This document shows, in pieces, positions 1 to 64,000 of a stretch of DNA of 64,000 bases. A program made the position numbers and the translations under genes. The stretch is taken from assembly GCA_903824675.1 (NCBI GenBank), contig CAIJXV010000013.1, forward strand, positions 62,001 through 126,000, written 5' to 3'. The stretch is from an uncultured bacterium (GTDB taxonomy: Bacteria; Verrucomicrobiota; Kiritimatiellia; CAIKKV01; CAIJXV01). Every line of letters starts with the position of its first letter. Within the stretch, counting starts at the first letter, position 1. The notes beneath the pieces are model-generated. The model was not told the origin of the DNA. It saw only the letters and a list, made by a program, of their open reading frames with translations, and made no database searches.

Positions 1-2486
1 ATGGAATCCTTATGCTGCTCCAGAATTTTGGCGGCCTCGCTGGTTTTACCCTGGAGATGGAGCGCCTGAACCAGACCCAATTGCGCGTGCCAATCCTGTT
101 TATCCTGATCCAGACGGGCCCGGGCCCATTTTTCCGCCTCCGGGAAAATATTGGCCGCCAACGCCGCCCGCATCAGTTCGATCGCCTGACCATCCCAACT
201 CTTGACCGCGGCAACATTGGTATAAAGGACATAGGCATCCGATTCCCGGCGCACGTTGATGAAAAAGCGGGCGGCTTCCAGCCGGACCTCTGGAATTTGC
301 CCCAAAGAGGTGGTGAGCAACTGATCGTAGAGATTCAACGCCAGCGTAACATTGTCGGCGCTGTCCCGGGCCGACCGGGCCATTTTGAGAACCAAGTCCC
401 GGTCCTTCTCCCCTCCGCTGATCTGCTGATAAGCCGTCAACGCTCCGGCCAGATCTCCGGCATCCGCGGAGAGATCTCCCAGGGGCTCTAATATCGTCCG
501 ATCCGACGCAGGATCCTGGGCGAGTTCCTGGTACAAGGCCAGGGCTTTATCTTTCCGACCGGCTTCCCGATCCTGTCCCGCCAACCAGATCTTTTCCGCG
601 CGGGTTAATGGGCGCACCCCTGCCAACCGATCCAGGAAATCGGCGGTTCGAACCGCATCCTTCATTATTGAAGTGGCCCGGGCCGCCGCGAGCAGATGAT
701 CCGGTGAAACCGGTTTAAGCGCCAACAAGGGGGTCAAGGACTCCAAGGCCTCACGCCCCTGCCCCAGTTCCAGACAGGACAGGGCCAACCCATACCGAAC
801 CGTTGCCGTCACCGGAACGTTGGTCCCTGAAACCGCGAGGGCCTGGCGATATGACTTGACCGCATCCGCATATTGTCCATTCCAACGCTGAATCTCGGCC
901 AGTCGCAGGGTTAAGGTGGCGCGATCACCCCAGTTGCGCGTCAAAAGATCCCGCACCAGTGGAATCGCCTTCGCATATTGCTTATTCATCTCGTAGACGG
1001 TCGCCAGATCATTCAGCATTCGCGGATCATCCTGAGGATCGTAAGGCGACTTCACCAGGGAGAGGAGCAACGGCTCGGCTTCCGCATACCGTCGGAGTTC
1101 CATGGCCAATTCAGCGCGGGCTTGAAGATTGTCAATGGCCGCGTCCCGTCCATAGGCCGCATAGGCTTCCGCTGCCCGGCCGGCCGCCCGCCACGCGGCG
1201 GCCGCGTCTAATCGCGCCGCACGGGCGAAAACCGCGTCCGGCTCCACTTTTGCCAACTTGAGATACCAGTCGGCGGACACCTCATGCCGGCCCAACACGC
1301 CGTTCATTTCCGCCAGTTTGCGCAAAAGTTCCCTTTCCAATTCAGGGGCCGGATGGGCCGCCAGGAGACCCTCGGATTCCCGGATGGACGCTTCCGCCGC
1401 CCCGGCTGAAGTCAGAATGCGCAGCCGCTCCAGCCGTTGTTCGGCGGTCAATTTTTCATCCGGAATGGCTTTGAGCAAGGCCGTTGCCCGATCAGCATCG
1501 CCGGCGGTCCGGCATTGACCGGCCTGCAAAAGTTGTTCGGGCACGGTCAGCGGCCGCACAGCGGCCAACCGGTCAAAAACAGCAACCGCCTCAGCCGAGG
1601 ATCCAGCCCGCATAAACGCGCGAACCGCAAGTCCCAAGGCCTCGGGATCGGTGGAATTATTGGCGACTAACATCCGTGCCCACGGCAGGACGGCTTGCGG
1701 ATCGGCGATTTCAACTCCGGAGGCCGTCAGTCCCCGAACGACGGTATTGGAGGCTTCGGAGTTGGCCGGATTTCGCAGCGCCTTGAGATACCAGGCCACG
1801 GCGGCATCGGGTTTGCCCGCCCAGTGATAGAGCTTTCCAACCCGGGCGCATAATTCCGCGGTTTCCCCTTGAACCCGGATAATGGTCTCATAGCGCTGGG
1901 CCGCGGCTTCATGCTGTTTATTGGCCTCTTCCTGAACCGCCGTCTCACGCAACACCTTCACATCGGTGGGGGTCAGGGCCAGCAGGGCGTGCAAATCAGC
2001 CAATGATTCCGGATACCGCTGGTATTGCGCCAAAACTTTCGCCCGGCGCAACCGATCTGCCGGCGCCAATCGTTCAGGCTTCAGACGCAAAAGCAGTTTA
2101 ACGGCCTTGTCCGTATCCCCCATCTGATCGTATACGCGCACCAAGGCAAACCACGCCTCGGGATTCGACGCATCGGCCTGAAAGGCGTCGTTGTAGGCTG
2201 CCAGAGCGGCCGGAAAATTACCCAGGGCGATTTCAATGTCCCCCTTGAGAATCAAATAACCCGCCGTGCCTGGACTCATGGCGAGGGCGCGATCGATCCG
2301 GGGCTTGGCCTCGGGCCAACGGCCGGAAGCCGCCAGTTTGGCGGCCTCGCGATAGTAATCCACCGCATCCTTCCAAAACTCGGGATGGCGGTACTGGGCG
2401 TACACCAATACACCCACCAGCCATAGCGCGACAATGATCTTAGTCGGCCAAAAATGCCTAGTTCGTTTTGATCCCATAGAACTCAT
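1..2486 (-). CDS. TPR-repeat membrane-anchored protein (C-terminus beyond window)
   Basis: The minus frame is open from the ATG at 2486 to the window edge (828 codons, no stop), so the ORF track missed it. An AAGGAG Shine-Dalgarno (SD) sequence lies about 8 nt upstream of that ATG. Residues 16-29 (KIIVALWLVGVLVY) form one N-terminal membrane helix. The rest is a chain of tetratricopeptide-like helical pairs rich in A, L, D and Y, for example ALALYQELAQDPASD and ALHLQGKTSEAAKILEQ. The start lies inside the last 29 bp of the BcsA-like gene, so the two are probably translationally coupled. TPR proteins beside BcsA-type synthases often serve as export or scaffold partners (as BcsC does), which is an inference here. 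No catalytic motif was seen. Confidence 0.85.
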   Translation of the reverse strand, partial: MSSMGSKRTRHFWPTKIIVALWLVGVLVYAQYRHPEFWKDAVDYYREAAKLAASGRWPEAKPRIDRALAMSPGTAGYLILKGDIEIALGNFPAALAAYNDAFQADASNPEAWFALVRVYDQMGDTDKAVKLLLRLKPERLAPADRLRRAKVLAQYQRYPESLADLHALLALTPTDVKVLRETAVQEEANKQHEAAAQRYETIIRVQGETAELCARVGKLYHWAGKPDAAVAWYLKALRNPANSEASNTVVRGLTASGVEIADPQAVLPWARMLVANNSTDPEALGLAVRAFMRAGSSAEAVAVFDRLAAVRPLTVPEQLLQAGQCRTAGDADRATALLKAIPDEKLTAEQRLERLRILTSAGAAEASIRESEGLLAAHPAPELERELLRKLAEMNGVLGRHEVSADWYLKLAKVEPDAVFARAARLDAAAAWRAAGRAAEAYAAYGRDAAIDNLQARAELAMELRRYAEAEPLLLSLVKSPYDPQDDPRMLNDLATVYEMNKQYAKAIPLVRDLLTRNWGDRATLTLRLAEIQRWNGQYADAVKSYRQALAVSGTNVPVTATVRYGLALSCLELGQGREALESLTPLLALKPVSPDHLLAAARATSIMKDAVRTADFLDRLAGVRPLTRAEKIWLAGQDREAGRKDKALALYQELAQDPASDRTILEPLGDLSADAGDLAGALTAYQQISGGEKDRDLVLKMARSARDSADNVTLALNLYDQLLTTSLGQIPEVRLEAARFFINVRRESDAYVLYTNVAAVKSWDGQAIELMRAALAANIFPEAEKWARARLDQDKQDWHAQLGLVQALHLQGKTSEAAKILEQHKDS

Positions 2487-4044
2487 ACGGCGACTCTCCT
2501 TCCGCCCACTGTTTGCGGCGAATTGCCGCCGAAACAATATGAAACAACGTCCAAATCGAAAACGCCGATAGAAATGCATTGCCCGCGATCAACCGAACCG
2601 GACAGGTTTCCGCCCAGAGGGCGTAAAAGGGTGCCACCAGATTGGCCCCCATCAGCAAAATCTGGGGCAGGACGGCAAAAAAAGCCGGACGGGAGCTAAA
2701 CCCTTGACTCATATTGCCCGAATTGTTAGTGCGATACCCGGGTTTTGATTTTCCCTTCGGATAAAACAGCGCGCGAATCACATTGACGAAGTACACCGGG
2801 AAAAGACCGGCCAGATGCCGGAATTGATTTCCCGCCCCACCCCCCATGCACATGTAATGAATCGACAGCACCATCAGGAAGAAATACACCCCCCGAATCG
2901 CCAGGTAATGCCCGATATTCTGTGAAAAAATCGCATTGCCGGTCAGACAGGTCCAGACCGGGAGAACAAAAAAGAACGGGAGCAGGAAACCGGAAAAGAT
3001 ATAGGATTGGGCCACGGTCAGATAATGGATTTTATTCTTGAACGACAATCCCTTTTTAAAGAGCGGATTATCAAAAAAGAAGATCCGCATGGTATCCAGC
3101 GCCCATTGTCCGCGTTGTTGATAGACCCCCCAAATCGTGGTGGGCGATAAGCCCCGGCTGAGCGGATGATTGAAGTAAAACGACCGCCAGCCCTTGGCGT
3201 GCAATTCATAAGAGGTGGTCTGGTCTTCCACCAGATTCCAGGACGCGAAACCCCCGACATCCTCCAGCGCGGCCCGCCGATAGAGCACCCCTGAACCGCA
3301 GGCCATGGCGGTATCCATGTTATCCATCGCCAATTGCACTACGCCGTAAAAGACTTCAGATTTATTATAAAACGGATCGTCGTCATACGCAAAATAGCGT
3401 TGCTTGGACTGCACAAAGGCCACTTTTTCAAACTTCATGTAGCCCGCGAGCTTCTCCAGGATATCCGGATACGGCACCTGGTCGGCATCCATCGTTAAAA
3501 TCAGTTCGCCGGTTGAATGGGCCAGCCCAAAATTCAAATTACCCCCCTTGGCATCAGCCCGGGGAACCCCCGCACGCGAACGCGACAAGTAGTGGAAACC
3601 CAAGCGTTCCGTCAGCGCCTGAACCTCATCAACCGCGCCATCATCCAACACATAGACCTGAAGCGAACCGTTCCAGCGCACGTCCTTGATGGCTTCCAAG
3701 GTCTTGGTGATCACGCCAAGCGGCTCATGGCAGGTTGGCACAAAAATATCGATCGAATACTTCTTGTCGGCACGCAACCCGGTTTCCGGCTTGAATCGCA
3801 AACGCCAGAGACTGCCCATGGAAAGAATAAAAAGCCACAGGCAGAAAGCCTCGGAAAACAGATAAAGCCAGGCGACCACGGCATGTTCGGGATTATAGTA
3901 ATAAACCGCCCACGCCATATAGAACAAGCCCATCAGGATGGTGAGAATCGACACCACATGAAATTTCAGGCGTCGAGGCGCATCCTCACTGTCGTTGTAA
4001 CGACGGGTCAGCGGAGCGATAGGTGCAGAATCATCTGTTTTCAT
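2458..4044 (-). CDS. BcsA-like processive family 2 glycosyltransferase, no PilZ domain
   Basis: This 528-aa inner-membrane protein has two N-terminal membrane helices, a cytoplasmic GT-A domain and about five C-terminal helices. GT2 landmarks are visible: DDG near residue 134, DAD at 186-188 for metal/UDP-sugar binding, and VED near 273 as the catalytic-base motif. QQRGQW at 309-314 stands where QxxRW is usual, with Gln replacing the Arg. BcsA is normally over 700 aa with a C-terminal c-di-GMP-binding PilZ domain; this protein ends soon after its last helices. The product is therefore a beta-glycan, not certainly cellulose. I chose ATG 4044 because AGGGA lies 9 nt upstream; GTG 4104 and ATG 4092 are alternatives. 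It is followed by the overlapping TPR gene. Confidence 0.85.
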   Translation of the reverse strand: MKTDDSAPIAPLTRRYNDSEDAPRRLKFHVVSILTILMGLFYMAWAVYYYNPEHAVVAWLYLFSEAFCLWLFILSMGSLWRLRFKPETGLRADKKYSIDIFVPTCHEPLGVITKTLEAIKDVRWNGSLQVYVLDDGAVDEVQALTERLGFHYLSRSRAGVPRADAKGGNLNFGLAHSTGELILTMDADQVPYPDILEKLAGYMKFEKVAFVQSKQRYFAYDDDPFYNKSEVFYGVVQLAMDNMDTAMACGSGVLYRRAALEDVGGFASWNLVEDQTTSYELHAKGWRSFYFNHPLSRGLSPTTIWGVYQQRGQWALDTMRIFFFDNPLFKKGLSFKNKIHYLTVAQSYIFSGFLLPFFFVLPVWTCLTGNAIFSQNIGHYLAIRGVYFFLMVLSIHYMCMGGGAGNQFRHLAGLFPVYFVNVIRALFYPKGKSKPGYRTNNSGNMSQGFSSRPAFFAVLPQILLMGANLVAPFYALWAETCPVRLIAGNAFLSAFSIWTLFHIVSAAIRRKQWAEGESPYEFYGIKTN

Positions 4045-4411
4045 GTTTAACCATCCCTGGGAAATGCCGCGACCCTCGTCGCTAAACCCCATAGCAATAC
4101 CCACTGCTGTGCCGCCTTTGTATTACAATACAAAGCGTTTGTCCATACTTTCAGTGATTATCTGACGTAATAATAAATCGCACTTTTCAAACCATACGGG
4201 CAACTCTGTTCCTTCCTGCATTCTCATTTTAATACCATGCGGAAATCTTCATAAATTCCTATACATAATTCAATGTCAAATTAAGGGGTTATTTGTGCCT
4301 TTTCACGCCTTGCCGGAGAATTGCAATGTGAAATGCCGCTTTATAACTGATTGCTGTTAGCCATCTTATATTCAGCTTCGGCTCGCTCGGAGATCTCGCC
4401 CTACCCATTGT

Positions 4412-4438
4412 CATCCCGAGCGAAGTCGAGGGATCTCA
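4412..4438. repeat. SLDFARDD-type dispersed repeat, copy 1
   Basis: TCATCCCGAGCGAAGTCGAG followed by GGATC is shared with the copy near 15119. Read on the minus strand it gives the peptide SLDFARDD, a familiar sign of non-coding repeats mis-called as protein. Confidence 0.7.
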
Positions 4439-4542
4439 TGAGGTAGCACAGTTTTTGGCCGCATTTTGTGCGGCATTTAACTTTACAGTCCACCCTTTTC
4501 ACGCCTTGCCTCCGATACCCATTGCCATTCGCCCTGGAATTG

Positions 4543-4548
4543 TATAGC
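4543..4548 (+). promoter_or_regulatory. Candidate -10 box of near-leaderless rluA-family transcript
   Basis: TATAGC lies about 10 nt before the ATG at 4558 and no SD is visible. Transcription would start within a few bases of the start codon. The -35 (CATTGC, spacer 17) is poor. Confidence 0.25.
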
Positions 4549-4557
4549 ATAATAAAT

Positions 4558-5400
4558 ATGTCAACTGATTCCAGCCCCCTCCCGATCCCCGACCCGGCAC
4601 CAGCCGTCGTCCCGTCATTACCCACCCTGCGCCTCAACGCCGATTGGCCCGCCGTCCAAGTCATTTACCAGGACGAAGTGCTCTTCGCCGTCAATAAGCC
4701 AGCCGGCTTATCCATCTCGCCGGATCGTTGGGACAAGGAAAAAGATTTTCTGATGGGCCTCCTGTTCGATGGCATTGCCCGTCAGCGGCCGTGGGCCGTG
4801 GAATTGGGCCTGAACTATCTGGCCAATGCACATCGCCTGGACAAGGGCACCAGCGGCATCCTGTTGATGGCCCGAACGAAGCCAACCCTGGTGACGCTGG
4901 CCCGTGCATTCCAGGATCGCGATGTCCACAAACTCTACTTTGTCCTCGTCGAAGGCCGTCCGCCCGCAGACGAGATGGAAATCGATTTCCCCATCGCCCC
5001 CCATCCCGTCCGGCCAGGACTGAGCGTGACGGGTGGCGCGCACGCCAAACCGGCGCTGACCCGTATCCGACTCGTTGAAAAATGGCGGCGCTACAGCCTG
5101 CTCGAAGCGGAACCCCTCACCGGGCGCCAACACCAGATCCGGGTCCATCTCCAGACGGTCGGATCGCCCGTGGTCGCCGATCGCCAATATGGCACAGGCC
5201 AAACACTTCTGCTTTCCAAGCTCAAGAAAAATTACCGTTTCAAGGAAAATGAACCGGAACGTCCGCTGATCGGCCGGCCCGCCCTCCATGCCGCCCGAGT
5301 CACCTTCCCCCACCCGACCAGCGGCCAGGCCATGACCCTGGAAGCTCCGCTGCCCAAGGATTTTACGCTCGCCCTTAAATATCTGCGTCGGTTTGGGTAA
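4558..5400 (+). CDS. RluA-family RNA pseudouridine synthase
   Basis: This 280-aa protein isomerises uridine to pseudouridine in rRNA or tRNA. The RluA signature HRLDKGTSGILL includes the catalytic Asp at residue 95. RQHQIRVHL and the late HAARVTFPHP segment are also typical of the family. There is no N-terminal S4 domain, so it resembles RluA/TruC more than RluC or RluD; the exact target site cannot be told. The ORF track begins 30 codons earlier, but that extension crosses the repeat-containing spacer. ATG 4558 has no SD and a TATAGC box just upstream, so translation may be leaderless. Confidence 0.88.
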   Translation: MSTDSSPLPIPDPAPAVVPSLPTLRLNADWPAVQVIYQDEVLFAVNKPAGLSISPDRWDKEKDFLMGLLFDGIARQRPWAVELGLNYLANAHRLDKGTSGILLMARTKPTLVTLARAFQDRDVHKLYFVLVEGRPPADEMEIDFPIAPHPVRPGLSVTGGAHAKPALTRIRLVEKWRRYSLLEAEPLTGRQHQIRVHLQTVGSPVVADRQYGTGQTLLLSKLKKNYRFKENEPERPLIGRPALHAARVTFPHPTSGQAMTLEAPLPKDFTLALKYLRRFG

Positions 5401-5490
5401 GATCACCCCGCACGGTCTGTGCACAAATAGCGGGTTCTCCCGATTGATTCTGGGGCCAACCGGACCGGCGGGTCGTCAAGAACGAACCCC

Positions 5491-6822
5491 TCAGGGCATT
5501 TTTGATCCCGGCCAGACATCTTGAATGAATTGAAACGCGAACTGGCGAATGGACATTTCCCCGGACGTCTTCAGGTTGCGAAATAGAATCCAGCCGATCC
5601 CCAGCAAGCCCAGAAACCCGCCGAACAACAGTCCGAAAGCATCGACGGTCACCGCGCCATAACTCCAGGCGAATCCTTTGAACCGAACCAACAACCATCC
5701 GCCCGCCAACGGACCGAAGCCGCCCGCCAAACCAACGACCGCGTAAAACACGGCCATGTAGGGGGTGCGTTTCGCCGGAGGGACCAGGTTGACATTCAAC
5801 AGGCGGCTCGCGCCGACATTCATCCCGGCCACCCCGATTCCCCAGAAAAACACAAGTCCCAAAACACTCACAAACGCCAGGGCCATCCCGCGCGGAACGC
5901 AAAGCAATCCCACCGGCAACACCAGCATCAAGGTCAACGACGAAACCATCACCGGTTTGCTGCCGTAACGGTCCGCCGCCCATCCCCAAAGGTAAAGGCT
6001 GATCAATCCCCCGAGCATCGAACTGATATCCAGACGAATCACCCAGCCGGGAGGAACCCCCAACACCTGCCGGGCATACAGCGGGAGAAAGGTAATCAGT
6101 CCGCTGAAGGCCAGGGTGACAAAAGTCAGGCCGGTCAGGTAGCGCGCGTAATTCGAATCGCGCATCGCATCCCAGATCCCCGTGAAATGAGGACTGTCTC
6201 CGGCCGTGCCCGTCACCGGCCGGCCCCCGGGAATCCAATACGCACTCCACACCGAGAGCAAACCAATCCCCACCGCCACTCCAATCAAAATCATGTAACG
6301 GGAAAGATCCGCCCCAGTCCCGATGACCTTCCCGGCCACCAACATGGTGCCGACCAGGGATAGGGTCGTGACCAGGCTCACGATCGCATCGAATTTCCCC
6401 CGGATCGGGGCCGGAACGATTTCCTGGGACCAGGGATAATAGGCCGTTTCGGCAGCCGCCCGACACAAGGCAAAAAGTGCCATCAATCCGGCGACATAAT
6501 AAAACGCCCAATCTGCGCCACCCCGGCGTAGGACCCAGGGCGTCAAGAGTACGGCCAACATGATGAACTTCCGCAAACCAAAAAACGTCAGAAAGGTCCG
6601 TTTGACGCCCAGACGTGCCACCCCGGATGAGATGAAAAGCGCCAGGATCCCGCAAAAGGGAAATAACGACATGATGGCGCCAATCTGTCTCTTATCCAAA
6701 CCCAATTCATCCAGAAAGAGGATGAAAACCGAAGACCCGAAGGTCAACACGGCGAACACCCCGTTGAGGGCGCTGGACGCTGCCATCCACGGCAGGAATT
6801 TGTTGGTGTCAGTCATTTTCAT
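5491..6822 (-). CDS. Major facilitator superfamily transporter
   Basis: A 443-aa inner-membrane permease with about twelve hydrophobic helices and an N-terminal ALNGVFAVLTFGSSVFILFL segment typical of MFS helix 1. A basic loop (RLGVKRTF) fits the MFS loop 2-3 position, and WAADRYGSKP is an A-motif-like loop in the second half. Substrate cannot be told from sequence. Its ATG follows the TAA of the Dus gene directly (TAAATG), so it is probably translated by coupling from that gene. No SD is visible. Confidence 0.85.
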   Translation of the reverse strand: MKMTDTNKFLPWMAASSALNGVFAVLTFGSSVFILFLDELGLDKRQIGAIMSLFPFCGILALFISSGVARLGVKRTFLTFFGLRKFIMLAVLLTPWVLRRGGADWAFYYVAGLMALFALCRAAAETAYYPWSQEIVPAPIRGKFDAIVSLVTTLSLVGTMLVAGKVIGTGADLSRYMILIGVAVGIGLLSVWSAYWIPGGRPVTGTAGDSPHFTGIWDAMRDSNYARYLTGLTFVTLAFSGLITFLPLYARQVLGVPPGWVIRLDISSMLGGLISLYLWGWAADRYGSKPVMVSSLTLMLVLPVGLLCVPRGMALAFVSVLGLVFFWGIGVAGMNVGASRLLNVNLVPPAKRTPYMAVFYAVVGLAGGFGPLAGGWLLVRFKGFAWSYGAVTVDAFGLLFGGFLGLLGIGWILFRNLKTSGEMSIRQFAFQFIQDVWPGSKMP

Positions 6823-7833
6823 TTATAAACCGTCAACGGAAATCGATTCCAATCGTTCGGGACGGGCCGCACAAAAAACATCCAATCGAGACCGTGCCAC
6901 ATCCCAATCGGGCGCCGATTGGATGGCGGCAAAGAGCGTATGGCCAAACACATAATTACGGGCGAAATAGGGCATCCAGACCTTCAGCCGACGCAGAGCC
7001 TTGTCGGGCTCGAAATCCTCGGCCAGGTAGGCACAAAACCGGCGGGCCACTTCGGCCTCATCGACCGACGTCCCCGGGTTCTCCCCGAGGGCACAAATCC
7101 AGGGCCGGGCCACCGCATGCCGGCCGATCATCCAACCCGCCACTCCTTTCAATGACGCCGCGCGCGCGTGGAGATCCGCCGCCCCGGAAATATCGCCATT
7201 ACCGATCAGCGGCACCCGCATCCGGGCGGCCAGTTCGCCTAAAACCGCATATTGCGCCACCCGTTTGAATTTATCCTCCATAAATCGCGGATGGAGAATG
7301 ACGGCATCGACCCCCTCGCCTTCCAGAACTTGAATCCGTTCCCATAGACGATCCCGCCAGCCCTCCCCCCGGCGCCCCAACCGGATCTTGACCGTCAAGG
7401 GCCCCTCGAAAGCTCGGCGTAAAACCGCAACCACTCTTTGCATCCGGGCGACATCCTCGAACAGGGCCGCCCCACCCCCCTGCCGCCGGATCGTCGCGGC
7501 ACCACAGGCGCAATTCAAATCCAATCCATCCGGCGCCAGGGGCGCCAGCCGGTCGACGATTTCAGGCAATTTCACAATATCGTCCGTCATCAGCTGATAA
7601 AAGACCCGGCCCTCCTGGGGCCGTCGCTTCAACCAGGGCGATCGTGTGAAATTTTCATTGAGAATCATTTTGGCCGACAGCATTTCGGTAAACAGGGCCC
7701 CATATCCGCCGAAATCCGCCAATAGACGCCGCAAGGCGCTGTGGGTCAGATTGGCCATCGGCGCGACCATCAGCGGCGGATCGATTTTCACCTTCCTCAA
7801 AATCAAGGGAGGCTGTTGACAAATAGATGGCAT
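6823..7833 (-). CDS. tRNA-dihydrouridine synthase (Dus family)
   Basis: An FMN-dependent TIM-barrel enzyme (336 aa) that reduces uridine in tRNA loops. Family marks in order: VAPMANLTH at the start of the barrel, EMLSAK, LDLNCACGAATIRRQGGGAAL (Cys near 110 aligns with the catalytic Cys of NxGCP), VKIRLG, LHPRFMEDK at the substrate-contacting HxR position, and IGNGDI near the FMN phosphate site. NCACGA departs from the usual NxGCP. The ORF track uses GTG 7845; ATG 7833 is equally likely and neither has an SD. It shares a transcript with the MFS gene. Confidence 0.88.
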   Translation of the reverse strand: MPSICQQPPLILRKVKIDPPLMVAPMANLTHSALRRLLADFGGYGALFTEMLSAKMILNENFTRSPWLKRRPQEGRVFYQLMTDDIVKLPEIVDRLAPLAPDGLDLNCACGAATIRRQGGGAALFEDVARMQRVVAVLRRAFEGPLTVKIRLGRRGEGWRDRLWERIQVLEGEGVDAVILHPRFMEDKFKRVAQYAVLGELAARMRVPLIGNGDISGAADLHARAASLKGVAGWMIGRHAVARPWICALGENPGTSVDEAEVARRFCAYLAEDFEPDKALRRLKVWMPYFARNYVFGHTLFAAIQSAPDWDVARSRLDVFCAARPERLESISVDGL

Positions 7834-7848
7834 ACGGGGATCCACAAA

Positions 7849-7882
7849 GAAAAACCCCCGCTTCCGAGAACCGGGGCGGGGG
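7849..7882 (-). terminator. Rho-independent terminator of the parvulin gene
   Basis: On the minus strand CCCCCGC pairs with GCGGGGG around a CCG/CGG inner pairing, followed by TTTTTC. It lies 26 bp beyond the parvulin stop. Confidence 0.85.
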
Positions 7883-7907
7883 TGCGTTCAATCTGTGACT
7901 ATGTCAC

Positions 7908-9134
7908 TCAGGCGCCGGGTACCGGAGCTGGCGCAGCCGGGGGTGCGGGGACAGGGGGCGCGGGGACAGGCGTCGGGGCAGGAACCGCGGCTTCCGGGGC
8001 CGGTTCCGGCTCGGACTGGGGCGGAGGCATCATCATCGACGCGCCCATCGGCATCCCGTCCTCTTCCGGCAGGGTGATCTTGGCCTTCGCCTTTAATTCC
8101 TCGATGTATTTCCAGAAACCTTCCTGATCCTTCTGCCGTTTCAGGAAGGTGACAATCTTCTCACGAACCTGATCCAACCCCTGGGTGGAAGCCTTCGTCC
8201 GATCGAGAACCTGGATGATATGATAACCAAAAACGGTCTCGACCACGGGGCCGATCGCATTGGTTTCCTGGGAGAAGGCGGCGGATTCGAAGGCCGGAAC
8301 CATCTGTCCCCGCGGGAAACTCCCCAAATCCCCGCCGCGCTCGGCGCTGGGACATTGGGATTCGGTCCGGGCCAGTTCGGCAAAATCAGCACCGGCGACC
8401 AGCTTGGTGCGAAGGGCTTCAGCCTTGGATTTATTAGCCGCGCGCGCCGCTTCATCATCCTTTAAATCGTTTTTGATCAGGATATGGCGGGCATGCACCG
8501 ATTCCGGCTGCTGGAAGGATTCCTTTTGCGTCTCATAAAAGGCCTTGACCTCCGCATCCGTCGGGGCGACCTGGGTTCCCATCCGGCCTTCCACCAATTT
8601 TTTGATCCGGATTTCCGACACGAGATTGGACCGCAGATCGGACAGGGTGACATTCTCGCGCTTCAGGATCTCATCAAACGTCATACCCTCGGGCAAACGC
8701 TTTTTGATCTCGCTCAACGCCTCATCGATATCCTTTTCTTCGACGCTGATGGATGCCGCATTCGCCGCCTGGGTCAACAACGTTTTGACGACGAATTGTT
8801 CCATGACCTGCCGTCGGGCCTGTTCGATCACCTGGGGCAATTGCTCCGGAGGAACCCGACTGCCCATGGTCGCCTTCCAGCGTTCGATTTGCGTATCGAT
8901 TTCGCCTTCGGTCAACTTCACGCCATCGACTTCAGCCACCACTTTCGCGGGATCGCGCGGGGCCGCCGGCAGGGCAACGACCGGCAAATCACGGCCGGCG
9001 TCGGCCGGATTGACTTTCACCACCGGGGCGGAAGGGGCTGGGGCTGGAGGCGCCTCTTTTTTGCCGCATCCCGTCACAACCCCGGCCATCAAAATCACGC
9101 CCACCAAACCATATCCCAAACATCTTGTCTTCAT
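7908..9134 (-). CDS. SurA/PrsA-like parvulin peptidyl-prolyl isomerase lipoprotein
   Basis: A 408-aa envelope chaperone. The signal peptide ends in a lipobox (GVVTGC, Cys23), so the mature protein is lipid-anchored. A SurA-N-like helical chaperone domain spans roughly residues 55-205. A parvulin domain follows at about 215-320 (HARHILIK, GGDLGSFPRGQMVPAFE, GYHIIQVLDR). The last 60 residues are a Pro/Ala-rich tail. The start has a good SD (GAAGGAG, 6 nt). It acts on exported or outer-membrane proteins. Function as a general folding factor is inferred from the family. Confidence 0.92.
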   Translation of the reverse strand: MKTRCLGYGLVGVILMAGVVTGCGKKEAPPAPAPSAPVVKVNPADAGRDLPVVALPAAPRDPAKVVAEVDGVKLTEGEIDTQIERWKATMGSRVPPEQLPQVIEQARRQVMEQFVVKTLLTQAANAASISVEEKDIDEALSEIKKRLPEGMTFDEILKRENVTLSDLRSNLVSEIRIKKLVEGRMGTQVAPTDAEVKAFYETQKESFQQPESVHARHILIKNDLKDDEAARAANKSKAEALRTKLVAGADFAELARTESQCPSAERGGDLGSFPRGQMVPAFESAAFSQETNAIGPVVETVFGYHIIQVLDRTKASTQGLDQVREKIVTFLKRQKDQEGFWKYIEELKAKAKITLPEEDGMPMGASMMMPPPQSEPEPAPEAAVPAPTPVPAPPVPAPPAAPAPVPGA

Positions 9135-9288
9135 TGTTCACTCCTTCGATTCATCCGGCCGCTAGGATCGCCACCTCTCCTTGAAATGGAGATTTTGCGA
9201 CATGAAAGGGTGTTTATATCCAAAATCGTGCTTGGAATCCAGTCTTTTAATGACCCGTACTTTTTGCCAAAATTTTAACAATCACGGA

Positions 9289-9316
9289 TTGACACCCCGG
9301 GTGGGCATGATACATT
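9289..9316 (+). promoter_or_regulatory. Candidate sigma-70 promoter of ppdK
   Basis: TTGACA (9289-9294), 16-bp spacer, TACATT (9311-9316). The -35 is perfect and the -10 matches 4 of 6. It lies about 90 bp before the ppdK start, in the spacer shared with the divergent parvulin gene. Confidence 0.45.
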
Positions 9317-9405
9317 TAACGGGTTTTTTGAATGAACAACAGGCGAGACCGGTGGATCCTCCACATTTCCCGCCGTCAACCACAATAATGCAAGGAGTCT
9401 GGGCC

Positions 9406-12126
9406 ATGTCTAAAAAGTTTGTTTATTCCTTCGGCGCCGCCAAGGCGGAAGGCAAGTCCGACATGAAGAATCTGTTGGGAGGCAAGGGCGCCAATCTGGC
9501 GGAGATGTGCCTGATCGGCCTGCCGGTTCCCGCCGGATTCACAATCACCACGGAATGTTGCGTCGAATATTTCAACAATAAGATGAAGTTCCCCGCTTCC
9601 CTCAAGGCGGAAGTCGACGCGGCCATGACCCGTATTGAGCAAGAGATGAAAATGGGCTTCGGTGATCCGATCAATCCCCTCTTGGTCTCCTGCCGTTCCG
9701 GCGCCCGTCAGTCGATGCCCGGCATGATGGAAACCGTCCTGAACATCGGGCTCTGCTCCAAAACGATCCCCGGCCTGATCGCCAAAACCCGCAACGAGCG
9801 CTTCGTGTACGACGCCTATCGCCGCCTGATCATGATGTACTCCGATGTGGTCATGGAAAAGGCCGAAGGCCTCGAACCCGCCGAAGGCAAGGGCGTTCGC
9901 CTGCAATTGGAACGCTTGATGGACACCCTTAAAAAGGCCAAGGGATATAAATTAGACACCGACATGACCGTCGATGATCTCAAGTTGCTTTGCGAACAAT
10001 TCAAGGATTGCGTCAAAAAAGTCATCGGTAAACCCTTCCCCGACAATGCCCGCGACCAGATGTGGGGCGGGATCGGCGCCGTCTTCAAGAGCTGGAACGG
10101 CAAACGCGCCATCTCCTACCGCCGGATCGAGAACATCCCTGGCGAATGGGGCACCGCCGTCAACGTTCAGGCCATGGTGTTCGGCAATATGGGCAACACC
10201 TCGGCCACCGGCGTGGCCTTCACCCGTAATCCCGCAACCGGCGAAAACAAATTTTTCGGCGAATGGCTGGTCAATGCCCAGGGCGAAGACGTCGTCGCCG
10301 GTACCCGGACCCCCAACCCGCTTAATGAATCCACCAAGACCGATCAGAATCGGGACATGGTCTCCCTGGAAACCGGCATGCCGGAAACCTATCGTGCGCT
10401 GGATAAAATCCGGACCACGCTCGAACGACATTACCACGATATGCAGGACATCGAGTTCACCATCCAGGAAGGCCGCCTGTATATGCTCCAGACCCGGTCG
10501 GGCAAACGCACCGGAACCGCCGCCCTGAACATGGCCATGGATATGCTCTCCGAGAAGATGATCAACGAAAAAGAGGCCGTCCTGCGCGTCAAGCCGCACC
10601 AGCTCGACGAACTCCTCCACCCGATCGTCGACCCGGCCGCCGAAAAAGCCACGCTCGCCCTCGCCCGCGGCCTGCCTGCCGGTCCCGGCGGCGCCTGCGG
10701 CCAAGCCGTCTTCACCTCCCATGACGCCGTCAAATGGGCCAAGGCCGGCAAGACCGTCATCCTCGTCCGCGAAGAAACCAATCCTGAAGACGTCGAGGGG
10801 ATGCGCGCGGCAGAAGGCATTCTCACCGCTCGCGGAGGTATGACCAGCCATGCGGCCTTGGTCGCCCGCGGCTGGGGTAAGTGTTGCATCGTCGGGGCCA
10901 GCGCGCTGCATGTCGACGCCCAGAAGAAGCAACTCACCGTCGGCAACCAGGTGATCAAGGAAGGCGCGTTCCTGACCTTGAACGGCACCCGTGGCGCGGT
11001 TTATACCGGCAAGCTGAACCTGATCGATGCCACCCAGAATCCGCGCTTCCAGGCCTTTATGTCACTGGCCGACAAGTATCGGACGATGGGCGTACGCACC
11101 AACGCCGACACGGCAGAGGATGCCCGCATCGCCCGCGGATTCGGTGCAGAGGGAATCGGTCTCTTCCGGACCGAACACATGTTCTACGGCAAGAACAGTG
11201 AGGAACCCCTCTTCCTCCTGCGCAAAATGATCCTCAGCAACACCCCGGCCGAACGGGAATCCGCTCTCAAGAAACTCTTCCGGTTCGTCAAGAGCGACAT
11301 CAAGGCCACGCTCGCCGCCATGGATGGTTTGCCGGTGACCTTCCGTTTGCTCGATCCGCCCCTGCATGAGTTCGTGCCCCAGAGCCCGGCCGCGCAGAAG
11401 GAACTGGCGAACAGTCTCGGCATTACGCCCAAAGAGGTTAAGGATCGCGGCGATGCACTCCATGAAAACAACCCGATGATGGGTCATCGCGGTGTACGGT
11501 TGGGGATCACCTATCCCGAAGTTTCCGAAATGCAGATCCGGGCGATCTTCGAGGCTGCCGCGGAATTGATTAAGAGCGGCAAAACCTGCCGTCCGGAAAT
11601 CATGATCCCCGTCACCTGTGATGCCAATGAAATCAAGCATCAGAAGGCGATCTGCCTGCGCATTTACGCCGAGGTGATCGAACGCAAACGCGTCAAGGAA
11701 ATCCCCCACCTGATCGGAACCATGATCGAAATCCCGCGCGCGGCCCTGCTGGCCGATCGCATGGCCGCTGAAGCCGAGTTCTTCTCGTTCGGCACCAACG
11801 ATCTGACCCAAATGACCTTTGGGTTCAGCCGTGATGATATCGGAGGATTCATGGGCGCCTATCTGGACTCCCGCATCCTCCCGGCCGATCCCTTCCAGAC
11901 GATCGACCAGGACGGCGTTGGGCAACTCATCAAGATGGCCGTCGAACGCGGCCGGTCTACCCGGCCCCATCTGAAGGTCGGCATCTGCGGTGAACAAGGG
12001 GGCGATCCCGAATCGGTCAAGTTCTGCTTCAAAGCCGGGCTCGACTATGTCAGCTGCAGTCCCTTCCGGGTACCTATCGCGCGCCTGTCGGCCGCCCATG
12101 CGGCTCTGCAGGCCGAAAAGAAATAA
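9406..12126 (+). CDS. ppdK: Pyruvate, phosphate dikinase
   Basis: A 906-aa cytoplasmic enzyme interconverting pyruvate + ATP + Pi and phosphoenolpyruvate + AMP + PPi. All three domains are present. The N-terminal ATP-grasp domain begins YSFGAAKAEGKSDMKNLLGG. The swivelling phosphohistidine domain has GGMTSHAALVARGWGK (catalytic His near 482). The C-terminal PEP/pyruvate barrel has FGTNDLTQMTFGFSRDD and GICGEQGGDP (catalytic Cys near 861). Length is normal. The ORF track starts 75 codons early; ATG 9406 has AAGGAG 8 nt upstream. In anaerobes this enzyme gives reversible PPi-linked glycolysis, which would suit the sugar-degrading genes here. It appears monocistronic, with a strong terminator. 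Confidence 0.97.
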   Translation: MSKKFVYSFGAAKAEGKSDMKNLLGGKGANLAEMCLIGLPVPAGFTITTECCVEYFNNKMKFPASLKAEVDAAMTRIEQEMKMGFGDPINPLLVSCRSGARQSMPGMMETVLNIGLCSKTIPGLIAKTRNERFVYDAYRRLIMMYSDVVMEKAEGLEPAEGKGVRLQLERLMDTLKKAKGYKLDTDMTVDDLKLLCEQFKDCVKKVIGKPFPDNARDQMWGGIGAVFKSWNGKRAISYRRIENIPGEWGTAVNVQAMVFGNMGNTSATGVAFTRNPATGENKFFGEWLVNAQGEDVVAGTRTPNPLNESTKTDQNRDMVSLETGMPETYRALDKIRTTLERHYHDMQDIEFTIQEGRLYMLQTRSGKRTGTAALNMAMDMLSEKMINEKEAVLRVKPHQLDELLHPIVDPAAEKATLALARGLPAGPGGACGQAVFTSHDAVKWAKAGKTVILVREETNPEDVEGMRAAEGILTARGGMTSHAALVARGWGKCCIVGASALHVDAQKKQLTVGNQVIKEGAFLTLNGTRGAVYTGKLNLIDATQNPRFQAFMSLADKYRTMGVRTNADTAEDARIARGFGAEGIGLFRTEHMFYGKNSEEPLFLLRKMILSNTPAERESALKKLFRFVKSDIKATLAAMDGLPVTFRLLDPPLHEFVPQSPAAQKELANSLGITPKEVKDRGDALHENNPMMGHRGVRLGITYPEVSEMQIRAIFEAAAELIKSGKTCRPEIMIPVTCDANEIKHQKAICLRIYAEVIERKRVKEIPHLIGTMIEIPRAALLADRMAAEAEFFSFGTNDLTQMTFGFSRDDIGGFMGAYLDSRILPADPFQTIDQDGVGQLIKMAVERGRSTRPHLKVGICGEQGGDPESVKFCFKAGLDYVSCSPFRVPIARLSAAHAALQAEKK

Positions 12127-12147
12127 GCGGTCAGTGAGCTGAAACCC

Positions 12148-12181
12148 AACGGGCGGGATCTTCGGATCCCGCCCGTTTTTT
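12148..12181 (+). terminator. Rho-independent terminator after ppdK
   Basis: AACGGGCGGGATC-TTCG-GATCCCGCCCGTT followed by a T run. The stem is 13 bp and perfect, with a stable TTCG tetraloop, 21 bp past the ppdK stop. Confidence 0.95.
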
Positions 12182-12231
12182 GTTTCAGCCTTTATCCCAA
12201 GTGAATTCTTGAAAGCGGCGCATTTATCAGT

Positions 12232-12795
12232 TCAGGCGCAAGAATCACCCCGAACCCATGCGGCCGCCTCGGCCAAATCCGCTACCACGGCATCCGGGTG
12301 CAATCGGGCCAGTTCATCTGAATCCGCGGCTAATTCAGCGCCATATCCGGTGCGGACCAAAATCGTTTGGGCGCCGATGGCGTCGCCGAGTTCCACGTCA
12401 CAAGCTTTGTCGCCAATGACGACCGCCTGGCGGGGATCAAATCCCAGTTCACGGGCCGCCTGGAGCGCCATACCGGGCTTGGGTTTGCGACACTCACATC
12501 CGGCGTTGGGCGCATGCGGACAATAATAAAGGCCATCCCAATCCACCCCACCCTCGCGCAGAAGCGCCCGCAACCGGTCATTAACCCGGTGCAAATCTGC
12601 CTCTGTGAAATAACCGCGACCGATACCCGCCTGATTGGTCACCACCACCAGGCTGAAACCCATCACACCAAAAGCCCTTAATCCTTCCAAGGCCCGGGGC
12701 AACAAAACGACACCGGCGGGATCGGATAAATAATTACGCTCTTCGATAAGCGTACCGTCGCGATCCAGAATCACATACCGCCGACTCGCGCTCAT
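12232..12795 (-). CDS. gmhB: D-glycero-D-manno-heptose 1,7-bisphosphate phosphatase
   Basis: A 187-aa HAD-superfamily (IIIA) phosphatase for the ADP-heptose pathway of LPS inner core. [11 protein letters not shown] carries the nucleophile Asp pair. [11 protein letters not shown] is HAD motif [20 protein letters not shown] holds the GmhB Zn-binding Cys/His set plus the motif III Lys. [17 protein letters not shown] is motif IV. Its presence implies a Gram-negative outer membrane with heptose-containing LPS or a related heptosyl glycan. The start overlaps the stop of the LysM lipoprotein gene by 4 bp (ATGA). Confidence 0.92.
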
Positions 12796-13346
12796 CGTTT
12801 TTCAGGAATGAATAATTTCTGACCCACCCGAACCGTATCGCTTTTCATCCGGTTCGCTTGCCGAATGGCAGAGGTACTGACCCCATAAGCGTGCGCAATT
12901 TCTGAAAGGGTTTCACCGGATTTGACCACATGCTCATACCCGGTATCGGAACTGGATCCACCTCCGGAAGAGGAGGACGACCGGCTAGCCGATCCAGCCA
13001 GCATGCCTTGAATCTTGCGGGAAATATCATCGATGATCGCCTGACGGTCCTCTGTGCGGGCCTTTTGGAGGGACTGGACCTGCTTTTCAAGGGCATCTAC
13101 TCGGCTCTGAGTCGTCGCGCCGGATCCCCGACTAACCGCCCGGACCTGTTCCATTTCTCGCACCAAGGTCTGGTTTTCCAACTGGACCGCCTGCACCTGT
13201 TCCTGAAGTTCATTCAGCCGCTGGGCCATCATCTGAACGTCCGCTTCCCGGCGGGCTTCCTCCGGGGTCGGCCCCGTCATCGAAGCGCATCCCACCCCCC
13301 ACACACTCAACAGAACCGCCAGACCAAGAATTAAAATGGGTTTCAT
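12792..13346 (-). CDS. LysM-domain coiled-coil lipoprotein
   Basis: A 184-aa envelope lipoprotein. The signal peptide ends in GVGC (Cys20). Residues of about 30-115 are a charged, Gln-rich coiled coil ([19 protein letters not shown]). A Ser/Gly linker follows. One LysM repeat ends the protein ([20 protein letters not shown] ... [11 protein letters not shown]) and would bind peptidoglycan glycan strands. Anchored in the membrane and bound to the wall, it may be structural. It is the first gene of a two-gene unit with gmhB. Confidence 0.88.
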
Positions 13347-13398
13347 GCAAAACTCTTAACATACCCCGGGGAACGCGCTCAAGCTTTTTCGAACCTGG

Positions 13399-13857
13399 TT
13401 ATGATTCTTTCGTTGGGGAAATCATGTCTTCCAGGATGCCCACGACGGTCTGGATGCATGCCTTGCAAGTGTGGTTTAACATGTCTTTCTCTTTGAAGCG
13501 GCGGAGCCCGTCCTCCGTGGTGAGATCACATCCATCCAATAGTTGCCGACAATTGCACGACCCGTGCCGGGCCTCAAAACGGCACATCAGGTCCTGCGTC
13601 TTGGCGTAGGTTTCATCCGTGGCGGTGCGATCCTGCCTCTCGCCTCGGCCGAACTTCAGACCCAATACCATGAGGCCACCGGTCACGGCCCCACAGATAT
13701 CCTGTCTCCGGGCCATGCCCGCACCGAACCCGCAAGCGATTTTCAAAGCGGACTCGGGGTCGAACCGCAGCGCTGGCGAGAACGACCATAAGACGGATTG
13801 CGCACAGTTGTATCCCGATAAGAATTTTTCCGTAGCGACATCACTTTGGGTTTTCAT
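13399..13857 (-). CDS. C_GCAxxG_C_C family redox protein
   Basis: A 152-aa cytoplasmic Cys-rich protein. It shows the family pattern in order: GYNCAQSVL, CGFGAGMARRQDICGAVTGG, then C-terminal SCNCRQLLDGCD and CKACIQTVVGIL. The family is common in anaerobes; its members are thought to bind metal or take part in redox chemistry, with no established reaction. It stands alone between the LysM gene and a small membrane protein on the same strand. Confidence 0.85.
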   Translation of the reverse strand: MKTQSDVATEKFLSGYNCAQSVLWSFSPALRFDPESALKIACGFGAGMARRQDICGAVTGGLMVLGLKFGRGERQDRTATDETYAKTQDLMCRFEARHGSCNCRQLLDGCDLTTEDGLRRFKEKDMLNHTCKACIQTVVGILEDMISPTKES

Positions 13858-13923
13858 AGTTCTCCAAGTTAAGCCGCAAGCTGCGTATTGCCAGCGGCCC
13901 TGGCAGGGGAGCCCTGGTTGCCC

Positions 13924-14334
13924 TCATTCGTTCACGGTAACCGGCTCTGTTATGAAACTCGTCACATTGCTGGATTCGGCATAACTGGTTTTTAAAATAA
14001 AACGCTGACGGCCGACTTGGCAATCATAAACGAAATATCCTGAGGTGGTTGATGTCGGGATGTATTTACGCTTTCTTATGTGAAAACCCTGGTAAGGGTA
14101 TTGATGAGATACATAAGCGGCGGCTTGGCGGGATGCCACGGTTGCAATTGGATTCACAATGGCCCCGATATTTGAAAGGACGAGAACCCCGAGGAGACAG
14201 ACCCCAAAATCAATTCCGAAACGGACAATTTTAAACTGATAACGGCGCCGCAAAACGATCCGTAATAATCCCTCGAAGAGTATTGCGCTGCCCAGGGCTA
14301 GAGATCCCATGGCCAGGAGAGACATTAAATTCAT
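13924..14334 (-). CDS. Hypothetical two-helix membrane protein
   Basis: 136 aa. Hydrophobic helices near residues 5-27 and 41-62 are separated by a basic stretch (RIVLRRRYQFK). A hydrophilic C-terminal part ends the protein (YFVYDCQVGRQRFILKTSY), possibly a small extracytoplasmic beta domain. I do not recognise a family. It lies 12 bp from the stop-to-start junction with the TfoX-N gene, so they probably share a transcript. Confidence 0.65.
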   Translation of the reverse strand: MNLMSLLAMGSLALGSAILFEGLLRIVLRRRYQFKIVRFGIDFGVCLLGVLVLSNIGAIVNPIATVASRQAAAYVSHQYPYQGFHIRKRKYIPTSTTSGYFVYDCQVGRQRFILKTSYAESSNVTSFITEPVTVNE

Positions 14335-14346
14335 TGGGCTACTCTT

Positions 14347-14739
14347 TCAGCCAACGGTCGACTTTTTTGGGGAGGGGGGCGAAACGCGATGCGCTGTCCG
14401 GGGCGCGATTCGCCGCGGGGAGCCTGTTTTCTGTTTTGGATCCGGCAATTCTTCAGCCGTTATTTTTATCAGCGCGGTAATCCATTCTCGGTCGTCGAGT
14501 CGGTCTTCAATGAGGAAATACGGCTTGGCTCCGGGATACGGCGGGGATTCGACCACAACCTCCAGGTGAACTTTCCCCTTTGGAGTCGGTTTCACGAATA
14601 ATTGATTGTCACACACGAGCGCGACAACTTTATCATTACAGTAGATGGCGTACTCGCCAAACATTTTCCGCGACACCAGGTGCCCGGCATCGCGCATCTG
14701 GTCCAAAAGATACTCAACCAATGTCGGGTCAGAAGCCAT
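14347..14739 (-). CDS. TfoX N-terminal domain protein
   Basis: 130 aa. Residues 1-95 match the TfoX/Sxy N-terminal domain: VEYLLDQMRDAG, SRKMFGEYAIYCNDKVVALV, FVKPTPKG and YPGAKPYFLIED. TfoX/Sxy regulates competence in some proteobacteria, but stand-alone N-domain proteins are widespread and of unknown role. The last 30 residues are basic and low in complexity. Confidence 0.85.
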   Translation of the reverse strand: MASDPTLVEYLLDQMRDAGHLVSRKMFGEYAIYCNDKVVALVCDNQLFVKPTPKGKVHLEVVVESPPYPGAKPYFLIEDRLDDREWITALIKITAEELPDPKQKTGSPRRIAPRTAHRVSPPSPKKSTVG

Positions 14740-14983
14740 GTCGAAAGACCCCGCAGGAGAATAAGACCGTTACCCCACCCAAAATGCAGTGAAACATCGA
14801 TACATCCATTTATTTTCAATTTATTGCAACCACGGGGCGGTTACAATGCTTTAATTTCAAAGAAAAACGGTGGGGGTGGAAGACTAATTTCGGAGAAACA
14901 GGTGAAAGACTTTGATGTTGCTTGGCCTATCTGCAAGAGCAGCCACGCGGCACGCGTGGCTGTGCTGGGATGCGGAGGCCAGT

Positions 14984-15008
14984 AAAGCCAGACCTATGAA
15001 GGTGTAAA
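14984..15008 (+). repeat. 23-bp dispersed motif, copy 1
   Basis: AAAGCCAGACCTATGAAGGT then GTAAA. It is shared with 56526-56550 (plus) and 53625-53647 (minus), always intergenic. Confidence 0.75.
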
Positions 15009-15118
15009 AAAAGGCGTCGAACGTCATCGAAAGTCATTCCATCCTTTCAACCTACCATCCCGCCCTTTCCTTCTCCATCCTGTCCTTTCCTTCTGTCATC
15101 CCGTTTCCCCCGTTCTGT

Positions 15119-15197
15119 CATCCCGAGCGAAGTCGAGGGATCGCAATGCGGTAAGTCGCTGATTCGCCGTGAGATGCTTCGACTCCGCTCAGCATGC
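15119..15197. repeat. SLDFARDD-type dispersed repeat, copy 2 (palindromic)
   Basis: It begins TCATCCCGAGCGAAGTCGAG and ends GATGCTTCGACTCCGCTCAG. The halves are imperfect inverted repeats, so the element could fold as a long hairpin. Confidence 0.65.
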
Positions 15198-15325
15198 CAT
15201 AAAGAAATTCTGTGCATCTATCGAGATGCGCTTAATTGGATTGGCATTGATAGACGAAGTGTGACCTTGTAAATTAGCGCGCACTAGATTGCTTGAATCG
15301 CAGCCTACAACCGAGGAGTCTGATG

Positions 15326-16720
15326 ATGAGTTTGTTTCCCAAGAATTTTGTGTTTGGATCCGCCATGGCGGCCTACCAGGTTGAAGGCGCGTATAAAGCC
15401 GACGTCAAAGGGTTGTCCATCTGGGATTGGTTCTGCCGGCATCCGGGCCGGATTTTCCAAGGACAGTCAGGCGATGTCGCGTGTGATCACTACCATCGCT
15501 ATCGCGAAGACGTCGCCCTGATGAAAGCCATGGGGTTGCCCGCTTATCGGCTTTCTTTTTCCTGGCCGCGTATCCAACCGACCGGTGACGGCGCATTCAA
15601 TGAAAAGGGACTCGATTTTTACGACCGCTTGATCGACACCCTGCTGGAAGCCGGGGTCGAACCGTATGTCACTTTGTTCCATTGGGATCTCCCCTTGGCC
15701 TGGCATCATCGCGGCGGCTGGATGAACCGCGAGATCGTGGATGCGTTCGGACGTTATGCCGAAAAGGTGGGACGCCGGTTCAAAGGCCGGGTCAATAATT
15801 GGATCACCTTGAATGAGCCGACCATCACGGTGCTCTGTGGTTACTGGGAAGGGGGACTGGCGCCGGGGCAGAAGTATCTATTTGGCGATGTCCTTCGTTC
15901 CGCGCATCACCTGCTGATGTCGCATGGCCAGGCCGTGCAGGCTTTGCGCGCAACGTCAGCCAAGCAGGCCAAGGTGGGATTAACCCACGCCTGCGCACCG
16001 TCCATCCCGGCCTCCGCTTCGGCGGCGGATATCCGGGCGGCGGCCCAATACATGTTCAACATGCCGACTGAACCGTCCCTGACCGACATCAGCCGGGGCG
16101 ACTTACACGCGAGCGGCTGGTGGATGGATCCGATCTTTCTCGGACGGTATCCCAAACAGGCGCTGGACGCGTGGAAACCCTACCTGAACTTTGTCCAGGA
16201 CGGCGACTTGAAACTCATGTCGCAGAAACTCGATTTCATCGGGTTGAACATTTACCATAGCCGCCTGATCCGCGCAGGCCAGAACGGGCCGGAGATTGTC
16301 CCGTGGCCGGTCGGCCATCCGCACACGCTCATGAGTTGGCCGGTGACACCGCAGGCGCATTACTGGGGACCGCGCTTTTTCGTCGAGCGCTATGGCAAAA
16401 AGCCGGTTTATATTTTTGAAAGCGGACTCTCACTCACGGACATTCCAACTCCGGATGGACAGGTTCATGATCCCCAGCGGATCGCCTATCACGCCGGCTA
16501 TCTGCGGGAATTTGCCAAGGCAGGCCGAGAAGGAGTACCGATCGCGGGGTATTTCGTCTGGTCCTTCCTCGATGTCATGGAATGGTCGGACGGCTATAAG
16601 AATAAGTTCGGGTTGGTCCACATCGACCACTCCAACCAACTCAAGCGGATCCCCAAGGATTCCTATTACTGGTACCAGAAGGTCATCCGGACTCATGGCG
16701 AAAATGTGACCGAGGGGTGA
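15326..16720 (+). CDS. Glycoside hydrolase family 1 beta-glycosidase
   Basis: A 464-aa retaining (beta/alpha)8 hydrolase, probably a beta-glucosidase. The GH1 N-terminus is clear (FPKNFVFGSAMAAYQVEG). The acid/base is Glu164 in TLNEP. The nucleophile is Glu365 in FESG, where ITENG is usual. No signal peptide, so it would act on imported oligosaccharides in the cytoplasm. GAGGAG lies 7 nt before ATG 15326; ATG 15323 is adjacent. The ORF track starts 11 codons early. Substrate range within GH1 cannot be told. Confidence 0.93.
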   Translation: MSLFPKNFVFGSAMAAYQVEGAYKADVKGLSIWDWFCRHPGRIFQGQSGDVACDHYHRYREDVALMKAMGLPAYRLSFSWPRIQPTGDGAFNEKGLDFYDRLIDTLLEAGVEPYVTLFHWDLPLAWHHRGGWMNREIVDAFGRYAEKVGRRFKGRVNNWITLNEPTITVLCGYWEGGLAPGQKYLFGDVLRSAHHLLMSHGQAVQALRATSAKQAKVGLTHACAPSIPASASAADIRAAAQYMFNMPTEPSLTDISRGDLHASGWWMDPIFLGRYPKQALDAWKPYLNFVQDGDLKLMSQKLDFIGLNIYHSRLIRAGQNGPEIVPWPVGHPHTLMSWPVTPQAHYWGPRFFVERYGKKPVYIFESGLSLTDIPTPDGQVHDPQRIAYHAGYLREFAKAGREGVPIAGYFVWSFLDVMEWSDGYKNKFGLVHIDHSNQLKRIPKDSYYWYQKVIRTHGENVTEG

Positions 16721-16759
16721 TCGCTTCGTCGAGGAAACCGCTCATCCTATGCCCGGCGT

Positions 16760-19700
16760 TCAAGGCCGGGTCATTGGGGCGGCATCCGCCTTGATCAAGG
16801 CCTGGATTGACTGGCAGGCCGACTGCACCACCGGATTGGGATAATCGGCAAACTTTTCGGCCAGTTGCTGGACATCCGGCGCACGGATCCGAGCCAGGGC
16901 CATCAGTTCATCAGCGCGGGCATGATCATCAGTCTCGGTCTCCAGCGCAGCGCGCAAGGCTTTGATGGCCGTCTGGGCTTTCAGGCGGCCCAGAGATTCC
17001 GCGGCACTCCGGCGCACGGCCCAATGGTCATGCTTGAGCAAGGGAATGAGCCGTTCCGAAAGCTCCCAATCGGGGAAGAATCCGGCCGTCCAAGCCCCGG
17101 CGCTGAGAGCCTGCCAATCCGAGCTGTCGAGCTGTTGCCCGGCGGCCTTCCGCATCCGATCGAGCCGGTCATCAGCCGGAGCAGCTTGGCGGCGCACACA
17201 AAGCATCGTGCCGTTCCAAGGGAGAAAATCGATCGGGATGGACACCCATCCCGCCGCATACTCAAACGACTGATTTGTGGGCGCCAGCGTTTCCGGATTG
17301 AACCCTTGCACACTGACGGGCCGCTGGGGTTCGCGTAATCGCACCGTGAGATTCGATGCAACCTGGCCCGTCATATTGTAGAGCACCACGACGGTGCCGG
17401 CCTCGGTGGACAGCGGCATGGCCATGACAAACGGTTGGGACAATTCAAGTTCCCGCGGCACATGAGCTTCTAGAAGAGGCTGAACCAGGAATTCCCGCCC
17501 GCTGTCCGGCCAGCGCGACAGGTCCCGTTTTTTCACAGCGCGACGCGAATACGAGAGGCCCGCCCGGTGACCGACATAAACCACTTTGCCTCTCCCCACC
17601 GTTTTTTCCGTCCAAGCCGGTTGGTCGTCCCCATACCGGGCACGAACCCGCGCCTTTCCTACCGTGATCGTTTGGGGTCGTCCTTCAGTTGGCACCGTGT
17701 GCTGGATAATCTCCGCTTCGTTGGTCACGGCGCTGACATTGAGAGCCTGGCCTGTCACCGCCGCTCCGAAGGTGCGCTGGAAACCGGCCAGCGAGTTCAT
17801 CAAGTCGCAGGGCTCATCGTATTCATTCCGGACCCCGGCATCGGCATAGGCTTGAAGTTGGCCACCGTTGTGAACCCATTCCGCGATCGTCTTTTGGGCG
17901 GCCACCGTGATCCATTGATCCTCGATGAGGAGCGCATCATAATGCTCCAAAGCACCGGATTCGATCTGCTGTTCGGTGACCAGTTCCGGCTGGTAGTACT
18001 CATGCGAGAGTGCCAGAAAGGTTGCGCGCTTATCGGGAAAGGTGCTCTGGGGCCAGCGGTATTCGGTGGACATGGCATACAGCAGGGCAACGCGGCTGGG
18101 CCGCATCCGTCCGGGACCGAGAATGTCATCCACCTGCGCCGCCAGATTGTCGACATGATGAACCACGGTGCGAGACCAATCGCTGGAAGACCAGAACCCT
18201 TCGGTCACCGCATAGTCCGGCCCGTAATTGTAATAGCTGAGGAGTTTGCACTGGTTGGCGATCTGCGTATAAGCGCGGAAGAAACTCGGCCAGACACAGT
18301 GCATCATCGGGAACGAGATCGGGGGCTGACCGAATTCCTTCCCATACCGGCGGGCCCCCGCATTGTAGGGTGCCACCGAAAAGGCCACGGACTGGTGGCT
18401 ATCCCAACACCAGGATCCGCCCGTCATCCAATCACTGATGCCGGGTTCCAGATGCGGGTATTGCGCCAACTGGAACATATCCAGCGGCAATTTATTGCCG
18501 AAGTTCAATGAATGCCCGCTCAGCGCAACAAACGGTTTCGCCTGTGGGGCGGGCGAGGCTTCTTTAAAACCATCACAGGCCAGACCGAACATCAGGGGCG
18601 TCATCAGTCCCTGGTACCGGTGGCTCCAATAGAACCTACGCTGATCATCGGCGGTAACCGGTTTGCCGGCAAAAAGGGTGACCTGGTTCCACTGGTCTTT
18701 GCCGAACAGGGACGGCTTAAGTCCCTGCTGCTGGAGCCAGGTTTGAAATCCGGCTTCGGCATCCGGCCCCTTGACGGTGATCTCGCCCGGTTCATCGGAC
18801 ATCTGGAAAGACACCATGCCGGGGCTGGTCTTTTTCCCCGCCTCCGATGCGAAATAACGGGCATAGTGATCCCGATAGGATTGCCGGGACTTTTCGACGT
18901 CATAGGGAATGAACGTCGGCGGGGCGTAGTGGCCGCCCTGGCTTCCCCAGCCATAGAGCGCTTCGTATTTCTCCGTGTCTTCGCTGGTGGCCACTGAGTT
19001 CAAACCGAGCAAGCGAAACGATTTGACCATGTATTCGGCCGCCCCGTCGGTGGCCCACCCCCAAGCGTTGGCAAACAAGAGCGGGGGGCGGGTCAGCGGG
19101 AATAAGCGACCGGGACGGATGCCGGCGGCATTCAAATAATAGCGCCGTTCCTGATCTCGAAACGTTAAAACCTCCCGGAACCCCGGCGCCACGATGAGCT
19201 GTTTGCCGTTGGGTTCATCCCAGGCGATTTCCCGCACTACTCCGGCGGGATCCTCCAGTACGGAAAACTGGGTGGTCCCCCTGGCGCCGGCAGGGAGGGT
19301 GAGAAGCAGAGACCCGTTGGCGCCACCTGGAAGAGATTCCAAATTAATCCAAGGGGTCAGACCGGGCGCCTTGACCGGCGAAGGCACCAGGGGAAATTCC
19401 TTGGTTTGCCAGGGGGCCGAATGAAATTTCAGATGCCCGGTAATGGCCAACTCCGGTTTCCCTTCGGGCAGGGCATCCACGCGGAAACGCACAAAACTGC
19501 CAGCCAGACCCAATTGTCGAATCTGCCGCCGGGAAAGTTTACCGGTCAGAACAGCGAATTGTACCGCGGCCATTTCCAGATCGGAACTCTGCGAGACCCC
19601 GCTATCATCGAGCGCCACCTGGGCTTTAAAATGCGAATAGCCTTTGGGGATCTTGTACTTGATGATGGACGTCGCGTGAGTGCCGATACCGTCTTCCGTA

Positions 19701-20650
19701 ACATTCGTCCCCATGACTTTCATGGGTTTGCCTGAAATGCTTTTATTGGTGACGGCTGATTTCCATCCGCTGAGCGCATAATCCCATACCTGCGAAGTCA
19801 GTCGAAGTTCTCCAGCCGGACCCGTCAGTCGAGGCGCAAGCCAGTCGGCGTGATCACAGCCGATATCCCCGCCGGAACTCACCACGAGAAACAAGGATTC
19901 GGCCCCCGAAATATCCGCATCGATGTCCACCTGGCGACCGGGAGTCAATCGGCTCACCCAATCGCTGAGATACCGAACTTGTGCGCCGGCGGGATCTTCC
20001 AAGTCCTGTTTGCGGAAATAATTGAAGCGGGCGGTCAACCCCAAGGCGTCCAACTGTTTTGGAGACGGCATATCCGTCAGGATTACGAATTGAACCGAAG
20101 CATCGCCGGCATTCTGGGTGTGTAGGAGGCCCCCGTCGTCAAGGCCGGCCCGGGCGCGAAATCGATCCGACCCAGCCGGAAGATCAAAAACAAGGATCGA
20201 CGGGGAATGGGCGCCGATCCCAAACGGTACGGGTTTTCCGTCCACCAACAGGGGCAGCCCTTGCACGCTGGCATTCTTCGCGGCTGAATGCCATCCATTA
20301 TGGGCAATGCGCCACTCGAGATCCGTAAGCTTTATTTCGCCGGCAGAGCCCATCAACCGCGGTTCCATCCAATCGGCATGGTCACACGCCGTACTTCCAT
20401 TGCCATCAGCGACGATCAAGACCAGTTTCCGGGCTTTGCGAATATCCAGATCAATATCAATGGCATGGCCAGGAGTGGACGCGTCGACGACTGGACTCAG
20501 AAACCGAACCGGGGCTCCGTTGGAATCTTTCAAATCACTTTCAGTCAAACCCGCACCCCACAGGGATTTTGCGCACCCGAGCAGAAACAGGCCGATCGTC
20601 AAACCCAGGACAGCACGGAAGCCAAGCGATGAACATTTTGATATTGCCAT
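16760..20650 (-). CDS. Exported NPCBM-glycosidase-like-HEAT multidomain protein
   Basis: 1296 aa. The N-terminal signal has a possible lipobox (FLLGC). Two NPCBM-type carbohydrate-binding domains follow, near 40-195 and 205-360 (ACDHADWMEPRL, GWHSAAKNASVQG; then GCDHADWLAPRL, GIGTHATSIIKY). Residues of about 500-1100 resemble a TIM-barrel glycosidase with a beta-galactosidase-trimer-like part (MSDEPGEITVKGPDAEAG; later LLYAMSTEYRWPQSTF and a binding-protein-like fold). The last 100 residues look like HEAT repeats (HWAVRRSAAESLGRLKAQTA). Catalytic residues cannot be assigned. It is probably a surface or periplasmic glycan-degrading enzyme. No SD seen before ATG 20650. Confidence 0.75.
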   Translation of the reverse strand: MAISKCSSLGFRAVLGLTIGLFLLGCAKSLWGAGLTESDLKDSNGAPVRFLSPVVDASTPGHAIDIDLDIRKARKLVLIVADGNGSTACDHADWMEPRLMGSAGEIKLTDLEWRIAHNGWHSAAKNASVQGLPLLVDGKPVPFGIGAHSPSILVFDLPAGSDRFRARAGLDDGGLLHTQNAGDASVQFVILTDMPSPKQLDALGLTARFNYFRKQDLEDPAGAQVRYLSDWVSRLTPGRQVDIDADISGAESLFLVVSSGGDIGCDHADWLAPRLTGPAGELRLTSQVWDYALSGWKSAVTNKSISGKPMKVMGTNVTEDGIGTHATSIIKYKIPKGYSHFKAQVALDDSGVSQSSDLEMAAVQFAVLTGKLSRRQIRQLGLAGSFVRFRVDALPEGKPELAITGHLKFHSAPWQTKEFPLVPSPVKAPGLTPWINLESLPGGANGSLLLTLPAGARGTTQFSVLEDPAGVVREIAWDEPNGKQLIVAPGFREVLTFRDQERRYYLNAAGIRPGRLFPLTRPPLLFANAWGWATDGAAEYMVKSFRLLGLNSVATSEDTEKYEALYGWGSQGGHYAPPTFIPYDVEKSRQSYRDHYARYFASEAGKKTSPGMVSFQMSDEPGEITVKGPDAEAGFQTWLQQQGLKPSLFGKDQWNQVTLFAGKPVTADDQRRFYWSHRYQGLMTPLMFGLACDGFKEASPAPQAKPFVALSGHSLNFGNKLPLDMFQLAQYPHLEPGISDWMTGGSWCWDSHQSVAFSVAPYNAGARRYGKEFGQPPISFPMMHCVWPSFFRAYTQIANQCKLLSYYNYGPDYAVTEGFWSSSDWSRTVVHHVDNLAAQVDDILGPGRMRPSRVALLYAMSTEYRWPQSTFPDKRATFLALSHEYYQPELVTEQQIESGALEHYDALLIEDQWITVAAQKTIAEWVHNGGQLQAYADAGVRNEYDEPCDLMNSLAGFQRTFGAAVTGQALNVSAVTNEAEIIQHTVPTEGRPQTITVGKARVRARYGDDQPAWTEKTVGRGKVVYVGHRAGLSYSRRAVKKRDLSRWPDSGREFLVQPLLEAHVPRELELSQPFVMAMPLSTEAGTVVVLYNMTGQVASNLTVRLREPQRPVSVQGFNPETLAPTNQSFEYAAGWVSIPIDFLPWNGTMLCVRRQAAPADDRLDRMRKAAGQQLDSSDWQALSAGAWTAGFFPDWELSERLIPLLKHDHWAVRRSAAESLGRLKAQTAIKALRAALETETDDHARADELMALARIRAPDVQQLAEKFADYPNPVVQSACQSIQALIKADAAPMTRP

Positions 20651-20798
20651 AGTCGGGACTTTTCAATTTCGTCAAATCGCCTTTTGAACCCTCCAGGTAC
20701 TCACCCAAGAGGCCGATCTCAAGGCACAACGGATGGGGGAATGGTACCGAACCCCAAGAATCAAAACAAGGATTGAAGCCCGGGACACCTCTCTGCGC

Positions 20799-20827
20799 TT
20801 GAATCGACCGGGCGACGGGACTATATT
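20799..20827 (+). promoter_or_regulatory. Candidate promoter of the first UroD-like gene
   Basis: TTGAAT (20799-20804), 17-bp spacer, TATATT (20822-20827), 32 bp before the ATG at 20859. Spacing is ideal. Confidence 0.55.
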
Positions 20828-20858
20828 TCCGGCTGTTGTTTTGTCCAAAGGAATCTTT

Positions 20859-22118
20859 ATGACAGATCTTCTCATTCCGCAATCGGACATCGATATCCTG
20901 CGCCACCTCGCCGAACGCAAACGCCACCTCGCCGACGACCCCGTCAACCGGGAACGCCGCCAGGCCTGGCTGGCCCATGATGCCGGATCCAACAGCCGAC
21001 CCATGGTTCTCGCCGAATATTGCGGGGTCCAGGAAACCCGTTCGCCTTTCGACCCCCAACTCACGTGCCAATCCGACTGGGCCCGGAATTGGGAACGGTC
21101 CCTCCTCGCCGAATTTTACCAGTTCGATGTCCTGCGCGACGACCATGTCATCGAACCCTGGATGGCCACCAACTGGCGCATCCCGTACACGAATTACGGC
21201 GTCGAGGCCACCGTCCAGCTCGGCGATAACGACGGTCATCCGGGATCCCGTCGCTGGGATCATCCAATCCAGGATCTGGACGCCGATTTCACCAAACTCC
21301 AACCCCGGGTTTTCTCCGTCGATCGCATTGGAACCCTTGAGGAAAAGGCGCGGATGGAAAAGATCTTCGACGGCATCCTGCCCGTCTGCCTGCGCGGCGG
21401 TTTCTATTGGACCCTGGGCATGACCGCCACCGCAATCCAACTGATCGGCCTCGAAAACCTGATGCTTTACATGTATGACAATCCCGCCGGCCTGCATCGC
21501 TTGATGGCGTTTTTGCGGGATGATCACCTCGCCTTCACTCAATGGCTGGAACGGGAAGGCCTCTATTCGCAGAACAATGCCAATGATTATATCGGCTCCG
21601 GCAGCATGGGTTATACTCGCGATCTCCCCCAACCCGATGCCGTTGCGGGCGCCCCTGTGCGCAGGAAAGACCTTTGGTTCCTCAGTGAATCCCAGGAAAC
21701 GGTCGGCGTCGGCCCGGATCTCTTCGACGAATTCATTTTCCCTTATCAACTCAGCCTGGCGGAAAAATTCGGCAAGTGCTATTACGGATGTTGCGAACCC
21801 GTCAACAACCGTTGGCACGTCCTGAAACGGATGCCCAACCTCGCCCGGGTTTCGGTCTCTCCCTGGGCCGACGAAGACGTCATGGCAGCCGCCTGCGGGC
21901 GACAGGTGGTGTATTCCCGCAAACCCAACCCCTCCCTGATCAGCACCGGCACCTTTGATGAAAACGCGATCCGCACCGATCTCCGCAAAACCCTGACGGC
22001 CGCCCGGGGCTGCCGGATCGAACTCATCATGAAAGACGTCCACACACTTAACAACCAGCCGGAGCGCCTCCCGCGTTGGGTGCAAATCGCCCGGGAAGTG
22101 GTTGAGGAGATGGCCTGA
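20859..22118 (+). CDS. UroD-superfamily protein (uroporphyrinogen decarboxylase-like)
   Basis: A 419-aa cytoplasmic TIM-barrel protein. The C-terminal half (FDEFIFPYQLSLAEKFGKCY, YGCCEPVNNRWHVLKRMPNL) has the helix and Cys/His pattern of the UroD/MtaA superfamily. True UroD is about 350 aa and sits with haem genes. This longer form next to sugar enzymes is typical of PVC bacteria and may be a methyl-transfer or demethylation enzyme, but no substrate is proven. AAGGA lies 6 nt before ATG 20859; the ORF track starts 42 codons too early. It is transcribed divergently from the NPCBM protein. Confidence 0.75.
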   Translation: MTDLLIPQSDIDILRHLAERKRHLADDPVNRERRQAWLAHDAGSNSRPMVLAEYCGVQETRSPFDPQLTCQSDWARNWERSLLAEFYQFDVLRDDHVIEPWMATNWRIPYTNYGVEATVQLGDNDGHPGSRRWDHPIQDLDADFTKLQPRVFSVDRIGTLEEKARMEKIFDGILPVCLRGGFYWTLGMTATAIQLIGLENLMLYMYDNPAGLHRLMAFLRDDHLAFTQWLEREGLYSQNNANDYIGSGSMGYTRDLPQPDAVAGAPVRRKDLWFLSESQETVGVGPDLFDEFIFPYQLSLAEKFGKCYYGCCEPVNNRWHVLKRMPNLARVSVSPWADEDVMAAACGRQVVYSRKPNPSLISTGTFDENAIRTDLRKTLTAARGCRIELIMKDVHTLNNQPERLPRWVQIAREVVEEMA

Positions 22119-22177
22119 TCCCCAAGTCCGCCCTACTGGCGCTGACCCGACAGCAACCCGGAGTGGTTGCCCGGGAT

Positions 22178-23263
22178 TTAGGGGCGGGGCCGGGCCGGCC
22201 AACTTTCCGGGCGCTCCCAGAAGGCATCAGCACGCCCGCCGTAATAGCCATCCAGCACGGTATCCATCACCCGGCTCGTCCGCAATGCCGTCTCACCAGT
22301 GCTGGCACAAGCACCGTTCCCCAACAGGTGGTTCACAATCGTTTCAATCAGCGGCTGCTGAATGTTAACGGGGTTGGGCAAATCGAAACACTCGGTTTCC
22401 GTGCCGCGTTCCAATTTCACCGGTTCCTGACCAAAGGTTGAAATGGTGATCCGCCCTACCGTGCCTGAGAACACGATGACCTCTTCGGACTGGGCCGACG
22501 CAAAATTCCAACTGGCCGTTCCCAATCCTCCCGATTCCAGGCGGAAAGACATGACCACGCTGTCCTCGACCCAGTGCTTCGACGCCACATTGGCTGCCGC
22601 CCCCTGCACCGCCTGCAAGGGGCCTGCGATGAAATCAATAACATCCAACGTGTGGCAGCCGATATCCATAAACAAGCCGCCGCCGGACTCCTCCGCCTTC
22701 AATCGCCACGGCAATTCGCCCGGGAGTGCGAAGGCCGGCGATGCACATCGGTACGATACGCCGGTCAGCTTGCCGATTACACCGCTCGCGACCAGTTCCC
22801 GGGCCTTGAGAAAGCGTGGCAATCCCCGCCGATAGTAGGCCACGAACAGCGACACACCCGCCATCCGGAATGCCGACACCATGGCTTCAGCCTCGGTCGC
22901 ATTGCGCGCCATCGGCTTTTCCATATAGCACGGCTTGCCGGCGGCGCAGACCTTAAGCGCATACTCCAGGTGAGAACCCACTGGCGTAGCCACATAGACG
23001 GCATCCACACCGGCGTCCGCGATCAAGGCATCGGCGTCCGTGGTCCAGCGCGGAACACCGTGCCGCTTGGCGTAGTCTTCCGCCAGCCGCCCATCCCGGC
23101 GCATGACCATGGCCAGCGTGCTACCCGGTGTCCGGGAGAAACCCGGCCCGCTCTTCACCTCTGTCACATTGCCGCAACCGATGATACCCCACTTGATCCC
23201 CAAGTGTGATTTAGGACCTATGGGCGCGGCCCCGCTGAGATCGGTCTGATGAAGCGTTGTCAT
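22178..23263 (-). CDS. Gfo/Idh/MocA-family NAD(P)-dependent oxidoreductase
   Basis: 361 aa. The N-terminal Rossmann fold carries GIIGCGNVTEVKSGPG for the dinucleotide. EKPMARN near residue 105 is the family's conserved EKP with catalytic Lys. The C-terminal alpha/beta domain contains GGGLFMDIGCHTLDVIDFI, where Asp and His fit the catalytic pair. It would oxidise or epimerise a sugar or inositol derivative. The ORF track starts 31 codons earlier at GTG 23356; I prefer ATG 23263, though neither has a clear SD. The gene follows the ABC exporter on the same strand with a 129-bp gap. Confidence 0.88.
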   Translation of the reverse strand: MTTLHQTDLSGAAPIGPKSHLGIKWGIIGCGNVTEVKSGPGFSRTPGSTLAMVMRRDGRLAEDYAKRHGVPRWTTDADALIADAGVDAVYVATPVGSHLEYALKVCAAGKPCYMEKPMARNATEAEAMVSAFRMAGVSLFVAYYRRGLPRFLKARELVASGVIGKLTGVSYRCASPAFALPGELPWRLKAEESGGGLFMDIGCHTLDVIDFIAGPLQAVQGAAANVASKHWVEDSVVMSFRLESGGLGTASWNFASAQSEEVIVFSGTVGRITISTFGQEPVKLERGTETECFDLPNPVNIQQPLIETIVNHLLGNGACASTGETALRTSRVMDTVLDGYYGGRADAFWERPESWPARPRP

Positions 23264-23392
23264 GAATACGACGTTGCCAGAAGCGCCGCACAAACGCAAG
23301 CGGAGAGAGCCCTTCCGTGAGGTGCCCGCCTCTGATGAATTGAACCCGACCGGCACACGTCCCCTGCCCGGCGGTTCTTTGACCGGCTCCGG

Positions 23393-25174
23393 TTATCCCT
23401 CAACCGAGGTCGGATCCTTGAACTGCAAATCGTAGAGGTAACGATATTGCCCGTTCGTTTGCATGAGTTCTTCGTGGGTTCCGGACTCGATGATCCCACC
23501 CTGGTCCAGAACGATGATTCGATCGCAATTCGCGATCGTCGACAACCGGTGCGCAATAGCAAAAACCGTCCGGCCCGTCATCAGGTTCTGCATGGCGGCC
23601 TGAACCTGCCGTTCGGATTCGGTGTCCAGCGCGCTGGTGGCCTCGTCCAAAATCATGATCGGCGGATTGCGCAAAATGGCCCGGGCAATCGCCAGCCGCT
23701 GGCGCTGACCGCCGGATAATCGCTGACCTTGCTCGCCGATAATGTGATCATAGCCCCCCGCTAAATCCCGGATGAACTCATCCGCATTGGCCTTCCGGGC
23801 GGCCTCCTCGATGGCCTCCCGACTCGCCCCCACCGTACCGTACCCGATATTGTTTGCCACCGTTTCGTTGAACAACACCGTCTCCTGCGTCACGATGCTC
23901 ATCGCCTGTCGCAGGGATTTCAGGGTGTAATCCCGGATGTCGGTCCCGTTGATCAGAATCGACCCGCCGGTTACGTCGTAAAACCGCGGCAGGAGATTGA
24001 CCATCGTCGTTTTGCCGGCCCCTGAACTGCCCACCAGGGCGACCCGTTGCCCGGCCTTCACTTCCAGGTCGATGCCCTTGAGAACCTGTTTGTCCCCATA
24101 ATTGAAGATGACCTGCCGAAACTCGATCCGGTCCACCGGCCCCTGCAGGGTTGCCGCACCGGGCCGGTCCACCACATCGACCGGGCTGTCGATAATTTCA
24201 AAAATCCGGTCTGCCGCCGCCGAAGCCTGCTGGATCTGCAGGTGCAGGCGGCTCAATTTCTTGACCGGCGTATACATCATCAACAACGCCCCGGCATACA
24301 CCACAAACTGTTCGAAAGGCATTCCGCGATGCCGGATATAGATCAGCACCAGGCTGACCCCCAGCGTCGAGATGAAAACAATCAACGGATCGACCGCCGA
24401 ATTGGACGCGGCCACCCGCATGATGCGTTTGAAGAAGGCCTTGTTTTGTTTACCAAACCGCTCGATCTCATGGTCTTCCATCCCAAAGGCCTTCACCACC
24501 CGAATGCCGGTCAGCATTTCCTGCAAAATCGACACCACATCGGCAATCCGTTGCTGGGCCTCCCGGCTGAATCGCCGAACCCGTCGTCCGAATAACGCCA
24601 CCGGCACAATGCACACCGGAAACAGCACGATGCTCGCCACGGCCAGCATCGGGTCGATCCAGAAGAGCCACCCGATCATGAACACCAGGGTCAGTGGTTC
24701 CTTCGCCAGATCCTCCACCACAACCGAAACCGCATGGTCCGCCATGGTGGAATCGTTGGTCGTGCGCGAAATCAATTCCCCGGTCCGGTTCCTCGAGAAA
24801 TACCCCAGCGGCAGCTGGGTCAGCTTGGTAAAAACCGCCTGACGCAGGTCCACCACCACCCGTGCGCCCACCCAGCGAATGAGGTAGCGACTCAAATAAT
24901 CGCCGACGCCCCGGATCAAGCCGGCCAAGGGAATGGCCGCGGCGAACAGGATCACCAGCATCATCGGCGCAGCGGGATCATATACCTTGGCCAAACCTTT
25001 TTTTATCGCCCACAAAAATCCCGCATTCGCCCCGGCATAAATCAAGCCGAAGAAGATGCCCACCGCCAGACGCCCGGAATACGGCCGCATGTAGGCCAGT
25101 AACCGACGATAGGTTTTCCATTCTTCCTGTCGCGGAAGAACCCGTTTTGTCTTGTTGGGTTTAGCCATATCCAT
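23393..25174 (-). CDS. MsbA-like ABC exporter (half-transporter)
   Basis: A 593-aa fusion of a six-helix membrane domain (residues 20-320) and an ATPase domain (345-580). ATPase motifs are complete: Walker A GSSGAGKTT, signature RLSGGQRQRLAIARA, Walker B IMILDEATSALD, and switch IAHRLST. Loop motif SRTTNDSTMADHA is common in lipid and drug exporters. It likely works as a homodimer moving lipid A core or another lipid. An SD-like GGAG lies 9 nt before ATG 25174. It starts 17 bp after queC ends, so it is part of the queDEC transcript though functionally unrelated. Confidence 0.93.
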   Translation of the reverse strand: MDMAKPNKTKRVLPRQEEWKTYRRLLAYMRPYSGRLAVGIFFGLIYAGANAGFLWAIKKGLAKVYDPAAPMMLVILFAAAIPLAGLIRGVGDYLSRYLIRWVGARVVVDLRQAVFTKLTQLPLGYFSRNRTGELISRTTNDSTMADHAVSVVVEDLAKEPLTLVFMIGWLFWIDPMLAVASIVLFPVCIVPVALFGRRVRRFSREAQQRIADVVSILQEMLTGIRVVKAFGMEDHEIERFGKQNKAFFKRIMRVAASNSAVDPLIVFISTLGVSLVLIYIRHRGMPFEQFVVYAGALLMMYTPVKKLSRLHLQIQQASAAADRIFEIIDSPVDVVDRPGAATLQGPVDRIEFRQVIFNYGDKQVLKGIDLEVKAGQRVALVGSSGAGKTTMVNLLPRFYDVTGGSILINGTDIRDYTLKSLRQAMSIVTQETVLFNETVANNIGYGTVGASREAIEEAARKANADEFIRDLAGGYDHIIGEQGQRLSGGQRQRLAIARAILRNPPIMILDEATSALDTESERQVQAAMQNLMTGRTVFAIAHRLSTIANCDRIIVLDQGGIIESGTHEELMQTNGQYRYLYDLQFKDPTSVEG

Positions 25175-25191
25175 TCGTTCTTCTCCCCGCC

Positions 25192-25914
25192 TCAGATTCC
25201 CAGGGGATCCGTTTGCCCCAATTCCCGAAATGCTCCAGATCGTTCCACACAGGCCGGACATTCACCGCAGGGCCGATCTCCTCCTCGGTAACAGCTCCAG
25301 GTCCGCCCGTAATCGATTCCCAGTTCCAGGCCCAGTCGTAATTCGCGAACTTTCCGCCACCCCGCAAAGGGGGCGTGGACCCGGATCGAAGCCCCCCGAT
25401 TCAAGGCCAATACCGCGTTGACGCGATCCACAAACTCTCCGGTGCAATCCCAATAGCCGTATTCATCCTGGGTCTGCGCGCCATAATATAGGTCGCGGAT
25501 TCCATGGGCCTCGGCATAGGCCGCCGCCAGCGACAACAAAATCAGGTTGCGATTGGGAACGTAGGTCGGCGGTTGACGGCGTTGATCCTCCGGTACGGCT
25601 GAAAAAGCGGGCACGCACCGGGCCGGATCAGTCAAAACGGATCCGGTCGCGGCCAACTCCCGAAAGAGGCCCAGGTCGATCACCGGGTGGGCTTCCACCC
25701 CCGCCGTCTCCGCCTGGAATCGGGCCGCCCCGATTTCCCGCGCATGTTTCTGCCCGTAGTCAAAGGACAACGCATGCACCCGCCGGACGCCCAATCGGCG
25801 GATGACGTAAAACAATAACGTGGTTGAATCCAGCCCTCCGGATAACAACACCACGGCGGACGCGGGAGCCTCCGCCGGTTCGGGATGGATCGGTGATTCA
25901 GAAGGGCGGCTCAT
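25192..25914 (-). CDS. queC: 7-cyano-7-deazaguanine synthase
   Basis: A 240-aa cytoplasmic enzyme converting 7-carboxy-7-deazaguanine to preQ0 with ATP and ammonia. LLSGGLDSTTLLFY is the PP-loop ATP site. SFDYGQKHAREI, YVPNRNLILLSLAAAYAE and YYGAQTQDEYGYWDCTGEFV are family blocks. CYRGGDRPCGECPACVERSG supplies the four Zn-binding Cys. The ORF track starts 56 codons early, inside queE; ATG 25914 overlaps the queE stop as ATGA. Third step of the deazapurine path encoded by queD, queE and queC here. Confidence 0.95.
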   Translation of the reverse strand: MSRPSESPIHPEPAEAPASAVVLLSGGLDSTTLLFYVIRRLGVRRVHALSFDYGQKHAREIGAARFQAETAGVEAHPVIDLGLFRELAATGSVLTDPARCVPAFSAVPEDQRRQPPTYVPNRNLILLSLAAAYAEAHGIRDLYYGAQTQDEYGYWDCTGEFVDRVNAVLALNRGASIRVHAPFAGWRKVRELRLGLELGIDYGRTWSCYRGGDRPCGECPACVERSGAFRELGQTDPLGI

Positions 25915-26540
25915 GGCAGGGCAAGAATCCGGTGGAGTTGAAGTTGGAGCCGCACGCGCAAAGCATCTTCCAGAATCCAGGCGGCCAGAATCGGACCCGG
26001 CAGGCGCCCATGCACCGGGCTGAACAACACCGCCTGCAACCGGTCGACCAGTGCGTGTTCCTGAACCTGGGTCCGCGCCCATTCGTAATCGGCCCGACTG
26101 CTGAGGACGAATTTGACCTCATCCTGCGCACGAAGCCGGGCCCAGTTGGCCTCCAAAAAGGAATTGGCCGATCCGCTCTCCGGACATTTGACATCGACAA
26201 TCGCACGCGCGCCGGCGGGAATCCGTTCCAAGGGCCGACTGCCATTGGTCTCCACCAGCAGGGGCGTCGCCCCCGCCGTCAGCAAAGCTTCTGCCAGGGC
26301 AACAAACCCGTCTTGCAACAAGGGCTCTCCGCCTGTGATCTCGGCCATTTTAACCGGACTCTTCTCAAAGGCCGCCACCACTTCGGCGATGTCCATCCGC
26401 CGTCCCGCCTCCCGCGCCTGAGGGGTGTCGCAATAGACGCAATGCAGGTTGCATCCGGTCAGCCGGACAAAAAAACAGGGATAACCGGCCCAGGTCGATT
26501 CGCCCTGGAGCGAGGTGAAAATTTCCGCCACGCGCAACAC
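25911..26540 (-). CDS. queE: 7-carboxy-7-deazaguanine synthase (radical SAM)
   Basis: A 209-aa radical SAM enzyme contracting CPH4 to 7-carboxy-7-deazaguanine. The cluster motif is CNLHCVYC (Cys30, 34, 37), the usual CX3CX2C. SLQGESTWAG at residues 10-19 is the conserved N-terminal block of QueE and EITGGEPLLQ the SAM-binding GGE motif. The gene starts one base after queD ends and overlaps queC by 4 bp, so translation of all three is coupled. Confidence 0.95.
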   Translation of the reverse strand: MLRVAEIFTSLQGESTWAGYPCFFVRLTGCNLHCVYCDTPQAREAGRRMDIAEVVAAFEKSPVKMAEITGGEPLLQDGFVALAEALLTAGATPLLVETNGSRPLERIPAGARAIVDVKCPESGSANSFLEANWARLRAQDEVKFVLSSRADYEWARTQVQEHALVDRLQAVLFSPVHGRLPGPILAAWILEDALRVRLQLQLHRILALP

Positions 26541-26541
26541 G

Positions 26542-26913
26542 TCATTCCTCCCAATAGGTCGCCGACGAGTTCGGGCTTTCTGAAGCCCGAACCTTACTGA
26601 TGCGGCTCTGCTCGGTATTCAAGCGCCGGCCCAGGTCTTCAAACAGCAATCGCGCAATATTTTCGGAGGTGGGATTTTGTATCGCGAACGACGGATGTTG
26701 ATTGAGATCGGCATGATCCAGTCCGCTCAACACCTCCTGAACGGCTTCTTTCACCACCTTGAAATCGACCAGAATGCCGATCGAATCCAGCGTCGGACCT
26801 TTTAAAAAAATCTCAATCTCCCAATTATGCCCATGGAAGTTGGCGCACACCCCCTGATGTCCGATCAGGCGATGGGCGGCGGAAAAATGGGTCCGAATGC
26901 TGATCTCGTACAT
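26542..26913 (-). CDS. queD: 6-carboxy-5,6,7,8-tetrahydropterin synthase
   Basis: A 123-aa PTPS-fold enzyme making CPH4 from dihydroneopterin triphosphate. The Zn ligands are His14 (FSAAHRL), His27 and His29 (FHGHNWEIE). Cys23 is the catalytic Cys. LDHADLN and PTSENIARLL are also typical. ATG 26913 is chosen because TAAGGG lies 6-7 nt upstream; the track start lies inside purH. The gap to the purH stop is 8 bp. FolE (previous step) and QueF or Tgt (later steps) are not in the window. Confidence 0.94.
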   Translation of the reverse strand: MYEISIRTHFSAAHRLIGHQGVCANFHGHNWEIEIFLKGPTLDSIGILVDFKVVKEAVQEVLSGLDHADLNQHPSFAIQNPTSENIARLLFEDLGRRLNTEQSRISKVRASESPNSSATYWEE

Positions 26914-26921
26914 GAGCGCCC

Positions 26922-27605
26922 TTACCCCCCCACCCGGTAACAGGCGCGCAAGGCGTCCGGCTTGCACTCCGCCCAGTAGGCGGCGATCGCCGTGTCATAG
27001 GCAGCGGTGTGCGCAAACGCCTTCCGCGCCAGCTCAAACCGTAAAGCCAGGGAAGTCGCGCCACCGGAAGCCCGCAATTCGGCCAGGATCCGCCCGTAAT
27101 CGGCGGGATCGGTGACCGATGCCACCCGCAGGAAATTCTTGGCCGCAGCCCGCACCATGCACGGCCCCCCGATATCGATATTCGTCCGGGCCATCTCCGG
27201 GGTGACCCCGGGACGGGCCACCGTCTGCCGGAAGGGATAGAGATTCACCACGACCAGATCCATCGGCACTCCGCCGGTGCGTTTCAAGTCATCGACATGG
27301 GCCGGATTATAGGTCTCACTTAAGAGCCCGAGATAAATTTTGAAATCCAGGGTTTTGACCAGTCCCCCCTGCATTTCCGGCTGACCGGTATAGTCCGACA
27401 CCGCCACCAGATTCTTCCCCGCCGCCGAGCCCAATAAATCGCGAATCGCTGTGTAGGTTCCCCCGGTCGAATAAATTTTAACTTCGGGATTCGTGGCAAT
27501 CAAACCCGGAATCAAAACCTCCAACCCGGTCTTGTCCGAAACACTGGCCAAAACATGGCGCACCCGTACCGCATCATCAATCCGTTCAACAATATTTAAA
27601 GCCAT
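26922..27605 (-). CDS. purH: Stand-alone PurH N-terminal (IMP cyclohydrolase-like) domain protein
   Basis: 227 aa, covering only the MGS-like N-terminal half of the usual ~520-aa PurH. SVSDKTG, IYSTGGTYTAI, VVVNLYPF and NIDIGGPCMVRAAAKN are clear PurH blocks. The protein stops where the AICAR-transformylase domain would begin. The usual RVKTLHPKxHGG is replaced by LVKTLDFKIYLG, so the His of that motif is missing. It may be a split cyclohydrolase with the transformylase elsewhere, or a paralogue with another role. ATG 27605 has GAGGAG 7 nt upstream. First gene of the queDEC run. Confidence 0.85.
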   Translation of the reverse strand: MALNIVERIDDAVRVRHVLASVSDKTGLEVLIPGLIATNPEVKIYSTGGTYTAIRDLLGSAAGKNLVAVSDYTGQPEMQGGLVKTLDFKIYLGLLSETYNPAHVDDLKRTGGVPMDLVVVNLYPFRQTVARPGVTPEMARTNIDIGGPCMVRAAAKNFLRVASVTDPADYGRILAELRASGGATSLALRFELARKAFAHTAAYDTAIAAYWAECKPDALRACYRVGG

Positions 27606-27679
27606 GCGTATCTCCTCTGAAAATCGCCGATAGTTTGCCATATCCCTTTATCGGGCGCAATGCTCAAACCGAATTGGGA

Positions 27680-27709
27680 TTGACGCTGGGTCGGTTGACG
27701 GTTTATTCT
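27680..27709 (+). promoter_or_regulatory. Candidate promoter of the cNMP-binding kinase
   Basis: TTGACG (27680-27685), 18-bp spacer, TATTCT (27704-27709). Transcription would begin about 6 nt before ATG 27722. That fits the absence of an SD and suggests a near-leaderless mRNA. Confidence 0.4.
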
Positions 27710-27721
27710 TTCACCCTTGTT

Positions 27722-28825
27722 ATGGACCTCATTGACCATTCATTTTTTCGCCAGTTTTCGCCGGAAGTGGGTGAATCCATCCGAAACCTGGCGTGTCTGG
27801 TCACCTTCCGTGAGGATGCGGTGATCTTCAGGGAGGGGGACGTTCCGGACGCTCTTTACCTGGTGCTGGAAGGCACGGTGGACATCGTCAAGAGCCTTCC
27901 GGGCATCCCCTGTCAGGTCATCGCCCAAATCGACATCGACAATTATTTCGGAGACTATGGCGTTTTGGATGGCCAGTCCCGCAGTGCCGGCGCCATCGCC
28001 CGCAGTCCCCGAGTGTGTCTCGCGCGAATCGACCGGGCCCCGATCATGGACGTGTTGAATGTCGCCCCGGGGCATAGCATTCTCGAAATGACCCGGCACC
28101 TGGTCTCGAATATCCGCTCTACCAACGAACGGTACATGCAGGATGTGGTGCGCAAAACCAAACTCACCACCCTGGGTGAAATGCTCAACACCGTCATCCA
28201 TGATTTCCGCAATCCCTTCACGGTCATCCGGATGGCCGCCGAGGTGCTCAATAAGACCCACAAGGATGATGAAGCCCTGATCTCCCTCTGCAAACTCATC
28301 GACGAGCAGATCGAGCGCATGAAGATCATGACCGATGAAATCCTGGAGTTCTCGCGGGGCACCGCAACGATGGTCTGCAAGCCCACCCCCCTCTCCGATA
28401 TTTTCGCACAATTCCAAGCCCTCAATGGCGATTATCTAGCCCAAAACAAGATCGAATTATCCCTGCAGGCGGTCGACACCGTTCTCTCCGTCGATGCCAA
28501 TAAAATCCTGCGAATCCTGCAAAACCTGGTCCATCATTCCGTCGAATCCTTCGCCTCAGACGGAGGCTGTATTACGATCATCGCCTGCGATGTGGAGGGC
28601 GGGGTTGAAATTGAAGTCGCCGACAACGGCCCGGGGATTCCGGAAAATATCCGCGCCCGGCTTTTCGAACCGTTCGCCCCCATCGGCAAGGAAAAAGGCT
28701 TTGGACTCGGCCTGGCCATCTCTAAATCCTTCGTGGAAGCCCACGGCGGCACCCTTCGGGCTGAGACCAAAATCGGGCACGGCGCCACGTTCGTCATCTA
28801 TTTGCCACTTCCTAAGCCCTCATGA
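27722..28825 (+). CDS. Cyclic nucleotide-binding domain histidine kinase
   Basis: 367 aa, soluble. Residues 1-125 form a cNMP-binding/Crp-like sensor (FREGDVPDALYLVLEGTVDI, FGDYGVLDGQSRSAGAIA). HisKA follows with phospho-acceptor His160 (IHDFRNPF). The HATPase domain has DNGPGIP and GFGLGLAISKSFVEAHGG. The N-box reads QNLVHHSVES, with His at the position of the usual second Asn, which normally helps bind Mg-ATP; activity may be altered. No receiver or regulator gene is adjacent. The ORF track's TTG start is rejected; ATG 27722 has no SD. It overlaps ybaK by 4 bp. Confidence 0.88.
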   Translation: MDLIDHSFFRQFSPEVGESIRNLACLVTFREDAVIFREGDVPDALYLVLEGTVDIVKSLPGIPCQVIAQIDIDNYFGDYGVLDGQSRSAGAIARSPRVCLARIDRAPIMDVLNVAPGHSILEMTRHLVSNIRSTNERYMQDVVRKTKLTTLGEMLNTVIHDFRNPFTVIRMAAEVLNKTHKDDEALISLCKLIDEQIERMKIMTDEILEFSRGTATMVCKPTPLSDIFAQFQALNGDYLAQNKIELSLQAVDTVLSVDANKILRILQNLVHHSVESFASDGGCITIIACDVEGGVEIEVADNGPGIPENIRARLFEPFAPIGKEKGFGLGLAISKSFVEAHGGTLRAETKIGHGATFVIYLPLPKPS

Positions 28826-29325
28826 GCCCCAAATCAGGAGACATCCCGGTCACCCCGGCCATCCGGGTATTGCGGGAGAGCGGGGCCGCCTTCGAGTTGG
28901 CAACCTATACCTACCAGGAGCATGGCGGAACGGCAAATGCCGCCCGTCAATTAGGCGCCCCCGAGCATGCGGTGATCAAAACCCTCATCCTCGAAACCGA
29001 CGCCAAAACCCCATTGATTTGCCTGATGCATGGCGATTGTGAAATTTCGACCAAACAATTGGCGCGCGCCTTGGGAGTTAAACAGGTGACCCCCTGCTCT
29101 CCGGACACCGCCAGTCGACATACCGGATACCTGATCGGGGGGACCAGCCCGTTCGGCACCCGAAAAGCCTTGCCGGTGTATGTGGAAACCACGATCTTCG
29201 ATCTGCCGGAAATCTGGATTAATGCCGGCCGACGTGGACTACTGGCTCGACTGAATCCCGGCGTGCTCGACTCCCTGCTTAACCCGGGGAAAGTGACCGT
29301 GGCCCTGAGCCCGAATCAGACCTGA
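28822..29325 (+). CDS. ybaK: YbaK/EbsC-type Cys-tRNA(Pro) deacylase
   Basis: A 167-aa trans-editing protein that removes Cys wrongly attached to tRNA-Pro. Family features: TPAIRVLRESGAAFELATY, VIKTLILE with the conserved Lys, CEISTKQLARALG, and GYLIGGTSPFGTRKALPVY. Length is normal for free-standing YbaK. The start ATG overlaps the kinase stop (ATGA), so it is translated from the kinase transcript. Confidence 0.93.
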   Translation: MSPKSGDIPVTPAIRVLRESGAAFELATYTYQEHGGTANAARQLGAPEHAVIKTLILETDAKTPLICLMHGDCEISTKQLARALGVKQVTPCSPDTASRHTGYLIGGTSPFGTRKALPVYVETTIFDLPEIWINAGRRGLLARLNPGVLDSLLNPGKVTVALSPNQT

Positions 29326-29458
29326 TTTAGATTGGCAAATCTGGTTGATTTTATGCCGCCAACCTTGGTATTTTATTCGGGCTCAAGTGGACTAGCGGCT
29401 TGGAATTGAGTTCCCAATCACGGTAACGCTCGAAAAACGCTTGGAAGCGGGGTGCGCA

Positions 29459-30328
29459 ATGGCAAAAATCACATCCAAGGCCAAATTAGCCCAGGAGATG
29501 GCCTCCACGACGGGGCTTCCCACTAAAAAAATCGTTGAGGTTTTGGATCTGCTGGCCGCCATCACTTACCGTGAAGCGGTCAACGAATTTGTGATCCCGG
29601 GCATCTGCAAAATCAAAGTGGTCCAGAAAAAAGCCGCCCGCCGGCGCAATCCTTTCACCGGAAAAACGCTCCTGATCGGCGAGCGGAAGGCGCTTAAAAT
29701 AACCCCTCTCAAGCGCGCCAAGGATCTGATTACTCCGAATACCGGACTCGTCATTCAAGTCCTGGATGATCTCCCGCCAACTGAACAAATAGCCCCCGTG
29801 AGCGACCTGCAAGCCCCGCCGCCTGCGCCGGTTTCGGCCCCACTGGACTCCCCGTCCGCCCCGGAGGCAACCCCGCCGTTCTCGCCGCCATCCCCCATGA
29901 TTGAAAGTGAAGAAGGCCAGATCGTCTTCCCCTGTTCCGCCTGTGGCAGCATTCTCGCCGCCCCTCCGAAGACGGCCGGGGAAAAGGCCGACTGTCCCTA
30001 TTGCGGGGCCCCCATCCAAGTGCCGGAGAAGCAAGCCGTTAAGGAGTCACCCTCCCCCAAAAACGGCCGGCCAGAGTCCCGAGCTACGGATTTTATTCTC
30101 TTTTCGTGCAAAGCCTGCCACCAGGAAATCGAGGCTCCCGCCGATATGCTGGGAATGGATGTCGAGTGCCCGGCCTGTGGAACCGGGCTGACGGTCCCCC
30201 TTCCCAATACCCTTCCGCCAACGGCGCTTCCCGCCGCCAAAACCAGTGCCTCCTCTCCGACCGATAGCCCTATGAAAGGCAATCGGTCTTCCATGACGAT
30301 TCGAATCGACTTGTCGGATCTTGAATAA
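29459..30328 (+). CDS. HU/IHF-like domain fused to two zinc ribbons
   Basis: 289 aa. Residues 1-100 are HU/IHF-like: KLAQEMASTTGLPTKKIVEV as the N-terminal helices and RRRNPFTGKTLLIGER as the DNA-intercalating arm with its Asn-Pro. Residues 104-155 are a Pro/Ala linker. Two CxxC-CxxC zinc ribbons follow, at 159-182 (CSAC...CPYC) and 217-240 (CKAC...CPAC). HU proteins are normally about 90 aa without zinc modules. It may be an architectural DNA protein with extra contacts. ATG 29459 lacks a strong SD; the track's TTG is less likely. The PAS gene lies 40 bp downstream. Confidence 0.82.
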   Translation: MAKITSKAKLAQEMASTTGLPTKKIVEVLDLLAAITYREAVNEFVIPGICKIKVVQKKAARRRNPFTGKTLLIGERKALKITPLKRAKDLITPNTGLVIQVLDDLPPTEQIAPVSDLQAPPPAPVSAPLDSPSAPEATPPFSPPSPMIESEEGQIVFPCSACGSILAAPPKTAGEKADCPYCGAPIQVPEKQAVKESPSPKNGRPESRATDFILFSCKACHQEIEAPADMLGMDVECPACGTGLTVPLPNTLPPTALPAAKTSASSPTDSPMKGNRSSMTIRIDLSDLE

Positions 30329-30368
30329 CCCTGCGAACTAACCCCCAGTTTCACGAGGGAGATGTTGT

Positions 30369-31349
30369 ATGGCCTTGAGAGACTTACTGAAAGCCATCGC
30401 GCAAAAACAGGCCGCCCGTCCCGAATCCCCGGCCGGAACCCAGCCGACCAACGGATCCGCTGCGGCTCCTCCCAGCGCTTCGGCGCCCCCGCCGGCGGCG
30501 GATCCCGCCGAGTCCATGGACGCTTCGTTGATGAATTTAACCGAACAATTTTCGGAAATTTCAAAGTTGCTGTCGGACCCGCCCCCCGCCGCCTCGTCGG
30601 CCCCAACCTCGTCCGCCGGAAGTCCCGCCAAGGGCAAAGATATTTCTCTTTATAAAAACCTCCTGTCCGGTCTGTATGACGGCGTCCTGATTTTCGACTT
30701 CAAGGGCTCGGTGATCGCCAGCAACAAACGGGCGGAAACATTTCTGGGTTATTCGGAACCCGAACTTTGGGGCATGCAATGCGAAAGCCTGATTACCGGG
30801 GTCAATGCCCGCATCCTCTACAAATTGAACACCAATGCCGAAGCCGGCCGGTTTACCGTCGTCACGGGAACCTGCAAGCGTAAGGATGGCACCACCTTCC
30901 CCGCAGAAATTGCCATCAGTAAGATTCATCTCTTGAATGAAGGGGATTTGATTTTTTCGATCCGCAACCTGGAACGGCGTGAAAAAGCACGGGAAAGCCG
31001 GGAATTCGGTGAAGATGCCGTGCGGCATAACGGATCGGGCATCGTGGTCTGCTCCACTGACGGGGCCATTGTGTTTGCCAATCCCGCCTTCTTGAAGCTC
31101 CTGAAAATGGAGGACGAGCAGGAGGTATTGCAACACATGATCGGCGATTTTTGCGACTCCCACGAACAAGTCAAAGCCATGATTCACGCCCCGTCCTCGC
31201 AAGGCACCTGGCTGGGCAATCTTCGGCTGGTCAGCCCCAAAGGCGTTCAATGCGACGTACTGGTGACCGCCGCCCTGAGCACCCTCCGTCGCAATTCGGC
31301 GGCGCACCTGGTTCTGAATATGACCCCCCTGCCCAAATCCATCACCTGA
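30369..31349 (+). CDS. Tandem PAS-domain protein without output domain
   Basis: 326 aa, soluble. Residues 15-95 are Ala/Pro/Ser-rich and disordered-looking. Two PAS domains follow, at about 95-205 (LYDGVLIFDFKGSVIASNKR, then a PAC-like CKRKDGTTFPAEIAISKI) and 215-320 (GSGIVVCSTDGAIVFANPAF). No kinase, GGDEF or DNA-binding part is present, so it must signal through a partner. Its place after the HU/zinc-ribbon gene and two genes after the kinase makes a sensory role there plausible. A GGAG-type SD precedes ATG 30369. Confidence 0.85.
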   Translation: MALRDLLKAIAQKQAARPESPAGTQPTNGSAAAPPSASAPPPAADPAESMDASLMNLTEQFSEISKLLSDPPPAASSAPTSSAGSPAKGKDISLYKNLLSGLYDGVLIFDFKGSVIASNKRAETFLGYSEPELWGMQCESLITGVNARILYKLNTNAEAGRFTVVTGTCKRKDGTTFPAEIAISKIHLLNEGDLIFSIRNLERREKARESREFGEDAVRHNGSGIVVCSTDGAIVFANPAFLKLLKMEDEQEVLQHMIGDFCDSHEQVKAMIHAPSSQGTWLGNLRLVSPKGVQCDVLVTAALSTLRRNSAAHLVLNMTPLPKSIT

Positions 31350-31381
31350 GTGCCGGTTACCCACCGACAAGGAGTTGACCC

Positions 31382-32449
31382 GTGAAAAGCATGACCACGT
31401 GGGACCGATTCTCCCGTATGTTCAATCATCAAGAAGCGGATCGGATTCCCATCATCGACATCCCCTGGGCCGCCACCATCGAACGCTGGCATCGCGAAGG
31501 AATGCCGGTCAGCACCGATTATGTGGATTTCTTCAACTTGGATCACGTCATCCATTTCGGCGTCGATAATTCCCCCCGATTCGAGGTCAAAGTCCTTGAG
31601 GAAACCGACAAGCATGTCATCCACACCTCCGCCTGGGGCGCCACGCTCAAGAATTGGAAACATGCGGCCTCCACCCCCGAATTCCTCGATTTCATCATCA
31701 AAGATCCCGAGAGCTGGAAACACGCACGGGCGCGTATGTCTCCCTCCCCGGACCGGATCAACTGGAAAAACCTGGAGGACAACTTCGCCGACTGGCGAAA
31801 AAAGGGATACTGGATCGAAGCCGGACTCTGGTTCGGGTTCGATGTCTCCCACTCCTGGATGGTCGGTACAGAGCGCTTTTTGTTTGCCTTGGTCGAACAC
31901 CCCGAGTGGTGCACCGATATGTTCCATCATCAGCTCGAGGTTAATCTGGCACTTCTCGACCAAGTCTGGGACGCCGGGTACCATTTCGATAGCGTCCGCT
32001 GGCCGGACGACATGGGCTACAAGAATACCCAGTTCTTTTCCCTCGACCTGTACCGGGAACTCCTCAAGCCCTATCACAAACGCGCCATCGATTGGGCTCA
32101 TGCCAAAGGGATCAAGGCCCATCTCCACTCCTGCGGCGACATCAATCCACTCATTCCCGACCTGATCGAGATCGGACTCGACGCCCTTAACCCCTTGGAA
32201 GTCAAAGCGGGGATGGATCCCCTCGTTCTGAAAAAGAAATATGGGCGCCAACTGGTCCTGCATGGAGGGATCAATGCGGTCCTTTGGGATCATCCGGATC
32301 AAATCCGCGTGGAGATGCAGAAAGTGATTCCCACCCTCAAGGAAAACGGCGGGTATATTTTCTCCTCCGACCACTCGGTGCCATCCAGTGTCAGCCTGGC
32401 CGATTTCAAGCAAATCGTCGAATGGGCCCGTCAACTCGGTACGTATTAA
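31382..32449 (+). CDS. UroD-superfamily protein (second copy)
   Basis: 355 aa, cytoplasmic. UroD/MtaA-type TIM barrel: TTWDRFSRMFNHQEADRIP is the usual N-terminus, then FDSVRWPDDMGYKNTQFFS, KAHLHSCGDINPLIPDLIEI and GLDALNPLEVKAGMDP. HSCG with Cys is at the metal or substrate position seen in methyltransferase-type members. It differs clearly from the 419-aa copy at 20859. GTG 31382 is preferred because AAGGAG lies 7 nt upstream; ATG 31391 is also possible. Probably not a haem enzyme, since no haem genes are near. Confidence 0.85.
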   Translation: MKSMTTWDRFSRMFNHQEADRIPIIDIPWAATIERWHREGMPVSTDYVDFFNLDHVIHFGVDNSPRFEVKVLEETDKHVIHTSAWGATLKNWKHAASTPEFLDFIIKDPESWKHARARMSPSPDRINWKNLEDNFADWRKKGYWIEAGLWFGFDVSHSWMVGTERFLFALVEHPEWCTDMFHHQLEVNLALLDQVWDAGYHFDSVRWPDDMGYKNTQFFSLDLYRELLKPYHKRAIDWAHAKGIKAHLHSCGDINPLIPDLIEIGLDALNPLEVKAGMDPLVLKKKYGRQLVLHGGINAVLWDHPDQIRVEMQKVIPTLKENGGYIFSSDHSVPSSVSLADFKQIVEWARQLGTY

Positions 32450-32474
32450 AAATCGCCGGGGCGAGCCCGGACCA

Positions 32475-33209
32475 TCAAGCCCCATAGGGAGCAACGGATC
32501 CCCCGTTCTCCGGCGGCACACGCCGGCGATTGAGAAGCTCGCGACAAAACTTCCACCGGGGAATGAATCGATCCATCAGCGCATGAAACCGAACATTGTG
32601 GCCCCGTTCCAAAAGATGGGCCATTTCGTGCACGACCACATATTCGAGACACTCCGGCGGTTTTTTAGCCAGGTCACTGTTCAGCCGGATAATTTTTAAC
32701 AGGGGCCGACAGGTTCCCCATCGCGTCTTCATCCGCTGCACAAAAAAACGCGACACGGTCACTCCCATCAACGGTTCCCATTTGGCCACCAAGGGAGGGA
32801 CGGCCGCCGTGATCTGTTCCCGATACCAGCCGTCCAGGACGGCCTGCTTCCGGGCCGGACTTGACCCGGGCCGAATCTGTAAGAACAGCTGGCCTTGTTC
32901 CCACCAGACGACCGGTGCAGCCGCTCGCTCCACCACTTTCAACAGACAACGCTGTCCCCAGACATCGAGGTTGTCGCGATCCTGATCGTCGAGTCGCCCT
33001 TCCCAATCCTGTTCGCCGATTTTATTGCGCGTTTTTTGGATCCAGTCCAACCGGGAGACCAAAAACAGCCGGATTTCGCCCAAGCTCATCCACCGGGGCG
33101 CCGAAAGGCGCACTCGCCCCAGAGGCGGGTACACGCGCAAATGAACATTCTTAATGGCCTTCCGGACCACCTCAACCGTGATATCACCCAGCTCAATCGT
33201 GTCAGCCAT
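32475..33209 (-). CDS. YgjP-like (DUF45) zinc metallopeptidase
   Basis: 244 aa. VVVHEMAHLLERGHNVRFHALMD carries the HExxH zinc site and the conserved downstream His; TRWGTCRP and IRLNSDLAKKP are typical DUF45 blocks. The family is related to SprT/WLM peptidases and often lies near restriction or repair genes, but no substrate is established. AAGGA lies 8 nt before ATG 33209; the track start is 10 codons early. Convergent with the UroD-like gene, 25 bp apart. Confidence 0.9.
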   Translation of the reverse strand: MADTIELGDITVEVVRKAIKNVHLRVYPPLGRVRLSAPRWMSLGEIRLFLVSRLDWIQKTRNKIGEQDWEGRLDDQDRDNLDVWGQRCLLKVVERAAAPVVWWEQGQLFLQIRPGSSPARKQAVLDGWYREQITAAVPPLVAKWEPLMGVTVSRFFVQRMKTRWGTCRPLLKIIRLNSDLAKKPPECLEYVVVHEMAHLLERGHNVRFHALMDRFIPRWKFCRELLNRRRVPPENGGSVAPYGA

Positions 33210-33313
33210 CCCATATTCCTTCGACTGCTTGATCCCCAATATGCCAGGTCAAAGGTGATTGCGCGCGGGCACTCGCGCGGGGGGGGCGGGGAATTCTCTT
33301 GGCTCCGCAGATT

Positions 33314-35617
33314 TCAGAGCGCGGAACTCTCCCCGCGAAACAGCTGACGGTAGCTCTCGTAAAAGGGTCCGGGCGGCATTCTCTCCAGGATCCATCGGCG
33401 CATCGCACTCTTCTCCTCGGGCGAGGGCCGGCGGAGTGCGGCGGCGATGATGTGTTTCGCGAACACGGGTATCGGGTTCGAAGCCGCCTGGGGTACGGCG
33501 TGGAAGGCTCCGGGCGGCAGGACTTCCGTGAAGATGCCAAGATCGAAAGCCACCACCGGCACGCCGAAGAATGCCGCCTCCACCGCTCCGAGGGCAAAGC
33601 CCTCGTTCGGCGAGCAGTTGATGAAAAGATCAGCCTGCCGATAGAGGGGTGCCACCTGATCCTGCCGTTCACAGACGAACACCAGGGAGCGGCCCGCCCT
33701 CGCGTTGATGTCTGCGGCGCGCGCCCGGAGTGCCGTCCCTTCGATCCCTTCGCCGGCCATGACGAAACGCAGGTGCCGGAGGCCGAGATCGGAAACCATG
33801 TAGAGGGCGATGTCCATGAATAAATGCGGGCGTTTGTCGGGAGAGTAACGTCCAACGAAGACGACGTTGCAGCAGTCCGGTGAATCACGCCGCAGGCACT
33901 CAAGCTCCCGGGCGCACCGCTCCTCGGCCACCAGGCGATCATAGTCGATCGTGTTTCGAACCAGCATCACCTTGGGGTCGTCGCCTCGCGTCTCCCGACA
34001 GTGCCTGAGCACCCAGTCGGAACAGCACACCACGCGATCGAGGTATTGCATGAACAGGTCCACCGAGGAGAGGAAGTCGAAATTCGAGTCCCACCCATGC
34101 AGCGAGGTGGACATGGCCAGATCCGGAAATTCCGTCTTGAGGTCGTGGAGAATCTGGAAGGCGAAGGTGGAGTTTATGCACAGCGCGTTTCGTACGGCGT
34201 GCTTGCGAACCAGGTGACGCACGAAGTCCAGCTTCTGCTCGCGCGTCTCGAACAGGTTGGGCAGGTGGTAGACGGTTGCCGTCCTGGCGAAAGCACTGTG
34301 CCAGCAATTCCGGTCGGGAGACGTGGTAACGATCACGAAGTCGAACTCGTCGGCGAGATGGCGGAGGATGTTCAGCATGAGGGTTTCCACGCCGCCCAGG
34401 GGAAGATTCGACAGGAAGATCAGGACGGTCGACCGCTTGCCCGGCGCGGGGAGCGGTATCGAGGCCAGGAGTTCACCCGGGTCGTTGCCCGGCGCAGTCC
34501 CGGGTGCGGGCGGAAAGAAGGAGGCGAAGCGGATATGCTCGGGGATGAGGCGGCGTCCAGCCACGGCGTTGATCGACCGCCGCAGGGCGGAGGGCACCAT
34601 CAGCAGAAAACACCGGCCAGGAGAGCGGCGCCAGGGCTCCGCGTCCACCAGTTCGGCCGCGTGAAACTTGGCAATCACACCTCGGAGCGGCCACGGCCAC
34701 CGGTTCACCCACGGCGGAATGGCCGGCTTGCCGTTGGCGATGGCCGCCATCCGCGCGGGACTCCATCGCCACGCCAGCCGGCGGTAGGCCGCCGACTGGA
34801 AGAGGTCCCGGTGGCGCCTGCGCAAACTCGCCACATTGTTCGGCACGTTGTCTTGAGCGGCCTTCAGTCGAAGGTTCTGCGACTGGCGACAGAGGAAGAG
34901 CGGTTCCGGCAGGCAATAACCCATGAAGCCGCGCTTACCCATGCGAAGCCAGAAATCCCAGTCCTTGCTCTCGCCGCCAGCGAGCGACTCGTCGTAGCCG
35001 CCAACCTCAACGAAGTGCTCACTGCGGATGAGAGCGCAGTAGGGTAGTGAATCAGCCGAGAGCAGGGAGAAGAAGTTGAACGGGTTCAGGGTCGGCTGAA
35101 ACTCTGAATCCCCATCGAGATCCTGGAGGTAGGGATAGACCCATGAAACCTGCGGCTTTTGCCACAACAAGAGCATCGCCTTCTCGATAAATGTGGGGTC
35201 AAGCCGGTCGTCTGCATCCAGGAAGCACAGAAACTGCCCGGTCGCCTCTCTCACGCCCCAATTGCGGGCCAGGGCTCTGCCGGAATTGCGGGGTGTTTTC
35301 AGCCGCTTGACCTCCGGGAACTCCTGTGCAAGACGGTCGAGGCAGGCCATGGAATCCGGGTCCGTGGAGCCGTCGTCAACGACCAGAATCTCCGTTTCGG
35401 GCCAAGTCTGCCGGCGCGCACTCTCCACCGCTTCGCGCAGGTCAAAGCCGTGGTTGAAGTGCGGGATGATGAGCGAAACCCTCGGCAGCGCATTCGCGCC
35501 ACGCGCGTCTAGCGACGGATCGTCTTTCGGGCGGGTCGGTGGGCAAGTACCCTGTTCACGGATGACCCCGGAAGCCGTTAATAGGGATGAGGATGTTTGT
35601 AACATGGGGGTGTCCAT
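33314..35617 (-). CDS. Bifunctional GT2-GT4 glycosyltransferase fusion
   Basis: 767 aa, no membrane segment. Residues 45-300 are a GT-A family 2 domain (VSLIIPHFNHGFDLREAVES, VVDDGSTD, FLDADDRLDP). Residues 395-760 are a GT-B family 4 domain (LSNLPLGGVETLMLNILRHL, VGRYSPDKRPHLFMDIAL, INCSPNEGFALGAVEAAFFG with the Glu of the EX7E motif). Such fusions build surface or protein-linked glycans by adding two sugars in turn. It lies 127 bp downstream of the 1630-aa exoprotein on the same strand, so the exoprotein may be a target (inference). ATG 35605 is an alternative start. Confidence 0.88.
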   Translation of the reverse strand: MDTPMLQTSSSLLTASGVIREQGTCPPTRPKDDPSLDARGANALPRVSLIIPHFNHGFDLREAVESARRQTWPETEILVVDDGSTDPDSMACLDRLAQEFPEVKRLKTPRNSGRALARNWGVREATGQFLCFLDADDRLDPTFIEKAMLLLWQKPQVSWVYPYLQDLDGDSEFQPTLNPFNFFSLLSADSLPYCALIRSEHFVEVGGYDESLAGGESKDWDFWLRMGKRGFMGYCLPEPLFLCRQSQNLRLKAAQDNVPNNVASLRRRHRDLFQSAAYRRLAWRWSPARMAAIANGKPAIPPWVNRWPWPLRGVIAKFHAAELVDAEPWRRSPGRCFLLMVPSALRRSINAVAGRRLIPEHIRFASFFPPAPGTAPGNDPGELLASIPLPAPGKRSTVLIFLSNLPLGGVETLMLNILRHLADEFDFVIVTTSPDRNCWHSAFARTATVYHLPNLFETREQKLDFVRHLVRKHAVRNALCINSTFAFQILHDLKTEFPDLAMSTSLHGWDSNFDFLSSVDLFMQYLDRVVCCSDWVLRHCRETRGDDPKVMLVRNTIDYDRLVAEERCARELECLRRDSPDCCNVVFVGRYSPDKRPHLFMDIALYMVSDLGLRHLRFVMAGEGIEGTALRARAADINARAGRSLVFVCERQDQVAPLYRQADLFINCSPNEGFALGAVEAAFFGVPVVAFDLGIFTEVLPPGAFHAVPQAASNPIPVFAKHIIAAALRRPSPEEKSAMRRWILERMPPGPFYESYRQLFRGESSAL

Positions 35618-35744
35618 CGCCGGGGTAATCTAGCACAGGCCATCCAGGTTCGCCATTGAAAACCAACCGTATCCAGGGCAAGCAATTTAGGCTCAACTGA
35701 CGGCGCAGGATATGTGCACCCCGCCCCCCTCCCGCCCCCTGGCC

Positions 35745-38700
35745 TCAGGGCTGAACGACGATGCGGTAGAACATGGAACGGTTCGTGGGGGCTTCGAAGC
35801 TCAGGGTGGTCTCTGTCGCGGAGCCGGGGATGTTGCCCCGGACCAAATTCGTGATGCCGTTCTGCGGCTGACTGGCCGACAGGATCTTGTAGTTGGCGTT
35901 ATCCAGACTTTCCCAACTCAATTCCACGGAGCCGCCCAGGTGGCGCAACTTCGTCAGACGAGGTAAAACGCCCACGCCCCGGATGGCGAACTCGAAAGGA
36001 TCGCGCTCCGGGTCATCGCAGCGAATTCGCACCGTCGCCTGACGAACACCGACCTGCGATGGCGCGAAGACGATGCGGAAACCCGTCTGCCCGCCAGCGC
36101 TCATCGAGGGGGCCAGTCCGGTCAGGTCCGCCGTGAAATCAGCGGCTTGGGGACCGCTGATCACCACCGCAGGGGTGCCGGTGAGGCTGAGCAGATCCTC
36201 GCCGGGATTAAGGATATCGAACGTACGCTCCTGACTGTGCAGCTCGGCAGTCTTTAATCCGAAGTCGGTGCCGTTGGTGTAGGACGGGGTAACAGAGCCA
36301 TCCGGCACGTCATATCCCAGTCCTTCCACCTGCATGAACGGCCCGATGGCCGTTCCGGAAATGGCGAAGGTAAAGGGATTGCGGTCGGACTGGTTGTTGG
36401 GGATGACCACCTGCGCCTGACGCAGGCCGCGTCCCCGGGGATGGAACGTCACCGTGAACGGGGTCGAGCCACCGCGAAGGGCGACCGTGGCGGTGGGTTG
36501 CTGGGTCACCGTGAAGTCGCCGGCATGGATACCGGTGATCTGGACGCGCGAGCTATTGGTGAGTTGCAGGTCCTTGTAGCCGTCGTTGCGGATCGTATAG
36601 GTCCGCGTCGAGCTGCCCCGCGTCGAGGTGTCGTTGAAACGGGTGTGGTTCCCCAGGGCAGGTGAGGCAGATTCGTTCGGAATCGAAGACCCGTTCCCAA
36701 GGACGATCAGGTCGGGCACAGCCCGCGCCGCGAGGACCCACCAGTTCCCGGAGACGCGGGTCTCCTGCAGGACGGCGATGGCATAGCGCCCCGCGACGGG
36801 CGCGGTGAACGCCACGCTCTCCCTCGCCCCCACCCCTTGCGCATGGGCGACCCAGTCATAATCGCTGCGGCTGCCCCAGCGCCGATCGGGACGTAGCACC
36901 AGCACCGTCATGTCTCCCGTCTCTCCGCCAATGGCGGGATCGGCCGCGACGTAGTACTCCTCGCCAGCGGTCAGTTCCACGTCAAAAAGTTCCAGCGTAT
37001 CGTTCGCTTCCTGGCTGAAAGACACGGCGCTGCCCAACGTGAGGTTCTGGGCGGAGGCCCGGTACTCCGCGGTATAGTTGCTGGTGGTACCGCCCGTGAC
37101 GCGGGCGTAATGATCTGTCGCGCCGCCGGTCGTAGCCGCCACCAAAATGGCCTCGGCGACGTATCCCGCGACGGTGGAAGTGACGCAGGCCGAGGAAAAA
37201 TCGGCCACGGCGGTACCGACCACGGTCCGGTTCTGCGGGCTGGCTTTGACGCCGAGCCCGACCCATCCCGTGGGCGTGGTCCGGAAGGCGAGATCCTCCG
37301 GTGCGTTTGTAAAGGCCATCGGCGTATCGTCCACCAGCCGGTGGAATCCGCGTCCCTGGATGGTAAACGTGAAGGGGTTGGCCCCGGGGTCATTGTTGGT
37401 GATGACCACGGTCGCCGTGCTCAGGCCGCAGTGGCTCGGGGTGAAGGCGATACCCATCAGCTTGGATCCGTCAGGAGTGATCGTGGTGGCCGGCTGCGGG
37501 GAGATGGAGAACTCGGCGGCAAGCGGTCCGGTAATTTTCACCGGCGGAGTGTTGCTGAGCCGCAGGTCACTGACGCCGGGGTTCTGGATCTGGAACTGGC
37601 GCGCGGGTTCGGGGACACCGACGTCACCGGTGCCCAGGTCGGTGTAATCAGTGGCGGCGGGGGTGATGTCGCCATTGGTGACGGCGACATTGTTCCCCAA
37701 CACGCGCATCTTGGGCCCGGTGAGCAGGCCCAGCCCGTAATCGCACTCCCGGCGGCTGGTGTTCACGACGAGGATAGCATGCCATCCACTGAACGTCGGG
37801 GTGAAGTGCTGGTGGGTCAGGCTGTTGGTGCCATTGGCCATCGCAGAAGAGACCTGGTCCCCCGGCACAGCCGTCCCGTTTACCGGGTCGAAGATGTAAT
37901 AGGTGAGCGTAACGTTGGTCTGGGCGCGTGACAGCACGAAGTCGTAGAGTTGCAGAGCATTCAGGTTGGCTTCGAACAGGTCGATGGTCTCGTTGGTACC
38001 CAGGTGCAACTGTTCGAGGAACGCCCCGTCCTGAAGTTCCGGAATGATCCATTCACTTTCGACAAGACAATTTCCGGCGCCGCCGCCGTAAATCTGGGCG
38101 TAGCGCGCGCCCGAGACCGACTGGAGGTGCCCGTTCAGCAGAACATAGTCGACGTTGGTGCCCGCCTCCTGCGACATTCCGATCAGGGGATTGAAGCCGG
38201 TGTTCGTAGCCACGTTGAGGTTGAAGTTTATTGAACGGGGAGTCACGGCGATGACCGACCAACCACTGGTCAGCGACTGGAAATAGAACCCGTTGGTCGC
38301 CGGCGAGGGAGCGAAGGAGACGGGCACGTCATTGGTCAGCGTCTGCAATCCGAACCCCCTCACCTGAAAGGTGTAGGGATCCCGGTCCGGGTCTCCGGAG
38401 GGAATGCCCGCCGTCGCCGTCCGCCAGCCGCCGGCGGTGGGGCGGAAGCGCACGGTGAAGTTGGTGGAGCTGTTGGTCGGGACTGTCGCGGAAGGCGACG
38501 CGGTCAAGGCGAAGTCGGCGGCGGCCGGCCCGGAGAAGACGACCCGCGGGGTGCCGGTGAGGGCCAGGTCGAACGTACCGCTGTTGGTGATGGTGAAGAT
38601 GTGCGAGTGGTTGCTCCCGCAGATGTAGCCGCCGAAGTCGGTGTCGTCATCGGTCGACGGATCCTGTGATCCCGTCGGGATCCACTGCCCCTTGCCGGTC

Positions 38701-40637
38701 ACGCTCATATTGGGGGTAACCCCGAAACCGCGGATGGCGAAATCGTAAGAGGCCTCGTCGAGATCGTCGCTGATGATACGGACGTTGTTGCTCTGAATGC
38801 CGGGGGCGGTGGGGGCGAAAGTGACCTGGAAAGTCGTACTGCTGCCCGCGGCAATCGTCGAGGCGGGAGCCTGGGTGACGTCAAAGGCGCCGAGTCCGGA
38901 CAGGATGACGTACGGCGGCCCCGAGAGGTTGAGCTTGTCGGTCCCGTCATTGCGGATCGTGAACGTGCGCGTCAGCGAGCCGCGGTAGGTCGCGACGGAC
39001 CCGAAATCGGTGTGATCCGCAGTGCCGGGAGAGTAGTCGCCGTCCGCAATGACAGCTGAGTTGCCGAGCACGGTGATGTCCGGCGCGATCCCGGTTCCTT
39101 CGACCAGGAACGTATAAGGCGTTTCGTCGATATCCGAGTTCAGGATGCTGATGGTCGCCTGGCGGACGCCGGTGGTGCTGGGCGTGAATTGGACTGTGAA
39201 TCCCTCGACGCTGTTGGGGCCGATGCTGGTGGCGATGGATCCCGCCACGAAGTCCGCCGCCGCCGGTCCGGTGATTCGGACCGAGGGCGATCCGGTCAGG
39301 ACGAGGTCCATATCGCCGTGATTCCACACGCCGAAGGAGTGCGTATGCGAGGTCGCGAGGCGCACGGGACCGAACTCGGTGTAGTCATTGGTCGCGGGCG
39401 TGGTATCGCCCAGGAAGATGCTGACCCCGTTGCCGGCGACGTCGATCTCCGGCAGTGCGCCGTACCCCCCCACGGCGAACGTATAGGGATCTTCGTTGAA
39501 ATCGTTGTTCCCGATGTTGACGGTGGCCCAACCGGGGCCCGCCACACCGGGGTCGAAGACGATGCGAAAGACAGTCTGGGAGCCCGGAGCGACGCTGTTG
39601 GAGGGCTGCAGGGACACCGTGAAATCGGCGGCCCGCCATCCGGTCACCTGCACCGGCGGGGCGCCGGTCAAATTCAGAGAGAGGGTGCCGCTGTTCGTGA
39701 TAACGAAGTCGTTGGTGGCCTTGCCGCCCCACAGAGGGATGTGTCCGAAATCCGTTCCGTTGGCGACGCTCTGAACGCTGCTGCCATCCGGGATCAGGAC
39801 GCCCTTGCCGGATACCGCGATGTCGGGGGCCGCGCCGGTGCCGCCGATGGCAAACGTGAACGGGCTGTCATCGTCGTTGAAGTCGAACGAAACCTGCGCC
39901 TGCAGGGCGCGACCGTCATTCGGGGTGAAGCGCACCTGGAACGTCGTCGTCGTGCCCGGGTAAACCACGTTGGTCGGTTGTTGGGTCACGAGGAAAGCGC
40001 TGGCGTCGGGTCCGCCGATCGTGACGAAGTTAACCGCCCCGACAGGCAGTAGAACCATTTCGCACGCCGTGGTGGTGCTGAGCGTGTAGGTGCGGGTGAG
40101 CGAGTTCCCCACGTTGACGGCGCCGAAATCGGTATGGTTCGAGAGCGCCGGCACCGAGCTGCCGTTCAGGATGGTCTTCCCGTTGCCCACGACCTTCGCC
40201 TCGGGCAAACCGCCCGTGCCGCGAACCTTGAACGTGATGCTTCCGCTCAGGAAGTTGGATACGGTCACGGTTGCGTCGCGCGTCACCGGCATATAGGGGG
40301 AAAACGTCACGGTAAAGGTGGTGCTCTCCAGGGGGCCCAGCGAGGGGGTCAATTGTTCCGTGAAGGTGAAGAGTTCCATTTCCCCCGGGGGAGGAAGCTC
40401 GAACATCGAGGTGTCCACGATAATCGTCGTGTTGGTGGAATCGTTGTAGATGGTGAACGTGTGGGAGTGACTGGGTCCCAGGATGGACTGGGTTTCGAAG
40501 TCGGTCAGGTCGGCCGTCCGCGGGCTGAAATCCTTATTGGTGATGCTCAGACCATTGCCGAAGACCTGCAAGGCCCGGGCCGGCAGAGCGGCCAGGAGCA
40601 GGCTGACCCCCAGTACGACCATTCTGGCGAGTGACAT
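35745..40637 (-). CDS. Giant choice-of-anchor-D repeat exoprotein
   Basis: 1630 aa with a signal peptide (VVLGVSLLLAALPARA). Nine Ig-like choice-of-anchor-D repeats of about 110-125 aa recur; each opens like VxGNG..I..GD..P...TDFG and ends near PYTFxVxGTG. Six come first, then PPC-like jelly-roll domains separate repeats 6, 7 and 8, and two last repeats follow. The final 65 residues (GGSVELSWESLDNANYKILS ... FYRIVV) resemble the C-terminal module of many PVC exoproteins. No LPXTG, PEP-CTERM or barrel is evident. Probably a secreted or surface structural or adhesive protein. AGGGA lies 6 nt before ATG 40637. Confidence 0.88.
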   Translation of the reverse strand: MSLARMVVLGVSLLLAALPARALQVFGNGLSITNKDFSPRTADLTDFETQSILGPSHSHTFTIYNDSTNTTIIVDTSMFELPPPGEMELFTFTEQLTPSLGPLESTTFTVTFSPYMPVTRDATVTVSNFLSGSITFKVRGTGGLPEAKVVGNGKTILNGSSVPALSNHTDFGAVNVGNSLTRTYTLSTTTACEMVLLPVGAVNFVTIGGPDASAFLVTQQPTNVVYPGTTTTFQVRFTPNDGRALQAQVSFDFNDDDSPFTFAIGGTGAAPDIAVSGKGVLIPDGSSVQSVANGTDFGHIPLWGGKATNDFVITNSGTLSLNLTGAPPVQVTGWRAADFTVSLQPSNSVAPGSQTVFRIVFDPGVAGPGWATVNIGNNDFNEDPYTFAVGGYGALPEIDVAGNGVSIFLGDTTPATNDYTEFGPVRLATSHTHSFGVWNHGDMDLVLTGSPSVRITGPAAADFVAGSIATSIGPNSVEGFTVQFTPSTTGVRQATISILNSDIDETPYTFLVEGTGIAPDITVLGNSAVIADGDYSPGTADHTDFGSVATYRGSLTRTFTIRNDGTDKLNLSGPPYVILSGLGAFDVTQAPASTIAAGSSTTFQVTFAPTAPGIQSNNVRIISDDLDEASYDFAIRGFGVTPNMSVTGKGQWIPTGSQDPSTDDDTDFGGYICGSNHSHIFTITNSGTFDLALTGTPRVVFSGPAAADFALTASPSATVPTNSSTNFTVRFRPTAGGWRTATAGIPSGDPDRDPYTFQVRGFGLQTLTNDVPVSFAPSPATNGFYFQSLTSGWSVIAVTPRSINFNLNVATNTGFNPLIGMSQEAGTNVDYVLLNGHLQSVSGARYAQIYGGGAGNCLVESEWIIPELQDGAFLEQLHLGTNETIDLFEANLNALQLYDFVLSRAQTNVTLTYYIFDPVNGTAVPGDQVSSAMANGTNSLTHQHFTPTFSGWHAILVVNTSRRECDYGLGLLTGPKMRVLGNNVAVTNGDITPAATDYTDLGTGDVGVPEPARQFQIQNPGVSDLRLSNTPPVKITGPLAAEFSISPQPATTITPDGSKLMGIAFTPSHCGLSTATVVITNNDPGANPFTFTIQGRGFHRLVDDTPMAFTNAPEDLAFRTTPTGWVGLGVKASPQNRTVVGTAVADFSSACVTSTVAGYVAEAILVAATTGGATDHYARVTGGTTSNYTAEYRASAQNLTLGSAVSFSQEANDTLELFDVELTAGEEYYVAADPAIGGETGDMTVLVLRPDRRWGSRSDYDWVAHAQGVGARESVAFTAPVAGRYAIAVLQETRVSGNWWVLAARAVPDLIVLGNGSSIPNESASPALGNHTRFNDTSTRGSSTRTYTIRNDGYKDLQLTNSSRVQITGIHAGDFTVTQQPTATVALRGGSTPFTVTFHPRGRGLRQAQVVIPNNQSDRNPFTFAISGTAIGPFMQVEGLGYDVPDGSVTPSYTNGTDFGLKTAELHSQERTFDILNPGEDLLSLTGTPAVVISGPQAADFTADLTGLAPSMSAGGQTGFRIVFAPSQVGVRQATVRIRCDDPERDPFEFAIRGVGVLPRLTKLRHLGGSVELSWESLDNANYKILSASQPQNGITNLVRGNIPGSATETTLSFEAPTNRSMFYRIVVQP

Positions 40638-41176
40638 ACGGTTCCCTGGGTTCTATCGAACGCTAGCCACTGGATCGACAGCCGACAAGGGAAAAAAGCC
40701 GTATGCAGCGGACGACCGAATCCCTTGCGAACGATCCTGAATACGAATTTTCATGGGGGGCATTTTGCCAAAGCAGACTGGCGATGTCAAATTTGGGGTG
40801 TATTCCTGGTTGACCCGACCTGGTTCCAGAGACCTGTTCTCCCCAACACAGGATCGGCCTCCCCCCTGATCATTGCGTAATCTCCGCGTAGCGGAGGTCC
40901 CCGACCTGGTCGGGCCGCGGACAGACGGCTCGACAGAGTCTCGCCCTCCAAACGTTAATCTATACAAGATGGATAACGCTCTCCCCTGGCGAGACTCTGG
41001 CGAGCCGCAAGGGCAAAGGGTGACACATGCGGTCGTCATTCGCCGATGCGATCTTAGACGAGGATTTGGGCCTCCCGGTACCGGCTTGATTCTGAACCTC
41101 GGACCGTATAACCTTCCCCGTTGTGTCCCGCCCCACCAGCCGTCCGACACAACCCGCCGGTTGAGGATTATAGGTA
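40638..41176. other. Intergenic region holding hairpin element A
   Basis: No gene supported. About 200 bp of it is element A copy 1 (40866-41066), and the remainder is the exoprotein upstream region. ORFs listed here on both strands read through the repeat. Confidence 0.65.
40866..41066. repeat. Hairpin element A, copy 1
   Basis: A ~200-bp intergenic element also found at 59264-59469. Arms GGCTCGACAGAGTCTCGCC and GGCGAGACTCTGGCGAGCC are inverted with one mismatch around a conserved loop (AATCTATACAAGATGGATAA). It starts CTGATCATTGC and carries a smaller CCGACctggTCGG hairpin on its left. Confidence 0.85.
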
Positions 41177-41557
41177 ATGAACCAAGAAACGATAGCGCAG
41201 GTTTATGCGGCCATACAATCCGGACATGAACGGCTGAGGCTACGAGTCGAACGTGCCGCTATCCGCTTTACCAGTATACCGGGCGAGTGGTGGTTTATGA
41301 CACCCCCCGAGCGACAGGATCTGGAAAAGCAACGGACGTCCGCCCATAATGCCTTGATTCACACCCTCAATATCCTTTCGAAATCCATGGCGAAGGAAGG
41401 TCTGGATAATGAATGGCGGGACATATTGGGGGATGACCGAAAGAACATCGGCGATTTCGCCGGTTTCCTGGTCGAACAGCTGCGGAAATCAAGGCAACCG
41501 GCTCCACCTGAAGAAGAAATTGATATCAATGTTAGCCGACCCGCGCCGACCCATTAG
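41177..41557 (+). CDS. Hypothetical protein
   Basis: 126 aa, soluble, mostly helical, rich in charged residues (RTSAHNALIHTLNILSKSMA, DEWRDILGDD-like segment). No signal peptide or known motif was seen. No good SD precedes ATG 41177 (only a weak GAGG about 10 nt upstream), but the composition is coding-like and the frame is clean. It lies beside element A and upstream of the beta-barrel-like gene. Confidence 0.55.
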   Translation: MNQETIAQVYAAIQSGHERLRLRVERAAIRFTSIPGEWWFMTPPERQDLEKQRTSAHNALIHTLNILSKSMAKEGLDNEWRDILGDDRKNIGDFAGFLVEQLRKSRQPAPPEEEIDINVSRPAPTH

Positions 41558-41699
41558 TCATGCCCTGCGTGACGGAACAGGCCAGAGCGAACCGCAAAAA
41601 GGATGGGTATTTTACCGCATCTTCTCAAAGCCCAATAAAAAGCCATGCCAGATAAATATAGGGTCGATAGAATCTCGCCAACGCTAAAAGGAGAACCTC

Positions 41700-42536
41700 G
41701 TGAACAGACGATTCCCATCGCTGAACAATGTAGGTTGGGGCCGTGAGTTGAATCCGTGTTTAAGGTTTATACCCATTGCTTACTTCCTGGCTGTTTTCCT
41801 GATGTTGCCCTGCCAGCCAGGGTTGGCGGAGGATTCCGCTCCGGATGAAATGAGTTCGGCTTTCCTCGTTAGCCCGCTGGTCGGTCCAGTCAAAAGTGAA
41901 GTTGATATTGAAGGCCGCCCCGGCAGTCCCTCAAGAACCCTCACGGACACCAGTCCCGAGTATGGTCTATTCCTGATGAACGCCAATCCTCGAGTCGTGA
42001 TCAATAACACCTTGTTTAATACCGATGTTAACGACTCCACGGTTTGGGGTAACATAACCACCGTTAACCTCTACGGCGACCCGTCTGCATCGGTGACGTG
42101 GCATCTGGGTAGTAGTTACCTGTGGCATTCCATTGATGGCGACACGGTGGATGTCATTGTCACCGAGCCACTGGCCAAGGCGGGTGTTCTGTTTCGTTTG
42201 CCGGCGTGGCATCTATCAATAAACCCTTATCTGGGTTATGGTTGGCAGAACGTGGATACCACGGTTGATACGCCCCGAATGTCCATTGAGGATAACGAGC
42301 ACACGGAATCGCGGATTTACGGGGTCTCCGTTTATTGGCGCTGGCGGATGCTGTATGCCAATGCCAAATATCACATGGAGGACAATCAGGATCTCGACGA
42401 ACAATTCCAAGTGTTCCGGTTATGGGCGACAGCCATGTTTACGAAACGAGCAGGCATCATGGCTCGATTTGAATATTCGGAACAGTCGTCATCCACCGAT
42501 ACCTCGGCGCTCTTCGGGCCTGTTGTTGTATTCTAA
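41700..42536 (+). CDS. Predicted outer-membrane beta-barrel-like protein
   Basis: 278 aa. A signal peptide follows a long n-region (IAYFLAVFLMLPCQPGLAED). The mature part alternates polar and aromatic residues as in beta-strands (SVTWHLGSSYLWHSI, LSINPYLGYGWQNVD, IYGVSVYWRWRMLYANAKYH) and ends in Phe (FGPVVVF), as outer-membrane barrels do. GTG 41700 has AAGGAG 6 nt upstream. Transport or structural role unknown; no family recognised. The next small gene begins 11 bp later. Confidence 0.7.
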   Translation: MNRRFPSLNNVGWGRELNPCLRFIPIAYFLAVFLMLPCQPGLAEDSAPDEMSSAFLVSPLVGPVKSEVDIEGRPGSPSRTLTDTSPEYGLFLMNANPRVVINNTLFNTDVNDSTVWGNITTVNLYGDPSASVTWHLGSSYLWHSIDGDTVDVIVTEPLAKAGVLFRLPAWHLSINPYLGYGWQNVDTTVDTPRMSIEDNEHTESRIYGVSVYWRWRMLYANAKYHMEDNQDLDEQFQVFRLWATAMFTKRAGIMARFEYSEQSSSTDTSALFGPVVVF

Positions 42537-42547
42537 GGGGAACATCG

Positions 42548-42745
42548 ATGCAGAACCGCATTCTTATGGCGGGTGTGGTGGTGATGGTCGTGGCGGTTCT
42601 CTTTTTGATGGCGGGAGCCATTCCAGTGGCTCATGGTATCCGCCCAACCCGTTACGCCCTAACCCGCCGTTCGTCAACTCCTATCCCGACTAATAACCTG
42701 TCCCTGTTCCCTCCATCAGGGCTCCCCCGCGAGCGGCCCTTGTAG
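42548..42745 (+). CDS. Small predicted membrane or secreted peptide
   Basis: 65 aa with one hydrophobic helix (ILMAGVVVMVVAVLFLMAGA) and a short basic Ser/Pro tail. AGGGGAA lies about 6 nt before the ATG. It follows the barrel-like gene by 11 bp and overlaps the end of the convergent Cys-cluster gene by 30 bp. The tail may not be conserved; function unknown. Confidence 0.45.
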   Translation: MQNRILMAGVVVMVVAVLFLMAGAIPVAHGIRPTRYALTRRSSTPIPTNNLSLFPPSGLPRERPL

Positions 42746-43339
42746 TGCCACTCTCGCAGTGCGGATCCCCTTCCGGGCTGCCCGCGCGATCTGGTCGCCC
42801 GCCGCGCCGCCCAATAGGTTCTTAATCGCGTCGATAATCTCGGGCGAAATGTCGCCCACCTTCCTGCGCCTTTTGTTGCAATGAAATCGAAGGGCGCCAT
42901 CGCAGATCGAAAGGGCTGCATGCGGAGGCTCTTGCATGACCAACGGCCAAAGGGTACATGCAAAGGGTTTGACCTGGTGGGACGGCACACCCATCCGCCT
43001 GGCCACAGTGTGCAAGGCGCAACGAATCCCTTCCTCGCACCGGTAGGCAAAAACACAAAGCCCGTTTTCGTGGGTGTCGATGGCGAAGAAGCCGCGCTCG
43101 ACCTCCTCAAACACGTTGTCAAAGCCCTTCCTGCCCTTCAACCCCGGACAGAACTCGGCGGCCATTGGGAGTACACCAATGATGGCTCGCATCTCCCGCG
43201 CACTGACGCAAACCTCGTAGGTTGCACAGCAACAGGCGTCGGTTGTGGCGCATCCCGTGCACCGGTGCGACATCCCCGAAAGGGCTCGCAAATCAACGTG
43301 GATGGATTGGGGATGTTTCATTTTACCCATCGCTGTCAT
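42716..43339 (-). CDS. Cys-cluster protein, DUF3109/YkgJ-like
   Basis: 207 aa, cytoplasmic. Twelve Cys, several in tight groups: CTGCATTDACCCATYEVC, then CVFAYRCEEGIRCALH and KPFACTLWP. The order (C..C, CALH...G, KPxxCxLWP) matches proteins annotated as YkgJ or DUF3109 zinc/iron-chelating, whose activity is unproven. It ends an apparent minus-strand operon behind the flavin-reductase-fold gene, 29 bp away. Start is uncertain between ATG 43339 and ATG 43321. Confidence 0.75.
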   Translation of the reverse strand: MTAMGKMKHPQSIHVDLRALSGMSHRCTGCATTDACCCATYEVCVSAREMRAIIGVLPMAAEFCPGLKGRKGFDNVFEEVERGFFAIDTHENGLCVFAYRCEEGIRCALHTVARRMGVPSHQVKPFACTLWPLVMQEPPHAALSICDGALRFHCNKRRRKVGDISPEIIDAIKNLLGGAAGDQIARAARKGIRTARVALQGPLAGEP

Positions 43340-43368
43340 ACCCCGTCATGTTGAACTTGCCATTTCCG

Positions 43369-43971
43369 TTACGGTAGCCCTCTGAATTCCCCGGCTCCTA
43401 GATTAAACAGCCGCTTCCCCTCCGGTTGTGCCGTTGAAACCCAGGCTTGGACGATGCGGCCCACGAATATGGTGTGGCTGCCCGTGTCGAGGGTGTTTTC
43501 CAGGCTGCACTCCAGATTGACCAAGCATTCACCGACCAGCGGCGCCCGGACCTGTAAACCTGTCAGGGCGGTCAGTTTGGCCTCTTTGAACTTGTCCGTG
43601 TCGCGTCCTGAATGGGTGCCGCAGAGTAAGACGGCCGCCTTCATCCCCTCGGACGGCATGGCAAGCACGAATTCCTTGGACGCCAGGATCTGCGCGTGGG
43701 TGTACCGTGTTTTGCCGATGGCCACAGCCACCATGGGCGGGCTGCCCGAACACAGCATGGTCCAGCCAGCCGTCATGACATTGGGACGCCCGTTGGTGTC
43801 AACGCAGGTGATGAGCACCACCTCCTCGGGGTACTTCTTTACGAGCGCATCCTCGATCGGGCAAGCCCTCTGTACCCCGCGCTCCACAGCGGCCGACACC
43901 GGTGGCTTCTCTGCCGCCTGGATGCCCAGCGCCGCCAAACAACCTACCAATGCCAGCCATCGTCGGTACAT
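43369..43971 (-). CDS. Exported flavin-reductase-domain (FMN split-barrel) protein
   Basis: 200 aa. A signal peptide (WLALVGCLAALGIQAAE) is followed by a flavin reductase-like domain: VVLITCVDTNGRPNVMTAGW, MVAVAIGKTRYTHAQILASK, EFVLAMPSE, and LVNLECSLENTLDTGSHTIF. Members of this fold are normally cytoplasmic, so export is unusual. It might reduce flavins or hold FMN in the periplasm. ATG 43971 has a strong SD (GAGGTGA); the track starts 14 codons early. It sits between an exported Cys-rich gene and a Cys-cluster gene. Confidence 0.85.
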   Translation of the reverse strand: MYRRWLALVGCLAALGIQAAEKPPVSAAVERGVQRACPIEDALVKKYPEEVVLITCVDTNGRPNVMTAGWTMLCSGSPPMVAVAIGKTRYTHAQILASKEFVLAMPSEGMKAAVLLCGTHSGRDTDKFKEAKLTALTGLQVRAPLVGECLVNLECSLENTLDTGSHTIFVGRIVQAWVSTAQPEGKRLFNLGAGEFRGLP

Positions 43972-44085
43972 GGTCACCTCGCGTTTAGACCGGGTGTCCC
44001 CCCGGATAGTCATGGGTATACCAGATATGCCGGGGATGAGACAGGCCCTGCCAAAGGGGTGCGGTCTTGGGTTTTCTTCGTCAAT

Positions 44086-44100
44086 TCTTCACACCTTCTT
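44086..44100 (-). repeat. Partial copy of 23-bp dispersed motif
   Basis: On the minus strand AAGAAGGTGTGAAGAA, which matches the 3' half of the 23-bp motif plus the GAA seen after the 53625 copy. Confidence 0.35.
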
Positions 44101-44129
44101 CGCGAGGGCTCATAACCACGCGATTCTGT

Positions 44130-44561
44130 TCAGTTGCATCCCGCTACGGCGGGCGACGTACAGGCGGCTTTGTGGTCCGCCTTGCAGGCTTTGCAGGCGG
44201 CGGAGATATCGACCGTCAGCACATTCTTGCCACAGGAACATTTCATGGCATCATCGGCCTTGACGGTGCACTTACAGGTTGTTTCGCAAGGGCATAGGAT
44301 CGCAACGCCATCCTTCACGCTCAGGACATTCATCTTCGCCAGGTCGGTCTGGCATTTCTCGCACTTGCCGGCTTTCATGGCAACGGTCTTGCAATGGGCG
44401 CAGGCGAAAAGCCCGTGATCCTTGCAGCAGGCCTTTCCAGTGACCACATTGGTCGCGGCCGATGCGGGTACCTTATCCCCTTCGCACTTTCCGCAATTTG
44501 CAAAACTCGCCGTCGCCGTGCCCATCATTGCCGCCACTGCCACCATCAATAACTTGTTCAT
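44130..44561 (-). CDS. Exported Cys-rich protein (18 Cys)
   Basis: 143 aa. A signal peptide (LLMVAVAAMMGTATASFA) precedes a mature part of about 123 residues with 18 Cys, mostly as CxxC or CxC pairs: CGKC, ACCKDH, CAHC, CEKC, CPCETTCKC, CSC, CKAC. Some blocks resemble heavy-metal-binding proteins (FACAHCKTVAMKAGKCEKCQ). It probably binds metal ions in the periplasm. ATG 44561 has GGAG 8 nt upstream; the track starts 8 codons early. First gene of an apparent three-gene operon, with an 18-bp palindrome 146 bp upstream. Confidence 0.8.
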   Translation of the reverse strand: MNKLLMVAVAAMMGTATASFANCGKCEGDKVPASAATNVVTGKACCKDHGLFACAHCKTVAMKAGKCEKCQTDLAKMNVLSVKDGVAILCPCETTCKCTVKADDAMKCSCGKNVLTVDISAACKACKADHKAACTSPAVAGCN

Positions 44562-44879
44562 GAATGACTCCAGTTTGGGGTTCAAGGATAACCTTGCTTC
44601 ACTCGCCTGCTTTTAGATGAAGATAGCGGCAACGTTCTGCCGCCGCCATCCTTCATCAATTCAGTCCAACTATACGCCTCTCCCCCCTCACGTCAAACCC
44701 AATCCATGTAAGGAATTCCTTACAAAGGATTACCCCGTCACCCCGTTCTCAGTCACTTCGTTCGCCCCAGAAAAGCATAGACCATCCGCCCCCCGCAGAG
44801 ATAGATTTCCGGTACTGCACCGGGCCAAAGGACGGTAGGTTGCAAAGTCAAATGCGCAGGTAGTGGTGGTGGTTCATGG
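44562..44879. other. Intergenic region upstream of the Cys-rich operon
   Basis: No gene supported. It contains the 18-bp perfect palindrome at 44707-44724; otherwise nothing clear. Confidence 0.6.
44707..44724. promoter_or_regulatory. 18-bp perfect palindrome, candidate operator
   Basis: TGTAAGGAATTCCTTACA is an uninterrupted perfect palindrome, the size of a dimeric repressor site. It lies 146 bp upstream of the Cys-rich gene and 156 bp beyond the yidD stop. No regulator gene is adjacent. Confidence 0.5.
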
Positions 44880-45089
44880 TTAGTCAACAGGATCATGTCC
44901 GCCTTTGTGAGGAGGTCTACACCGCATGAGCCGTTTTATCGTCAAATGGAGTCCCTTAGCTGCCCCATATTTTCTGATTGCTTCCACGCCATAGTCAGAA
45001 CAAGAGGGCGTGTAAATGCAAAGTCCACCTATAGACCCTGACAAGTATTGCTGATAAAGCTGGATTGCTCGGATCAAAAGAGAATCCAT
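44880..45089 (-). CDS. yidD: Membrane protein insertion efficiency factor
   Basis: 69 aa. The family pattern is complete: IRAIQLYQQYLSG, CIYTPSCSDYGVEAIRKYGA, AKGLHLTIKRLMRCRPPHKG and GGHDPVD. YidD aids YidC-dependent insertion and lies at the inner membrane. Usually it lies in the rpmH-rnpA-yidC cluster, but none of those genes is here, so this is a displaced copy. ATG 45089 gives the usual length; the SD is weak. Confidence 0.92.
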   Translation of the reverse strand: MDSLLIRAIQLYQQYLSGSIGGLCIYTPSCSDYGVEAIRKYGAAKGLHLTIKRLMRCRPPHKGGHDPVD

Positions 45090-45109
45090 GATTTCGCCTG
45101 ATAAGCTGA

Positions 45110-45138
45110 AGAGGTGGAGATTAAGTCTCTCCACCTCT
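45110..45138. other. 11-bp-stem hairpin between two minus-strand genes
   Basis: AGAGGTGGAGA-TTAAGTC-TCTCCACCTCT. There is no T-run on either side, so it is more likely a processing or attenuation hairpin than a terminator. It lies 21 bp before the yidD start. Confidence 0.5.
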
Positions 45139-45152
45139 CCTTTCCCAAGGTG

Positions 45153-45353
45153 CTACTTCTTTGTAATCAAACCACAATTACTCGCCGCTGAATCCCACAG
45201 TTTGCATCGAGACTCCATGCAAGGTTGCGGTTCTGAAACAAGTTCGCCTTTTCCGCCTAACAAACCTGCAAGGCATCCAGCCGGTTTTGTGACTTCAATC
45301 CACGAAAACGGACACAATCCCGAACCCGCACCATTTCCAGCTAGTTTAGCCAT
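45153..45353 (-). CDS. Small five-Cys protein
   Basis: 66 aa. CPFSWIEVTKPAGCLAG, then QPCMESRCKLWD and NCGL give five Cys; the C...CxxxxCxLW...C pattern resembles small metal-binding proteins in other bacteria and archaea, but I cannot name a family. ATG 45353 has an excellent SD (AAGGAG, 7 nt), which separates it from the shadow ORF on the plus strand. It lies upstream of yidD on the same strand, with a hairpin between. Confidence 0.6.
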   Translation of the reverse strand: MAKLAGNGAGSGLCPFSWIEVTKPAGCLAGLLGGKGELVSEPQPCMESRCKLWDSAASNCGLITKK

Positions 45354-45562
45354 ACCGCTACTCCTTCTGATGTTAGCCGCATTTCTAAAAACCCGTGCGG
45401 GCGGTGTTCGCTTTCGGGTCAACAAAAAGGAAAACGGGCTATTCAGCCGTTTAGCAAAATAAGAACGCTAAAGTATACAAATTCAATAATTTGTGATTAT
45501 AGCCCCGCACGTTTGAAGAGTCCAGCGGTTAAAAAAGCTCGTTTAATTTCTGTATCGCCGTT

Positions 45563-45811
45563 TCAAGGGGGATCCGCCGCCACGTGAAGCGGTGTTGCTC
45601 CATCTGGGTAGAATCGCACATACGGATTCGTGTAGGCCATACGAAGTGCATCCATCACGACGTTGGTCCCACTCAGGTTCGACAAGCGCAAAGGGTCTTC
45701 GGGCCACTTCGCTGCGTTTGTGACTGCGGGATTAATGGGGGCGTCATTCCCTGTGGCACGACAAAAGGAACACGCCGCATAAAACATGATGATGACTAGG
45801 GTTGCTTTCAT
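45563..45811 (-). CDS. Small secreted hypothetical protein
   Basis: 82 aa. A signal peptide (ATLVIIMFYAACSFCRATG) is followed by a short polar region ending PLHVAADPP. AGGAG lies 5 nt before ATG 45811; the track starts 24 codons early. No family recognised. It lies 98 bp downstream of a larger secreted orphan on the same strand. Confidence 0.6.
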   Translation of the reverse strand: MKATLVIIMFYAACSFCRATGNDAPINPAVTNAAKWPEDPLRLSNLSGTNVVMDALRMAYTNPYVRFYPDGATPLHVAADPP

Positions 45812-45909
45812 CGAATCTCCTGCGACGGATTTGTCCAGCCGGTGCCAATGGCCTCTTTCACCGCACATCCGATCCATGACCATTAAACAGCCGGAGGTTC
45901 CCTCTATTC

Positions 45910-46839
45910 CTACTTCCGATCATCTACGAGTGGCCTGTCCTGCTTTAGCAGTTCCGATACATCCCCTCGTGGTTGTGTTTCGAGGATGAACTCTTCGGGC
46001 GAGACCTGCCTGAACCCCCCATCTATGAGGCCAAGATTGGTGCCCGTTCTTTTGCCCGTAGTTGGCTTCGGTTTGTAAGTGATGTGCAACTTAATGCCAT
46101 CTGGTGTCTGCACCGACAGAGCCCCGTTATCCTGAATTGATAGCGTTGCATACTGAAAAGTCGTCCAGAGATGATGGGAGGGTTCAGATGGAGCAAATGC
46201 CCAGAACTCTTTTAATTCCTGAAGGGACCCCGGCCAGCGTTTTCGACTGTCGAAGAATCCCATGCAGACAAGGGAGAACCGATTCCGAACGTCTATCTCG
46301 CCAGAAACACGGGAATCAAATCCCAAGGTGGACAGCCGCTCAGTGAATACCCTTTCGTTGATATCGATTAAAACGCTCTGGACTGCGGTATCTTTTGCAA
46401 GGGTCTCGATTGTTCTTTGAATTGTTGAGATGACATTCGTGTCCATCTGTGACCCGTAGCGTAGGTGAACACTAACAAGATGGCTGGATGGAATCTGAAA
46501 CATGAGATTCCAGCGGGTGCCGTAGGGTTCCTTGTCAGTAGTTGGCTCAGTCCATTGCCGTTTCGGGTTTACATCCCTGCCAAGATCTATGGCAATAAGA
46601 CTAAATCCTTTGGGCAAGGGAACGACTTGTTCTTGTGTTGAGTCGTTAAGTTTATTGGTGGTGTTATACTCGATCCATATACAATTTGAGAAAAGCTGAA
46701 CGTTGGTCGTGCCTACAGATTGAAGCACGGGCATTAGGTTTTCATGAAGTCTCATCAAGGCGGGAATTGGAGTGGCATCGGGGTCGCCTGCCAAAGCTAT
46801 GGTTCCATACAACAGCAGGATTGAGATAGTTCTTTTCAT
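45910..46839 (-). CDS. Secreted hypothetical protein
   Basis: 309 aa with a signal peptide (TISILLLYGTIALAGDP). The mature protein is mixed alpha/beta with no Cys pattern or catalytic motif I recognise (FSLIAIDLGRDVNPKRQW, HLVSVHLRYGSQMDTNVI). GGTGAG lies about 8 nt before ATG 46839. It lies in the low-GC orphan region, and a 92-bp gap separates it from the membrane protein upstream. Confidence 0.65.
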   Translation of the reverse strand: MKRTISILLLYGTIALAGDPDATPIPALMRLHENLMPVLQSVGTTNVQLFSNCIWIEYNTTNKLNDSTQEQVVPLPKGFSLIAIDLGRDVNPKRQWTEPTTDKEPYGTRWNLMFQIPSSHLVSVHLRYGSQMDTNVISTIQRTIETLAKDTAVQSVLIDINERVFTERLSTLGFDSRVSGEIDVRNRFSLVCMGFFDSRKRWPGSLQELKEFWAFAPSEPSHHLWTTFQYATLSIQDNGALSVQTPDGIKLHITYKPKPTTGKRTGTNLGLIDGGFRQVSPEEFILETQPRGDVSELLKQDRPLVDDRK

Positions 46840-46931
46840 TTTATTCTCACCCAATACCCCCCAACCTTACGGCGATTTAAGGGCGGCTTCAATAAAATAT
46901 AGGGGGAGGTATTTGTTAATGGCAACGGAGA

Positions 46932-47420
46932 TTATTGCTCCTCCAGCATCTTGTATTTTTCAGTCTCGTTGTCCTTCAATAGGATGGCGACAACAAACCC
47001 GACTCCTGCCAAAATGGTATTGATGGCTAACAGGCACAAGTTCCACGAAAGATCTGCCATTGCACATTCCATTAGACCTTTGGGCGGCATACCTGAATAG
47101 AAAGACATGTCTCCCACTAACGCCGCAAAATTCAACATAATTATTCCGCTTCCCAAAAAAAGAACGACTATTGTTGCCACCAGACTCTTTCGTGACAAAG
47201 ACGCCGTGCTCAGCCCTTTTCTTTTCCTTCTAATTCCAGCAATGATTCCGTGCAGAATGACACCCAGAACTATTAGCCAGAGCACTATGACAATTAAAGG
47301 TTCCCATGGGAACGATCTTTCGTACATATTCATAAAGGAAGTATCAACCTTTGGGATTTGCACATCCTCCAAAGATATTCTTACAGTTTCTGCCGTTATT
47401 GCTGAGAATGTGTTTGTCAT
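46932..47420 (-). CDS. Hypothetical three-helix membrane protein
   Basis: 162 aa. Helices near residues 42-62 (PLIVIVLWLIVLGVILHGII), 78-102 (SLVATIVVLFLGSGIIMLNF) and 125-150 (NLCLLAINTILAGVGFVVAI). The layout is faintly like a MotA/TolQ/ExbB channel, but too short and without its signature. GGAG lies 9 nt before ATG 47420; the track starts 10 codons early. Its promoter would lie in repeat C. Confidence 0.6.
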   Translation of the reverse strand: MTNTFSAITAETVRISLEDVQIPKVDTSFMNMYERSFPWEPLIVIVLWLIVLGVILHGIIAGIRRKRKGLSTASLSRKSLVATIVVLFLGSGIIMLNFAALVGDMSFYSGMPPKGLMECAMADLSWNLCLLAINTILAGVGFVVAILLKDNETEKYKMLEEQ

Positions 47421-47442
47421 TGCACTTACTCCCCCCAAAAAG

Positions 47443-47552
47443 ATTCGCACCCCACATATACCCGAATCTTATGCCATTTTCAGGGGGACGCAAGGATAGA
47501 ACCGTCCAGCCATCCCCTAAAAACAAATAGACTGCCCCCTTTGCTGGCAGTA
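47443..47552. repeat. Divergent-promoter repeat C, copy 1
   Basis: About 110 bp nearly identical to 51940-52050. It opens ATTCGCACCCC and ends GCCCCCTTTGCTGGCAGTA. On the minus strand it holds TTGCGT-16-TAAGAT. On the plus strand TAGACT-17-TAAGAG is a degraded version of the promoter seen in copies 2 and 3. Confidence 0.85.
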
Positions 47553-47627
47553 AGAGCCAGAAAAAGACGGGACAATAAAGTCGCCCTACAGTTATCCAAA
47601 AAACAATGGGAAAAAATTGGGAGTAAA

Positions 47628-47930
47628 ATGGGTTGGAATAAAGTGGAACCGGGAGCAATCGTATTTGAAGACGCCCCTTACGTGAATTTGGTCATTGGCT
47701 TAACGGATAAGGCGGAGATATTGAAAGACCGTCCAAACTACCGCTTCCCTGACGAAATTAACGAAAAAATAGATTTATCGATAGATGTCGAAGATCAGAA
47801 CGAACATGATAATGAGGATTGCGAAGGAACGGAGATGATAATTAAGTCGCTCTTTATCGCAGCTCCTCTCAGACCAATGAGCCCTATGAACCCTTTTAGC
47901 CCGATTAAGATTTCAATTCCCAAAAATTGA
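47628..47930 (+). CDS. Hypothetical protein, start uncertain
   Basis: 100 aa from ATG 47628 (GGGAG 4 nt upstream). The frame stays coding-like before this ATG: LSKKQWEKIGSKMGW resembles the N-terminus of many small proteins that begin Met-x-Leu-(S/T)-K. No ATG, GTG or usable TTG lies just before it, so the original start may be lost. The rest is acidic (IDVEDQNEHDNEDCEG) with a Met/Pro-rich end. It is followed 13 bp later by another small gene. Confidence 0.5.
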   Translation: MGWNKVEPGAIVFEDAPYVNLVIGLTDKAEILKDRPNYRFPDEINEKIDLSIDVEDQNEHDNEDCEGTEMIIKSLFIAAPLRPMSPMNPFSPIKISIPKN

Positions 47931-47943
47931 AAAGAGGAGCCCC

Positions 47944-48147
47944 ATGAGAATTCTTAAAATAGCGGGAGAATCGGAAAGATTTGATGATGAAGCCGAACCC
48001 TTACCAGAAAAAGATTGGTTGGACGAAGTATTCCGTTCCGTGGGCGTACGGATGCTTGATCAGGCGGGGAAGATCCAGGGTCACTGCATTATTTTCACTT
48101 ATCCGGGGTGCTCACTTCTTATGACTCCAGATCATCAGGCTGCTTGA
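47944..48147 (+). CDS. Small hypothetical protein
   Basis: 67 aa, acidic, soluble (EPLPEKDWLDEVFRSVGVRM). GAGGAG lies 5 nt before the ATG. It lies 13 bp after the previous small gene, probably as an operon, and overlaps the convergent beta-helix gene by 29 bp. No family recognised. Confidence 0.55.
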   Translation: MRILKIAGESERFDDEAEPLPEKDWLDEVFRSVGVRMLDQAGKIQGHCIIFTYPGCSLLMTPDHQAA

Positions 48148-49165
48148 GACTTCCGGGGTTGCTTTGAATGACCGTGTTCTCGTGATCACCGAGATCATGA
48201 ATGAGGGCTTTCATCGCGCCCTTGAAAAGGCTGTTATTGGCTACGACAGAGTCTTTCAACTTCCGAAGCACCATGCCGTACGATGGGTTATTGCACCAGA
48301 GTACGTGCAACGCATTGCCGGTGAAGACGAGGCCCTGGACGCCCTCAAAGCGCACATGGCAGTCCCGGGTGGGGTCGCCTGTGGTGGCCCGGCCACTGTT
48401 GCGGAAGGTGTTGCCGGTCATGGTGATCGCGCGGACGTTCCCTTCAAGGATTTCGATGGCCGGCCCGAATTCGGAGCAGAAGAGGTTGCCGGTGAATTGC
48501 AGGTGCTGGCCGTAATGGCGGTTGACAGCCACGCCGCCCTGCTTATTGTGCTCGATGCGACAGCCGACGACCGAGGTGGAGTTGTTCAAGGAGATTCCGT
48601 GCCTCCCATTGGCGACGAACATGCAGTCAATGATCCAGCCGTCGAATGAATATGAGGCATCAAGTCCGTCCAGTCGGTTTTCCTTGAAGATGGAGTGCCG
48701 CAGGCACCAGACGTGGGCCTCGCCCATGGCCAGGCCGGATCCGGTGAAGTGCTCGATATGGCACCCATCAATCACGATGTTCTGCTCCCCGGCGTTGCCT
48801 CGCGAGGTGTAAATACCATTCATATCCTCGCCGAAATCGCGGCCGTGGAAAGTCAGGCCGCACAGGCGCACACCCACTTTGCCGTTGAGATCAATCAGCC
48901 GTGGTTGGAATGGCTTGAACGGGGAGAGTACCGCGCCACCCTGTTCCTGATAGCCGAACGCCGAGTGTCCCAGGAGGGTGGTGTGATTTTTAGGAAAAAC
49001 CGGTGTCGTCAGGTAATGGCCGGGCGGGAAGAAGATGACCCCCCCGGGGGAAGGTGCGGCTTCAATGGCCCGGCGGATCGCCAGCGTATCGTCGGTCAGG
49101 CCGTCGCCTTTGGCGCCGTAATCACGAACATTGGTCAGGGATGTATGCATAAGGGTGTGATTCAT
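48119..49165 (-). CDS. Right-handed beta-helix protein, Pectate_lyase_3-like (copy 2)
   Basis: 348 aa. NVRDYGAKGDGLTDDTLAIR and GGVIFFPPGHYLTTPVF are the Pectate_lyase_3 start. A long solenoid of short strands follows (HIEHFTGSGLAMGE, CRIEHNKQGGVAV, FTGNLFCSEFGPAIEI). No signal peptide is present, unlike secreted lyases. It is a tandem paralogue of the next gene, very similar throughout, with a one-base overlap (TAATG). Catalytic residues cannot be placed. Carbohydrate binding or cleavage is inferred from the fold. Confidence 0.85.
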   Translation of the reverse strand: MNHTLMHTSLTNVRDYGAKGDGLTDDTLAIRRAIEAAPSPGGVIFFPPGHYLTTPVFPKNHTTLLGHSAFGYQEQGGAVLSPFKPFQPRLIDLNGKVGVRLCGLTFHGRDFGEDMNGIYTSRGNAGEQNIVIDGCHIEHFTGSGLAMGEAHVWCLRHSIFKENRLDGLDASYSFDGWIIDCMFVANGRHGISLNNSTSVVGCRIEHNKQGGVAVNRHYGQHLQFTGNLFCSEFGPAIEILEGNVRAITMTGNTFRNSGRATTGDPTRDCHVRFEGVQGLVFTGNALHVLWCNNPSYGMVLRKLKDSVVANNSLFKGAMKALIHDLGDHENTVIQSNPGSLKQPDDLES

Positions 49166-50211
49166 TATGAGTCCAGGTCCTGGGGGTCTTTCAGGCTGCC
49201 GGGGTTGTTTTCGATAACGGTGTTAACATGTCCGCCGAGGTCGCGGATGAGCTCTTTCATCGCCCCCTTGAACAGGCTGTTGTGGGCGATCACAGAATCT
49301 TTCAGGTTACGCAGCACCATGCCGTACGACGGGTTGTCGCACCAGAGGATATGCAGGGCGTTGCCGGTGAAGACGAGCCCCTGCATCCCTTCAAAACGCA
49401 CATGACAGTCCCGTGTGGGGTCGCCTGCGGTGTCCCGGCCACTATTGCGGAAGGTGTTTCCGGTGATCACAATGGCGCTGACATTACCTTCAGAAATCTC
49501 GATGGACGGCCCGAATTCGGAACAGAACAGATTGCCGGTGAATTGCAGATGCTGGCTATCACGGGGATTGATGTCGACCCCGCCCTGCTTGTTTTGCTCG
49601 ATGCGGCAGCCTGTCACCGAGGTGGACTGGTTGAGGGAAAGTCCGTGTCGTGAATTAAAAGAGAACATGCAGTCGATAATGGAGCCCCCTGAGGCGACGG
49701 CGGCATCCAGGCCATCCATCTGGTTGGCCATGAAAATGGAGTGGCGCAGGCTCCAGCCCTTCGTGTTGTTGAACACGGCTCCGGATCCTGAAAACTGCGT
49801 GATGCTGCATCCATCAATCACGATATGCTGTTCCTCCCCGGCGTCATGTGAGGAGTAAACCCCGCAAAGTTTCTCGCCAAGATTACGGCCGTTGAGGGTT
49901 AGTCCGCTGAGGCGTATTCCCGCTTGGCCGCTGACGTCAAGGAGTCGGGTCTGGCTCGGGGCGAATGGCGACAGCACGGTGCCACCCTGTTCCGCGAACG
50001 GCCAGCACCTGTATCCGAAGGCCGAGTAGCCCAGCAGGGTTTGGTGGGCCTTCGGCATGATCGTCTCGGTCAGATAATGGCCGGGCGGGAAGAAAACGAT
50101 GCCGCCGGGGGAAGGCGCGGCTTTGATGGCTTTGCAAAGCGCCAGTGTGTCATCGGTCTTTCCGTCGCCAGTTGCCCCAAAGTCGCGAACATTAACAAAG
50201 AATGTTTTCAT
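49165..50211 (-). CDS. Right-handed beta-helix protein, Pectate_lyase_3-like (copy 1)
   Basis: 348 aa. It has the same build and length as its neighbour: NVRDFGATGDGKTDDTLALC, GGIVFFPPGHYLTETI, then solenoid repeats (IVIDGCSITQFSGSGA, CRIEQNKQGGVDI, PTRDCHVRFEGMQGLVF). Long blocks are identical to copy 2 while the outer loops differ, so they arose by duplication. No signal peptide or SD was seen. Phage tail-spike-like or intracellular depolymerase roles are possible alternatives to pectate lyase. Confidence 0.85.
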   Translation of the reverse strand: MKTFFVNVRDFGATGDGKTDDTLALCKAIKAAPSPGGIVFFPPGHYLTETIMPKAHQTLLGYSAFGYRCWPFAEQGGTVLSPFAPSQTRLLDVSGQAGIRLSGLTLNGRNLGEKLCGVYSSHDAGEEQHIVIDGCSITQFSGSGAVFNNTKGWSLRHSIFMANQMDGLDAAVASGGSIIDCMFSFNSRHGLSLNQSTSVTGCRIEQNKQGGVDINPRDSQHLQFTGNLFCSEFGPSIEISEGNVSAIVITGNTFRNSGRDTAGDPTRDCHVRFEGMQGLVFTGNALHILWCDNPSYGMVLRNLKDSVIAHNSLFKGAMKELIRDLGGHVNTVIENNPGSLKDPQDLDS

Positions 50212-50639
50212 GGACGTAAACTGATAAAAAATCGCTTTTCAGGCGGCATGGGCACACGCCCGTGGAGGCCAATATGAAGAAACGCTTTCGTGGAGAAAAG
50301 TGTGCCGTAACATGGCCCCAAACACAAGCGCGATGTTAAATTCCCCGTCGACATTACGAGCCGCTCCATCCCGCTTGAATCTGGTCCCCCAACCCTGTAC
50401 CCTTCTCCCTGAAACGGATCAGCCACGCGATATCCACCGCCGACAACCCCCTTGCTTTGATCGGCATATTTACACCCGCCCCAGCCACCGTCAAGGGCTA
50501 AAGGCTGATAAATCGAGTAGACCGCCCCCATCGCCGGCGTTATAGTCTGCCATCGGTTGTCCTTGACGGTTTGAACAATAATAACGTGGATATCCGGCAG
50601 TCGTGCCGGTTAATCATTGTTGTGTCTGGAGAAAAGAAA
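50212..50639. other. Divergent intergenic region with repeat C-type promoter
   Basis: No gene supported, although ORFs are listed on both strands. It carries TAGACC-17-TATAGT at 50518-50546, matching repeat C, plus a Pro-codon-rich low-complexity tract. Confidence 0.55.
50518..50546 (+). promoter_or_regulatory. Repeat C-type promoter, copy 3
   Basis: TAGACC (50518-50523), a 17-bp GC-rich spacer beginning GCCCCC, then TATAGT (50541-50546). Both boxes and the spacing are identical to copy 2. Confidence 0.55.
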
Positions 50640-51464
50640 ATGAGACTGATCAGGAGAATGGCACTCGGTCTTTGCGTTCCGTTTCTTGCGTATTCCGCCT
50701 ATGCAGCGCAACTTCCTTCCATTTGCGGGGAGTGGACTGGCTCACGCCCTCCCAATGGAACGACCCGGCCCAATGAACAGAAATGGGTTCTGACATTTGA
50801 TCGCGACAAGACGTTTGGGCTCGTCATATTCGAAGATGCCAGTGCGCTTCCTGGTGTCGAAGGATGCTATGAATCCAGCGAGACAAATATTCTAATCGAT
50901 TTGTTCGGGAACCAACAGATTCCCTTGACTTACACGTTGCGTGAGGATGTTCTCACATTACCGTTTTCCGAAATCACTAGGCAACTCGGCTGGGGAGACG
51001 GGGTGGACAAGTTTGTGCGAACCAAGTCAGGCACAAACCTGCTATCAACGACCCACAGCGCAACTCTGGACGCCGGTCGGTATCGAGTTGAATTGAATGT
51101 ATCGGACAAGAACAAGAAGGATGTCCTTATAGCTGCCTTTGGGGATCACTACAAAGAGGCCACTGCCAAGCCAATTGATGTGGGTACATGCCACGTCTAT
51201 CGGTTGAAGTATCGCAATATTATCAAGTTTCCATCTGGGCCTTTTGGAAGCCCGTCATTTGATGGAAAAGATTTCAAGGTGTCTTTCGCCTTCTCACGGC
51301 ACTTCACTGCGGACTTGGAGGGCACTACCGCGAACGCTAAGAAGATCACCGGGACATTCAGAGGGCGGCAGGCTGCAGTTGCAGGGACGTTCACTGTGAA
51401 ATGGGCCAGCGGACTCGATGAAGATACTGGAGGCGAACAGATGGACACAATCGGCTCCCCGTGA
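50640..51464 (+). CDS. Secreted hypothetical protein
   Basis: 274 aa with a signal peptide (MALGLCVPFLAYSAYAAQ). The mature part is beta-rich (GEWTGSRPPNGTTRPN, KWVLTFDRDKTFGLVIFED) and ends TFRGRQAAVAGTFTVKWASG; the start and end resemble lipocalin-like or DUF-type sandwich domains in which a GxW segment opens the fold. No family named. GGAG lies 9 nt before ATG 50640; the track starts 23 codons early. Transcribed from the repeat C-type promoter. Confidence 0.65.
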   Translation: MRLIRRMALGLCVPFLAYSAYAAQLPSICGEWTGSRPPNGTTRPNEQKWVLTFDRDKTFGLVIFEDASALPGVEGCYESSETNILIDLFGNQQIPLTYTLREDVLTLPFSEITRQLGWGDGVDKFVRTKSGTNLLSTTHSATLDAGRYRVELNVSDKNKKDVLIAAFGDHYKEATAKPIDVGTCHVYRLKYRNIIKFPSGPFGSPSFDGKDFKVSFAFSRHFTADLEGTTANAKKITGTFRGRQAAVAGTFTVKWASGLDEDTGGEQMDTIGSP

Positions 51465-51633
51465 TCCGATGCCTGTTCTGCTCCAACGATTCCCAGTCTT
51501 TTCGTAATGAAGCTCATCCCCGGTACAACCCTCTCCAGTAGTTACAGTTACTTTTCCTTTGAGAATGGTAACAATGACCAACAGAGAAATTTTATTTAGC
51601 ACAGATGTTGCTGGCATAGGTAACATATCCGCG

Positions 51634-51876
51634 TCATTCCCACTTCGACTTGTAATCATTATCCAGATTTCGCCTCACCTCCTCAATCGAACGCAAAGCC
51701 GCATTTGTATCACCTTTTCGCACCTCGGATTCAATTTGCTTCAGATTTTTTGAGAAAAGACCGTATTGTATTGCTACGTGGGGGTGAATGAGTTTCTGCC
51801 CTATCCAAATCCCTACAACAAGTGCTACGCTAACAGGAATAGCCCTTGATAGAATACGACCCCAAGAAATGTTCAT
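51634..51876 (-). CDS. Small membrane-anchored hypothetical protein
   Basis: 80 aa. One N-terminal helix (AIPVSVALVVGIWIGQKLI), then a charged helical tail (IESEVRKGDTNAALRSIEEV). AGGGG lies about 8 nt before ATG 51876. Divergent from the next gene, with repeat C copy 2 between them. Confidence 0.6.
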   Translation of the reverse strand: MNISWGRILSRAIPVSVALVVGIWIGQKLIHPHVAIQYGLFSKNLKQIESEVRKGDTNAALRSIEEVRRNLDNDYKSKWE

Positions 51877-51939
51877 GTTGTGTTCCCCTTTCTATCCGGC
51901 TTCCGTCCCTTAACCTAGAATGAACGAATGAATGCCAAA

Positions 51940-52052
51940 ATTCGCACCCCAAATATACCCGAATCTTATGCCATTTTCAGGGAGACGCAAGGATAGAACG
52001 GCTTTTCATCCCCTAAAATCACCTAGACCGCCCCCTTTGCTGGCAGTATAGT
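51940..52052. repeat. Divergent-promoter repeat C, copy 2
   Basis: It contains promoters facing both ways: plus TAGACC (52024-52029)-17-TATAGT (52047-52052); minus TTGCGT (complement 51985-51990)-16-TAAGAT (complement 51963-51968). It lies exactly between divergent genes at 51876 and 52091. Confidence 0.85.
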
Positions 52053-52090
52053 GAATTCAGTGGGGATGACATCGGGTTGTAGATTAAATA

Positions 52091-52573
52091 ATGAACCAGA
52101 AACCCAAAACAGGGAGGGATAGCATCGGACGGCTTCGGTATTATCTCCGTCAAACGAAACAGGGCATCCCGATTTCAGCGGCGATGCTTGCTATTGTTCT
52201 CATTGGAATTTGGCTTTCAGGACATTGGTTTCGGGTTCCAGTATGGCTTAAAACGATTTTGATTGGCGTGGCGACCTTTTCCTTCGTCATGGAAACGGTT
52301 TCGTTCTTTCACCTTAAATCAAAAATCAATCGGATTCCCAAAGAAACGAACGAGTTATTTAAGTATCACTACGGGCAGGGGGTACACCTCATTGCTTCCG
52401 CTCCACCCCCGCTAAAAACAGGTATTGAAGTTGCTATTGTAGGAATGACAGAACTCGATCAGGAGCGGGAAATATTGTCCGTTCGGTGTCCTATTGGTAG
52501 CCATGTTTACTTGATTGAATATCCAGACGGATCATCGGTTGAAGTGCCCCAAATCTTTATTGAACCCGCATAA
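52091..52573 (+). CDS. Hypothetical two-helix membrane protein
   Basis: 160 aa. Helices near residues 27-45 (PISAAMLAIVLIGIWLSGHW) and 52-72 (LKTILIGVATFSFVMETVSF), then a soluble beta-rich tail (VLIEYPDGSSVE-like end). No clear SD before ATG 52091. Family unknown. Expression is probably from repeat C, 39 bp upstream. Confidence 0.6.
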   Translation: MNQKPKTGRDSIGRLRYYLRQTKQGIPISAAMLAIVLIGIWLSGHWFRVPVWLKTILIGVATFSFVMETVSFFHLKSKINRIPKETNELFKYHYGQGVHLIASAPPPLKTGIEVAIVGMTELDQEREILSVRCPIGSHVYLIEYPDGSSVEVPQIFIEPA

Positions 52574-52784
52574 TAAGCATTTTTGAGGACGAATCCCCCC
52601 CCCTTTTTTCATACCTTCAACGGCTAATTTTTACCGTCGTTAGCTGGTTAATTCTGGTTGTCCTTGGGGGGCAGGAAGCAAAAACAGGAAAAAAGTTGCC
52701 ACCGAACTTGCCACGGGACAATTCCGCAAAAACGGCTAAAACCTAGGGAATGCAATAAAACCCAATAGAATCAGGGCAAAAAAA

Positions 52785-52860
52785 TGGAGCGAGCGAAGGG
52801 AGTCGAACCCTCGACAACTACCTTGGCAAGGTAGCGCTCTACCAACTGAGCTACGCTCGC
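52785..52860 (-). tRNA. tRNA-Gly (anticodon GCC)
   Basis: A 76-nt cloverleaf on the minus strand. Acceptor GCGAGCG pairs with CGCTCGC. D-arm GCTC AGTTGGTA GAGC. Anticodon arm CTACC TTGCCAA GGTAG. T-arm GAGGG TTCGACT CCCTT. CCA is encoded after discriminator T. All stems pair, with one G-U in the T-arm. Confidence 0.97.
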
Positions 52861-53052
52861 TTCCTTGAAAGCGCGCCTTTTATAGCAAAAGCCATCCGCC
52901 CCGTGCAACTATTTTTTAAAATCGCCCGGCGCAATAGGCACATGGCGATTCCGTGGGTGGCACAACGCTCGATCGGGATTGCTATTCATCCCGGTAACTT
53001 TCTTTGATTTCGCCCTGTATGGGTTCCTTCCGCTCCCCCGGCGAAGGGAAGG

Positions 53053-53251
53053 TCTCACGCGGAGGCGCGAAGGGCGCTAAGGGAAGCAGGGCCGTGCGGT
53101 GAGCGCTCACGGGACGTGATCGTGCACCGCGCGTCCGGCCCCGTTTTGTAGGATTTTTCAAGAGTAGCAGCCGCGCGAGGCATCCCGCATCCAGGCGGGA
53201 CTCGTCGCGCGGCTATCAGGACCTCGGCGACCTTCGCGGCTTTGCGTGAGA
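53053..53251. repeat. 199-bp inverted-repeat element
   Basis: Ends TCTCACGCGGAGGCGCGAAG (left) and its inverse at 53231-53251 match at 18 of 21 positions. Inside, AGCCGCGCGA ... TCGCGCGGCT (53169-53214) is a perfect 10-bp stem with an inner CCCGC/GCGGG pair. No ORF. MITE- or REP-like by structure. Confidence 0.7.
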
Positions 53252-53624
53252 CTCGTCGGAGTTTACGCCGTTGCGGTATGACCTAACAGCCTATTGCCTA
53301 ATCCGCTACAGCCTTCGCGTCCCATAGGGACGCCAGTGAAATTAAACCTACTATTGCAAGACCACCATCGGGTGGCATTCCAATCGCTCCACGGTCAGGG
53401 CGATCTTTCCATCCCGGACGGCATCTTGGGTCAAATCAAGAGAACGATCACACGCTATGGCCTCTCGGATTGATCGGCCGCATCCCCCTCACCCCACCCC
53501 TCCCCCGCGCCGGGGGGAGGGAGGATTGGGGAAAATGTCGGCTTGTTCGTAGCGGGCCCCCTCCCGCGCCGGGGGGGAGGGAGGAAGCCATAATGTGGTA
53601 CGACACCAACCTGCATCTGATTTC

Positions 53625-53647
53625 TTCACACCTTCATAGATCTGGCT
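53625..53647 (-). repeat. 23-bp dispersed motif, minus-strand copy
   Basis: AGCCAGATCTATGAAGGTGT then GAA; one base differs from the 56526 copy. Confidence 0.75.
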
Positions 53648-53728
53648 CTATTCCGGTCCTGCTTCCCAAATGGCCCAACCTCGTATTTTCAGTTGGTAAC
53701 ATCGCAAAAATATTGTTTCAATCAGCGA

Positions 53729-54541
53729 ATGAGTTTTATCCCTTCTGTCCAGGAACCCGAAACGCCGACCCGCCCGGCACTCTGGTTGATTTTTCGCGGG
53801 ACTGACATCCTGGTTCATACGGAGCCCCTTCACGCACCGGAACTCCCGACCGGACTCGAGTTCCCCTTCCCGACCCTCCCCTTGCTTCGCCGCCAATTTC
53901 TGGGTCATCAGGATGAGCAACCCTGTTTTTCAGCCGAAGCGGAACCCTCCGCCCCCCCACCCGCAGGCTATGACTGGGTCGGCTTGCGCAGTGTATTCGG
54001 GCGTCTGCCGGATGCGCTCTTCTGGCTGGCGGCCCGGGCGGTCCAGATCATGGACTGGGATCGAACCCATCAATATTGCAGTCGCTGTGGCCAACCCGTT
54101 AAGGCACGTCCCAACGAACGATCCAAGGAGTGTTCCGCCTGCGGCTTCCTGGCCTTCCCCCGGATCGCACCGGCGGTGATCATCCGCATCACCCGCGGAC
54201 GGGAAATCCTTTTGGCCCGGGGCCGGCATTTCGCGACGGGCATGTTCAGCGTCATCGCGGGATTCGTCGAACCCGGGGAAACCCTCGAACAGGCCGCCGT
54301 GCGCGAAATCAAGGAAGAGGTCGGCCTGGACGTGTGCAACCTCCGGTATTTCGCCAGTCAACCGTGGCCCTTCCCTCATTCACTCATGCTCGCCTTCACC
54401 GCCGAATATGCGGGCGGCGAAATCCAGGTCGATCTCGACGAATTGGAGGAAGCGCATTGGTTCTCACTGGACCGACTCCCCACCTTACCCGGCCCCTTAA
54501 GCATCTCCCGCCGCCTGATCGATGATTTCGTTAACCGGTGA
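53729..54541 (+). CDS. nudC: NADH pyrophosphatase / NAD-cap hydrolase (Nudix)
   Basis: 270 aa. An N-terminal regulatory domain, a Zn ribbon (CSRCGQPV ... CSACG), then the Nudix box GFVEPGETLEQAAVREIKEE (GX5EX7REUXEEXGU complete). SQPWPFPHSLML after the box is the diagnostic NudC motif. The enzyme splits NADH to NMNH and AMP and can remove NAD caps from RNA. ATG 53729 is chosen over the track start, 12 codons upstream. No SD seen; the 23-bp repeat lies about 80 bp upstream. Confidence 0.93.
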   Translation: MSFIPSVQEPETPTRPALWLIFRGTDILVHTEPLHAPELPTGLEFPFPTLPLLRRQFLGHQDEQPCFSAEAEPSAPPPAGYDWVGLRSVFGRLPDALFWLAARAVQIMDWDRTHQYCSRCGQPVKARPNERSKECSACGFLAFPRIAPAVIIRITRGREILLARGRHFATGMFSVIAGFVEPGETLEQAAVREIKEEVGLDVCNLRYFASQPWPFPHSLMLAFTAEYAGGEIQVDLDELEEAHWFSLDRLPTLPGPLSISRRLIDDFVNR

Positions 54542-54928
54542 AGAGTCGGAACGAATTGACCCGGCATCTTCTGACTGATCGGGAGAATCAGTTCAACCGT
54601 GAACCCGAAGGCACGGCCCATCCCACTCACCCCTCACCCCGCCCTCTCCCGCAAGGGGCGAGGGAGAAGCAGAGCGCCACCGCATAATAACTTTAGCGGG
54701 ATCATTCCCTGGAGCGAAGGATTACCTCATCCCCGGCGAGGGAGAGGTCGGACTCAATCGCCGTTACGGCGCATCGAGCCCGGGTGAGGAGGATCCACCT
54801 TCTCTCCTTCCGGCAAATTCCAAATTTTCCTGTGGCCACGACCTCAAATTAAAGCTATATTTTTGCCCTGTTTTCTCTCTATCAAGTTGGCCCACTTGGA
54901 GGCATTCCCTCCAGAGAAGGAGTCGATC
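54542..54928. other. Intergenic region with GC-rich hairpins
   Basis: No gene supported. CCCTCTCCCGCAAGGGGCGA and GGG form a stem that might end the nudC transcript, though no T-run follows. Related GAGGGAGA sequences recur toward 54740. An AT-rich stretch near 54845-54860 may hold the GH4 promoter. Confidence 0.5.
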
Positions 54929-56497
54929 ATGGCGCGTAAAGTAACCATTATTGGGGCGGGGAGTGTCGGTTTTACACGGGGCCTGATGCGGGACATGCTA
55001 GCCGTCCCGGAACTGGCCGATACGGAATTCGCTTTCATGGACATCAATGCCCAGAATCTCGACATGCTCGCCCAATTGGTCCGGCGCGATATCGAGTTCA
55101 ACAAACTCCCCGCCCGCATCACGACCACCACGAATCGCCGCCGCGCGCTGGAAGGCGCCGATTATGTCTATAACGTCTGTCGTATCGGCGGTCTCGAAGG
55201 CTTCGCCACCGACATTGACATCCCCCTCAAATACGGCATCGATCAGTGCGTGGGCGACACCCTCTGCATCGGCGGCATCATGTACGGCCAGCGCAATGTC
55301 GCCGCCATCCTCGATTTCTGCCGCGATATTCGCGAAGTCGCCCAGCCCAACGCCCTCTTCCTCAATTACGCCAATCCCAATGCCATGAACACCTGGGCCG
55401 CCAATCAATACGGCAAGGTCAAAACCCTCGGCCTCTGCCATGGCGTCATGGGCGGCCACTGGCAGATCGCCTCGGTGATCGAATTCCTCATCAACGGCGA
55501 AAAAAAACCGACCGACAAGGGATTCAAGCCCGTCACCGTCAAGGACGTCGATATCATCTGCGCCGGGATCAATCACCAGACTTGGTATATTCAGGTCAAA
55601 TACCAGGGCAAGGACTGGACCGGCCGCCTGCTGGAAGGTTTTTCAAAACACCCTGTCTATCAGAAAACTGAAAAGATCCGCATCGATCTGCTGCGCCGCT
55701 TCGGTTATTACACCACCGAATCCAATGGCCATGTTTCGGAATATGTGCCCTGGTACCGCAAACGTCCCGCCGATATCCGCCAGTGGATCTCGCTTGATTC
55801 ATGGATCAACGGTGAAACCGGCGGCTATCTCCGGGTTAGCACTGAGGGACGCAACTGGTTTGAAACGGATTTCCCGAACTGGCTCAAACAGGATCCCTGG
55901 AGTTACGCCCCGGATAAACGCGGTCATGAACACGGCAGTTACATCATCGAAAGCCTGCTCACCGGGCGCCCCTATCGCGGCCACTTCAACGTGCCGAACT
56001 GCGGATGCATCACGAACCTGCCCGATGATGCCATCGTGGAAGTCCCCTGCTATGTCGATCGCAACGGGATCAGTATTCCCAAGGTCGGCGATCTCCCTCT
56101 CGGTTGCGCCGCGGTCTGCAATGTCTCAGTCAGCGTTCAACGGTTGGCCGTCGAAGCCGCCGTTCACGGCGATGTCGCGCTCCTGAAACAAGCAGCGATG
56201 ATGGATCCGCTGACCGGCGCCGTCTGCGATCCGCGTGAAATCAGCCAGATGGTCGACGAGATGTTGATCGCCCAGGCCCAATGGTTGCCGCAATACCGGA
56301 AAGAAATTCCCAAGGCGCAACAACGCCTGAAGAGCGAGAAAAGGCTCGGGACCAAAGTCTGGAAGGGCGCCGCGCGCTTGAAAACCAAGTCCGTCGCCGA
56401 AATGCGCAAAAACGCCCAGGAAGCCCGTCAAAACGCCCAGGCCGCGGATAAAGCCGCCGCCAAGCGTAAGGAACAGGTGACGCGGCGGAAGGCCTGA
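54929..56497 (+). CDS. Glycoside hydrolase family 4 (NAD-dependent)
   Basis: 522 aa, cytoplasmic. The N-terminal Rossmann site is KVTIIGAGSVGFTRGL. NYANPNAMNTW, GLCHGVMGG (metal-binding Cys-His) and GINHQTWYIQVKYQG are the GH4 catalytic and Mn-site blocks. GH4 enzymes cleave by NAD-dependent oxidation-elimination; alpha-galactosidase (MelA), alpha-glucosidase and alpha-galacturonidase types exist, and the exact type cannot be told. AAGGAG lies 7 nt before ATG 54929. The last 50 or so residues are Lys/Ala/Gln-rich (KNAQEARQNAQAADKAAAKR) and extend past the usual GH4 end. Confidence 0.92.
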   Translation: MARKVTIIGAGSVGFTRGLMRDMLAVPELADTEFAFMDINAQNLDMLAQLVRRDIEFNKLPARITTTTNRRRALEGADYVYNVCRIGGLEGFATDIDIPLKYGIDQCVGDTLCIGGIMYGQRNVAAILDFCRDIREVAQPNALFLNYANPNAMNTWAANQYGKVKTLGLCHGVMGGHWQIASVIEFLINGEKKPTDKGFKPVTVKDVDIICAGINHQTWYIQVKYQGKDWTGRLLEGFSKHPVYQKTEKIRIDLLRRFGYYTTESNGHVSEYVPWYRKRPADIRQWISLDSWINGETGGYLRVSTEGRNWFETDFPNWLKQDPWSYAPDKRGHEHGSYIIESLLTGRPYRGHFNVPNCGCITNLPDDAIVEVPCYVDRNGISIPKVGDLPLGCAAVCNVSVSVQRLAVEAAVHGDVALLKQAAMMDPLTGAVCDPREISQMVDEMLIAQAQWLPQYRKEIPKAQQRLKSEKRLGTKVWKGAARLKTKSVAEMRKNAQEARQNAQAADKAAAKRKEQVTRRKA

Positions 56498-56525
56498 TGA
56501 TCGGGCGGTACCGTCCGAAAAAAGC

Positions 56526-56550
56526 AAAGCCAGACCTATGAAGGTGTGAA
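56526..56550 (+). repeat. 23-bp dispersed motif, copy 2
   Basis: AAAGCCAGACCTATGAAGGT then GTGAA, identical over 22 bp to the 14984 copy. Confidence 0.75.
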
Positions 56551-56607
56551 TAAATCGGCCAGAAACGGTCGGGGTGGCACCCGACCCTCCCAACACCTAA
56601 GAATAAC

Positions 56608-56647
56608 CGTCGGTATTTACAAGGGAGGGACGGCTGCCACGCCGTCC
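56608..56647 (+). repeat. GGACGGC hairpin repeat, copy 1
   Basis: AAGGGAGGGACGGCTGCCAC followed by GCCGTCC; GGACGGC-TGCCAC-GCCGTCC is a perfect 7-bp stem. An inverted copy lies at 59533-59573. Confidence 0.8.
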
Positions 56648-56897
56648 ACCGATTTGTTCACAGGTTCTATGGACTGGCTTATGCGTTTAGCCGTCCGGTA
56701 GAAGCTGTAAAAAAATAAAATCCTGACGGTCGGGACCCTTCGGCTTCGCTCAGGGGAGCCGGAGCCTGACCCTCCACTGGAGGGATGACCTCCGTGTCGT
56801 CCACGAATTAATTCACGGTTTTTTACGCCCGGCTGGTCGCCGTTATGACGGATGAGATCACCGGCGTGCCCCTCTAGCCGGTTGGCGCAATATCGGT

Positions 56898-59213
56898 CTA
56901 TTTACTGAATTTCAACGTCCCCCGAAACACGCTCGCTCCAAAAGTCGTCACATACACGATCCGTTCATCCTGAGGATCGAAAGCCACCCGTTGAATATTC
57001 GAGAAAGGCAGATTTTGAACTGGCGCAAATGTTTGTCCGTTGTCCTGTGACAAAAAAAGGCCCTCCTCCGGCGCCCCCTCGGTCAACGTCATGTAAATCC
57101 ATCCCTTGCGACGCGGATCCAGATAGGCCCCGAAATGTTCCGGTCCTTTCCGGGCCAGCAGAGACCAGCTTGCGCCTCCGTCAGTGGTCCGGTAAAGCCC
57201 GCCTTCTTTACGCGGACCGGCATCCGCCACGCTCAGATAAATCGTCCGGGAATCAGCCGGATCAACGGTAAAATCCTTGGGCCAGAGGAATCGTTTCGCC
57301 GTTAGCGATTCCCAACTCTGAGTGGCCGGGTTCAGCCGGAAAAGACCTACCCCGTCCTCCTGAAAGATCCGCCCCACCCGCAACGCGGTCACCAGGGCAA
57401 ACAGGGTCCCATCCTGATGACGGAATACCCGGGTCACCCGCCGATTCTTTTCAGACCCCAACCCCTGCCCCACCGGCGCCCAGTGTTGCCCTCCGTCCTC
57501 GGAACCATAGACCCCATGATTCCAGACCGCCGCAAACAAGCGCCGCCGATCGCGCGGGCTTCGCGGATCGACGATCACCGAGGTCGTCGCGGAAACGGGC
57601 AACCCGACAGTGACGGGTTTCCACGTATTCCCCGAATCCATGCTCAGGCAGACACCCCCCGCCCCGGACGATTTATGGCGATTCTCGATAATGTTGCCAT
57701 TGGGGATATCATGCACATCTGAAAAGGCACCCCATATTTTTCCCGGAATGTCGGGATCGAACGCCAACTCGTAGCAAGTGTTCTGCCAGGGTGCGCGTCC
57801 GGTTTTCCCCCACCATTGCCAACTTCGTCCGCGGTCGGCGGACCGGGCCAACCCGATATCGGTGTAGGCGATGTAATGGCGCTCAGGATTCAGGGGGTCT
57901 ACATAATAATTCCAGGTGGTCGTCACCCCAAGTCCCTGGGGTCGCCAACAGGCATCCCGGCCGGTCCGGGTTAAATCGGCGCTTTTCGACATCGCACTCA
58001 CCCAGGTGCTCCCGCCATCGCGAGTCAGGTAACATCTCCCGCTATCCGAAAACAGGACTCGCCGCGAATCGGTCGGACAGATCGCCCAACCCAGGCCCGC
58101 TTCCTGAAAATTCTGGCCCAGAGTGGCCGTCAACCAATTCGGCTCGACATTATAAAGCCCTTTCCAACGGGGATCGGAATAAAAGGTCGCCTTCCAACTC
58201 TCGCCGGCATCTTCCGATTTCCAGACGGCATTATGATAAGGCGGGGAAAATCCTGTACTGGTGTTGAAAGCGTAAACGGTGTCGGGCTTCTCATCACAGG
58301 CCAGCAGGCCGGGATATTGCGCCACCGGGCCATCCGCCCACTCATCCATTTTCCGGATCCCCCGGTTAATCTCGCCTTTCATCACGCTCTCCCAGGATTC
58401 GCCTCGATCGCGCGATCGATAGATCCCCCCGACATATTGGCCGGCCAGATCCCTGGCCGGCACGGAACAATAGAGAACGGTTTTTCGGGTCCGGGGATCC
58501 GATCCCCCCGCAAATGAGCGAATCTCGGTCCACGGCAACCCGTTCGTTTTGGGAAACCAGGTTTGGCCTCCGTCATCACTGCGATAAACGCCCTTCGTCG
58601 TCCCTGAAAACAGCGCCCGGTTACCCGGTTTACCCGTCCGTTCAAAACGAAAGGACAAGGGCGTTCCCTCAATCCCCGAACAGGTTTCCCAATGGATCCC
58701 CCCATTGATCGAAAGCGCGACGCCGGACGAAGTTCCCACCAGCATCCATTCCGGTTGATCGGGATCGATCGCGATTCCGCCGACCAATTCCGCCTTGAGA
58801 TCCCCGATGGGTTGAAAGGTTTGCCCGCCATCCCGCGACACCCGCAGGGAGCCGGACCAATCGTGCGCGGCAAAAACAACCTGGGGATCCTGGGGGTGAA
58901 AAGCGGGTCGACACCGGATATTCCCACGCAATTGCCGATGATGAATGAGCGCCCAGTCGTGACCGCCATCCTGCGAAAGATACGCCCCGCTCATGTCGCA
59001 ATTGAGCATCATACGATCCGGATCGGCCGGACTGATGGCGGGCGTGAACATCGCCCCGCCGCCGCCCAATCCCACCATTTCCCACTCGAAACAGACCGCG
59101 GTCGGCGAGGAGGTTTCCTGGGCTTGCGCGGCCATTCCCAAACCGATCATCAAGGCCAAGACGGCCCCCCTGATAGGCCTTCGGCGACCAGGTCGTTGTT
59201 CTCGATGTTTCAT
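56898..59213 (-). CDS. Secreted multi-Asp-box (BNR/GH74-like) beta-propeller protein
   Basis: 771 aa with a signal peptide (GAVLALMIGLGMAAQAQ). About twelve Asp-box motifs of the form SxDGGxTW occur along the whole protein (SQDGGHDWA, SRDGGQTFQ, SDDGGQTWF, TRDGGSTWV, SEDGGQHWA, TTDGGASWS and others). That number suggests two seven-bladed propellers, as in GH74 xyloglucanases and Vps10-type proteins. GH74 catalytic Asp residues cannot be assigned by eye. A secreted glycan hydrolase or binding protein is likely. The gene is flanked by inverted copies of the GGACGGC repeat. Confidence 0.82.
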   Translation of the reverse strand: MKHREQRPGRRRPIRGAVLALMIGLGMAAQAQETSSPTAVCFEWEMVGLGGGGAMFTPAISPADPDRMMLNCDMSGAYLSQDGGHDWALIHHRQLRGNIRCRPAFHPQDPQVVFAAHDWSGSLRVSRDGGQTFQPIGDLKAELVGGIAIDPDQPEWMLVGTSSGVALSINGGIHWETCSGIEGTPLSFRFERTGKPGNRALFSGTTKGVYRSDDGGQTWFPKTNGLPWTEIRSFAGGSDPRTRKTVLYCSVPARDLAGQYVGGIYRSRDRGESWESVMKGEINRGIRKMDEWADGPVAQYPGLLACDEKPDTVYAFNTSTGFSPPYHNAVWKSEDAGESWKATFYSDPRWKGLYNVEPNWLTATLGQNFQEAGLGWAICPTDSRRVLFSDSGRCYLTRDGGSTWVSAMSKSADLTRTGRDACWRPQGLGVTTTWNYYVDPLNPERHYIAYTDIGLARSADRGRSWQWWGKTGRAPWQNTCYELAFDPDIPGKIWGAFSDVHDIPNGNIIENRHKSSGAGGVCLSMDSGNTWKPVTVGLPVSATTSVIVDPRSPRDRRRLFAAVWNHGVYGSEDGGQHWAPVGQGLGSEKNRRVTRVFRHQDGTLFALVTALRVGRIFQEDGVGLFRLNPATQSWESLTAKRFLWPKDFTVDPADSRTIYLSVADAGPRKEGGLYRTTDGGASWSLLARKGPEHFGAYLDPRRKGWIYMTLTEGAPEEGLFLSQDNGQTFAPVQNLPFSNIQRVAFDPQDERIVYVTTFGASVFRGTLKFSK

Positions 59214-59263
59214 GACGTCACGTTAAACCATTTCCCCTGAATATCAATTCCAAACCTCGCCAT

Positions 59264-59469
59264 CTGATCATTGCCTAATGTCCGCGTAGTGGTGGTCCCC
59301 GACAAGTTCGGGCCGCGAACGGACGGCTCGCCAGAGTCTCGCCCTCCAAAGGTCAATCTATACAAGATGGATAACTCTTCCCTGGAGGGCGAGACTCTGA
59401 CGAGCCGCGGGGGCAACGGGTGAAACCTGTGGTCGCCATTCGGCGATGCGCTCTTACGCGATGATTAGG
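59264..59469. repeat. Hairpin element A, copy 2
   Basis: Arms GGCTCGCCAGAGTCTCGCCC and GGGCGAGACTCTGACGAGCC extend to 24 bp with one mismatch around the same loop as copy 1. A 15-bp direct repeat CATCTGATCATTGCC lies at both ends (59261-59275 and 59475-59489). Confidence 0.85.
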
Positions 59470-59532
59470 GTCGACATCTGATCATTGCCACGCGCATCCA
59501 GGCTGAAGATGAAATATGTAGGTGAAAAAAAC

Positions 59533-59573
59533 GGACGGCGTGGCAGCCGTCCCTCCCTTGCAAGAACCGACGG
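59533..59573 (-). repeat. GGACGGC hairpin repeat, copy 2 (inverted)
   Basis: Reverse complement of the 56608 copy with a few changes. Together the two bracket the Asp-box gene. Confidence 0.8.
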
Positions 59574-59665
59574 CGATTCTTAGCCGGAGCGATTCCGTTG
59601 CGACGATAAAACGGCAAACGACAAGGGATCGCCATTCCCGGGGTGGACCGGGCGGTCCCTCGCGC

Positions 59666-60173
59666 GGGGCGCATCTGCGATTCGGTGCAAATTCGCCTAT
59701 TTCCTTGATAAACCGCCCCAGGTGGGGCTTCGCCCACAACCCGATTCCCCGTTGTTGTCGGACGGGCCTCGGCGCCCGGCGTCCGCGGATCCTCTCCAGA
59801 CGCCCGCCACCGAGGGCGGGCCGACATCGATTAAAAACGGATGGTGTAACGCCCTTTAGGGTAGGGCTTCGTCCACAACCCGATTCCCCGTTGTTGTCGG
59901 CCGGGCCTCGGCGCCCGGCGTCCGCGGATCCTCTCCAGACGCCCGCCACTGAGGGCGGGCCGACATCGATTAAAAACGGATGGTGTAACGCCCTTTAGGG
60001 TAGGGCTTCGTCCACAACCCGATTCCTCGTTGTTGTCGGACGGGCCTCTGCGCCCGGCGTCTGCGGATCCTCTCCAGACGCCCGCCACCGAGGGCGGGCC
60101 GACATCGAGTCAAAACGGTTGGTGTAAACGCCCTTTAGGCGGTTTCTGTACACCGAATCGCAGATGCGCCCCC
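59666..60173. mobile_element. Inverted-repeat-bounded element with tandem 139-bp units
   Basis: GGGGCGCATCTGCGATTCGG and TG (left end) recurs exactly inverted on the right (about 60151-60172), giving a 22-bp perfect terminal inverted repeat. GGCGGTTT next to the arms is also inverted. No transposase gene lies inside, so it would be a non-autonomous element if mobile. Classifying it as mobile is inference. Confidence 0.5.
59722..60140. repeat. Three tandem 139-bp repeats
   Basis: Units start at 59722, 59861 and 60000, each opening GTRGGGCTTCGYCCACAACC and closing near AACGCCCTTTAGG. They differ at only a few positions, mostly in unit 3 and at the edges. Each has internal hairpins (CCCGCC-ACCGA-GGGCGGG; GGGC...GCCC). 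Confidence 0.95.
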
Positions 60174-60198
60174 TCGCGCGCGCCACTAAAATAACCGC

Positions 60199-60226
60199 TT
60201 TACACTGCCTTTTGTTCCGATATACT
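60199..60226 (+). promoter_or_regulatory. Promoter of the DegT operon
   Basis: TTTACA (60199-60204), 16-bp spacer, TATACT (60221-60226); each box matches 5 of 6. Transcription would start about 72 nt before ATG 60306, just outside the inverted-repeat element. Confidence 0.65.
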
Positions 60227-60305
60227 TTTTTGCGTTTCTTTTTCGCAGGATTCCCGGCACAAATGCCAGGATGAATCACCACCCAATCAGATGAGGAGTT
60301 GTTAG

Positions 60306-61430
60306 ATGAAGGTTCCTTTTTACGGACATGTCCGCCAGTACACCAACCTGAAGAGCGAGATCGACGCCAACATCAAGACCGTGATCGAAAGCGGCGAATA
60401 TGTCATGGGTCCGATGCTCAAGAAATTCGAAGCCGAATTCGCCCAATTCTCCCAAACCAAATTCGCCATCGGCGTGGCCAACGGCACCGATGCCATCTGG
60501 CTGGCGCTGCTCGCCCTCGGCGTCGGTCCCGGCGATGAATGCATCACCCACACCAATACTTTCTTCGCCACCGCCGAAGCCATCTGGTTCACCGGCGCCA
60601 CCGCCGTCTTCGTCGACTGCGACCCCAAAACCCGGTGCATCGATCCCTCCAAGATCGAAGCCGCCATCACCCCCAAGACCAAGGCCATCATCCCCGTCCA
60701 TCTGTATGGCCAGTGCGCCGATATGCGCGCCATCCGCAAAATCGCCGACAAGCACAAGCTGTTCGTCATCGAAGATAACGCCCAGGCCATTGACGCCGCC
60801 GGCCCTGATTTCCGGATCGGCGAACTCAGCGATGCGGCCACGACCAGTTTCATCATCCAGAAGAACCTCGGCACCTTCGGTGACGGCGGCATCGTCATCA
60901 CCAATAATCCCGAGATCGACCGCCTGGTCCGCAAGATGCGCAACCACGGCTCTGAAAAGCGCTCGCAGCACAGCTTCGGGTTCAACAGCCGTCTGGATGA
61001 CATCCACGCCGGCATCCTGAGCGCCAAGCTCAAGCACATTCACGTCGGCAACGATCAGCGCCGTAAATGGGCCGCGCGTTATACCGCCGCCTTCAAGGGC
61101 GTCAAGAGCTTCACGCTCCCCTACGAAGTGCCCGGGGGCCGCCATATCTTCCATCTCTATGTCGTCGAAACGGTCAATCCCGCCAAACGGGACGCCCTGA
61201 TGAAGTTCCTCATCGATAATGGCATCGATGCCAAGAGCCATTATCCCATCGCCATCCACCAGCAGGAAGGCTATCCGTGGGGCAAGCAGGCGCGCATCGT
61301 CGGGCCCATCCCGAACTCGGAACGCAACGCCGTCTCCTGCGTCAGTCTGCCGATGTTCCCGGAATTGACCGAAGCGGAAGTGGATTACACCATCCAGAAG
61401 TGCCTGGAATGGGATAAAGCCAACGCGTAA
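60306..61430 (+). CDS. DegT/DnrJ/EryC1/StrS-family PLP aminotransferase
   Basis: 374 aa, cytoplasmic, fold-type I. VPFYGHVRQYTNLKSEID and SGEYVMGPMLKKFEAEFA are the family's N-terminus. ANGTDAIWLALLALGVGPGD binds the cofactor phosphate. IEDNAQA carries the PLP-contacting Asp. FIIQKNLGTFGDGG holds the Schiff-base Lys. These enzymes aminate keto-sugars, usually nucleotide-linked. Beside a Gfo/Idh oxidoreductase and nagB it may handle an amino or keto sugar. GAGGAG lies 7 nt before ATG 60306. Confidence 0.93.
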   Translation: MKVPFYGHVRQYTNLKSEIDANIKTVIESGEYVMGPMLKKFEAEFAQFSQTKFAIGVANGTDAIWLALLALGVGPGDECITHTNTFFATAEAIWFTGATAVFVDCDPKTRCIDPSKIEAAITPKTKAIIPVHLYGQCADMRAIRKIADKHKLFVIEDNAQAIDAAGPDFRIGELSDAATTSFIIQKNLGTFGDGGIVITNNPEIDRLVRKMRNHGSEKRSQHSFGFNSRLDDIHAGILSAKLKHIHVGNDQRRKWAARYTAAFKGVKSFTLPYEVPGGRHIFHLYVVETVNPAKRDALMKFLIDNGIDAKSHYPIAIHQQEGYPWGKQARIVGPIPNSERNAVSCVSLPMFPELTEAEVDYTIQKCLEWDKANA

Positions 61431-61452
61431 TTCCGTCCATTTCATATAACCC

Positions 61453-61489
61453 ACGGGAACGGGATCGCGCTGATCCCGTTCCCGTTTTT
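61453..61489 (+). terminator. Rho-independent terminator after the DegT gene
   Basis: ACGGGAACGGGATC-GCGCT-GATCCCGTTCCCGT then TTTT. The stem is 14 bp and perfect. Readthrough would be needed for the next gene to share the transcript. Confidence 0.92.
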
Positions 61490-61516
61490 AGTATTCAGCC
61501 TTAAAAGGAGCAAACG

Positions 61517-62587
61517 ATGAGCAAAACCTATAAAGTCATGGTTGTCGGCATGGGCAAGCGCGGAATGCATCACGCCACCGCCTTCAAAGCCAATCCCCGT
61601 TTCCAAGTCGTCGGCATCTGCGATATCGATGCCGCCCGCCTGGAAGCCGCCGCCCCCAAATTGGGTAATCCCAAAACTGGAACCGATGCGACCGCCCTGG
61701 CCAAAGACGTTAAGCCCGACGTTTTCTGCTTCTGCACCCTCCCCAACCTCCGCACCCCCTTGATCAAGGCCGGCATTGCCGGCGGCGCCCAATTAATCGC
61801 CTTTGAAAAGCCCGTCGCCCTCTCCAGCCGCGAAGGCATGGAAATCAAAAAATTGCTCGATGCCTCCGGCGTCAAGGCCGTGGTCAGCCATCAGCACCGC
61901 TATGGCATCCATTATCGCGAAGTCGGCCAATTGATCGCCGCCGGTGGGATCGGCCGCGTTCACACGGTGTATGGCACCGCCACCGGATGGATGACCCACA
62001 TGCTGTCGCATCTGATCGATTACATGCGTTGGTATGCCGGCAATCCGGAGGCGCAGTGGGTCATGGCCCAGGCGGCCGGCCGCAGTAAATTCGCCGACAT
62101 CCATACCTCCCCCGATTATCTCGGCGGCTTCATCCAATTCGCCAACGGCGTCCGCGGGATCGTCGAAGTCGGTGCCGGCGCCCCCGATGTGCCGGAAGTC
62201 GATTACTGGTGGCGCAAATGCCGGATCGGTGCCCAGGGCACCGAAGGTTTCGCGGAAGTTCTGACCGGCGGCGGCTGGCGCGCCGTCACTTCCCGGGGCG
62301 TGTTCTCCGGACCGGGTTGCATGAATTACGATCTCGATATGCCCCCCTATATCCAGGAAATGGCCGACTGGCTGGATGACTCCAAAAAGGTCCATGCGTG
62401 CAACTTCGACAGCGCCTACAAAGGAATGGAAATCATGATGGGCCTCTGCCGTTCCGCCGCCGAAGGCGGACAGGTGGCCCTGCCCCTCGCCGCGCCCGCG
62501 GATGAGCTGGACCTGTTGAAAAAGGTCGTCGCCGACCGCAAGGTTCTCCTGTCCAGCCCGGTCAACGCCAAAGAATACGGGGGTTGA
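61517..62587 (+). CDS. Gfo/Idh/MocA-family oxidoreductase
   Basis: 356 aa. The N-terminal Rossmann fold has VMVVGMGKRGMHHATAFKAN and CDIDAARLEAAA. FEKPVALSSREG carries the catalytic EKP Lys. MLSHLIDYMRWYAG fits the conserved helix with catalytic Asp/His. It is one of two in the window and only distantly like the one at 22178. AAGGAG precedes the ATG. nagB begins 4 bp after its stop, so these two are clearly one unit. Substrate is probably a sugar or amino-sugar derivative. Confidence 0.92.
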   Translation: MSKTYKVMVVGMGKRGMHHATAFKANPRFQVVGICDIDAARLEAAAPKLGNPKTGTDATALAKDVKPDVFCFCTLPNLRTPLIKAGIAGGAQLIAFEKPVALSSREGMEIKKLLDASGVKAVVSHQHRYGIHYREVGQLIAAGGIGRVHTVYGTATGWMTHMLSHLIDYMRWYAGNPEAQWVMAQAAGRSKFADIHTSPDYLGGFIQFANGVRGIVEVGAGAPDVPEVDYWWRKCRIGAQGTEGFAEVLTGGGWRAVTSRGVFSGPGCMNYDLDMPPYIQEMADWLDDSKKVHACNFDSAYKGMEIMMGLCRSAAEGGQVALPLAAPADELDLLKKVVADRKVLLSSPVNAKEYGG

Positions 62588-62591
62588 TTCC

Positions 62592-63419
62592 ATGGAATTG
62601 GTGATACAGCCCGATGCCGAACGTGCCGCCTGGCTGGTGGCGTCTTTGATTGCCAAGGCCCTCCGCCAAAAACCACATCTCGTGCTCGGGCTGGCCACCG
62701 GCCGCACCATGGAACGAGTCTACGGGTATCTCGTCCGGATGCACCGCGAGGAAGGCCTGGATTTCTCCCTGTGCCGAACCTTCAACCTCGACGAATATAT
62801 CGGGCTCCGCCCCGACCATCCCGGCTCCTACCGGTATTACATGGATCAGAACCTCTTCAAGCATATCAATATCGATCCCCGCAATACCTTTCTGCCCGAT
62901 GGCATGGCCGCGGATCTGCCCGCGGCCTGTCGCCGCTACGAAGAAACGATGCTGGAATTCGGCGGGATCGATTTGCAACTCCTCGGCATCGGCGCCGATG
63001 GACATATCGGCTTCAACGAATCGCTCTCCGCCTTGCGCTCCCGCACGCGCGACAAGGCCCTGGCCCCGTCCACCATTGCCGTCAACAGCACCCTGTTCGC
63101 GCATCCCGGCGAAATGCCCAAACGCGCCATCACCATGGGCGTCGGCACCATCCTGGATGCCCGCACCATCATTCTCCTCGTCACCGGCAAGAGCAAGGCC
63201 GACATCCTCGCCAAGGCGGTCGAAGGCCCCATCACCTCGATGGTCTCGGCCTCCGCCCTCCAGCTCCATTCCAAATGCCGGGTCGTCGTCGATGAATCCG
63301 CCGCCGCCAAACTGCAGGCGCAGGATTATTACCGCTGGATTTATGAAACGGAATCCGACTGGGAGGAATTTCGTCATCCCCAGCCCATCCAGAAAGTTTT
63401 GCCGCTGACCACGGGTTGA
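62592..63419 (+). CDS. nagB: Glucosamine-6-phosphate deaminase
   Basis: 275 aa, cytoplasmic. It converts glucosamine-6-P to fructose-6-P and ammonia. Family blocks: LGLATGRTMERVYGYL, FNLDEYIGLRPDHPGSYRYY (catalytic Asp), and LLGIGADGHIGFNE (His of the charge relay). AITMGVGTILDARTIILL is also typical. FNES stands where FNEP is usual. Four bases separate it from the oxidoreductase gene. It feeds amino sugars into glycolysis, in line with the kinase that follows. Confidence 0.94.
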   Translation: MELVIQPDAERAAWLVASLIAKALRQKPHLVLGLATGRTMERVYGYLVRMHREEGLDFSLCRTFNLDEYIGLRPDHPGSYRYYMDQNLFKHINIDPRNTFLPDGMAADLPAACRRYEETMLEFGGIDLQLLGIGADGHIGFNESLSALRSRTRDKALAPSTIAVNSTLFAHPGEMPKRAITMGVGTILDARTIILLVTGKSKADILAKAVEGPITSMVSASALQLHSKCRVVVDESAAAKLQAQDYYRWIYETESDWEEFRHPQPIQKVLPLTTG

Positions 63420-63532
63420 GGAGAGCGGATTCGCATCCGATTGAACCGCAGAGTGACGAATACTAAACCGTAGAATTTCGAAAGAAATCTAGTCCTTTAA
63501 TGATTCGCATCAGCGATTAATAATCAACACCC

Positions 63533-64000
63533 ATGAAAACACTTAAACACGATGTGGCCGCCGTCGCCCGTAACTTTTCGATCTGGGGCGATTTCAAATC
63601 CGCCGAACCTTATGGCAGCGGACATATCAATGACACCTATGCCTCGGTCTTCGACCAGGGCGGCACGGCGGTCCGGTATATTCATCAACGGATCAATCAC
63701 CTGATCTTTAAACAGCCGGACCGGGTCATGGAAAACATCGAGCGGGTGTTGGCCCACCTGCATGGCAAACTCAAGACTGACGGCATCACCGATATCCACC
63801 GTCGGGCCCTGACCCTGATTCCCGCCCGGGACGGCAAGTCTTGGTTCGTCGATCCCGAGGGGAATACCTGGCGAACCTATATCTTTATCGAAAAGGCCGC
63901 CACTTATGATGTCATTGAATCTCCCCAGATGGCCTATGCCGCCGCGCGTTCATTCGGCGAATTCCAAGGTCTGCTGGCCGATCTGCCCGGCGAACGGCTC
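63533..64000 (+). CDS. NahK-like N-acetylhexosamine kinase (partial, 3' end beyond window)
   Basis: The first 156 residues of an aminoglycoside-phosphotransferase-fold kinase. EPYGSGHINDTYASVF is the ATP-loop signature of the N-acetylhexosamine 1-kinase (NahK) group; VRYIHQRINHLIFKQPDRVM follows with the ATP-binding residues. The catalytic HxD loop lies beyond the edge. It would phosphorylate GlcNAc or GalNAc. The gap of 113 bp after nagB has no terminator and no clear SD. Other sugar kinases of the APH fold are possible. Confidence 0.8.
   Translation, partial: MKTLKHDVAAVARNFSIWGDFKSAEPYGSGHINDTYASVFDQGGTAVRYIHQRINHLIFKQPDRVMENIERVLAHLHGKLKTDGITDIHRRALTLIPARDGKSWFVDPEGNTWRTYIFIEKAATYDVIESPQMAYAAARSFGEFQGLLADLPGERL

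Follow-up and report, generated by a model that had tools for sequence, protein, structure and literature searches.

Directly upstream of a promoter, the window (the whole 64,000-nt stretch of DNA analyzed here) contains three 139-nt tandem units enclosed by inverted repeats, which raises the question of what such an array is and how it came to lie there. The original prediction offered three options, i.e., a non-autonomous mobile element, a structured RNA array, or a protein-binding array. Based on computed evidence from the copies of the element, its TIR, the 9-bp duplications, the promoter spacing, matching autonomous elements in relatives, and the sharing of the cassette, we consider it highly probable (roughly 0.88) that the window locus is an ISKra4-like MITE that was placed by a promoter-spacing rule and carries a multiplied REP-like cassette.

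Anatomy of the window copy

Using Tandem Repeats Finder, we obtained a period of 139, 3.0 copies, and a score of 759 for the array. The 139-nt direct repeats start at 59721, 59860, and 59999, confirming the three units that had been predicted; the predicted start at 59722 is one base off, which is a choice of phase only. Units 2 and 3 are 97% and 90% identical to unit 1, with 4/139 differences between units 1 and 2 and 14/139 between unit 3 and either of the other two. The arms at 59666-59687 and 60151-60172, described in the original prediction as a 22-bp perfect inverted repeat, are indeed 100% complementary; however, the outermost base of each arm (G59666 and C60172) is part of a 9-bp target duplication, CCTCGCGCG, and the element proper therefore extends from 59667 to 60171 (505 bp) with a 21-bp perfect TIR. 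The features of the locus are listed here.

59658..59666, no strand: left 9-bp target-site duplication CCTCGCGCG, identical to 60172-60180; the duplication is 9 bp at exactly this offset family-wide
59667..59687, + strand: left TIR GGGCGCATCTGCGATTCGGTG, 21 bp, perfect complement of 60151-60171
59688..59720, + strand: left subterminal linker CAAATTCGCC...AAACCGCCCCA, which the alignment shows to be shared by most copies with a single unit
59721..59859, + strand: core unit 1, from repeat detection
59860..59998, + strand: core unit 2, differing from unit 1 at 4 positions
59999..60137, + strand: core unit 3, differing at 14 positions from each of the other two
60138..60150, + strand: right subterminal linker GGCGGTTTCTGTA, from the alignment of single-unit copies
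60151..60171, - strand: right TIR, complementary to the left TIR
60172..60180, no strand: right 9-bp target-site duplication, identical to 59658-59666
60199..60204, + strand: -35-like hexamer TTTACA, separated from the TIR end by 27 nt (family-wide peak, 26-28 nt)
60221..60226, + strand: -10-like hexamer TATACT, 16 nt after TTTACA
60306..61430, + strand: DegT/DnrJ/EryC1-type aminotransferase gene outside the element (Pfam PF01041, E 2.2e-109), the first gene past the promoter

The short gap to the promoter that had been predicted was borne out, with 27 nt between the TIR and the -35 hexamer TTTACA. The left neighbor of the element is a leftward BNR/sortilin-type gene (56898-59213), while on the right the rightward aminotransferase gene at 60306 is followed by an oxidoreductase gene and then a glucosamine-6-phosphate isomerase-type gene. 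The statement that no reading frame spans the repeat holds for the three units together but not for fewer, as mechanical ORFs of 155-158 aa run across one or two units; nothing suggests that these ORFs are real genes. We note that other dispersed repeats lie to the left of the element: a second one of ~200 bp at 59270-59473 (also at 40872-41070), which has around 20 genome copies and contains a 25-bp inverted repeat at 59324-59407; a third, short one of ~65 bp at 59522-59583 (also at about 56597-56661) with at least 6 copies; and a fourth, short one of ~40-83 bp at 59578-59660, which reaches the left target duplication.

The option of a structured RNA array was rejected. An Rfam search of the window element gave no match at curated thresholds, the isrK model being hit weakly at 17-21 bits where 50 are needed, and a covariation test gave no net covariation. 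The strong fold of the element is expected from any TIR-bounded palindromic DNA.

A dispersed family and the probable source of its ends

The window element had 59 similarity matches in the host genome, a 4.24-Mb draft in 124 contigs. A 17-nt core of the TIR occurs at 119 host-genome sites with at most 3 mismatches, while the reversed-pattern control gave 3 sites. The copies are ~180-570 bp long and contain no transposase gene, and most of the complete ones are ~220-250 bp with one core; an alignment of 19 single-core copies had a mean column identity of 87% (92% over well-filled columns). The unit and the arms thus recur, removing the possibility, allowed for in the original prediction, that they occur nowhere else.

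We then compared the flanks of 35 complete copies. The 9 bases flanking each end match at 60.3% of positions, compared with 26.5% (maximum, 35.9%) when the 9-mers were shuffled between copies, and matching peaks only at length 9 and offset 0. This peak is a signature of transposition. The family is short, TIR-bounded, dispersed, and devoid of a transposase gene, with a 9-bp target duplication that is perfect in the window copy, as in MITEs; ends in common with an autonomous element were found in related genomes, not in the host.

The GGG ends together with the 9-bp duplications, which we took to be marks of the ISKra4 family, prompted a search with the model NF033572. We found no ISKra4-like transposase in the host assembly, noting that a MAG can miss insertion sequences; therefore, the family looks non-autonomous in the host, i.e., like a MITE. 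Its present mobility is, for the same reason, something that we infer, and this counts against the preferred reading. In G006 (contig C121), a genome of the same order as the host, the 22-nt TIR ends 24 bp past a transposase stop codon, and a class-wide search identified in G325 a complete 1730-bp element that is bounded by the TIR on either side and whose transposase shares 71% identity with the G006 protein; the nearest genomes compared share only the order with the host. In relatives whose TIRs vary, the 9-bp duplications are perfect (CCGCGTTTT in L144 and ATTGCTTAT in L146). These same-TIR transposase genes, together with the dispersed TIR-bounded copies and the 9-bp duplications, favor the first of the three options, a non-autonomous mobile element.

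For the closest transposases, the best NCBIfam model was NF033572 (E 1e-43 to 1e-47; 149-161 bits). Because these scores stay below the equivalog cut-off of 205, which is a second point against the preferred reading, we name the probable parent no further than an ISKra4-like (Mutator-type, p-MULT 4) insertion sequence. The GGGCGCAT-ended elements L114, L116, and L124 score above this cut-off. The family resembles the ISKra4 group (PMC3942029) in its GGG-ended near-perfect inverted repeats, in its 9-bp duplications, which lie within the 8-9 bp of ISKra4/p-MULT 4 elements, and in that related genomes carry NF033572-matching transposase genes bounded by its TIR; it differs in that the family element lacks a transposase gene and the closest transposases fall short of the equivalog cut-off. 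We found nothing relevant in the literature on ISKra4-derived MITEs or on MITEs in Kiritimatiellota.

An IS110 parent was also considered and rejected. In L041 (G000 C13:4117-6634), the TIRs lie 1.9 kb apart around an IS110-family gene; this single-copy IS110-family element lies within the loop region of the copy's second hairpin and splits a unit at about position 93-94. Because it is an insertion that splits a unit, in an arrangement that occurs once, it does not qualify as the parent.

MAGs named Kiritimatiellae, Lentisphaerae, Verrucomicrobia, and Spartobacteria also contain the exact 22-nt TIR, with other sequences in between (L177, L193, and L194). In the MAG INTA.AUR.007 (L177, L189, and L204), which has 78 TIR sites, the same TIR encloses a shorter, unrelated interior, and in other genomes L104, L193, and L194 have the same TIRs around GGTAGGGCG...GAGCC palindromes, i.e., different palindromic passengers.

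Distance of insertions from promoters

Base frequencies outside 88 TIR ends in the host revealed TTG at positions 28-30, followed by an A/T-rich -10 zone. Using a threshold of at least 8/12 for a promoter pair, we found that 29/88 host-genome ends have a -35/-10 pair in which the -35 follows after 26-28 nt from the TIR, while random offsets gave a mean of 2.1 and a maximum of 6 in 200 draws. Both ends of the element are used (10/41 left, 15/37 right, and 4/10 unassigned ends), and only part of the elements have a recognizable promoter at 27 nt. The same distance ranked first in three further sets, comprising 90 ends taken from other genomes, 37 from G346, and 22 that belong to a differently ended ISKra4 family in G027; the last is the weakest set, with few ends above the threshold. 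Promoter-like sequence also lies 27 nt from the autonomous elements L124, L144, L145, and L146 and, more weakly, L116. As a control, a second MITE-like family had no 27-nt peak at its 25 ends (4.0 versus a mean of 3.7, SD 0.29). A test based on gene starts, in which we counted ORFs of at least 100 codons starting 40-350 nt outward of the TIR end, did not discriminate, as such ORFs were present not only at all 12 promoter-side ends but at 22 of the 27 remaining ends as well. We conclude that insertion is non-random and that the promoter distance, which turned out to be the most telling detail in the original prediction, is a family-wide insertion rule. The window copy fits this rule, with the -35-like TTTACA after 27 nt and, after a further 16 nt, the -10-like TATACT.

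Guerillot et al. (PMC3942029) reported that ISKra4-group elements insert upstream of sigmaA promoters with 8-9 bp duplications, that either end is used when the IRs are near-perfect, and that the IR-to-promoter spacing is 13-17 bp. The family described here shares with that group the use of either end, the placement immediately upstream of sigmaA promoters, and the fixed spacing; its distance from IR to -35 is 27 nt, not 13-17, which also stands against the preferred reading. Counted from the outer edge of the duplication instead of from the TIR, the spacing is 18, and the discrepancy may stem from how the distance is counted or may be genuine, amounting to about one helical turn.

We infer mobilization in trans. 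A transposase would recognize the GGGCGCATCTGCGATTCGG ends, and the element would insert by a 9-bp staggered cut such that ~27 bp (the 9-bp duplication and 18 more) separate its gene-facing end from the sigma70/sigmaA-type -35 box downstream. The target gene would keep its promoter, with the element replacing the upstream region, and in the window this may affect transcription of the operon at 60306. Such a gene-less element would provide a clean, testable case of promoter-targeted transposition, in which the positions of the -35 and -10 predict the landing site and dozens of copies in one genome supply statistics. The window copy would be a natural test case for mobile DNA that rewires bacterial promoters without breaking genes, and the ISKra4/TnGBS targeting rule would be extended to the MITEs of a lineage that, judging by named relatives, is of the Verrucomicrobiota/Kiritimatiellota type.

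The hairpin cassette and its multiplication

Each core contains two hairpins that are built alike but inverted relative to each other, H1 (GTNG-GCCGGGCCTCTGCGCCCGG-CGTC) and H2. Across 19 copies, H1 shows no variation along 20 consecutive columns, a run that was reached in 0/10,000 column shuffles. The hairpin occurs 82 times, with a 5' GTAG in 47 cases and a 3' CGTC in 70. GTAG and CGTC are tags described for REPs, some of which, the CGTC REPs, have been reported without a dedicated transposase (PMC3733652). The cores share with GTAG- and CGTC-tagged REPs/BIMEs the short palindrome, the tag tetranucleotides, the inverted pairs, the high copy number, and the role of IS target; they differ in that a single hairpin has both tags, with the 5' one conserved only as GTNG, in that MITEs carry the pair as a cassette, and in that we found no RAYT next to the hairpin.

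These similarities, i.e., REP-like tags and hairpins in an inverted pair, raise the alternative that a RAYT (Y1 tyrosine) transposase spreads the interior as a REP/BIME-type element, so that activity resides there and the outer TIRs are incidental. The hairpin is also found outside these TIRs, the host genome has two Y1_Tnp genes, and the IS110-family element in the second-hairpin loop of L041 recalls REPs reported as IS targets (PMC3733652). Nevertheless, we regard this alternative as unlikely: the 9-bp duplications adjoin the TIRs and not the hairpins, transposase genes in related genomes are bounded by the same TIR, and the 5' tag is variable (GTNG). A RAYT-borne REP was rejected because neither of the two host Y1_Tnp loci has the hairpin in flanks up to 1.5 kb. 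For an ISKra4-like MITE, the interior, with its two REP-like hairpins (GTNG-hairpin-CGTC) in inverted orientation, would instead be a passenger.

Outside these TIRs, the hairpin occurs mainly in the second MITE-like family, which has ends near GATTGTAAAGTTAAATGCCGC (L224-L243). L084 and L088 are hybrids that mix segments of both families, which argues that the cassette recombines between these two unrelated MITE-like families.

Two or three cores are present in 7/35 complete copies (the window copy, L048, L064, L068, L071, L084, and L085); because such copies are a minority, tripling is not required for mobility. Successive H1 hairpins in them are spaced by 82 to 170 nt, with several junction types, and the junction CGCCCTTTAGGGTAGGGCTTC or close variants of it occur in the window copy, L085, L073, and L083. 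Short imperfect repeats (CGCCC..AGG; GGTGYAAA) lie on either side of the core in single copies and would fit slippage or unequal exchange as the amplification route; in the window, the core may have been amplified to three in this way at the flanking CGCCC..AGG repeats. In a metagenome-assembled draft of 124 contigs with dispersed repeats, a triplication could also be an assembly artifact. We consider this very improbable, as the units differ at 4-14/139 positions and are therefore not simply one duplicated read, the junction recurs at three other loci with other flanks, and each side of the element retains an intact TIR and target duplication.

Modular elements of this kind have been described elsewhere. 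Like the family here, BOX of Streptococcus pneumoniae is MITE-like and modular, with outer modules and variable internal tandem modules; its sequence and TIR are unrelated, it has tentatively been linked to ISSpn2, and the available part of that report describes no promoter-spacing rule (PMC3049150). The BrickBuilt MITE of Porphyromonas gingivalis (PMC4596501) likewise has a tandem array inside a dispersed intergenic MITE, with a 23-nt minisatellite in place of the 139-nt hairpin-pair units and with other ends. Each ingredient has a precedent in ISKra4 targeting, BrickBuilt (PMC4596501), or BOX (PMC3049150); we found no report that combines all of them in the literature searched, which included few subscription papers.

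The last of the predicted options, a protein-binding array, is possible for the hairpin cassette. Another proposal is that the tripled core is a selected regulatory array that, like boxB of pneumococcal BOX, adjusts expression of the downstream operon. Its position just upstream of a promoter, the 20-nt hairpin that is invariant across otherwise 92%-conserved copies, and the altered expression of neighboring genes reported for BOX modules (PMC3049150) are in agreement with such a role; however, insertion preference alone accounts for the spacing, unrelated loci differ in their number of cores and have junctions of several types, and covariation lends no support, and we consider this proposal unlikely. 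A broader, speculative possibility, to which we give a low probability, is a composite mobile system whose ISKra4-type ends target a fixed position upstream of promoters and thereby bring exchangeable, double-tagged REP-pair cassettes to many of them. In such a system, the palindromic cassette between the same ends would differ from species to species, cassettes would recombine with those of unrelated MITEs, and the neighboring promoter would be tuned by how many cassettes (1-3) are present. For the ISKra4-like MITE itself, the carriage and multiplication of REP-like cassettes common to an unrelated MITE family bear on how RAYT-unlinked REP pairs may spread. We note that the same cassette also occurs in a 235-bp tandem repeat of different makeup in the host genome (G000 C55:1-900, L230, and C46, L051).
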